This document shows positions 1 through 22,854 of a DNA stretch of 22,854 nucleotides, one piece after another. How positions within the stretch are numbered: position 1 is the stretch's first letter; each line of letters starts with the position of its first letter. The DNA is from a virus, in the IMG/VR virus record IMGVR_UViG_3300025645_000488, positions 1 to 22,854 of that record. The stretch is one strand, 5' to 3'. The position numbers were made by a program, and so were the translations under genes. The notes beneath the pieces were generated by a model, which saw only the letters and a list, made by a program, of their open reading frames with translations, was not told where the DNA came from and ran no database searches.

Positions 1-1
1 T

Positions 2-895
2 AACACTAAGCTACGTGATGCTGTGTCGCAGTACATCCGTAGTGCTAACTTCGCTAAGCTATCTAGTGCAGTACAGTATAAGTATGAGAGTACACTTAAC
101 CGTGTGTGTGCTACCAAGGTACAGAACGGTGCTGAGTTAGGTAACATCAAGCTAAGCGACATCAGGTACAAACATGTGACGTATGCCTACGATAGGTGGA
201 CTGATAACAATGGCCCATCTGCTGCTAACTACATGGCTACATGCCTGAGCATCGTACTTAACACAGCCATACGTCACGAGGCTATCATAGCTAACCCTGT
301 GTCACAGCTACAGCGTAAGTCAGAGAAGCCTCGCAAAGTTAAGTGGTCCAAGGATGACGTTAGGTCTTTCCTTTCTACGGCATACTCTGAGTGGCGCTGG
401 CGTAGCATAGGATTGATACTACACATGGCATACGAGTGGGGTCAACGCATAGGTGACATGCGCCTACTCAAGTGGGAGGACATTGACTTCGATGAGCAAC
501 GTGTTGACATCACACAGTCTAAGCGTGGCGCTGAGGTACACCTACCTATACCAGATGAATTGCTAGCTATGCTTGAGGCACAGCGTGTAGACTTTGGCTT
601 CCAAGATTATGTAGCACCACGGGTTAAGCCTAACCACAGTGGGTACAGCCCTTACACTGCCATTGAGATCCACACTCAGGTCAACAACATCAAAGCTAAG
701 GCTGGCCTTGACCCTAAGCTACAAGCCAGAGACCTACGCCGTACTGCTATCACTGAGATGGCTGAGGCAGGGGTGGATCTTGTAGGTATCATGCAGGTGA
801 GTGGACACCAGAGTCCCAACAGTGTTAAGCCTTACCTGGTTAACACATTCAGTGGTGCATCAGCTGCACTATCAAAGAGAAGGGGAGACGGATGA
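2..895 (+). CDS. int: Tyrosine-family site-specific integrase, 5'-partial
   Basis: Catalyses strand exchange between phage and host attachment sites through a covalent phosphotyrosine. The reading frame is open to the first base of the window, so the true start probably lies upstream; the first in-window start-like codon is GTG at 23, and residue numbers here count from it. Residues about 1-100 fit the SAM-like core-binding domain. The catalytic domain carries R142 (GQRIGDMRLLKW), K167 (TQSKRG), R239 in ARDLRRT, H262 in SGHQSPNS and nucleophile Y271. The usual His before DLR is Arg (R236), a variant also met in other phage integrases. The set looks functional. The stop overlaps the next start (ATGA). 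No attachment site, excisionase or repressor is visible nearby, so a temperate lifestyle is possible but not shown. Confidence 0.93.
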   Translation, partial: NTKLRDAVSQYIRSANFAKLSSAVQYKYESTLNRVCATKVQNGAELGNIKLSDIRYKHVTYAYDRWTDNNGPSAANYMATCLSIVLNTAIRHEAIIANPVSQLQRKSEKPRKVKWSKDDVRSFLSTAYSEWRWRSIGLILHMAYEWGQRIGDMRLLKWEDIDFDEQRVDITQSKRGAEVHLPIPDELLAMLEAQRVDFGFQDYVAPRVKPNHSGYSPYTAIEIHTQVNNIKAKAGLDPKLQARDLRRTAITEMAEAGVDLVGIMQVSGHQSPNSVKPYLVNTFSGASAALSKRRGDG

Positions 896-1461
896 CAATT
901 AGGTTTCTAATACCAGAGAGCAGTCCTGAGTACCCTTCTTTAGGTTACTGTACGGAGAAAAAGTATAGAATAATACTAGACAAGATGGATACTAACTATG
1001 TATTGCAGAGCTTTAGAAGTCCTAAATGGAGGAATCTTAAATACTTTGGTAGCTATGAAAGCCTTACCACATTCCTATACAAAAAAGCCTATGAGTTTGA
1101 GGTAATACATACCTACTATTATGAGAAGTATAATACAATAGAGGAGTACTATTGGTGGCGTATACCAAACCATACTAGACTTAAGAAGGCCACTCCTGCT
1201 TTCTTACGAGGTAATGACAAAGAAATAAAACGAATTAATGGCATATATAGACTGAGAGATATAATGATACGTTACACAGGTATACCCTATCATGTAGATC
1301 ATATGTGGCCTATAGCGGATGGTGGCCCCCACTGGAGTGGTAACTTACAGATACTAACTGCAACAGATAACATAAGAAAACACGCTAAGGTGTGTCAAGT
1401 TATTAAAAGTGAGATAGGACGAATGTTAGAGGAAGAAAGGCTTAGTTATGAACATACGTGA
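892..1461 (+). CDS. HNH endonuclease, AT-rich insertion
   Basis: Protein of 189 residues. The C-terminal part (about residues 130-165) holds a clear HNH nuclease core: YHVDHMWPIADGG, then H-x3-GNLQIL and N-x2-K. The VDH motif supplies the metal and general-base residues. The first 120 residues are rich in Tyr, Lys and Ile and are not recognised; they may be a DNA-binding part. Shine-Dalgarno AGGGGAG precedes ATG 892, which overlaps the integrase stop; the 3' end overlaps the primase start by 14 bases. Base composition is clearly more AT-rich than on either side (for example 1081-1140 is roughly a quarter GC), which suggests recent acquisition as a free-standing homing-type nuclease. No intron or intein is visible beside it. 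The nuclease class is seen; the homing role is inferred. Confidence 0.85.
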   Translation: MTIRFLIPESSPEYPSLGYCTEKKYRIILDKMDTNYVLQSFRSPKWRNLKYFGSYESLTTFLYKKAYEFEVIHTYYYEKYNTIEEYYWWRIPNHTRLKKATPAFLRGNDKEIKRINGIYRLRDIMIRYTGIPYHVDHMWPIADGGPHWSGNLQILTATDNIRKHAKVCQVIKSEIGRMLEEERLSYEHT

Positions 1462-2236
1462 TTACCTAGACACACTCGACATACGAGATGGTGACTCCCT
1501 TCGTATGGACTGCCCGTCATGCCGCTCACGCAACACCTTCTCGTGCTTCAAGGATGGCGGTGACTACGTGTACAACTGCTTCAAGCTAAGCTGTGGTTTG
1601 CGTGGCGCATACAGTACAGACATGACAGCTTCCGAGATTAAGTTACGCATGAGTAAGACAGAACCTAGTAAGAACAAGGAGATAGAAGCACTAGTTTATC
1701 CAGAATATGTAGTGCAGCCTACCTCAGATCACGTTTTGTTACAGAGGTTTATAGACAGGTATGACCTACAACATGAGGGTTTGATGTACGATGTGAAGGA
1801 TAGACGTGCTGTGTTTCCTATACACTACAAGGGTAAACTTATTGATGCTGTAGGCCGTGCGCTTGATGGTGCTATACCTAAGTGGTATCGCTACAGTGGC
1901 AACGCTGACTACTTCACCAAGCGTACCAACTCTAAGGCTGACGTGGCTGTGGTGGTAGAGGATGTAATCAGTGCGATAAAAGTGTCACACTTTATATCCA
2001 GCGCAGTAGGCTTTGCAGTCCTGGGTACATCTATAAGTGTGACAATTATGCAACAGCTAGGAGAATTCAACAGGGTGATCGTAGCGTTAGACAGGGACGC
2101 AGTACACAAGACCTTGCAATACAAACGAGAGATAGAGCTATGGACAGGGTTACCCACCAAGGCTTTACTGCTTGACGATGACATCAAGTATGGTGTACAC
2201 GAGGATATAATTAGACTTAAGGAGATGGTACTATGA
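1448..2236 (+). CDS. DNA primase, zinc ribbon plus TOPRIM
   Basis: 262 residues. Makes RNA primers for lagging-strand synthesis. The N-terminus has a zinc ribbon, with C22 and C25 (DCPSCRS), C33, C44 and C49 in a layout like the zinc domain of T7 gp4. The TOPRIM fold follows: a conserved Glu in VVVEDVISA (E171) and the metal-binding DxD in VALDRDA (D215, D217). T7 gp4 fuses primase and helicase in one chain; here the helicase is a separate gene about 2 kb downstream, so the two must assemble in trans. ATG 1448 lies within the end of the HNH gene, and the stop overlaps the next small gene (ATGA). GC content returns to the phage norm right after the HNH gene. Confidence 0.88.
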   Translation: MNIRDYLDTLDIRDGDSLRMDCPSCRSRNTFSCFKDGGDYVYNCFKLSCGLRGAYSTDMTASEIKLRMSKTEPSKNKEIEALVYPEYVVQPTSDHVLLQRFIDRYDLQHEGLMYDVKDRRAVFPIHYKGKLIDAVGRALDGAIPKWYRYSGNADYFTKRTNSKADVAVVVEDVISAIKVSHFISSAVGFAVLGTSISVTIMQQLGEFNRVIVALDRDAVHKTLQYKREIELWTGLPTKALLLDDDIKYGVHEDIIRLKEMVL

Positions 2237-2412
2237 ATACAGTATGGATATTGTTGTGGCTTGTTTTAGTACCTGAGAATGGTATTAGGTACTACCACTT
2301 AGGAACGTATGACAATGAGACCTTATGTAAGTCTGGCTTGAAAGACGCAGCAGTTATGGTCAACGATAAGAATGAAACAGTAGAATGTATTGGAGTACAG
2401 GTAGATGATTAA
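2233..2412 (+). CDS. Small protein with N-terminal hydrophobic segment
   Basis: 59 residues, beginning MNTVWILLWLVLVPENGIRY. The start ATG overlaps the primase stop (ATGA), and AAGGAG lies eight bases upstream, so translation is well supported. Residues 4-13 form a short hydrophobic stretch like a signal peptide or a weak membrane anchor, but no good lysine or arginine precedes it. Two cysteines (about 32 and 52) in the remaining polar part could form a disulfide if the protein is exported. The residues YHLGTYDNETLCKSGL resemble small exported proteins seen in other marine phages, from memory only. Function is not known; envelope location is an inference from the N-terminus. Confidence 0.7.
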   Translation: MNTVWILLWLVLVPENGIRYYHLGTYDNETLCKSGLKDAAVMVNDKNETVECIGVQVDD

Positions 2413-2563
2413 GTATGCAACAGGGGGAACTAAAATAAAAAGCGATAATGTTTTTCATACTTGGCGCAGTGTCAGCGAAGTTACCAATGCTTACGTGTCT
2501 GTAAAGAAAACTTCTCTAAGAACAACCCCAAAGAAACCAAAAGCATTGAGAGGTAGACCCTGA
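2405..2563 (+). CDS. Small basic protein, 52 residues
   Basis: Starts at ATG 2405 with GGAG nine bases upstream, overlaps the preceding gene by eight bases, and its TGA overlaps the thyX ATG (TGATG). This tight coupling is the main evidence that it is real. The C-terminal third is strongly basic and proline-rich (TPKKPKALRGRP), which could contact nucleic acid; the middle contains FHTWRSVSEVTNAY. No family is recognised. It might be a small DNA- or RNA-binding protein, or chiefly a translational coupler that delivers ribosomes to thyX. Confidence 0.6.
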   Translation: MIKYATGGTKIKSDNVFHTWRSVSEVTNAYVSVKKTSLRTTPKKPKALRGRP

Positions 2564-3219
2564 TGTCAATTAAAGCAACGTACATTGACCACATGGGTAA
2601 TGACTTGACTGTAGCTAACGCTGCACGGGTATCCTTTGGTAAGACAAGTGAGATGGAGGACGATCCTTGGGGTCCACCTAAGCTCAAAGCTAAGGATGAT
2701 AAGCTAATCCGTTACCTTGCCAAGCACAAGCACATCAGTCCATTCGGACATTGCTTCGCCAGCTTCCACGTCAAGGCTCCGATCTTTGTAGCCCGACAAC
2801 TCGTGAAGCATAAGTTCTTGAGATGGAATGAGATCAGCCGTAGGTATGTGGATAGTGAGCCTGAGTTCTATGAGCCTTCAGTGTGGCGTGGACGTAGTGC
2901 TGACAAGAAGCAAGGCTCTGATGGTGTCGTAAACATAACCCTTGACCAAGAGGTACAGTGGAGCAGGCAACTGTATACATATAAGACCTTACTTTCTGAG
3001 GGTGTAGCTCCAGAGCAAGCCCGTATGGTGCTGCCACAGTCTACTATGACTGAGTGGTACTGGTCAGGTAGCCTTGATGCCTTCGCTGATATGTGCAACC
3101 TGCGCTGCAAGGATGACACACAGGCAGAGACACGAGAGGTAGCACGACAGATTGACCACAAGATGATTGAGCTATTCCCTGTATCGTGGGATGCATTAAC
3201 GGAGAATGATGATGGCTAA
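2563..3219 (+). CDS. thyX: FAD-dependent thymidylate synthase ThyX
   Basis: Converts dUMP to dTMP using methylene-tetrahydrofolate, FAD and NADPH. 218 residues, normal for the family. The motif HISPFGH (57-63) and the block [18 protein letters not shown] (79-95) identify it. The ThyX signature is R-H-R-x7-S-x-R; here the spacing is kept, with S92 and R94, but the first triplet is K82-H83-K84. Conservative Arg-to-Lys change at these positions occurs, as I recall, in other phage ThyX proteins, so activity is still likely. ATG 2563 overlaps the previous stop and AGAGG lies upstream. With the ribonucleotide reductase and MazG-like genes it forms the dNTP-supply set of this phage. Confidence 0.93.
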
Positions 3220-3424
3220 ACTGTATGACTTAGAGCCAATGATAATGGACTGCTGGCATGTATGCGATGACCTACAGGTAGTGTTCAAACAGATAGGTGA
3301 CGGTGAGCGTGACCCTACCCCAGATGAACTGATGAACGCCCTGCTTGGTATGCAACAGCTATACCAGTGGAAGTTCGAGCAGTTGTTCTTCAAGTATGAG
3401 GAGGTACTACGTGACAGACAATGA
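3212..3424 (+). CDS. Small protein of unknown function
   Basis: 70 residues from ATG 3212. Three ATG codons follow each other at 3206, 3209 and 3212; only the last has a sensible distance (seven bases) from GGAG at 3201-3204. It overlaps the end of thyX by eight bases and the next gene by 14. The chain looks mainly alpha-helical, with cysteines in DCWHVCDD and an aromatic C-terminal helix ([18 protein letters not shown]). No family is recognised. Position inside the small-gene run after thyX points to an early or middle accessory role, no more than that. Confidence 0.6.
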
Positions 3425-3584
3425 GTGGCCTATGGAGGCAGACTTTAGTGACATCAGACCTATGACACCAGAGGAACGTAAGGCATCCTTGGATCGTGAT
3501 GAAAAGAACAAGTGGCGCAAGTGTGTAAGCTGTGGTAATGCAAGCAAGGACACATGGTGTAGCTTCTGTCTGGAGGAAGAGTAA
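3411..3584 (+). CDS. Small zinc-ribbon-like protein
   Basis: 57 residues if started at GTG 3411, which has the strong site GAGGAGGT a few bases upstream; a later in-frame ATG lies at 3432. A frame extending upstream to 3345 exists, but its serine-rich start is only the preceding gene read out of frame. The C-terminus carries two CxxC pairs (KCVSCGN and WCSFCLEE, about residues 42-55), suited to bind one zinc ion. The N-terminal half is acidic. Overlaps its upstream neighbour by 14 bases, and its TAA overlaps the next ATG. Role unknown; a protein- or nucleic-acid-binding zinc knuckle is likely. Confidence 0.6.
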
Positions 3585-3880
3585 TGATAAACAGTGAATG
3601 GAAACGATTGATGAAAGAGCATGAAGACTTTAAGGGTAGCGTAGTAGCTGAACATACAGCTGATAACGTGAACAGCCCAGCGCACTACGGTAAAGGAAAG
3701 ATAGAATGTATTGACTACATCGAAGACTTCCTAACTAAAGAGGAATACATTGGCTACCTACGGGGTAACATAGCTAAGTACCTACACCGCTGGCGTTACA
3801 AGAACAAGCAAGAGGATCTACTCAAGTCACAGTGGTACTTAGATCGTCTAGTACATCTTGATGGAAAGGACACAGCATGA
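3584..3880 (+). CDS. DUF3310 family protein
   Basis: 98 residues. The block from about residue 28 matches the DUF3310 pattern: VNSPAHYGKGKIECIDYIE, then GYLRGNIAKYLHRW, K-x-EDLLKSQWYLDRL. This domain is widespread in phages. From memory it also occurs in T7 gp1.7, which is described as a nucleotide kinase; whether a 98-residue single-domain protein like this one has any such activity is uncertain. Start ATG 3584 overlaps the previous stop (TAATG) behind GGAGGAAGAG, and the stop overlaps the next start (ATGA). A role in nucleotide metabolism would fit its place beside thyX, but is inference. Confidence 0.85.
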   Translation: MINSEWKRLMKEHEDFKGSVVAEHTADNVNSPAHYGKGKIECIDYIEDFLTKEEYIGYLRGNIAKYLHRWRYKNKQEDLLKSQWYLDRLVHLDGKDTA

Positions 3881-4005
3881 TACCTTTAGGTCAACTAAGA
3901 TTGTTACTCACTAAGGCGGGGTTAGATTATGTCATCACTCGTGTTGAGGGTAACGTAGCACACGTCAACATATGGGTAGCGGAGCAGCCAGATGTACAGC
4001 GTTGA
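3877..4005 (+). CDS. Very small protein, 42 residues
   Basis: ATG 3877 overlaps the DUF3310 stop (ATGA), and AAGGA lies six bases upstream. The product begins MIPLGQLRLLLTKAGLDYVI and ends VAEQPDVQR. The pattern suggests one amphipathic helix followed by two beta strands. The stop falls 14 bases inside the following gene. No family is recognised. Coupled start, Shine-Dalgarno and lack of any competing frame support it as a gene, but there is no homology evidence here. Confidence 0.5.
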   Translation: MIPLGQLRLLLTKAGLDYVITRVEGNVAHVNIWVAEQPDVQR

Positions 4006-4234
4006 GTTTGAGCATGACATTGCTATCGTTACTAGTATGGATGAGGGTGATGAGTTCGAGGACTTGGAGGTGGTGCTTGCTGATGAGGGTGTGGTGTACC
4101 TCAGGCAGTACGATGAGTCATATAAAAGCTACCAGCTTATCGTAATATCTTATCAGCAGCTACTAGACTTAATCACTTCACTAGATCAAACAGAAGGCAT
4201 GTGGAGATTAGAACCTATAAAGGACACACGATGA
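3992..4234 (+). CDS. Small strongly acidic protein
   Basis: 80 residues with about 19 Asp/Glu against about five Lys/Arg. GGAG lies seven bases before ATG 3992, and the end overlaps the next start (ATGA). The sequence opens SVEFEHDIAIVTSMDEGDEF and later has VVYLRQYDES and SYQQLLDLIT. A pattern of FEHD, an acidic loop, V-Y-L-R-Q-Y-D and a terminal helix resembles small proteins I recall from other marine phages, none with known function. Strong negative charge leaves open a DNA-mimic or inhibitor role, which is speculation. Probable beta-rich N-terminus with a C-terminal helix. Confidence 0.7.
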   Translation: MYSVEFEHDIAIVTSMDEGDEFEDLEVVLADEGVVYLRQYDESYKSYQLIVISYQQLLDLITSLDQTEGMWRLEPIKDTR

Positions 4235-4416
4235 TAGAATATCTATATGGTGCAGCTACTATGTATGCGTTGGGTGCTATCCTTATGCTTAACGTAACAG
4301 ATCCATCTGATCCTGAGAGACCCAACTCACACATATGGTTCTCACTTGGTTGGCCCGTGGCAGCTATCGTTTCTATATACGAGTTCCTTCGTTATGGATC
4401 AAGAGAGGATGAATAA
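4231..4416 (+). CDS. Small membrane protein with two hydrophobic segments
   Basis: 61 residues from ATG 4231, which overlaps the previous stop (ATGA) with AGGA six bases upstream. An in-frame GTG at 4201 would lengthen it but lacks a good site. Two hydrophobic stretches, about residues 4-22 (YLYGAATMYALGAILML) and 35-53 (HIWFSLGWPVAAIVSIYEF), are separated by a polar DPSDPERPN turn, giving a helical hairpin in the membrane with a charged tail (RYGSREDE). Two-segment holins have this shape, but there is no endolysin beside it and it sits among early genes, so an inner-membrane accessory role is at least as likely. Confidence 0.65.
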   Translation: MIEYLYGAATMYALGAILMLNVTDPSDPERPNSHIWFSLGWPVAAIVSIYEFLRYGSREDE

Positions 4417-4417
4417 C

Positions 4418-5647
4418 ATGACAGAGACAGCATTACTACGCAACCTAATGAACAAAGAGTTCTACGACAACCACAAGGGTATGCGTTGTCCTGATGCGTT
4501 GTTCACTAAGGACATGCGTAAGATCAAGCAGGCTCTGGATCAGGCTATGTCGCTATACGACAAGAGTATCACACCCTCTGAACTAGAGGCACTGTTCTTT
4601 ACAGCTAACCGTACTATGACTACGGCTAACAAGGAGGCATACTCTCACCTGTTCAAACGCATTGAGAGTGAGTCACCTATGCACGAGGAGATTGCTACTG
4701 AAGTACTGTCTCGCTTGTTCCAGCAACACGTGGGTGAGTTAGTAACTAACCTAGGGTTTAACTATGTTAACGGAGAGGAGAACAACCTAGAGAAGCTACG
4801 CAAGCTAGTCGAGGACTACAAGGATGACTTCACACCTAACCTCAACATCCAGTTCGAGGACATTGAGTTGGATACTATCCTTGAAGGTATCCAGATTGAG
4901 ACACAATGGAAGATGAACATCCCTAGCTTACGTGATCGTGTCGAGGGTATCAGTGGTGGTCACTTAGTTATGGTAGGCGCACGTCCTAACACAGGTAAGA
5001 CTACCTTCCATGCGTCCCTCATTGCGGCGCCTAATGGGTTCGCTCATCAGGGTGCTAGGTGTTTGATCCTGACTAACGAGGAGAAGGCAGTGCGTGTAGC
5101 TGCACGGTATGTTCAAGCCTCCTCAGGTATGAACATCAAGCAGATCACTGAGAACAAAGCACTGGCCCTGTCACGCTACACTAAGGTCAAGCAACAGATC
5201 CAACTAAAGGATAGTACAGGCAAGGACATGGCGTGGGTTGAGGCTGTAGTTAAGAGCTATAAGCCTGACATCGTAGTACTAGACATGGGTGACAAGTTCG
5301 CTAGCCGTACCTCTGACAAGTCTGACGTGTACCTAAAGGATGCAGCTATCCATGCACGTAACATTGCTAAGATCTACAACTGTGCTGTGATCTGGATGTC
5401 ACAACTTAGTGCTGATGCCGAGGGTGTAGTGCAACCTAACATGTCTATGATGGAAGGTAGTAAGACAGGCAAGGCAGCTGAGGCAGACTTGATGGTGCTT
5501 ATCTCTAAGAACAGACAGGTTGAGGGTGTTGACGAAGAGGAAGACTTGACACGCTACCTGACTATCGCTAAGAACAAACTCGATGGTGGTTGGCATGGAC
5601 GTATTACTTGTGAACTGGATGGCGACATAGCACAGTACACAGCATAG
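4418..5647 (+). CDS. Replicative DNA helicase, DnaB/RecA-fold
   Basis: Unwinds DNA ahead of the phage polymerase as a ring, driven by NTP hydrolysis. 409 residues from ATG 4418, one base after the preceding stop, with GAGAGGA upstream; in-frame ATGs at 4394 and 4409 are alternatives. The N-terminal 160 residues are helical and not clearly DnaB-N. The motor domain has Walker A GARPNTGKTTF (about 187-197), the catalytic Glu in TNEE (221-222), Walker B IVVLDMGDK (285-293), the sensor WMSQLS (326-331) and the KNKLDGG loop (385-391) typical of DnaB-type enzymes. Primase is a separate gene upstream, unlike T7 gp4. The stop is followed within nine bases by polA. Confidence 0.92.
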   Translation: MTETALLRNLMNKEFYDNHKGMRCPDALFTKDMRKIKQALDQAMSLYDKSITPSELEALFFTANRTMTTANKEAYSHLFKRIESESPMHEEIATEVLSRLFQQHVGELVTNLGFNYVNGEENNLEKLRKLVEDYKDDFTPNLNIQFEDIELDTILEGIQIETQWKMNIPSLRDRVEGISGGHLVMVGARPNTGKTTFHASLIAAPNGFAHQGARCLILTNEEKAVRVAARYVQASSGMNIKQITENKALALSRYTKVKQQIQLKDSTGKDMAWVEAVVKSYKPDIVVLDMGDKFASRTSDKSDVYLKDAAIHARNIAKIYNCAVIWMSQLSADAEGVVQPNMSMMEGSKTGKAAEADLMVLISKNRQVEGVDEEEDLTRYLTIAKNKLDGGWHGRITCELDGDIAQYTA

Positions 5648-5652
5648 GAGAG

Positions 5653-7704
5653 ATGATGAGAACAGTATTAGATGTAGAGAACAACACTACTAAGCGAGAG
5701 GGTAAGACCTTGCTTGACCCTTGGGAGCCAGGTAACTTCTTAGTGCAAGTGGGTACTCTCAATGTAGACAAGATTGACGAAGAGCATATACTTACCTTCG
5801 ATCACAAGGAGAGGAAGGACACAGGTGGTGGTGCTGCGTTTGTACTACAGGCTGTACTGGATGAGACTTCTCTTTTGATTGTACACAATGCACGGCATGA
5901 CTTACCTTGGCTATGGGAGTCAGGCTTTACCTATGACGGTGAGGTGTATGACACTATGATAGGTGAGTACCTACTGCTGCGTGGTACAAAGCGTGGTATA
6001 GGCTTAGGGTATTGCGCTGAGGTGCGTGACCTACCGTCCCGTAAGACTGACGTACTAAAGGAGTACTATAAGAAAGGATACAACACAGATGAGATACCCC
6101 TCGCTGAACTACGAGACTACCTAAAGTGTGACTTAAATGTCACACGTGAGTTGTTCCTTGCACAAGAGGAAGACTACTCTAAGCCTGAGAGTCAGTCGAT
6201 GCTAAAGGTACGAGACATAAGCATGAAGGTTGCAGTTACCCTGTGTAAGATGTACCAGCGTGGCTTCAAGGTGGATCGTGCTGCACTGGATGAGGTACGT
6301 AAAGAGTTTGAGGATGAGAAGGTGCAGCTAGAGACACGCCTTAACATGCACGTGCGTAAGCTTATGGGTGACACGCCTATCAATATCAACTCATCCGAGC
6401 AGATGTCCAACGTGATCTATAGTAAGAAGCCTAAGTCTAAGAAGGAATGGGTAGAGCTATTCGATCACGTCAACAACAAGGATGAGTACAAGTCTACCGT
6501 AGCAGCTAACACAGATCGTATATTCAAGACGCAAGCCTATACGTGTGAGACTTGCGAGGGTACAGGTAAGACGTATCGCATCAAGAAGGATGGCACTAAG
6601 TATGCAAGGCCTAACAAGTGTAAGGACTGTGAAGCTAGAGGGTATCGCTTGAAGCAGCTGAACCAAGTGGCAGGGCTTAACTTCTCTGCGCCCAACAAGG
6701 ATTGGGTCAGTTCTAGTGGGTTCTCTACATCAAAGGGTAACCTGGAGATACTGATTGCTACGGCTAAGAGTAAGGGTATGTATGATGCGATAGAGTTTCT
6801 TACTGATTATCGTAGGCACAATGCTGTGGGTAGCTACCTGTCTAACTTCGTAGAGGGTATTGATTTGTACACTAAGCCTGACGGTAGGCTACACGTTGAC
6901 CTATCCCAGACTACTACAGCAACAGGCCGCTTCTCTGGGCGTAACCCTAACATGCAGAACATGCCACGAGGTAACACCTTCCCAGTTAAGAAAGTGTTTG
7001 TGTCTCGTTGGGAGGGTGGCTACGTTATGGAGGCTGACTTTGCCCAGCTTGAGTTTAGAACTGCTGCGTTCTTAGCACAGGATGAGGTAGCTATGCAGGA
7101 GATTGACGATGGCGTAGACGTACACGCTTACACTGCTCAGGTTATCACTGATGCGGGTGAGCCTACTACCAGGCAGGAAGCAAAGGAACACACGTTTGCA
7201 CCCCTCTTCGGGGCTACAGGTTATGGTAGAAGTACAGCTGTCAAGGCTTACTACGAGCACTTCACTGAGAAGTATAAGGGAGTAGCTAAGTGGCATAAGA
7301 AACTAGGTAAGGAAGCAATTACCCTACTAAAGATTACTAACGTAAGCGGTAGGCAGTATGCATTCCCTGACGTACACCGCAGAGAGAATGGCAGCATAAG
7401 CCACATGACTAGCATCAAGAACTACCCAGTGCAGGGCTTCGCTACAGGTGATGTAGTACCCGTGGTACTGATGGAGTTGGAGGAGAGGCTCAAGCCTTTA
7501 CAGTCGTGCTTGGTTAATACTGTACATGACTCTGCTGTTATAGATATACACCCAAAGGAGAAGGACTATGTGATTGCTATCATACACAGTATGAACGAAG
7601 ACCTAACTCGTATCATAGCTGAGGCCTATGATGTTGAGATGAATGTACCACTATTATTAGAAGCTAAGATCGGGCCGAATTGGCTTGACACAGTGGATGT
7701 ATAG
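5653..7704 (+). CDS. polA: Family A DNA polymerase with DnaJ-type zinc insertion
   Basis: Phage replicative polymerase, 683 residues from ATG 5653; ATG 5656 is better spaced from GGAG and may be the real start. Proofreading exonuclease motifs are intact: Exo I LDVEN (D7, E9), Exo II HNARHDLPWL (D83), Exo III YLKCDLNVT (D160). Polymerase motifs: A, EADFAQLEFR (D462); B, R507-x3-K511-x3-F515 then FGATGYG; C, NTVHDSAVID (D626). Motif C reads HDS instead of the usual HDE, but the metal-binding Asp is present. F515 aligns with Klenow F762. Between exonuclease and polymerase lies an insertion with two CxxCxxxG knuckles (C298/C301 and C323/C326) like half of a DnaJ zinc domain, the trait reported for phage HMO-2011. 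A promoter for the next gene lies in its last codons. Confidence 0.96.
   Translation: MMRTVLDVENNTTKREGKTLLDPWEPGNFLVQVGTLNVDKIDEEHILTFDHKERKDTGGGAAFVLQAVLDETSLLIVHNARHDLPWLWESGFTYDGEVYDTMIGEYLLLRGTKRGIGLGYCAEVRDLPSRKTDVLKEYYKKGYNTDEIPLAELRDYLKCDLNVTRELFLAQEEDYSKPESQSMLKVRDISMKVAVTLCKMYQRGFKVDRAALDEVRKEFEDEKVQLETRLNMHVRKLMGDTPININSSEQMSNVIYSKKPKSKKEWVELFDHVNNKDEYKSTVAANTDRIFKTQAYTCETCEGTGKTYRIKKDGTKYARPNKCKDCEARGYRLKQLNQVAGLNFSAPNKDWVSSSGFSTSKGNLEILIATAKSKGMYDAIEFLTDYRRHNAVGSYLSNFVEGIDLYTKPDGRLHVDLSQTTTATGRFSGRNPNMQNMPRGNTFPVKKVFVSRWEGGYVMEADFAQLEFRTAAFLAQDEVAMQEIDDGVDVHAYTAQVITDAGEPTTRQEAKEHTFAPLFGATGYGRSTAVKAYYEHFTEKYKGVAKWHKKLGKEAITLLKITNVSGRQYAFPDVHRRENGSISHMTSIKNYPVQGFATGDVVPVVLMELEERLKPLQSCLVNTVHDSAVIDIHPKEKDYVIAIIHSMNEDLTRIIAEAYDVEMNVPLLLEAKIGPNWLDTVDV
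6544..6648 (+). other. DnaJ-like zinc-finger module inside polA
   Basis: Codes for CETCEGTGKTY, a basic spacer of about 20 residues, then CKDCEARGY. Two CxxCxGxG-type knuckles are the repeat unit of the DnaJ/Hsp40 cysteine-rich domain; here one pair rather than two is present, enough for one zinc ion. It sits where T7 polymerase has its thumb and thioredoxin-binding region, so a processivity or partner-docking role is a reasonable inference. Confidence 0.8.
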
Positions 7705-7713
7705 TGCTATAAC
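7685..7713 (+). promoter_or_regulatory. Sigma70-type promoter, extended -10
   Basis: TTGACA (7685-7690), a spacer of exactly 17 bases, then TATAAC (7708-7713) preceded by TG one base before it, giving an extended -10. The -35 matches consensus fully and the -10 at five of six positions. It overlaps the last codons and stop of polA and points at the gene starting at 7753. Transcription would start near 7720. Read by host RNA polymerase if the host sigma factor is of this type. Confidence 0.75.
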
Positions 7714-7729
7714 TAGACCTCTTTAACCC

Positions 7730-7751
7730 GTACACAGAAAGGTTCTTGTAC
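7730..7751 (+). promoter_or_regulatory. 5' leader hairpin presenting the Shine-Dalgarno
   Basis: GTACA, a bulged C, AGAA, loop AGG, TTCT, TGTAC: nine base pairs with a three-base loop, ending one base before ATG 7753. The ribosome-binding site AGAAAGG is split between the stem and the loop. It lies in the predicted leader of the promoter at 7685-7713. It could tune translation or mRNA stability, or be an autoregulatory site bound by the encoded protein; only the pairing itself is seen. Confidence 0.6.
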
Positions 7752-7752
7752 A

Positions 7753-8634
7753 ATGACTAGCACAGAAGTAACACTAACAACTGACGGACGTTCTATTGCA
7801 GAGATGATGGGTCTCTCAAAAGGTAGTAGCGGTAAGCGATCAATGCTTGCACGGTTCAGTCAGATCCATAGCCCACTCAAGGGTGACATGGAGATCAACG
7901 GCAAGGCTGTTCGAGTAGACGTTGTACCAGCTGGTGCATACAAACTCTTACAGTCGGATGATAAGGTAGCCTATGCAGTCTCACCTAAGATCCGCATCTA
8001 CGCACAGCGTATGCAGTGGACACGTTGGGACTCAAATGAAACCATTATGATTAAGACTGTACTCGTTAACAACCTGACGGGTGACTTGAAGGACAACACT
8101 GGAGGCTTCAATGCGGGGCGTCCGTCTGGTTACGTTGAAGACTTCAAGTCTTTACCTAAGTCTACACAAGAATTGATGCGTAATGTTAAGCGTACCAAGG
8201 TTGTGTTCGGTACTGTAGTAATGCAGGGCGCTACTGATGAGCAGGGTAATGCTATTGAGGATGCATCTATCACAGAGCAAGAGATACCCTTTGTATTGGA
8301 TGTAAAGAGCCGGGGTAGTATCACTGCTATTGATGACATTATGAAGTCTATTGACCGTAAGAACTCTCTACCCCTGCAGTACTTCCTTAACATGGGTGCA
8401 GAGATGCACAGTATGCCTAACGGTAGTGAGTACGCCACGTTTGACATCACCCTGGGCGACAAGGTAGACTTAGTTGAGGCAGACAAGGACATCCTTGATG
8501 GCTTTATGGAGTGGATTAGCGGCATGAACAACTACATTAACGACACTCACAATGAGAAGAGTGGTAGCTCTGGCCTGTCTGCTACTGAGGAGTCCATCAT
8601 CAACGACATCATTGACGTAGAGGTAGCTGAATAA
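7753..8634 (+). CDS. Probable single-stranded DNA-binding protein
   Basis: 293 residues. No catalytic motif is visible. The evidence for the role is its place between polymerase and nuclease genes (where T7 has gp2.5), a beta-rich central part, an aromatic/basic stretch (IYAQRMQWTRWDS) able to stack on bases, and a flexible Ser/Gly linker followed by an acidic C-terminal tail (about residues 270-293, ending IINDIIDVEVAE). Acidic tails are the partner-docking feature of T7 gp2.5 and bacterial SSB, though those usually end in an aromatic residue and this one does not. It has its own near-consensus promoter and leader hairpin, which fits a protein needed in many copies. The stop overlaps the next start (TAATG). 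Confidence 0.55.
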   Translation: MTSTEVTLTTDGRSIAEMMGLSKGSSGKRSMLARFSQIHSPLKGDMEINGKAVRVDVVPAGAYKLLQSDDKVAYAVSPKIRIYAQRMQWTRWDSNETIMIKTVLVNNLTGDLKDNTGGFNAGRPSGYVEDFKSLPKSTQELMRNVKRTKVVFGTVVMQGATDEQGNAIEDASITEQEIPFVLDVKSRGSITAIDDIMKSIDRKNSLPLQYFLNMGAEMHSMPNGSEYATFDITLGDKVDLVEADKDILDGFMEWISGMNNYINDTHNEKSGSSGLSATEESIINDIIDVEVAE

Positions 8635-9506
8635 TGAACCACGTTGCTGAACTAGCACTACACACATTCCTACAGAAGGCACTTGCTGGTGAATCTACAG
8701 TAGATGAATCTGTAATCTCTAAGGTAGGTGAAGACGTAGCGGATGCTATGCGTAAGCAGTTCAGCAGCGGCCCTCGTGATGAGTTCAAGCTTAGGATGTC
8801 CAACCTCGGGCGTCCTAAGTGCCAACTCTGGTACGAAAAGAATGACCCAGAAGATAAGATACCTTTCCCTCCACACTTCCTGATGAACATGATCTTAGGA
8901 GACATTGTGGAGGCGGTATTCAAAGGGTTACTTCGGGCTGCTGCTGTTGAGTTTACTGACAATGAAAAGGTTGTACTCACCCTGTCTGACGGTACAGAGA
9001 TCAACGGTGAGTTCGACATGATCTTAGATGATAAGGTTGATGACGTTAAGTCTGCCTCACCCTGGTCTTACATGCATAAGTTCTCAGACTTCGAGACCTT
9101 AGCTAAGGGTGATGCCTTTGGTTATGTAAGCCAGCTTGTAGGCTACGCTACTGCAGCTAACAAAGGAGTAGGTGGCTGGTGGGTAATCAACAAAGCTAAT
9201 GGTCACTTCAAGTATGTTGATGCATCATCCGTAGATGTCGATCAAGAGTTAAACAAGATCGAAGATACGGTAGCGTACATCAAGGAGGACAAACCTTTTG
9301 AGCGTTGCTTTGAGGCTATCCCTGAGACGTACCGCAAGAAACCGTCAGGTAATCTAAAGCTTGGCGTATCGTGTGGCTTCTGTGCTTACAAGCATAAGTG
9401 CTGGCCTGACTTGCAGACCTTACCGTCTCGTGTCTCTACTGCTAAAGAGAAACCTATGGTAGACTATGTGTTTATAGGAGATGAGCTTGGTAGTACGGAA
9501 GCATAA
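8634..9506 (+). CDS. Cas4/RecB-type PD-(D/E)xK nuclease with Fe-S cysteines
   Basis: 290 residues. Nuclease core: LGDIVEAV (residues 88-95, the first helix motif), GEFDMILDD with D128, DVKS with D137 and K139, and the RecB-family QxxxY motif QLVGY (167-171). Four cysteines, C63 (RPKCQLW) and C247, C250, C256 (SCGFCAYKHKC), have the one-plus-three layout that binds a 4Fe-4S cluster in Cas4 and AddB nucleases. Likely a 5'-3' or single-strand exonuclease that degrades host DNA or processes ends for recombination, filling the place of T7 gp6. No CRISPR genes are nearby, so this is a replication nuclease of Cas4 type. The 3' end overlaps the next gene by 26 bases. Confidence 0.85.
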   Translation: MNHVAELALHTFLQKALAGESTVDESVISKVGEDVADAMRKQFSSGPRDEFKLRMSNLGRPKCQLWYEKNDPEDKIPFPPHFLMNMILGDIVEAVFKGLLRAAAVEFTDNEKVVLTLSDGTEINGEFDMILDDKVDDVKSASPWSYMHKFSDFETLAKGDAFGYVSQLVGYATAANKGVGGWWVINKANGHFKYVDASSVDVDQELNKIEDTVAYIKEDKPFERCFEAIPETYRKKPSGNLKLGVSCGFCAYKHKCWPDLQTLPSRVSTAKEKPMVDYVFIGDELGSTEA

Positions 9507-9918
9507 CGCTAACAGATACCGTAGTGGCTTAGAGAAAGTTGTAGCTGAGTACCTGAAACAAAACAAGAAGAACTTTAGGTATGAAGATCTTAAGATTGAG
9601 TGGAAGGATCTCAGGTACAGGACTTATACTCCAGACTTTATCTTAGACAACGGTATCATAGTTGAGACAAAGGGTATCTTTGATAATGAGGACAGGCGTA
9701 AGCACTTAGCAGTAAGGGAGCAACACCCTGAGTTAGACATCAGGCTAGTGTTCAGTAACGCCAGGGCTAAGTTATATAAGGGTTCTAAAACAACATACGC
9801 AATGTGGTGTGAAAAGAATAACTTTCTGTATTCACATAGGGTAATACCCCCTGACTGGCTTGAAGAGAAAGGTAAGGCAGTCAAGACCAAGCGTATCAAA
9901 CTTAAGGTAGGTTCTTAA
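9481..9918 (+). CDS. T7 endonuclease I-like Holliday-junction resolvase
   Basis: 145 residues (T7 gp3 is 149). Cleaves four-way junctions and branched DNA. Active-site residues match T7 endonuclease I in order and spacing: E18 in RSGLEKVV, D52 in TPDFIL, E62 and K64 in VETKG. The C-terminus is basic (KTKRIKLK). The start is uncertain: ATG 9481 directly abuts AGGAG at 9476-9480, too close for good initiation, while the in-frame TTG at 9487 is six bases away, and starting there loses only two residues. Follows the Cas4-like nuclease with overlap, as endonuclease and exonuclease genes often pair in T7-like phages. Confidence 0.9.
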   Translation: MSLVVRKHNANRYRSGLEKVVAEYLKQNKKNFRYEDLKIEWKDLRYRTYTPDFILDNGIIVETKGIFDNEDRRKHLAVREQHPELDIRLVFSNARAKLYKGSKTTYAMWCEKNNFLYSHRVIPPDWLEEKGKAVKTKRIKLKVGS

Positions 9919-10088
9919 TGTATGAAAAGTTCAGTGTAACACTTGTATTAAATGTGGATAGGGATGCTAACTTCCTATCGTCAGTACAAGATGCACACCC
10001 AGAAGATGTGTATGACTTAATTAAAGATATGTTCTATGACGTTGATGATGTCAAAGTAGAAAACTTAGTAGTGAAGGACAGGTTATGA
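9918..10088 (+). CDS. Small acidic protein, 56 residues
   Basis: Start ATG 9918 overlaps the resolvase stop (TAATG) and the stop overlaps the next start (ATGA), so it is translationally coupled on both sides. The product runs MYEKFSVTLVLNVDRDANF, then DAHPEDVYDLIKDMFYDVDDVKV, and looks like a small beta-alpha-beta unit with an Asp-rich helix. The Shine-Dalgarno is weak, consistent with coupling. Function not recognised. Confidence 0.6.
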   Translation: MYEKFSVTLVLNVDRDANFLSSVQDAHPEDVYDLIKDMFYDVDDVKVENLVVKDRL

Positions 10089-10558
10089 TAACACTAGATG
10101 ATATTGAGGCATTCATGCCAGCCTCACCAGAAGAATGTCTTGAAGAGTTTATCCTGGCATTCAAGGCTTCCTTAGACCCAAGGCTATGGGTCACTCTTAT
10201 CCGAGAGGAGTTCAAGGAAATGCAAGCTGAGAAGACAGGTACAGTAGAGCATCTCAAGGAAGTGGCTGATCTACTCTACGTTATTGAGGGTTTACGATTG
10301 GTGGCCCCTAACCACCTAAACCTTCTTATTGATGACGAAGAGATAGAAAGTATAGACACTCTTCTTGAGCAAGCCGACAAGGAGCTTGGTAATGCAGAAG
10401 GTTTCTATGGACACAACACAGTCTATGATGCCTTTCTACTGGTGCATGAAAGTAATATGTCCAAGCTAGACTTGGATGGTAAACCAATCTTTAGGGAGGA
10501 TGGCAAGGTTCTTAAAGGACCAAACTACAGAGCGCCTAACCTCTCACACTTAATATAA
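10085..10558 (+). CDS. MazG-like nucleoside triphosphate pyrophosphohydrolase
   Basis: 157 residues of the all-alpha NTP pyrophosphatase superfamily (MazG, HisE-like). Two metal-binding helices are visible: REEFKEMQ (E41/E42, E45) and EVADLLYVIEG (E59, D62), the ExxE and ExxD arrangement. The C-terminus has the run HESNMSKLDLDGKPIFRED followed by KVLKGPNY (121-148), typical of phage phosphoribosyl-ATP-pyrophosphohydrolase-like proteins. Probable substrates are non-canonical or excess (d)NTPs; it may instead affect ppGpp signalling, as proposed for phage MazG. AAGGA lies six bases before ATG 10085. It stands directly before the ribonucleotide reductase. Confidence 0.85.
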   Translation: MITLDDIEAFMPASPEECLEEFILAFKASLDPRLWVTLIREEFKEMQAEKTGTVEHLKEVADLLYVIEGLRLVAPNHLNLLIDDEEIESIDTLLEQADKELGNAEGFYGHNTVYDAFLLVHESNMSKLDLDGKPIFREDGKVLKGPNYRAPNLSHLI

Positions 10559-10570
10559 AAAGGGATAACA

Positions 10571-12475
10571 ATGAGTACTAACTACCTACCAACAGACTAT
10601 CAATCATTCATCCACAAGTCTCGCTATGCCAAGTACTTTGATGGTAAAGGCCGTGAGTCCTATGGTGAAACAGTGGCACGTTACATTGACAATGTAGTAC
10701 GCCCTGCCGTTAAGATGGATAACTCTTACATTAAAGACATTGAGCAGGCTATCCTTAACCAAGACATCATGCCATCAATGAGAGCTATGATGACAGCTGG
10801 CCCAGCGCTTGATCGTGACAACACAGCAGGGTACAACTGTAGCTACCTACCCGTAGATGACCCTAAGTCCTTCGATGAGGCTATGTACATTCTCCTCTGT
10901 GGGACGGGGGTTGGCTTCTCCGTTGAGCGCCAGTTCATCAGCAAGCTCCCAGAGGTGCCTGAGTTGTTCCAGAGTGAGTCTATCGTTGTCGTTAAGGACA
11001 GTAAGGAAGGCTGGGCTAAGGGGTTCCGTCAAGTTCTTGCACTCCTCTGGGCTGGTGAGATCCCTAAGTGGGACGTATCACAGGTACGCCCTGCAGGGGC
11101 AAGGCTTAAGACGTTTGGTGGCAGGGCGTCAGGCCCAGCGCCTCTTGTAGAACTATTTAACTTTGCTGTGTCTACCTTCAAGGCTGCACAGGGACGTAAG
11201 CTTAGCTCTATGGAATGCCACGACTTGATGTGCTTCATTGGTCAGATCGTTGTCGTAGGTGGTGTACGCCGCTCAGCTATGATTTCTCTGTCTAACCTGA
11301 GTGATGACCGTATGCGTCACGCTAAGTCAGGGCAGTGGTGGGAGACAGCTGGGCATCGTGCCTTAGCTAACAACTCTGTATCATACACTGAGAAGCCAGA
11401 CATGGAAACATTCATGCGTGAGTGGCTTGCATTGGTTGAGTCCAAGTCTGGTGAGCGTGGTATCTTCAATCGTGAAGCATCCAAGAAGCAAGCAGCTAAG
11501 TTTGGCAGACGTGACCCTAACTATGAGTTTGGTACAAACCCTTGTTCTGAAATAATCTTGCGCCCATATCAGTTTTGTAACTTAACGGAGTGCGTAGTAC
11601 GTGCTACAGATACACTGAAGGATCTTGAGCGTAAGGTTAAGCTGGCTACTATCTTGGGTACTATCCAGTCTACTATGATTAAGTTCCCCTACCTACGTAA
11701 GGTATGGCAGAAGAACACTGCAGAAGAACGGTTGCTTGGTGTGTCTATGACAGGTATTATGGACAACCCATTAATGACATCATCTAACAACGGATTGGAT
11801 AAGACCCTTGAGCATCTACGATCCATTGCTGTGGCTACTAATGCTGAGTGGGCTGAACTTCTTGGCATCCCTGCTAGTGCTAGTATCAGCTGCGTTAAAC
11901 CTTCGGGTACGGTATCACAACTGGTTGATTCCGCTAGTGGTATTCACGCTAGGCACAGCCCCTATTATATTCGTACTGTCCGTGGTGATAACAAAGATCC
12001 TCTGACACAGTTTATGATTGACCAAGGTATCCCTAACGAGCCTTGCGTTATGAAGCCTGACTCTACTGTAGTGTTTAGCTTCCCTGTCAAGTCTCCTGAG
12101 CAGGCTGTAACACGTAATGATATGACTGCTGTAGAGCAGCTTGAGTTGTGGCTCACCTATCAGCGACACTGGTGTGAGCATAAGCCAAGCGTGACTATCT
12201 CAGTTCGTGACAGTGAGTGGATGGCTGTGGGTGCGTTTGTCTATGAGTACTTCGATGAGATGTCAGGTGTGTCATTCTTGCCCCACTCAGATCATACTTA
12301 CCAGCAAGCACCCTATCAGGATTGCACTAAGGAAGAGTACAAAGAGATGCTCTCTAAGATGCCAGCTAAGATTGACTGGGAGCTTCTCAATGAGTACGAG
12401 AGCGAGGACAACACAGTGTCAATGCAGACTATGGCCTGCTCTGGTGACAGCTGTGAGATCGTAGACCTAGTGTAA
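10571..12475 (+). CDS. Adenosylcobalamin-dependent ribonucleotide reductase, class II
   Basis: 634 residues. Reduces ribonucleotides to deoxyribonucleotides with a radical made from coenzyme B12, so it needs no oxygen and no second subunit. Residues seen: redox pair C90 (GYNCSYLP) and C336 (QFCNLTE); the active-site triad N323, C325, E327 in GTNPCSEII, where C325 is the thiyl-radical cysteine; and the C-terminal shuttle pair C623/C628 (CSGDSCE). This layout fits the monomeric triphosphate reductase type, somewhat shorter than the Lactobacillus enzyme. ATG 10571 follows an AAAAAGGGA site. Glutaredoxin follows, a probable reductant. The host must supply cobalamin, which many marine alphaproteobacteria make. 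Confidence 0.95.
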   Translation: MSTNYLPTDYQSFIHKSRYAKYFDGKGRESYGETVARYIDNVVRPAVKMDNSYIKDIEQAILNQDIMPSMRAMMTAGPALDRDNTAGYNCSYLPVDDPKSFDEAMYILLCGTGVGFSVERQFISKLPEVPELFQSESIVVVKDSKEGWAKGFRQVLALLWAGEIPKWDVSQVRPAGARLKTFGGRASGPAPLVELFNFAVSTFKAAQGRKLSSMECHDLMCFIGQIVVVGGVRRSAMISLSNLSDDRMRHAKSGQWWETAGHRALANNSVSYTEKPDMETFMREWLALVESKSGERGIFNREASKKQAAKFGRRDPNYEFGTNPCSEIILRPYQFCNLTECVVRATDTLKDLERKVKLATILGTIQSTMIKFPYLRKVWQKNTAEERLLGVSMTGIMDNPLMTSSNNGLDKTLEHLRSIAVATNAEWAELLGIPASASISCVKPSGTVSQLVDSASGIHARHSPYYIRTVRGDNKDPLTQFMIDQGIPNEPCVMKPDSTVVFSFPVKSPEQAVTRNDMTAVEQLELWLTYQRHWCEHKPSVTISVRDSEWMAVGAFVYEYFDEMSGVSFLPHSDHTYQQAPYQDCTKEEYKEMLSKMPAKIDWELLNEYESEDNTVSMQTMACSGDSCEIVDLV

Positions 12476-12483
12476 CCCCAGCA

Positions 12484-12514
12484 CCTAAGCATGTGTATAA
12501 ACTGCTTACTTAGG
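12484..12514 (+). promoter_or_regulatory. Stem-loop overlapping the glutaredoxin ribosome site
   Basis: CCTAAG (12484-12489) pairs with CTTAGG (12509-12514); a second, mutually exclusive pairing is TAAGCA with TGCTTA. The right arm contains part of the Shine-Dalgarno TTAGGAG for ATG 12522. The short 46-base gap after the reductase is otherwise empty; TATAAA occurs in the loop but has no good -35. May tune glutaredoxin translation. Confidence 0.4.
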
Positions 12515-12521
12515 AGATACT

Positions 12522-12758
12522 ATGTATACAATAATAACTCGTGACCAGTGTAACTTCTGTGATGACGCTAAGTCTCTCTTACGAGGGCGAGGCTTCCCAT
12601 ACGCAGAGTACAACATACAATCAGCTAGCTCTAAGTGGGTGTTGACATTGCTTAAACGATCTAGTATTACTACAGTACCTCAAGTGTTCAATCCAAAGGG
12701 AGAGTTGATTGGGGGTTACATAGAACTAAAGGTACTACTACAGGGGGATGAACGCTAA
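12522..12758 (+). CDS. Glutaredoxin
   Basis: 78 residues, a complete minimal glutaredoxin. Active-site CNFC (C10, C13), the cis-proline loop TVPQVF (P53), and the GGY turn (64-66) that binds glutathione are all present. It follows the ribonucleotide reductase by 46 bases and most likely re-reduces the reductase C-terminal cysteines, although class II enzymes usually use thioredoxin. Its TAA overlaps the next ATG (TAATG). TAGGAG sits six bases upstream, partly inside a stem-loop. Confidence 0.92.
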   Translation: MYTIITRDQCNFCDDAKSLLRGRGFPYAEYNIQSASSKWVLTLLKRSSITTVPQVFNPKGELIGGYIELKVLLQGDER

Positions 12759-13159
12759 TGCAGTTAGACTTCTTTAAGGATGAACCTCCTGAATCTAATA
12801 GAGACCCTACTATGCGTATGTGTAAGAAGTGTAACCAAGAGAAATCACTTGATGACTTTAATGCTATATACTATAGAAAGAATGGTGACCCTACTAAGGG
12901 CTATCGCTGTGCTGACTGTCAACAAGAACACTCTCGTACTGTAGCTATACTAAAGAAGCTACACCCAAAGCCCAATGATAATGTGTGTGAGTGTTGTGGT
13001 GATGTAGCTGAGAAGATGTGCTTAGACCATAGCCATGTTACTGGTGCGTTCAGAGGGTGGGTATGTGAGGGGTGCAATCATAGTATGGGTAAGTCAGATG
13101 ACAACCCTGATAAGTTAATCAAACAAGCGGAGTATTTACGTGCAAGAAGAACTAATTAA
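12758..13159 (+). CDS. Endonuclease VII-like HNH nuclease
   Basis: 133 residues. N-terminal zinc ribbon with C22/C25 and C51/C54, then the recombination endonuclease VII core: CECCG (C77, C80), LDHSHVTG (D90, H91, H93), FRGWVCEGCNHSMG (C103, C106, N107) and DNPDKL. This is the beta-beta-alpha-metal fold of T4 endonuclease VII, which resolves branched DNA; many phage relatives are instead free-standing homing nucleases. As the phage already has an endonuclease I-like resolvase, the homing role may be likelier. Composition is slightly more AT-rich than the neighbours. The end overlaps the PhoH-like gene by 20 bases. Confidence 0.87.
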   Translation: MQLDFFKDEPPESNRDPTMRMCKKCNQEKSLDDFNAIYYRKNGDPTKGYRCADCQQEHSRTVAILKKLHPKPNDNVCECCGDVAEKMCLDHSHVTGAFRGWVCEGCNHSMGKSDDNPDKLIKQAEYLRARRTN

Positions 13160-13844
13160 GCCAAGACGTACACGCCGTAAGACAACATACAAGGGTGCAG
13201 CATCTAAGCCTACCTCTGGCATAGTACCTAAGACTGACAATCAAGGTAAGCTAATCAATGCCATTGCCTCTAGCAAGCAGGTGCTTATCCTTGGCCCTGC
13301 TGGTACTGGTAAGACTTACGTTACAGCTACATGTGCAGCAGACTTGTACACACTTAAAGAGATTGATAAGATTGTTATCACACGCCCTCACGTAGCAGTA
13401 GGTAAAGACATTGGGTTCCTACCAGGTACACTAGAAGAGAAGGCACAACCGTGGGCGTTGCCTGTGCTAGACGTACTAGTGAAACACTTAGGGCGTGGCG
13501 CTGTTGATACAGGTATAAAGAACGGTAACATTGAAGTAGCTACTCTGGCGTTGATGCGTGGGCGTAGCTTTGACAATGCGTTTATCATTGTAGATGAAGC
13601 ACAGAACATAGACATACCAGAGATCAAGATGTTGTTGACACGTGTAGGAGAAGGCAGTACTATTGTACTCAACGGCGACATCCAACAGTCAGACTTGAAG
13701 GGTACGTCTGGTCTAGCTAAGATCATTCATCTATCTAAGAAGTACATGCTTGATGCACCCGTAGTAGAGTTTGGCGTTGATGACATTGTGCGTAGTGGTA
13801 TCTGTGCTGAGTGGGTCAAGGTGTTTATGAAGGAAGGCCTGTAG
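13140..13844 (+). CDS. phoH: PhoH-like ATPase
   Basis: 234 residues from GTG 13140, with CGGAG seven bases upstream and overlapping the preceding gene. Walker A LGPAGTGKTYV (51-61), the PhoH signature TRPHVAVG followed by IGFLPGTLEEK (81-101), Walker B FIIVDEAQN (148-156), and LNGDIQQSDL (177-186) identify the family. PhoH ATPases are frequent in marine phages; RNA-helicase or ribonuclease-partner roles have been proposed, and induction by phosphate starvation is not general. Last gene of the long plus-strand run without its own promoter; a new promoter begins eight bases after its stop. Confidence 0.92.
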   Translation: MQEELIKPRRTRRKTTYKGAASKPTSGIVPKTDNQGKLINAIASSKQVLILGPAGTGKTYVTATCAADLYTLKEIDKIVITRPHVAVGKDIGFLPGTLEEKAQPWALPVLDVLVKHLGRGAVDTGIKNGNIEVATLALMRGRSFDNAFIIVDEAQNIDIPEIKMLLTRVGEGSTIVLNGDIQQSDLKGTSGLAKIIHLSKKYMLDAPVVEFGVDDIVRSGICAEWVKVFMKEGL

Positions 13845-13851
13845 TTAGTGC

Positions 13852-13880
13852 TTGACAGCTATACACCTATATGTTAAACT
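13852..13880 (+). promoter_or_regulatory. Sigma70-type promoter, extended -10
   Basis: TTGACA (13852-13857), 17 bases, then TAAACT (13875-13880), with TG one base before the -10. Same layout as the promoter at 7685-7713: full -35 consensus, optimal spacing, extended -10. It lies in the 64-base gap after phoH and points at the small gene starting at 13909. Confidence 0.65.
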
Positions 13881-13908
13881 CTCCTAGTTAACATTGTTTG
13901 GGAGTGTT

Positions 13909-14118
13909 ATGGTACTTAATATAGAAGAAGAAGCTAAGCGTTTCATTGCACTGAAGAAGAGAGAGTTTGTCACTGAGTTAGATAAGATGTACACTACCAC
14001 ATCTGACTACCTAGTGTATCACTTACACCCTTCTGATGAGAGAGAGTACGCTATAAAGGCTCTACAAGAAGCAGTGCTCTGGTCTAAGAGTTGTTTAGAT
14101 AAACACGGCATACAGTAA
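13909..14118 (+). CDS. Acb2/Tad1-like small helical protein, candidate anti-defence
   Basis: 69 residues from ATG 13909, with GGGAG four bases upstream; a TTG at 13894 in frame is less likely. Two helices are expected: about 5-28 (NIEEEAKRFIALKKREFV) and 42-66. The second, HPSDEREYAIKALQEAVLWS, has the pattern D-x-R-x-x-A-I-x-x-L-x-E-A-x-x-W that marks the C-terminal helical hairpin of Acb2 (anti-CBASS, T4 Vs.4 type) and of Tad1-associated proteins, which bind cyclic nucleotide signals. It is shorter than typical members. Own strong promoter and immediate terminator make it a single-gene unit, as expected for an early counter-defence gene. The family call is from pattern memory and the function is inferred. 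Confidence 0.55.
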   Translation: MVLNIEEEAKRFIALKKREFVTELDKMYTTTSDYLVYHLHPSDEREYAIKALQEAVLWSKSCLDKHGIQ

Positions 14119-14126
14119 AACTAGAA

Positions 14127-14154
14127 AGGGGAGCCTAACAGCTCCCCTCTTTTT
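14127..14154. terminator. Bidirectional intrinsic terminator between convergent blocks
   Basis: AGGGGAGC (14127-14134), loop CTAACA, GCTCCCCT (14141-14148), followed on the plus strand by CTTTTTATTTC. On the minus strand the same hairpin is followed by TTCTAGTTTT, a weaker T-rich run. The stop codon of the minus-strand 1197-residue gene lies in the plus-strand T run (14153-14155), so both blocks end here. Confidence 0.88.
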
Positions 14155-17100
14155 ATTTCTTTTCATCTAGCTTTCTATAGTCTTCTCGAACCTCTACATA
14201 ACCAACAAAGAGTTTTAGCTGGTGATCCTCTAACTCATTTAGATCTTCTTCAATACCAAACTCTTTAGCGTACTGTTTCAACCTAGTCTTATTGGCATAC
14301 TCCCCAGCCCCTAACTTATATAGCATTAAAGTACGAGTGTCTTTAGGATCAAAAGACCTAGAAAGAATATCTTTTACGAGAGCCTTACTCTCTCTTAAGC
14401 GCTGGTATATATAGCTCTTACGCTGCGCTGGTGTACCTGCTTTCCACTTTGTAGACTCTATAAGTGATGCAAACTCATACTCAAGTATAGGCGATATGAT
14501 ACGCTGTACATCGTTACGAGCTTCAGGGATAGACGATCTTATATCAGTCTTCCAGTTAGGTATACCAGCCTCACCAAACGCTTTCTCTGTACTAGACAAC
14601 GCACTATTGAAACGTATACCAAAGACCTTACTTATAGGTACTTGCGCTCTATCTGTAGTGATAGCATTGTATTTCTCACCCGGCTTTGTGTATAGTTCCA
14701 TAGCCTCAAGCAACTCATCCGCATAACGTACAGACTTGTTAACCCACTCAGAGCCTTGCCTACGGTCTGGAGCTATGTATGCATCCCCCTTAACCATAGC
14801 AGCAGTTAAGTTAACAGGATCTAAGAAGCGGGTATAACCTGAGGCGTACATAGACGTAGTGCCTTGGATAACTTTAAGCAGAGCTTCTTTGACCTCAACA
14901 TCTTCTGTAGTCATAGCCTCCACTAGCAAGTCGAAAGAACCCTTGATCGTATCATCAAGCTGACGGGTCATGTTTCCTGGGCCTAGCACAGTCACGATCT
15001 CTCTAAATAGATCTTCAGGTACTGTCCCATCTCTGTGGAAGTGAGCCGCCATACGCCCTATACCCTTGTAGAATATGTAAGGGAAGTCATATAGACGGTT
15101 GCGAATAGACCCGTCTGAGGATCGAGAGTTATACCAAGGCAGACCCTCTTCTAGGTAATCCTTTTCGTAGTTATAGGCTGCGCCCATAAAGGCAAGACCA
15201 ACAGCTGTCTTACTAGCTAGATCTCCTACGTCCCGTGTACCACCCATAAAGAGCCTGTGCGTAAGGCTTATACCTGAGTGGTCCATCATGTGTGCAATGG
15301 TGTTGTTAAAGAACTGCCCGAATGGTATCATAGCTCCAACGAGAGGCAGTCGGCTTACCTCTTCAACCATGCCAGCAATCTTACCTAGCGTTGTGCTGGA
15401 GTCTGCATAGCTCTTAGAGAATACATTACGCAGTGCGTCTTGAGATGCGGCACTTATAACTTCAGCGTAGTCATCCCCCATCATCTTCTTCCACATGTCA
15501 GGGTCTTGTAAAAACTCTTTGTATGACATATTATATTTAATACGCATCTGTTTATCTACAGCATACATAAACTCTTGAGACTTAGTAGCAACATCCTGTA
15601 GCTTAACGCCATAGACAAGCTGGATCTTATCCATAATCTTATCTAGTTTGTTACGGCTGATAGTGTTTACTGCGCCACTACCTAAAGACTCACTAGCTAT
15701 CTCTGAGAACTCTTCTAGTTGAAGCTTACGTGACAACTCCTCTATGTCAACACCACCTGCCATATAGCGCAGCATATCTTTTTGAGCCTGGGGGTTGAAC
15801 GCCAAGATGTCCTGGAAGGCTTCGTAAGTCATGTTAGGGTCTAGTAAGTTACGAGCCTTTTGTTTCTGCAGGGAGAACATAAGCCCTGCTTTCTTAGCGT
15901 AGGCAGCTGCACCTTCTCTGTTAAACATAGCAGCGTTCAGAATAGAAGCGCCACCAAAGAGAGTACCACGAACAATATCAGTAGCACTCTGTAAAGAACT
16001 TGCAGTAGACCAGCCCACTAAGTTAAGCGCAGTAGTACCAGGGTGTGTAACAAGCATACGAATAAGGTTACGCTGCATGTAGTTAGCTGTACCCAGTATT
16101 CCTTCACGTACTTTAGTTGTAACGCCAGGGGTTTCAACCTTGATAAGCTCTTCGATTAGTTCCCCTGCTTCAGCGTCAGGTTTGATCTCACGTATCTTGT
16201 TGAAGACACTAGAAGCATTACGTACAATAGCCATCTTCTTAGCGGCGTCACTGATCTCACTAGCTACCAAGTCTAAGGCTGTACCTGTTATTGTATTACC
16301 GTCTGCGTCCTTTATAGTAGCCTGTTCAAATAGCTTCTTGCCTTTGTAAAGATCTACATTTGCACCTAGTGTGTCATCGAAGATGTCTGACAACTGAGCC
16401 TTTACGTTATCAGGCATGGCTACCATAAGATCACTCATCCAGTTCAGGAAGCCATCTTGAGGGTCACGCTTAGTCCAGTACTTGATACCGTTGTCAGCTA
16501 GGCTAGTAGATATACCCTTAAAGAAAGCATCTTGCCACACTAAGTCATCAGGAATGTAATCGCCTTGTTCTACTTCACGTAGTGGTACACCTCGTGCAGC
16601 TTTATCCTTTAGTGTCTCCATCATGTCACGGAAACCAGTTAAGCTAGCCTCAAAGCCATCCATGTCTAAATCTTTTAAGGTTTGTGCTGGCTCACCTGCT
16701 ATCTTACGAGCATTAGCTAGGTGTTCCTGTGCTTGATAGAACCGCATAGCACCCAAAGATGATAGGTCAGCTTCATCCAAGTTAAAGCCACGTGCAAAAG
16801 AGTAGCCTACACCCATACCTATAGCACCACCAGCGGCAGCGAAGCCACCTTGCATCATGTTGTAACCGTCTTGCAGGTCTACGTCATCCATAATGTTCTG
16901 ATAGATAGCGTCCATACCAACACCAGCTACAGTTTCCGTAAGCCCTACACCAATAGCTTCTCTACGTGCTGCCTGTTTAGTAGCCGCTAGGAAAGTCTGT
17001 TGCTCTGCCGTTTGTGCACCCGCTTTAAGAGATGCACTAGCCAGAAGCTTGTTTGTTTGTATACGTTCTTGTTGTTGTACAGCCAGACGTGCTCCCTCTG

Positions 17101-17746
17101 AAGCGCCTTTCTTTTTAACTATATCTAAAGCAGTGGATCGTGCTGCTTGTTTAGCTACTAGTCCCGCTGCTTTACTAGCCCCATAACCTGCAAACCTACC
17201 TGCGGCTAGTCCTATTAACCACATAGGGTCAACAATCAAAGCACGAGCGTAATCACCTACAGCGTCAATCTTCTCCATAGATGAAGTACCCTTAGAGAAA
17301 GCACCCTTCATAGAGTCAAAGGTGTCGTAGGCTGAGGCTGCTTGTGTCATAAGCCGGGTACGTTCTGCTTTATCTTTTGTACCTTTAATCTTATTCAGGT
17401 AGGCAAGCTCCTCAAAGGTAGTTACAGACTGCCCAGCGCCAAACTTACGCATGTGGTTAACATAAGAATCAACTACTTTCTGCCTGCCATGTACGCCTTC
17501 AGTCATACCAAAGTGATTCTCCATATAAGGAGCAAGCCTAGCATATACGTCATCCCTAGTTAGATCACGCACACCTTCAGGGTCAGCACCCGGCTCTAAC
17601 ATAGTGTCAGTCTGGTTGTCTACTCTACCGTTTACATTAGCAGCCATAGCCTTACTGAAAAGACTTTGAGCATTATCTTCTTCTTCTTCAGGCTTAACCT
17701 CTACGTTATTAGCTAAAGCCTCATTGAACAGAGCAGAACTATCCAT
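14153..17746 (-). CDS. Large internal virion protein, T7 gp16-like in place and size
   Basis: 1197 residues; last gene of the minus-strand structural block. Probably an ejection protein packed in the capsid core and injected to help DNA cross the host envelope. Evidence is position, size (T7 gp16 is about 1300) and composition: long helical Ala/Lys-rich stretches (about 190-260) plus hydrophobic or glycine-rich segments near 172-190, 300-320 (GFAAAGGAIGMGVGYSF) and in the second half (TALNLVGWSTASSLQSA; LPLVGAMIPFGQFF) that could span membrane. No transglycosylase motif is seen, unlike T7 gp16; that activity is on a separate gene. The N-terminus has two copies of an LF-x2-A-x-A-x-NV motif. 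Starts directly after the stop of the 782-residue gene. Confidence 0.7.
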   Translation of the reverse strand: MDSSALFNEALANNVEVKPEEEEDNAQSLFSKAMAANVNGRVDNQTDTMLEPGADPEGVRDLTRDDVYARLAPYMENHFGMTEGVHGRQKVVDSYVNHMRKFGAGQSVTTFEELAYLNKIKGTKDKAERTRLMTQAASAYDTFDSMKGAFSKGTSSMEKIDAVGDYARALIVDPMWLIGLAAGRFAGYGASKAAGLVAKQAARSTALDIVKKKGASEGARLAVQQQERIQTNKLLASASLKAGAQTAEQQTFLAATKQAARREAIGVGLTETVAGVGMDAIYQNIMDDVDLQDGYNMMQGGFAAAGGAIGMGVGYSFARGFNLDEADLSSLGAMRFYQAQEHLANARKIAGEPAQTLKDLDMDGFEASLTGFRDMMETLKDKAARGVPLREVEQGDYIPDDLVWQDAFFKGISTSLADNGIKYWTKRDPQDGFLNWMSDLMVAMPDNVKAQLSDIFDDTLGANVDLYKGKKLFEQATIKDADGNTITGTALDLVASEISDAAKKMAIVRNASSVFNKIREIKPDAEAGELIEELIKVETPGVTTKVREGILGTANYMQRNLIRMLVTHPGTTALNLVGWSTASSLQSATDIVRGTLFGGASILNAAMFNREGAAAYAKKAGLMFSLQKQKARNLLDPNMTYEAFQDILAFNPQAQKDMLRYMAGGVDIEELSRKLQLEEFSEIASESLGSGAVNTISRNKLDKIMDKIQLVYGVKLQDVATKSQEFMYAVDKQMRIKYNMSYKEFLQDPDMWKKMMGDDYAEVISAASQDALRNVFSKSYADSSTTLGKIAGMVEEVSRLPLVGAMIPFGQFFNNTIAHMMDHSGISLTHRLFMGGTRDVGDLASKTAVGLAFMGAAYNYEKDYLEEGLPWYNSRSSDGSIRNRLYDFPYIFYKGIGRMAAHFHRDGTVPEDLFREIVTVLGPGNMTRQLDDTIKGSFDLLVEAMTTEDVEVKEALLKVIQGTTSMYASGYTRFLDPVNLTAAMVKGDAYIAPDRRQGSEWVNKSVRYADELLEAMELYTKPGEKYNAITTDRAQVPISKVFGIRFNSALSSTEKAFGEAGIPNWKTDIRSSIPEARNDVQRIISPILEYEFASLIESTKWKAGTPAQRKSYIYQRLRESKALVKDILSRSFDPKDTRTLMLYKLGAGEYANKTRLKQYAKEFGIEEDLNELEDHQLKLFVGYVEVREDYRKLDEKK

Positions 17747-20095
17747 TTACAGACCCATTTCTTTTTGTACTATAACGCTGCCATATTTCTTGACTAGCAT
17801 ATCCAACAAACTTGAGTCACCACTTAGCTCATTAGCTTTCTGTGCTCTCTTAAGTCTAGCCTTATCACTTGCTGTCATACCTTTAGGCTTAAGGGGTTTC
17901 TTAGGTCTGGTCACTAAAGGCTCAGGCTCTACAGTTTTCTCTACCTCAGCTTCTTTACGCAGGTCAGAGATCTTATCCTTAAGAGCTTGTAAAGCTACAA
18001 CCCTATTTCTCTGTCCTTCATTCTTCATAATACGCTCCTCTAAGGTCTCCTCAAAGAGGGCTGCTATAGAGGCATTTATTTTATCTTGAGTGTCAAACAG
18101 AGACTGGTGAATTCTCTCAGGTAGCTCAGTCAAGAAACGTAATGATTTTGAGATAGACTCTGTTGTGGCGTTCTCTAAGTTATCGGGTACATCTCCAGGG
18201 AACTCGGGTTTAAACTCTTCGCCTGATAGCTTCGCCCTAGCCGCTGCAATTATTTCAGCGTTAGTCAATGCTACTCCGTTTACCCCCCCTAGTCTTTGTG
18301 ACTCTTCACCTATTCCTACCATCTCCATAAGTGAAACAATGGGATTTTCTGGACCCGTAAACCAGTCCAAGAAACCAGCTTTAACCTCCTCCTCAACTTC
18401 ATCAGGCACTACCTCATCAGTGTTGAGTTGCATGTATTCCTTCCAACCCATAGCGGCAATGTCTGCTGCTCTCTCAGAGTAGAGGTCTGCGTTCTCTTGT
18501 AGTTGACGGGACCATGCTTCAGAGGAATCCCCTTTAGAAGATCCAAACAGACCCCTACTAAAGTCTATAACTGAAGACATAGCATTTGATAGACCAGATT
18601 TAGCTACGTCCATATAGGTATAGCCTTTAGTATTTACGTAGTCACTAGTCCTGCTTAAGAAGTCAGTTACTTTCTCTCCTCTTATTACGGCATCGGACAA
18701 CTCATCAGCGTCTGCAGGCAGTAGGTATGAGCTATCCTTCCAGCTATCGTCAGATGGAATTGTGTCCATGCCCACTAGGCCTTGGTCAACAGCAGGAGTC
18801 ATCAGTGGGGAAATCCACTTCTGGAACCTAGCTTCCATAGCACTGCGGTCAGGTACTGTATTAACTGAGGTATCTGTTTCACTTGAAACTGCTTCTACTT
18901 TGGGTGCTTTATAGGTATCAATAAAGCCCTGCTTGACTTCTACTGTAGTACCATCAACTACAATAGTATCACCTACTTTTATATCACCCTTATTTACAGC
19001 AGCTTGTATTTGATCCTGAGTATAGGTAGCTGCCTTCTTTGGTACTGGAGGTTCACCCGCTGGAGTTTCACCTGCTGGAGTTTCACCTGCTGGAGTTTCA
19101 CCTGCTGGAGTTTCACCTGCTGGAGGTTGACCACTTTCTGCTGTCGTAGGGATATCTTCGCCTGCTGTTAGTGCGCTGTAGGTAGTCCTGAAATAGTCAC
19201 CCAACAAGAAGTTATTGCTTACTGAACCCAATCTATTAGCTTCTATACCTTGTAAGTAGGTAAGGAAAGCACCACCTTCATACTCAGGGTTACTGATATA
19301 CCTAGCCATAGCTTCGCCTTCGTTAGTCTTTGCTATTGTTACTAGTTCTTTAAGTTTATCATGTTTTGCTGTTAAGGTCTGCCGTGCCTCAGCACTAAGG
19401 CTCGTAGAAGCCAAAGCTGTTGAAAGCTCATCCATCTGGCGGCTAATACTAGCGTTAAATTGTTCTCCTACAGTCGCCCTTACAATATTTAATTCACTAG
19501 GGCTAATAGGCTTAGGTGGTAGCTTAATTCCCAGCGGCTTACCTGCCTTAGGTCCAGAGCTAGCCGCAATACGAATTAAGTCTTGTCCACTATACCCACC
19601 GTAATAGTCAGCGTTAATAACTTCGTCTTCCAGAGCACGAGCATCTAAGCCTAGCATAGCACCCAACATACCAGTCTTACGTTTCACTGGGTCTGACTCA
19701 GACTTGTAAAGACCATACGCACGATTAATAACAGTCTCTAAGTCTTCCTCTGGGTTACTATTTACAAAGTCTACGGCAGATGTTTCAAGCTCTTTGATGT
19801 CGGCTGGTGTTAAGTCAGTACGCTTAAGTACCTGCTCTGCAAAGTCATACATACCACGAACACCACTCTTAGTTGTGATACCCGTTACAAACTCCTTAGA
19901 AAAACCAAAGTTCTGAAGCCTATTAGCAACTGAAAGTGCATCGTTTGCTTTACTTTCAATGTCTACTACAGCCTTTGTACCGTAGGTCTGCAAGTAGTCC
20001 TTACGTTTCTCAGCTTTCGCTCTGTAGTACTCACGGTCTTTTTCTATTAGTTCCGACAAGGTAGTGCCGAAGCCTGCCATAAATCCTGCTGCCAT
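17747..20095 (-). CDS. Internal virion protein, T7 gp15-like in place and size, with repeat linker
   Basis: 782 residues (T7 gp15 is 747). The N-terminal 320 residues are helical and start MAAGFMAGFGTTLSELIEKD, a Gly/Ala opening followed by a charged helix. Residues about 322-351 are a Pro-Ala-Gly-Glu-Thr repeat, then a short beta-type unit (GDIKVGDTIVVDGTTVEVK, about 372-390), then an acidic helical half ending in a Lys/Pro-rich linker (RPKKPLKPKGM) and a short terminal helix. No enzymatic motif is visible. Lies between the 187-residue and the 1197-residue genes, with four bases before and none after. An ejection-apparatus role is inferred from gene order only. Confidence 0.65.
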   Translation of the reverse strand: MAAGFMAGFGTTLSELIEKDREYYRAKAEKRKDYLQTYGTKAVVDIESKANDALSVANRLQNFGFSKEFVTGITTKSGVRGMYDFAEQVLKRTDLTPADIKELETSAVDFVNSNPEEDLETVINRAYGLYKSESDPVKRKTGMLGAMLGLDARALEDEVINADYYGGYSGQDLIRIAASSGPKAGKPLGIKLPPKPISPSELNIVRATVGEQFNASISRQMDELSTALASTSLSAEARQTLTAKHDKLKELVTIAKTNEGEAMARYISNPEYEGGAFLTYLQGIEANRLGSVSNNFLLGDYFRTTYSALTAGEDIPTTAESGQPPAGETPAGETPAGETPAGETPAGEPPVPKKAATYTQDQIQAAVNKGDIKVGDTIVVDGTTVEVKQGFIDTYKAPKVEAVSSETDTSVNTVPDRSAMEARFQKWISPLMTPAVDQGLVGMDTIPSDDSWKDSSYLLPADADELSDAVIRGEKVTDFLSRTSDYVNTKGYTYMDVAKSGLSNAMSSVIDFSRGLFGSSKGDSSEAWSRQLQENADLYSERAADIAAMGWKEYMQLNTDEVVPDEVEEEVKAGFLDWFTGPENPIVSLMEMVGIGEESQRLGGVNGVALTNAEIIAAARAKLSGEEFKPEFPGDVPDNLENATTESISKSLRFLTELPERIHQSLFDTQDKINASIAALFEETLEERIMKNEGQRNRVVALQALKDKISDLRKEAEVEKTVEPEPLVTRPKKPLKPKGMTASDKARLKRAQKANELSGDSSLLDMLVKKYGSVIVQKEMGL
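19045..19131 (-). repeat. 15-base tandem repeat coding for Pro-Ala-Gly-Glu-Thr
   Basis: Unit CTGGAGTTTCACCTG on the plus strand. Four identical copies (19060-19119), one diverged copy before (19045-19059, two changes) and a partial diverged copy after. On the coding strand it gives five or so PAGET units inside the 782-residue virion protein. Identical units suggest recent expansion by slippage; copy-number change in whole units keeps the reading frame. Confidence 0.95.
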
Positions 20096-20099
20096 AGTA

Positions 20100-20663
20100 T
20101 TAACCCCTTGCCATCAAGCCACGTGGTGCTTCCTCAACGGGAGCTTCCATCATAGGCATTTCTTCTGTGTCTTGTTCTTCTTCTTCTTGAGGCTCAGCCA
20201 TCATAGTCTCTACTTGGCGCATAAACTCTTCACCAGTATCTTCTGACTCTGGGTCCAGAGCGTCTAGCTTCTTACGTAGCATTGCAAGAACTAGCTTGTC
20301 TTCTTTCTCTTTATCTTCAAACTCAGAAGGCTCATCACCTGTCTTGTAGTCTAGCCCAGCTTCCTCAGCGATAGAAACTAACTCCTCAAACACTACATCA
20401 CCAATGATTAAGCTTACATCTACAGAGTGGATACCCTCCATCTGCGCTGTAGTTAATGCTGTTTTAGCTAATGCCCGTAGAGGGACACCCATCTGGATAA
20501 GCTCTAGGATGTTGTCGAGGGACTCAGGGGAGCTTAACCCGTCCATGTGAAACTTGATAGCCTCACGTGGGTCAGAGATCTCAGCTGGGCGTTCCCAAGG
20601 GTAGTTCTTAGGAGTATCCGTAAGGGATTGACCTGCTATAGGAGCGTTTAATAATTCAGACAT
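20100..20663 (-). CDS. Virion-associated acidic protein, unknown function
   Basis: 187 residues. N-terminal half: APIAGQSLTDTPKNYPWERP, then DPREAIKFHMDGLS, QMGVPLRALAKTALT, MEGIHSVDVSLIIG. The C-terminal half is acidic, with a Glu-rich run followed by PVEEAPRGLMARG. The pattern GQSLT-x6-PWERP through DVSLII and a final RGLMARG is one I recall from proteins next to the internal virion genes of marine podoviruses, without known function. The charged, largely disordered C-terminus would suit a scaffold or packing role in the capsid core, which is speculation. Start overlaps the stop of the upstream gene (TAATG on the minus strand). Confidence 0.75.
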   Translation of the reverse strand: MSELLNAPIAGQSLTDTPKNYPWERPAEISDPREAIKFHMDGLSSPESLDNILELIQMGVPLRALAKTALTTAQMEGIHSVDVSLIIGDVVFEELVSIAEEAGLDYKTGDEPSEFEDKEKEDKLVLAMLRKKLDALDPESEDTGEEFMRQVETMMAEPQEEEEQDTEEMPMMEAPVEEAPRGLMARG

Positions 20664-21550
20664 TAACCGTTACCTTCCATTAAGGAGTCTCTAAGTCCTC
20701 GTAGTAGAGCCTTCACTTCGTCAATACCGTACTTAGCAGCATTACCGCTATCGTAGTATGACGCTCCAGCTTTCTTATTACCCTTAGCTAGATCATAGGG
20801 TAGAGGCATTGAGGCAAACTCTCTAGCCAAACCATACATGGCATCCTCAATACTAGAGTCTCCTCCAGTCAAGTAATCCCAAGTCTTTCTAGTATTAGCT
20901 TTACCTGTAAATAAATACTCGCCTAGCTGTGTTTGAGTAGCCTCATCAAATACAGCATCATCTGAAATGCCCAGCGCCTTTTGTGCTTCGAGTAGAGTAT
21001 CAGGTATCATTTGAAACTTACCTACAGCAAACAGGCGGTCTGGGTTATTAGGGTCATTTATAGCTTGATACTGTTTAATCTCTGCTAAGGTCATATCAGA
21101 TAGCTTCTTACCACCACGCTCTGCAACCTTAGTGCTACCTATGATTTCATCGTTGATAGTGCCACGGTTGGCTGCGTCTAAGCTACCACCGTAACTCTCA
21201 CCACCGCTAATAAAAGACATAAGAGTAGCTAAGCTTGTCACATCTTTAGTAGGTGCAAAGTAAGTAGCCCCTGTAAGCTCAGACAGTTCACCACGCTGGG
21301 CTTGTGAATCCATAGCGTCTACTCGTGCATCAATGTCTTCAGCTTGGTAGGCATCAAACGTCATAGGTGTACGCTCTTCACGTATAGTACCAAGGTAGTC
21401 ACTAATGTACTGCTGTATATCGTAGTCCTCAGGGCCAGCGTCAATGACCTTACGAGACATGATACCACTAGCACTCTTACTAAGCCCACCTATACTGGGC
21501 ATCTCTGTAGCTTGTGCTACGATCTTATCTGCTAAGCTAATCTCTGCCAT
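20663..21550 (-). CDS. Lytic transglycosylase-like internal virion protein
   Basis: 295 residues. The segment from about 105 to 215 has the shape of a lysozyme-fold peptidoglycan hydrolase: FISGGESYGG with the probable catalytic Glu E118, then D-x-ANRG, LSDMTLAEI, FAVGKFQMIPDTLLEA (174-189), ALGI and FDEATQTQLGEYLF. A further GLAREFASMPL (240-250) is common in phage virion hydrolases. It probably opens the cell wall during DNA injection, the job of the N-terminal domain of T7 gp16. The first 100 residues are helical and not recognised. It is not a free endolysin by context, as it sits among virion genes. Purine-rich AAGAAAGAAAAG precedes its ATG. Confidence 0.75.
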   Translation of the reverse strand: MAEISLADKIVAQATEMPSIGGLSKSASGIMSRKVIDAGPEDYDIQQYISDYLGTIREERTPMTFDAYQAEDIDARVDAMDSQAQRGELSELTGATYFAPTKDVTSLATLMSFISGGESYGGSLDAANRGTINDEIIGSTKVAERGGKKLSDMTLAEIKQYQAINDPNNPDRLFAVGKFQMIPDTLLEAQKALGISDDAVFDEATQTQLGEYLFTGKANTRKTWDYLTGGDSSIEDAMYGLAREFASMPLPYDLAKGNKKAGASYYDSGNAAKYGIDEVKALLRGLRDSLMEGNG

Positions 21551-21566
21551 GTCTTTTCTTTCTTAT

Positions 21567-22854
21567 TTAATTTAGTATAATGCCTTTACCAGCAGAGGCA
21601 CTCATGTAGTTCAATCCACCCTTAAGAAGAGTAGCAAATAAACCGCCTGCTCCTTGAGCGTCTGCATACGCAGCTTGAGCATCAGCTTTTAACTCTGCTA
21701 CAAGAACAGTAGCTATACGATCCGCTGCGCTCTCACCAGACGCATAAGCAAAGCTCATAACGTCACGCTCCTTCTGCCAGTAGGCGTCCAGGTTAGTAGC
21801 TGTCAGTGCATTAATAGTCTTAGCGAAGTTCATATTGCTTTCGTTCTGTGCAGCTTGGTTAGCTGTAGATAAAGTCTGACGCCACTGAGCATTCGATTGA
21901 GCAATGAGTAGTCCGTTCTGTGCGTTAAACAAGTCACGCTGTTGCTGGATCTCAGAGTTAAACTCACGCAGTGCATTCACAGAGTTAATGTTGAATTGAT
22001 CCATAGCGTTCTGCTGTGAGGCGTTGAACTGTGATGTCTGACTACGTAGGTTAGCGAAGTACTGATCTGTTTGGTTCTGGCTTGTGGCGTTGAACTGTGC
22101 AGCTGCGTTCTCTGCAGCCTGGTCAGTAAACAACGCTTGAATGTTCTGCTGTGACTTAAAGATAGCAGTCTGTTGATCGTTAGCCAGGTTAGTCATGTCC
22201 ATCTGCAAGAAGCTCTGAGCGTTCTGTACTGCAGCCTGTTGACGATTGTTAAGGTTAGCCATATCTAAGTTAGACAGAGCAGCAGCCTCAGCCATCACCA
22301 TAGCTTGACGATTAGACAGGTTGTTTAGGTTAACCGTATTAGCTGCACGTGCATTCTCAAGAGCAATGTTCTGCTCAGCAGAGAAGTTCATGTTAGCGAT
22401 GTCACCAATACGTGCTGAGTTCTGTACTCGTGCTTGGAACGCTTGGTCAAACTCCATACCTAGGAAGGTAGCACGTTGTTGTGCAGAGAGCATAGCACGT
22501 TGCTGACGGTTTGTCAAGTTCTGGGATTCAAACTGAGCCTGTACTTGAGCGTCCATCTGAGCGATAGGTAGTGCAGCTTCCATTGTAGCTTGAATGACAG
22601 CCTGACCAGCTAAGCTAGACGCACCCAAGCCACGAGCAGAGAGTGTAGCCATAGCTGTACGCATAGAGCCTGCAGCCCATGCAGGTGTATTACCACCCTC
22701 GAACTGCTGCATTAGTCCTTCTAGTTGTCCCTGTACAGTAGCCTGTGCGCTGGGCGTTGCAGTTTTAGCTTGGACTTGCTCAGTGAAGGCAGCAGCACTA
22801 GCAGCATTAGCTACAGGATCAATGAGTTCCCCTGTTTGTGGTTCTCTAGGGGCA
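21567..22854 (-). CDS. Ala/Gln/Asn-rich coiled-coil virion protein, 5'-partial
   Basis: The frame is open to the window end, so the N-terminus is missing; 381 residues follow the first in-window Met (22712) and at least 47 more codons precede it. Residue numbers count from that Met. Almost no charged core; very rich in Ala, Gln and Asn. Residues 65-180 repeat every 22 residues (NLTNRQ, NLSNRQ, NLNNRQ, NLANDQ at 65, 131, 153, 175), and residues 206-293 repeat every 11 residues with QFN-like starts. Such hendecads form long straight helical bundles. The C-terminus (AYASGESAADRIATVLVAEL) is a mixed helix. First of the ejection-type genes in order, so the place of T7 gp14, though far longer. Function inferred from context. 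Confidence 0.7.
   Translation of the reverse strand, partial: APREPQTGELIDPVANAASAAAFTEQVQAKTATPSAQATVQGQLEGLMQQFEGGNTPAWAAGSMRTAMATLSARGLGASSLAGQAVIQATMEAALPIAQMDAQVQAQFESQNLTNRQQRAMLSAQQRATFLGMEFDQAFQARVQNSARIGDIANMNFSAEQNIALENARAANTVNLNNLSNRQAMVMAEAAALSNLDMANLNNRQQAAVQNAQSFLQMDMTNLANDQQTAIFKSQQNIQALFTDQAAENAAAQFNATSQNQTDQYFANLRSQTSQFNASQQNAMDQFNINSVNALREFNSEIQQQRDLFNAQNGLLIAQSNAQWRQTLSTANQAAQNESNMNFAKTINALTATNLDAYWQKERDVMSFAYASGESAADRIATVLVAELKADAQAAYADAQGAGGLFATLLKGGLNYMSASAGKGIILN
21834..22520 (-). repeat. 22- and 11-residue protein repeats (hendecads)
   Basis: Protein-level repeat inside the Ala/Gln/Asn-rich virion protein. The first part (22173-22520) has a 22-residue period marked by NL-x-NRQ; the second part (21834-22097) has eight consecutive 11-residue units, for example QFNATSQNQTD, QFNASQQNAMD, QFNINSVNALR, EFNSEIQQQRD, LFNAQNGLLIA. 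The DNA itself is diverged, so this is an old, selected periodicity and not recent duplication. Confidence 0.85.

Follow-up and report, generated by a model that had tools for sequence, protein, structure and literature searches.

A DnaJ-like motif pair in a phage DNA polymerase

What might a pair of DnaJ-type zinc knuckles do inside a replicative DNA polymerase? The question is posed by a family A polymerase of 683 amino acids, combining 3'-5' exonuclease and polymerase domains, that is encoded at 5653..7704 (+) in a 22.9-kb IMG/VR record. The whole record of 22,854 nucleotides is referred to here as the window. The protein matches the family A polymerase domain above its cut-off (PF00476, E 1.2e-49, 169.7 bits). 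The exonuclease domain (PF01612, E 0.0043) scores below the cut-off in the window protein and is matched by 59 of the 60 aligned members. The polymerase shares 65% identity with its closest isolates, CRP-603 and CRP-2, and 56% with HMO-2011 (55–65% overall), and it clusters with HMO-2011-type isolates in a tree from which the insert was largely cut out. When the insert region served as query against a phage collection, the matches were HMO-2011-type phages only (12 records), and PF00684 is annotated in the polymerase of the HMO-2011 record. The window is an HMO-2011-type phage, a member of a group described as dominant and widespread in the ocean (PMC9038755).

HMO-2011-type polymerases are reported to carry a partial DnaJ central domain with two CXXCXGXG motifs at the exonuclease/polymerase boundary (PMC9038755, PMC6918029), and one of these two papers uses the domain to define the group. 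The motif pair is therefore an already published diagnostic trait, as the initial annotation of this locus had noted, and our literature search found no functional test of it in HMO-2011-type phages. Its exact position in the thumb and its assignment to one half of the DnaJ domain are the new elements here, neither being found in the available parts of the HMO-2011-type descriptions. Polymerases of HMO-2011, CRP-1/2/3, HTVC033P and others are the same protein with the same partial DnaJ domain and a similar gene neighbourhood. The window protein shows no difference in kind from them, except that its second motif is degenerate (CxxCxARG): CKDCEARG, compared with CPACHGDG in HMO-2011. Further HMO-2011-type polymerases (43–73% identity) occur at loci L279–L287 on contigs filed as bacterial or archaeal metagenome or single-cell genomes; these are probably misbinned phage contigs or prophages.

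Positions 6544–6648 (+) translate to CETCEGTGKTYRIKKDGTKYARPNKCKDCEARGYR, polymerase residues 298–332. Zinc knuckle 1, CETCEGTG, covers residues 298–305 (6544..6567, +), and zinc knuckle 2, CKDCEARG, covers residues 323–330 (6619..6642, +). Among 59 relatives, all below 90% identity, C298, C301, C323 and C326 are 100% conserved, while the other four cysteines of the polymerase reach 36–61%. G303 and G330 are likewise invariant, and G305 is kept in 98%. Both CxxC pairs occur in 247 of the 249 relatives examined; the remaining two are 5'-truncated contigs that start inside the gene. A CxxCxGxG...CxxC pair arose in one of 20,000 shuffles of the polymerase protein. The pair of motifs named in the initial annotation is thus real. 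The 21 residues separating the CxxC pairs include seven K/R and two D/E, and one subgroup of relatives has about 12 additional, largely basic residues between the knuckles.

By profile comparison, the insert resembles one half of the DnaJ cysteine-rich domain, repeats 2 and 3, with a single putative zinc site. A 13-sequence profile of the insert matched the E. coli DnaJ cysteine-rich domain structure 1exk over these two repeats (E 3.1e-5), and PF00684 was matched by all 13 profile members (best E 2.1e-8). The window insert alone scored 24.4 bits (E 3.6e-5) and the whole protein 20 bits, below the curated PF00684 cut-off of 32.7. The distance between the repeats is 22 residues in E. coli DnaJ (C161 to C183) and 25 in the window (C298 to C323). 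DnaJ proper has four CxxCxGxG repeats forming two zinc sites, whereas the window has two repeats, placed inside a polymerase, and no HPD motif of the J domain occurs in the 683 residues. The module is thus DnaJ-like rather than a DnaJ domain proper. Its four invariant cysteines, together with the DnaJ-like motif, point indirectly to bound zinc and would form one zinc site.

Descent from DnaJ could imply a chaperone link, with the remnant recruiting host DnaK or holding unfolded protein. The match to DnaJ repeats 2 and 3 is in keeping with this, and a role of DnaJ in lambda replication has been raised as a precedent (PMC9038755). However, without an HPD motif the polymerase has no J domain, only half of the cysteine-rich domain is present, and the module is fixed at the thumb in every aligned relative, all of which makes a chaperone function highly improbable.

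Predicted position in the thumb

An AlphaFold model of the polymerase, built on a 60-sequence alignment, has a mean pLDDT of 92.5, with values of about 86–93 across the insert. In structural comparison with the PDB, the model as a whole is closest to Bacillus Pol I fragments, including Bst pol I (4dqp; Z 36.5, rmsd 2.8, 536 residues). A Foldseek viral search and a VIA-align comparison were dominated by the polymerase core and are uninformative on the insert alone.

According to alignments and model, a beta-hairpin at the thumb tip, between the short helices H1 and H2, carries the knuckles. The predicted order is a helix at 209–238, H1 at 248–256, helices at 263–272 and 276–286, a strand at 291–297, the knuckles, a strand at 331–339 and H2 at 361–373. 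H1 (6394..6420, +), with the motif NINSSEQMSNVIY, forms the left border of the insertion and aligns with FNLSSTKQLQTILF of E. coli Pol I (from residue 578). H2 (6733..6771, +), within GFSTSKGNLEIL, forms the right border and aligns with APSTSEEVLEEL (from residue 606). The whole H1–H2 insertion covers residues ~259–356 (~98 residues; 6427..6720, +), where E. coli Pol I has a stretch of about 12. At the base of the insertion lie the two extra helices (6439..6510, +; pLDDT ~88–94); hairpin strand 1 (6523..6543, +) leads into the knuckles, and strand 2 (6643..6669, +) leads out of them into a conserved AGL turn at residues 340–342. The initial annotation had placed the motifs between the exonuclease and polymerase domains; more precisely, alignments and model put them within the thumb, between two short tip helices.

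Among invariant hairpin positions, cysteines, glycines and small packing residues (A295, A340, G341) predominate, and many exposed positions vary. This pattern would suit a purely structural role, in which zinc steadies a long thumb insertion, helices 263–286 and the loop before H2 are the parts that matter, and the hairpin has no partner. Yet K311, K322 and R309 are conserved in 90%, 83% and 75% of the 59 relatives, and the insert is basic in every relative counted, with a net charge of +2 to +12 (+6 in the window, where the whole polymerase has a net charge of −9). These features suggest a charged surface that is used, and a role confined to structure seems improbable.

Insertions in related polymerases

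In a phylogeny of polymerases with and without the insert, a check that the initial annotation had proposed, the zinc-bearing rows fall together on one side of a branch with support 84/85, so that one change is needed; most of the insert had been removed from the alignment. The nearest non-zinc row, StenR_269, sits on a long branch and has a short H1–H2 loop, as does its relative L359, and a search for StenR_269 relatives returned one contig. The short loop in these closest non-zinc relatives indicates that this type of polymerase can do without the module. In StenR_269 (L086:1-266), the gene two places upstream of the polymerase gene is annotated as encoding a thioredoxin domain protein.

Basic, cysteine-free inserts at the same H1–H2 place are found in more distant phage polymerases: Paku, ERS, KBC54, AltH44, K437b, ROV85, Aristophanes, MEP402, ICP2 and VP41s3 (loci L088, L094, L353, L354, L356, L357, L358, L085, L087 and L355). 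Many of these have a YKxGKNxGEPKTK-like motif. The likeness to the window insert is one of position and does not by itself imply homology of the inserted parts; an enlarged H1–H2 element thus recurs. In MEP402, ICP2 and VP41s3 (L085, L087, L355) the polymerase is split into two genes, with a small ORF between them in MEP402 and VP41s3. Plant organellar DNA polymerases offer a further comparison, made here by description rather than alignment: their thumb insertions 1 and 2 are family A thumb additions modelled near DNA, insertion 1 is lysine-rich, and the available part of the source describes no zinc motif in them (PMC7699545).

Relation to the T7 thioredoxin site

The initial annotation had put the motif pair near the place where T7 polymerase binds thioredoxin. 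The T7 thioredoxin-binding domain, which has many basic residues, is likewise inserted in the thumb of a family A polymerase from a phage and is thought to work as a clamp (PMC5984650, PMC9198812), raising processivity once thioredoxin binds (PMC5984650). It sits after thumb helix H and ahead of the NPSS helix (T7 residue 335), whereas the window insertion comes after the equivalent NINSS helix and before the STSK helix. In the window polymerase, the loop equivalent to the T7 site is about nine residues long and lies between helices 209–238 and 248–256. With that loop nearly empty and the insertion one helix later, the module is not a remade version of the thioredoxin site. As judged from alignments and model, the two insertions are near in fold and occupy different sites, so the earlier placement holds for the thumb as a region and not for the site itself. 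The T7 domain also differs in having no cysteine-pair motif and in needing thioredoxin; homology between the two is rejected on insertion site.

A thioredoxin replacement had further been argued from the lack of a thioredoxin gene in this DNA. The lack agrees with seven complete HMO-2011-type genomes, in which the search found no thioredoxin gene, although the window is a record of just 22.9 kb and does encode a glutaredoxin. T7 polymerase borrows host thioredoxin, and the search used for the HMO-2011-type genomes returned the identical zero matches for T7. Since T7 itself encodes no thioredoxin, a missing phage thioredoxin is no argument for replacement, and that line of reasoning fails. Binding of host thioredoxin to the insert, as in T7 polymerase, would fit a thumb insertion in a phage whose complete relatives, like T7, have no thioredoxin gene. 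The different insertion site, the short loop at the T7 position and alignments in which no likeness to the T7 domain sequence is evident leave this reading scarcely credible.

The glutaredoxin gene (12522–12758) raises a separate idea, in which the phage glutaredoxin oxidises or reduces the CxxC pairs and so turns the polymerase on or off. Weak thiol-reductase activity has been reported for DnaJ (PMC4428491), which would be compatible with such a redox switch. Against it, the glutaredoxin gene directly follows an adenosylcobalamin-type ribonucleotide reductase gene (10571–12475), its usual partner, and five of the seven HMO-2011-type genomes searched have no glutaredoxin while keeping the cysteines. 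A redox switch is thus very hard to sustain.

A putative basic zinc finger as a possible DNA grip

In T7 polymerase, thumb H1/H2 peptides 346–355 and 360–373 crosslink to nucleic acid (PMC9198812). The module is spliced in at the corresponding place, a part of the thumb that contacts DNA in T7 polymerase. Together with the basic charge of the insert and the clamp precedent of the T7 domain, this favours a finger that grips DNA. The two CxxC pairs would form one zinc site that pins the beta-hairpin at the thumb tip, and bound zinc would stiffen the hairpin into a positively charged finger. Behind the active site, along the upstream duplex, such a finger could extend the hold of the thumb on the primer-template, and the longer grip may raise processivity with no added factor. 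This reading builds on what was observed, namely where the insert lies, how well it is conserved, its DnaJ-like motif, a fold modelled with high confidence and a tree needing one gain, and puts zinc binding, DNA contact and a processivity effect on top of them; we assign it a probability of about 0.5. With the module located in H1–H2 and not at the T7 site, what had been a domain name becomes a testable proposal on how these polymerases hold DNA. Three points weaken the grip model: the usual partners of DnaJ-type knuckles are proteins, StenR_269 and L359 have only a short loop in its place, and many positively charged insert positions are only moderately conserved in the 59 relatives.

The main rival is docking within the replisome, in which the basic zinc module binds a protein, most likely the acidic C-terminal tail of the product of the gene at 7753..8634 (+). 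The placement of the module directs attention to this conserved downstream neighbour, a member of the HMO-2011 gp13 family with 194 homologues, as a possible partner. Its tail has a net charge of −4 or lower in 96% of the 194 homologues, compared with 11% of other ORFs. The other neighbour, a DnaB-like replicative helicase (4412..5647, +; PF03796, E 1.7e-15; longest ORF version from a TTG start at 4346), does not have an acidic tail, and helicase tails, where checked, carry a near-neutral or basic charge. The insert also gives a weak profile match to the DnaJ-like anti-TRAP protein, and anti-TRAP is a protein-binding domain. T7 provides a precedent, as the C-terminal tail of its single-strand binding protein gp2.5 is reported to interact with the thioredoxin-binding domain (PMC7699545).

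Docking is set back by the character of the proposed partner. The downstream protein matches no named entry in Pfam, PHROG, NCBIfam or the PDB, and a comparison with T7 gp2.5 found nothing, a weak negative since it used one gp2.5 sequence. Its identification as a known single-strand binding protein is rejected on these grounds, and it is best called a candidate replication protein. The charge of the tail does not correlate with that of the insert (rho −0.08, p 0.28), so a charge coupling between the two is rejected as well. Docking to this tail is therefore possible but on the whole doubtful. A combination with the grip model is slightly more doubtful still: a zinc-pinned thumb-tip finger, gained once, would clamp upstream DNA and also dock the acidic tail of the downstream protein, with neither thioredoxin nor a sliding clamp. 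If true, it would be a new route to processivity for a replicative family A polymerase.

Elsewhere in the window, a 782-amino-acid ORF at 17747–20095 (−) contains a tandem PAGET repeat, and two separate endonuclease VII/HNH-like genes lie at 892–1461 and 12758–13159.

Follow-up and report, generated by a model that had tools for sequence, protein, structure and literature searches.

A small two-helix protein of marine phages as a probable divergent member of the Acb2/Tad1 hairpin superfamily and a candidate nucleotide-signal sponge

Where two convergent gene blocks meet in a marine phage genome, a short gene raises the question of whether its product, P0001, is a counter-defence protein of the Acb2/Tad1 type, as an initial annotation made from the sequence of the window (the whole analysed stretch of 22,854 nucleotides) had proposed. 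That annotation described a 69-residue single-gene unit with its own promoter and a terminator at the junction of the blocks, and all of these elements are present (Table 1). The open reading frame encodes exactly 69 amino acids, and we collected the gene from about 48 marine phage loci, representing 31 distinct protein sequences. Its dN/dS was 0.12 to 0.23 against close relatives, compared to 0.07 to 0.08 for phoH in the same pairs; an arms-race signature, sought through dN/dS, was not seen, selection on the hairpin gene being relaxed but purifying. Together with the occurrence at 48 loci, these ratios establish the frame as a real gene.

The promoter has a TG ahead of its -10 element, and its exact pattern occurs a single time in the window and never in shuffled sequences (0). 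Promoter-like sites as such numbered 30 between positions 3000 and 22854, where 29.2 were expected, so that a consensus match alone is not special. We nevertheless consider this promoter probably real because of its conserved footprint: across six aligned sequences (the relatives compared being L003, L006, L008, L014, and L015), with protein identities as low as 48%, TTGACA never varies and the -10 core is retained, whereas the spacer differs. Sister clades lack the promoter, and there the gene overlaps or directly adjoins the one upstream of it. The GGGAG ahead of the start codon is a plausible Shine-Dalgarno sequence, close relatives carrying either GGGAG or GGGGCG at this position. The terminator hairpin sits at the junction of the plus- and minus-strand blocks, and a similar G/C hairpin lies 3' of the gene in the relatives inspected. 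In the window's lineage, transcription would start at the gene's own promoter and end at this two-way terminator.

Table 1. Features of the P0001 locus, in window coordinates.
Feature	Position	Strand	Basis
Probable sigma-70-type promoter, TTGACA-17-TAAACT with extended -10, TATGTTAAACT	13852..13880	+	-35 constant and -10 core retained across relatives
Probable ribosome-binding site, GGGAG, 4 nt 5' of ATG	13900..13904	+	Direct sequence reading
Gene of P0001, very probably a divergent Acb2/Tad1-type two-helix hairpin	13909..14118	+	Sequence and structure comparisons
Helix 1, residues 5-38, continuous	13921..14022	+	AlphaFold models
Helix 2, residues 43-66, with conserved A-x3-L-x-E-A-x2-W-[AS]	14035..14106	+	AlphaFold, gap-free profile alignment, column counts
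H66-G67-I68, near-invariant clade-specific tail	14104..14112	+	31 sequences: H 30, G 31, I 29
Bidirectional intrinsic terminator between the convergent blocks	14125..14150		Hairpin scored on both strands

The window belongs to a podophage-like marine genome and changes coding strand along its length; its closest named relatives are the Roseobacter phages CRP-13 and CRP-207. Its plus-strand block encodes an integrase fragment, ThyX, a DnaB-type helicase, a family A DNA polymerase, endonuclease I, a MazG-like pyrophosphohydrolase, a ribonucleotide reductase of the B12-dependent type, glutaredoxin, endonuclease VII, and PhoH, and closes with the P0001 gene, which is flanked by phoH and, on the minus strand, by a convergent late block that consists of genes for large proteins and an endolysin-like gene. 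No recognised anti-defence gene adjoins it, the neighbors being DNA-metabolism and late genes. The integrase fragment (positions 2-895, plus strand; phrog_1, 5e-38) lies at the left edge of the podophage-like replication module. On the minus strand, the proteins of 1197 aa (14153-17746) and 782 aa (17747-20095), the former with homologues in roseophages, had no PHROGs match at 0.001 and are possibly virion proteins.

At the loci long enough to judge, the hairpin gene ends the plus-strand block and is followed by a G/C hairpin and then by a convergent large gene; the preceding gene varies (phoH or endonuclease VII), and the end-of-block position stays unchanged. Other roseophages fill this slot with unrelated genes, namely, in CRP-13, one for a protein of 83 aa that weakly matches an AT-hook, a 50-aa protein in CRP-6, a DUF3310 protein in ICBM2, and an endonuclease plus a 62-aa protein in P12053L. 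CRP-207 does carry the hairpin gene, yet at 35% identity to that of the window, as opposed to 95% for phoH. At another locus (L001, 4001-7793), an identical copy of the hairpin gene is found next to a convergent neighbor whose identity to the 1197-aa protein of the window is only 49%, as recombination near the terminator would leave it. The unrelated slot genes, the identity contrast with CRP-207, and the neighbor mismatch in L001 all argue that the slot recombines, and yet, judging from the collected loci, the hairpin gene family keeps it across many phages. The proposal of a spot suited to gene exchange is thus borne out by the different small genes of other phages but needs qualification, since the family holds its place across many contigs under purifying selection. 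Relatives in bacterial genomes were not found with the patterns used, which gives no link to a host or prophage.

Does P0001 belong to the Acb2/Tad1 family? In Pfam, its sole match was Acb2_Tad1_hairpin (PF24729), at 13.4 bits against a gathering cut-off of 27, a shortfall that bars the claim by Pfam's threshold only. Three relatives gave 17.2, 16.7, and 13.7 bits, with the Acb2/Tad1 hairpin ranked first and the best score still below 27; L011 and L014 had no Pfam match to this hairpin. In PHROGs, P0001 matched phrog_1454 only (0.0091), and its orthologue L016 did so at 7.6e-6. Controls identify phrog_1454 as the same family as PF24729: Remus gp51, Bing gp31, Jasmine gp9, PBL1c gp73, and JoyLin gp61, the last annotated as a "cyclic nucleotide sequestering protein," match both strongly, and T4 Vs.4 matches PF24729 at 7e-20 and phrog_1454 weakly at 7e-4. 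PADLOC yielded no match, NCBIfam only Moor_selen_rel (E 0.026, far under its cut-off), and a single-sequence PDB search with P0001 no meaningful match.

Profile comparisons carried further. Aligned by hhalign with reference hairpin proteins, the clade gave 96% probability and an E-value of 3.5e-9 over 48 ungapped columns; as such E-values refer to a single comparison, shuffles are the better guide, and here the score of about 50 compared to a best of 17 in 200 column shuffles and of 21 in 200 shuffles that left the hydrophobic pattern intact. With a second set of family members, the values were 94% and 1.5e-7, whereas Vs.4 on its own gave a weak match (17%), as one sequence provides little information for a profile. 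With an HMM built from the canonical family, several clade members (L015, L146, L016, and others) scored 25.4 to 18.5 bits, higher than Vs.4 itself (17.7), and P0001 scored 9.3, lower than Vs.4. Against the PDB, the best match of the clade profile was the C-terminal hairpin of Tad1 (8kbb, 7uav), with an E-value of only 0.37. Membership is thus well supported for the clade and, by way of its orthologues, for P0001, whose direct single-protein HMM evidence is weak.

AlphaFold (AF2) predicts P0001 to be an antiparallel two-helix hairpin, with a pLDDT of 92.7. Foldseek searches of viral structures returned one close 68-aa match, after which most of the named top matches were Acb2/Tad1 hairpin proteins, at E-values of at least 0.07. 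The PDB returned generic hairpins, with Vs.4 at rank 43 and an E-value of 7; since a clear family member used as a positive control did no better, we did not count the missing PDB match against membership. Two-helix hairpins being common, the generic PDB matches and the weak single-sequence scores would also suit an unrelated hairpin whose likeness to Acb2 arose by chance or by convergence. We regard this as highly improbable, given a score far above shuffles that preserve the hydrophobic pattern, the agreement of independent libraries (Pfam and PHROGs), and the convergence of the viral fold search on the Acb2/Tad1 hairpin family. Sequence and structure comparisons, with their controls, thus uphold the proposed homology, and P0001 is very probably a divergent member of the Acb2/Tad1 hairpin superfamily.

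Which parts of an Acb2 protein, then, has the clade kept? The second-helix motif singled out in the initial annotation is indeed present (D43-x-R45-x-x-A48-I49-x-x-L52-x-E54-A55-V56-x-W58-S59), and its likeness to the R/A/L/A/W pattern of Acb2 holds as hairpin homology, except that R45 lies two residues away from the family arginine column, which is D43 in the window. In T4 Vs.4, the hexamer is held by L29, A66, A73, and A77, with F33, and cGAMP is contacted by Y8, H11, K23, R79, and F82 (PMC10097602). Helix 2 aligns without gaps, so that the residue mapping is unambiguous there; the mapping of helix 1, made by way of the canonical family (Vs.4 8-31 onto model 11-34), is less certain. Among the 31 distinct sequences, the column of L29 holds L in 27 and T in 4, including the window, and that of F33 holds I in 27 and L in 4. 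The alanine columns read A 26, S 3, and V 2 at A66; A 21, V 9, and T 1 at A73; and A 25, S 4, and C 2 at A77, hence a small residue in 31/31, and W76 is invariant. By this alignment the hexamer-interface positions are kept, and P0001 is likely to form an oligomer resembling the Vs.4 hexamer.

The ligand positions look different. In the models, the N terminus of the canonical protein consists of a short helix and a loop bearing F9, Y11, and H12, where P0001 forms a straight helix, and Y8 and H11 of Vs.4 have no counterpart in the clade. The K23 column holds nine different residues (D in the window), the R79 column L in 13 sequences, R in 12, S in 3 (the window among them), H in 2, and W in 1, and the F82 column D, E, A, S, or N but never an aromatic residue (again D in the window). 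As aligned, the known cGAMP contacts of Vs.4 are therefore absent or not conserved. In the arginine column of the family's S/G-R-E-K motif, we counted E 18, R 4, D 4, G 3, and K 2; L133 and L137 retain the arginine as C-R-E-K. This conserved second-helix arginine (in GREKS) is R67 of PaMx33, which has a trinucleotide role. Vs.4 itself has D61 in this column, so loss of the arginine alone does not exclude dinucleotide binding. Meanwhile, F12, F20, and the H-G-I tail are near-invariant and specific to the clade, which suggests that it has a function of its own.

These substitutions bear directly on the idea of a conventional Acb2 that sequesters CBASS cyclic di- and trinucleotides via the known Vs.4 and PaMx33 pockets. 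Family membership, the kept hexamer-interface positions, and the R-E-K arginine of L133 and L137 would all fit, but with the cyclic dinucleotide contacts absent, the N-terminal loop replaced by helix, and the conserved family arginine changed to D43 in the window, we consider it improbable. The anti-CBASS or anti-Thoeris role is not supported in the form first put forward, since the cGAMP-binding residues of Vs.4 are not kept.

To our knowledge, sequestration of nucleotide signals is the only job of the Acb2/Tad1 hairpin superfamily that has been tested. Because of this, and because such a role would suit an accessory gene located in a variable slot, our preferred reading, to which we assign a probability of roughly 0.45, is that P0001 is a sponge by which the phage counters defence, sequestering a host nucleotide signal in a pocket that is remodelled relative to those of Acb2 and Tad1 and may use F12, F20, and the H-G-I tail. 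A bolder version, in which this marine-phage branch dropped the known pocket and evolved a new one from these residues for a marine Rhodobacteraceae defence signal outside the known Acb2/Tad1 ligands, seems to us unlikely. The loss of ligand residues makes it nearly as likely as the remodelled sponge, and thus a serious if tentative possibility, that the fold has instead been repurposed as an oligomeric scaffold or adaptor for a phage or host protein or nucleic acid, for instance in DNA metabolism or late switching. Such a scaffold would explain why ligand positions are lost while oligomer positions stay, and why the gene keeps a single slot, closing the DNA-metabolism block, under purifying selection; moreover, the Acb2_Tad1 hairpin is also found fused to other domains, where it serves as an added module (as with the RyR domain below) and need not be the ligand-binding part. 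It is harder to square with the close roseophages CRP-13, CRP-6, and ICBM2, which lack the hairpin gene and whose unrelated small slot genes make it look dispensable and accessory-like, and with a divergence from CRP-207 much faster than that of phoH.

One such fusion is SUFG_00048 of Sulfitobacter phage phiCB2047-B (L040:1575-2141), a 188-aa protein in which an RyR domain (40.5 bits) is joined to an Acb2/Tad1 hairpin at the C terminus (33.4 bits); each exceeds its Pfam cut-off, and homologues are found in L152 and L153. A 2026 preprint describes phage RyR-domain proteins that degrade ADPR-based immune signals and, in the part of its text searched, makes no mention of Acb2 or hairpins (PMC13232231). 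A fusion that would both degrade and sequester is a lead.

More generally, recognition of Acb2-type sponges relies mainly on the hairpin, which in the present clade is conserved without the known pocket. Annotation as "cyclic nucleotide sequestering" by homology alone may therefore be wrong, or may hide sponges for new ligands. As its members range from R-bearing (L137) to D-bearing (the window), the clade could serve as a natural series for testing which ligands the different parts of the scaffold bind. In a separate instance of labeling, Paenibacillus phage PBL1c gp73 (L047:532-735) is an unambiguous Acb2/Tad1 hairpin at 88 bits, and in several Paenibacillus phage records the hairpin protein is called "phosphomannomutase" or "putative phosphomannomutase," probably an error passed along.

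Compared with known systems, P0001 shares hairpin length, register, and the A-L-E-W pattern with gp73 of PBL1c (Paenibacillus), gp51 of Remus (Gordonia), and gp9 of Jasmine (Arthrobacter). The small hairpin proteins of phrog_1454/PF24729 keep F-x-Y-H-x-P-K, R26, and S-R-E-K-S-x-A-x-T (A5 set), in contrast to the window clade with its F12, F20, and H-G-I. With T4 Vs.4 (Acb2, PDB 7uq2), the clade has the second-helix pattern and the hexamer-interface positions in common, but not the ligand residues; Vs.4 is longer (88 aa), with the N-terminal Y8/H11 loop and a longer loop between the helices. The C-terminal hairpin of Tad1 (8kbb, 7uav) shares C-R-E...A-x-x-K-L-x-E...M-W with the clade profile. 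Tad1 additionally carries an N-terminal beta-sheet domain (PMC12043709), which is missing from the 69-aa, all-helical P0001. Acb2 homolog 43 (PDB 9ptq), a short (76 aa) protein of the hairpin type with a solved structure and six chains in the entry, keeps E-G-R-E-K-S and T-K-L-E-E-A, which the window clade mostly does not. Direct orthologues occur in Roseobacter phages, namely CRP-207 gp38, CRP-2 gp43, and CRP-603 gp43, which are annotated as hypothetical proteins only; 30 to 35% identical to P0001, they occupy the same slot, yet they overlap the upstream gene and have no promoter of their own.

Follow-up and report, generated by a model that had tools for sequence, protein, structure and literature searches.

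Three turns of an alpha helix, which rises by 1.5 Å per residue, take up 11 residues. In fibres, the stalk can vary freely in length while its register is kept, and a Peptidase_S74 chaperone is typical of those that are trimeric. For short-tailed phages of the kind treated here, T7, P22 and similar models supply the picture of how the envelope is bridged. Some tape-measure proteins of long-tailed phages contain 11-residue repeats with W or F markers in variable number, as described by Belcaid et al. (2011; PMC3271669). In the tube formed by the H protein of phiX174, according to the description in PMC7354561, three hendecads are followed by 11 heptads, and the lumen is largely lined by amide and guanidinium groups. 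Here we describe a phage protein in which an array of 22- and 11-residue repeats is lengthened or shortened, from one relative to the next, almost only by whole 11-residue units between two conserved anchors.

The window analysed, a stretch of 22,854 bases from IMG/VR virus record IMGVR_UViG_3300025645_000488, contains the repeat gene (gene A) on its minus strand. The gene starts outside the window and runs off the right-hand end, with 428 C-terminal residues inside (Table 1). In a tblastn search, Roseobacter phage CRP-2 (79.8% identity over 90% of the 428 residues) and Puniceispirillum phage HMO-2011 (63.0% over 90%) were among the closest named phages. The sequence similarity extends across the anchors and the array, which places the protein in the family of HMO-2011 phage1322_25 and CRP-2 gp49, and the DNA polymerase in the window indicates the same group, the HMO-2011-type phages, which are described as dominant and widespread in the sea (PMC9038755). 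The complete gene A product has 965 residues in a 96%-identical contig (L004), 706 in HMO-2011 and 1014 in CRP-2, and it is annotated as hypothetical in both named phages. No Pfam or PHROG match to the window protein was found at E 0.001. A search of titles and abstract openings, in mainly open-access literature, returned no publication on the array protein, which does not by itself prove its absence in print; similarly, no virion proteome of a relative was recognised in the CHOED and Cobavirus proteomics and Zobellviridae cryo-EM literature, again mainly open-access. In record MW202701 (L096, 7369-9960), a homolog of the array protein is annotated as 'huntingtin', presumably from its composition.

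Table 1. Positions of gene A, its parts and its neighbours within the window
Feature	Position	Strand	Remarks
Gene A, C-terminal 428 aa, open ORF	21567..22853	-	Ortholog of HMO-2011 phage1322_25 and CRP-2 gp49
N anchor domain, residues 37-104	22542..22745	-	Non-repeat, conserved (ATV.GQLE..., ARGLGASS..., ALPIAQ)
Pro of ALPIAQ, residue 96	22566-22568	-	
22-residue repeat array, about residues 97-247	22113..22565	-	Residues 104-247 tested
11-residue repeat array, residues 248-335	21849..22112	-	Eight units with F-N marker
C anchor Trp codon, residue 324	21882..21884	-	NAQWRQ
Conserved C-terminal part, residues 324-380	21714..21884	-	
Neighbour B, endolysin-like protein	20663..21550	-	PHROG 90, E 1.8e-10; between gene A and gene C
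Neighbour C, 187-aa protein	20100..20663	-	
Neighbour D, 782 aa	17747..20095	-	Candidate ejection-cassette protein, by place and size
Neighbour E, 1197 aa	14153..17746	-	Candidate ejection-cassette protein, by place and size

The first-pass annotation had reported regular 22- and 11-residue repeats at 21834-22520, which corresponds to residues 112-340 of the 428-aa ORF, and both periods proved to lie above all shuffles. In residues 104-345, BLOSUM62 autocorrelation compared with 300 shuffles was highest at lag 22 (z 8.8), followed by lags 44 (z 4.7), 33 (4.5) and 11 (3.7). The protein was then divided at residue 247. Residues 104-247 gave 29/122 identities at lag 22, a value matched by 0/10,000 shuffles, and 17/133 at lag 11, which was not significant (1,675/10,000 shuffles were as high); residues 248-335 gave 20/77 identities at lag 11, again matched by 0/10,000 shuffles. 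As lag 11 is not significant in the former part, the description of 22-residue units followed by 11-residue units is right. The eight 11-residue units that begin at residue 248 also have, as had been noticed, an aromatic or small residue in a fixed place, namely F or Y in the first six, S in the seventh and A in the eighth, and 6/8 aromatics of residues 248-335 share one register (0/20,000 shuffles). The motif NL-x-NRQ, put forward as the mark of the 22-residue units, is recognizable at four sites (residues 112, 178, 200 and 222) in the wider form NL-x-N-[RD]-Q, but it is absent from some of these units. The shift of phase that had been claimed between the two parts was not found: the Asn of these four sites and the Asn of the F-N marker (residue 255) all fall at 2 mod 11, and because the Asn of both unit types is in one class, a single hendecad register runs through the whole array.

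The rule of array length across relatives is new here. We measured the array with profile anchors, from the Pro of ALPIAQ, which precedes it, to a Trp close to its end, that of NAQWRQ; in the window protein this distance is 228 residues, or 8 mod 11. The same remainder was found in 105/105 proteins of a first set, at distances of 118, 151, 162, 173, 184, 217, 228, 316, 338, 426 and 536 residues, where the value 338 comes from L096, a single protein with a weak C anchor. Both L096 and L014, the latter cut by a contig end, were dropped from later counts, and both fit the rule (338 and 228). For an out-of-sample test, both anchor profiles were rebuilt from the 103 remaining first-set proteins, frozen and applied to newly fetched relatives. 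Both anchors were found in a single frame at 215 of the 240 new loci, and the other 25 were left uncounted (anchor missing or no common frame); the distance was 8 mod 11 in 214/215 proteins, and in 188/189 of those that keep both the Pro and the Trp. The sole off-rule array, that of L127, has 317 residues compared with 316 in its relatives, and the extra residue is either a sequencing error or real. Lengths first met in the new loci were 239, 250, 448, 558, 646, 668 and 778; the value 338 was borne out by 42 loci.

Over all relatives measured, the span between the anchors thus runs from 118 to 778 residues, and 18/19 distinct array lengths share a class mod 11. In the same proteins, by way of control, the lengths of the N part (153 distinct) and of the tail (42 distinct) are spread over all 11 classes. 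Beyond the array, the first Trp is separated from the next anchor position (YWQKERD) by 35 residues in 104/105 and 215/215 homologs, the one exception being the truncated L014. The total of 318 homologs overstates the statistical weight through relatedness, as it corresponds to 59 clusters at 70% identity within length classes; furthermore, several contigs were fetched twice (for example, L171 = L189), and L085 and L088 represent one phage. Some family contigs (L107-L116) lie in assemblies labelled Rhodobiaceae, Maricaulis, Flavobacteriaceae, Winogradskyella, Sphingobacteriales, Campylobacteraceae and uncultured Alphaproteobacteria, labels that reflect faulty binning or else a broader range of hosts.

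A fairer count than raw homolog numbers comes from a tree built on the anchor pieces; thinning at 80% identity had reduced its 317 rows to 84, and about 44 residues of each row are the array's own end, contained in the C piece. This tree requires at least 33 changes among 19 length classes, and parsimony with random resolution leaves a single one that departs from multiples of 11. The step is exactly 110 residues in a mean of 13.0 of the 33 changes and a multiple of 110 in 17.8; multiples of 110 thus make up 54% of changes, whereas 100 label shuffles gave 32% on average and 43% at most. Identity at lag 110 is 0.50 in the 778-residue array (n=1) and 0.46 in the 668 class (n=5), while at lags 88 and 132 it is about 0.24-0.27 in these same longest classes; in shorter classes (316, 338 and 426), lag 110 is not prominent. 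Since this identity is prominent in the longest members, blocks of five 22-residue units have been duplicated there.

Several lines of evidence bear on the structure of the array. In 318 arrays, 79,927 residues include 0 Pro and 1,061 Gly (about 1.3%); in contrast, the upstream parts of the first-set proteins have 3,376 Pro in 55,706 residues. The composition is rich in A, Q, N and L, with V, I and T together at about 11%, and the mean helix-propensity cost is 0.388, compared with 0.412 for the phiX174 H coil. AlphaFold2, run with 33 sequences, predicted helices at residues 80-152, 160-236 and 248-401, broken at 153-159 and 237-247, with coil in the rest and no strand. The confidence of this model is low (mean pLDDT 56, pTM 0.22), with ten-residue blocks from 261 to 400 averaging 57-83 and the remainder 39-58. 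A long helical array of hendecad type is supported, at the level of such models, as the best structural reading. The outcomes that the first-pass annotation had named as contrary to its view, a lack of any 11-residue peak or of long helices, were not seen in the 428 residues.

The hendecad helical bundle that had been proposed agrees with the absence of Pro, the H-like helix propensity and the predicted helices, but the hydrophobicity of the 22-residue part lacks the 3.67-residue harmonic expected of a simple hendecad coiled coil. There, this harmonic takes up 4% of the hydropathy variance, compared with 31% at 2.75 and 24% at 2.2 residues; in the 11-residue part its share of the hydropathy is 9%, and only the bulky residues show it (34%). 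Hydrophobicity power above 3 was found at period 2.75 in 21/22 homologs, at 2.2 in 22/22 and at 3.67 in 2/22, and a conserved Asn recurs every 11 residues. By our own reading of the hendecad wheel of the 22-residue units, hydrophobic positions lie on two sides, with a Gln/Ser face and a charged face, a modelled pattern that would suit a sheet or barrel of laterally packed helices. A two-faced helix of this sort could account for the 2.2 component but does not explain the one at 2.75.

With regard to the phiX174 H protein, the likeness consists of hendecads in a long helix, an amide-rich composition and a similar helix propensity. However, H has three hendecads followed by 11 heptads, as against 20 hendecads here, and it is the DNA-pilot protein of a microvirus, whereas the present protein belongs to a dsDNA tailed phage; the role in DNA delivery is a feature of H. 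A single BLASTP comparison with H gave a best E of 1.1, and the profile of the array protein had no hit in the PDB at E up to 10.

The neighbourhood of gene A also bears on its function. A homolog of gene C lies downstream of it in 239/243 loci (those with at least 2,200 bases after gene A), and complete ORFs homologous to B were found in 15 loci, as against 78 for gene C. In annotated phages, proteins of the size of D and E come after gene C, and complete sequence homologs were found in only 10 loci for D and only 35 for E. This place between tail genes and large downstream proteins, as we infer it, together with the short tails, resembles that of the T7 and P22 ejection proteins; unlike those, A, C, D and E had no credible profile match to solved structures in the PDB. 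Neither did A, C, D and E of the window match a known ejection protein in Pfam and PHROGs, nor did members of the C and E alignments in PHROGs. The fold model of E (mean pLDDT 52) gave a best E of 0.11 against the PDB, with no phage ejection protein among the best 50 of 127 rows. As matches to ejection proteins were not obtained for C, D and E, their assignment to a putative ejection set follows from place and size. Of eight homologs of gene A scanned, one, that of CRP-3, matched PHROG 6121, which carries the label 'virion structural protein' (E 3.6e-13). We count this match, along with the steady presence of gene C, the adjacent endolysin-like gene and the LysM domain noted below, in favour of a virion or ejection setting. 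On the other side, only 41/103 proteins have a hydrophobic tail, defined by a KD mean over 17 residues of at least 1.0, and the window protein reaches 0.88.

Taken together, these observations lead us to favour, tentatively and somewhat short of an even chance, the view that gene A, which adjoins a putative ejection cassette, encodes a probable virion protein in which the array serves as a helical spacer of quantised length; the protein may be delivered along with the DNA. There is strong reason to regard the array as one alpha helix, unbroken or nearly so, with three turns to every 11 residues, and moderate reason to regard the gene A product as a virion protein of the ejection set. From known helix geometry, three turns per 11-residue unit would keep the next packing face in place, and the whole-unit rule would follow: a whole hendecad could be inserted without rotating the packing face beyond it, while any other insertion or deletion would break the packing of neighbouring helices. 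Several copies may associate by their helical faces, with Gln, Asn and Ser on one side and charges opposite, into a bundle or barrel, which would leave the virion with the DNA and serve as a spacer or as part of a conduit. Gene A itself would lie after the tail genes and before the downstream genes C, D and E, a set that is kept in place.

What the length itself does is a further matter. The roles first suggested for the array, a trans-envelope tube or a rod in the core, may be kept as suggestions, but a straight single-purpose tube fits poorly with 118 to 778 residues, which as one helix would measure about 18 to 117 nm at 1.5 Å per residue. It fits poorly, too, with phages of one host strain: on FZCC0040, the array has 14 units in CRP-3, CRP-212 and CRP-235 and 19 in CRP-207. 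Because the length is too variable for a straight tube that spans the envelope and phages of one strain differ, the helix may fold back, perhaps where the model is broken (153-159 and 237-247), or its length may tune something else. A simple ruler of host-envelope thickness was rejected on the same 14 versus 19 units and on the Pelagibacter phages, which have 14 units on strain HTCC1062 and 28 on strain HTCC7211. The 11-residue step looks like a built-in length unit, and on a further, rather unlikely reading the array would be a genetically adjustable helical ruler, altered by whole hendecads (1.65 nm) and repeatedly by blocks of ten (16.5 nm), that tunes the reach of a DNA-delivery conduit or internal core; the assembled bundle would then accept a step only if every helix kept its face.

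We prefer the reading in which the protein is delivered with the DNA and acts as a spacer or conduit part. Its strongest rival, although a rather unlikely one, is an external or tail-tip fibre with a homotrimeric coiled-coil stalk that varies in hendecads and is matured by S74 in some phages. Peptidase_S74 is indeed present at the C-terminus of 4/10 homologs scanned (L095, L100, L101 and L102, those of CRP-3, CRP-235, CRP-738 and CRP-212), and these four distant, CRP-3-like homologs thereby resemble S74-chaperoned trimeric fibres; the domain was, however, not found in the window protein or in the other 6/10 of this first scan, and 36/36 full-length relatives had no Pfam or PHROG match at 0.001, hence 0/36 with S74. 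Genes annotated as tail fibres lie slightly upstream in HMO-2011, a stalk would be free to vary in length with its register kept, and the bulky residues of the 11-residue part do carry the coiled-coil harmonic. Yet gene A is tied to gene C in nearly every locus counted above, and its long N-terminal region is the most variable while the C-terminal tail is short (56-172 residues), which is the opposite of the usual tail fibre. We consider it quite improbable that the array acts in the manner of a tape measure and sets the length of a tubular part, be it an internal core or an extensible nozzle; we know of no tube of matching length. In favour of such a ruler, steps of exactly 110 residues recur on the tree and multiples of 110 exceed the shuffled maximum, but recombination between existing 110-residue blocks could explain them without any measuring. 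The likeness to tape-measure proteins rests on the repeat features described in PMC3271669, compared by description: an 11-residue unit, an aromatic at a set position (F or Y in six of the final eight units of the present array) and variation by whole units. The differences are that the related cultured phages are short-tailed here and that the array consists mostly of 22-residue units, with 110-residue units in the longest, and is flanked by anchor domains of its own. The short tails described in PMC6918029 for seven RCA phages, relatives included, speak against membership among the tape-measure proteins. By analogy, the comparison suggests that the whole-unit repeat logic of tail tape-measure proteins is also present in phages without long tails.

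Two further explanations concern the repeats themselves. A beta-solenoid (curli-like or other) or another beta stack, built of 11-residue strands or 22-residue coils, would be in keeping with the power at 2.75 and 2.2 residues, its scarcity at 3.67 and the Asn conserved every 11 residues. Against it stand the A/Q/N/L-rich composition with little V, I and T and the strand-free AlphaFold2 model, and because the array has no Pro and little Gly and its model is helical, we rejected this fold as a first choice and consider it very unlikely. It is extremely improbable that the regularity is a mere by-product of tandem duplication under no structural constraint. Duplication of units would by itself keep the register, and the lag-110 identity of 0.50 in the longest member does record block duplication; but the 33 or more changes include a single off-register one, though the 22-residue units are only 20-30% identical within arrays (nine length classes examined), and the flank lengths span all residues mod 11.

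The preferred helical spacer, with its single register, makes a simple prediction: a deletion of one unit should be tolerated and a deletion of one residue should not. The relatives offer ready-made variants, with 10 to 70 units; CHOED gp13, for example, has 15, and cultured relatives include CRP-2, grown on FZCC0023, and Pseudoalteromonas phage Slicky01. The 33 or more changes of array length, all but one of them multiples of 11, amount to a natural experiment in which the length of a phage part is varied.

Some minor features of the window and its relatives may also be recorded. LysM is present near the N-terminus of 1/10 homologs scanned, that of CRP-235, which also bears S74. Within ORF D, a low-complexity stretch contains tandem PAGET units (PAGETPAGETPAGETPAGETPAGEPP). 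The DNA polymerase (5653-7704, +) has an inserted CxxCxGxG zinc-finger-like stretch, and the annotation of the HMO-2011 polymerase assigns PF00684 to the matching feature. At the left-hand end of the window, an ORF at 2-895 (+) resembles, by eye, a tyrosine recombinase/integrase, and the ORF at 892-1461 (+) has an HNH-like motif (HVDHMWPIADGGPH...), also by eye.
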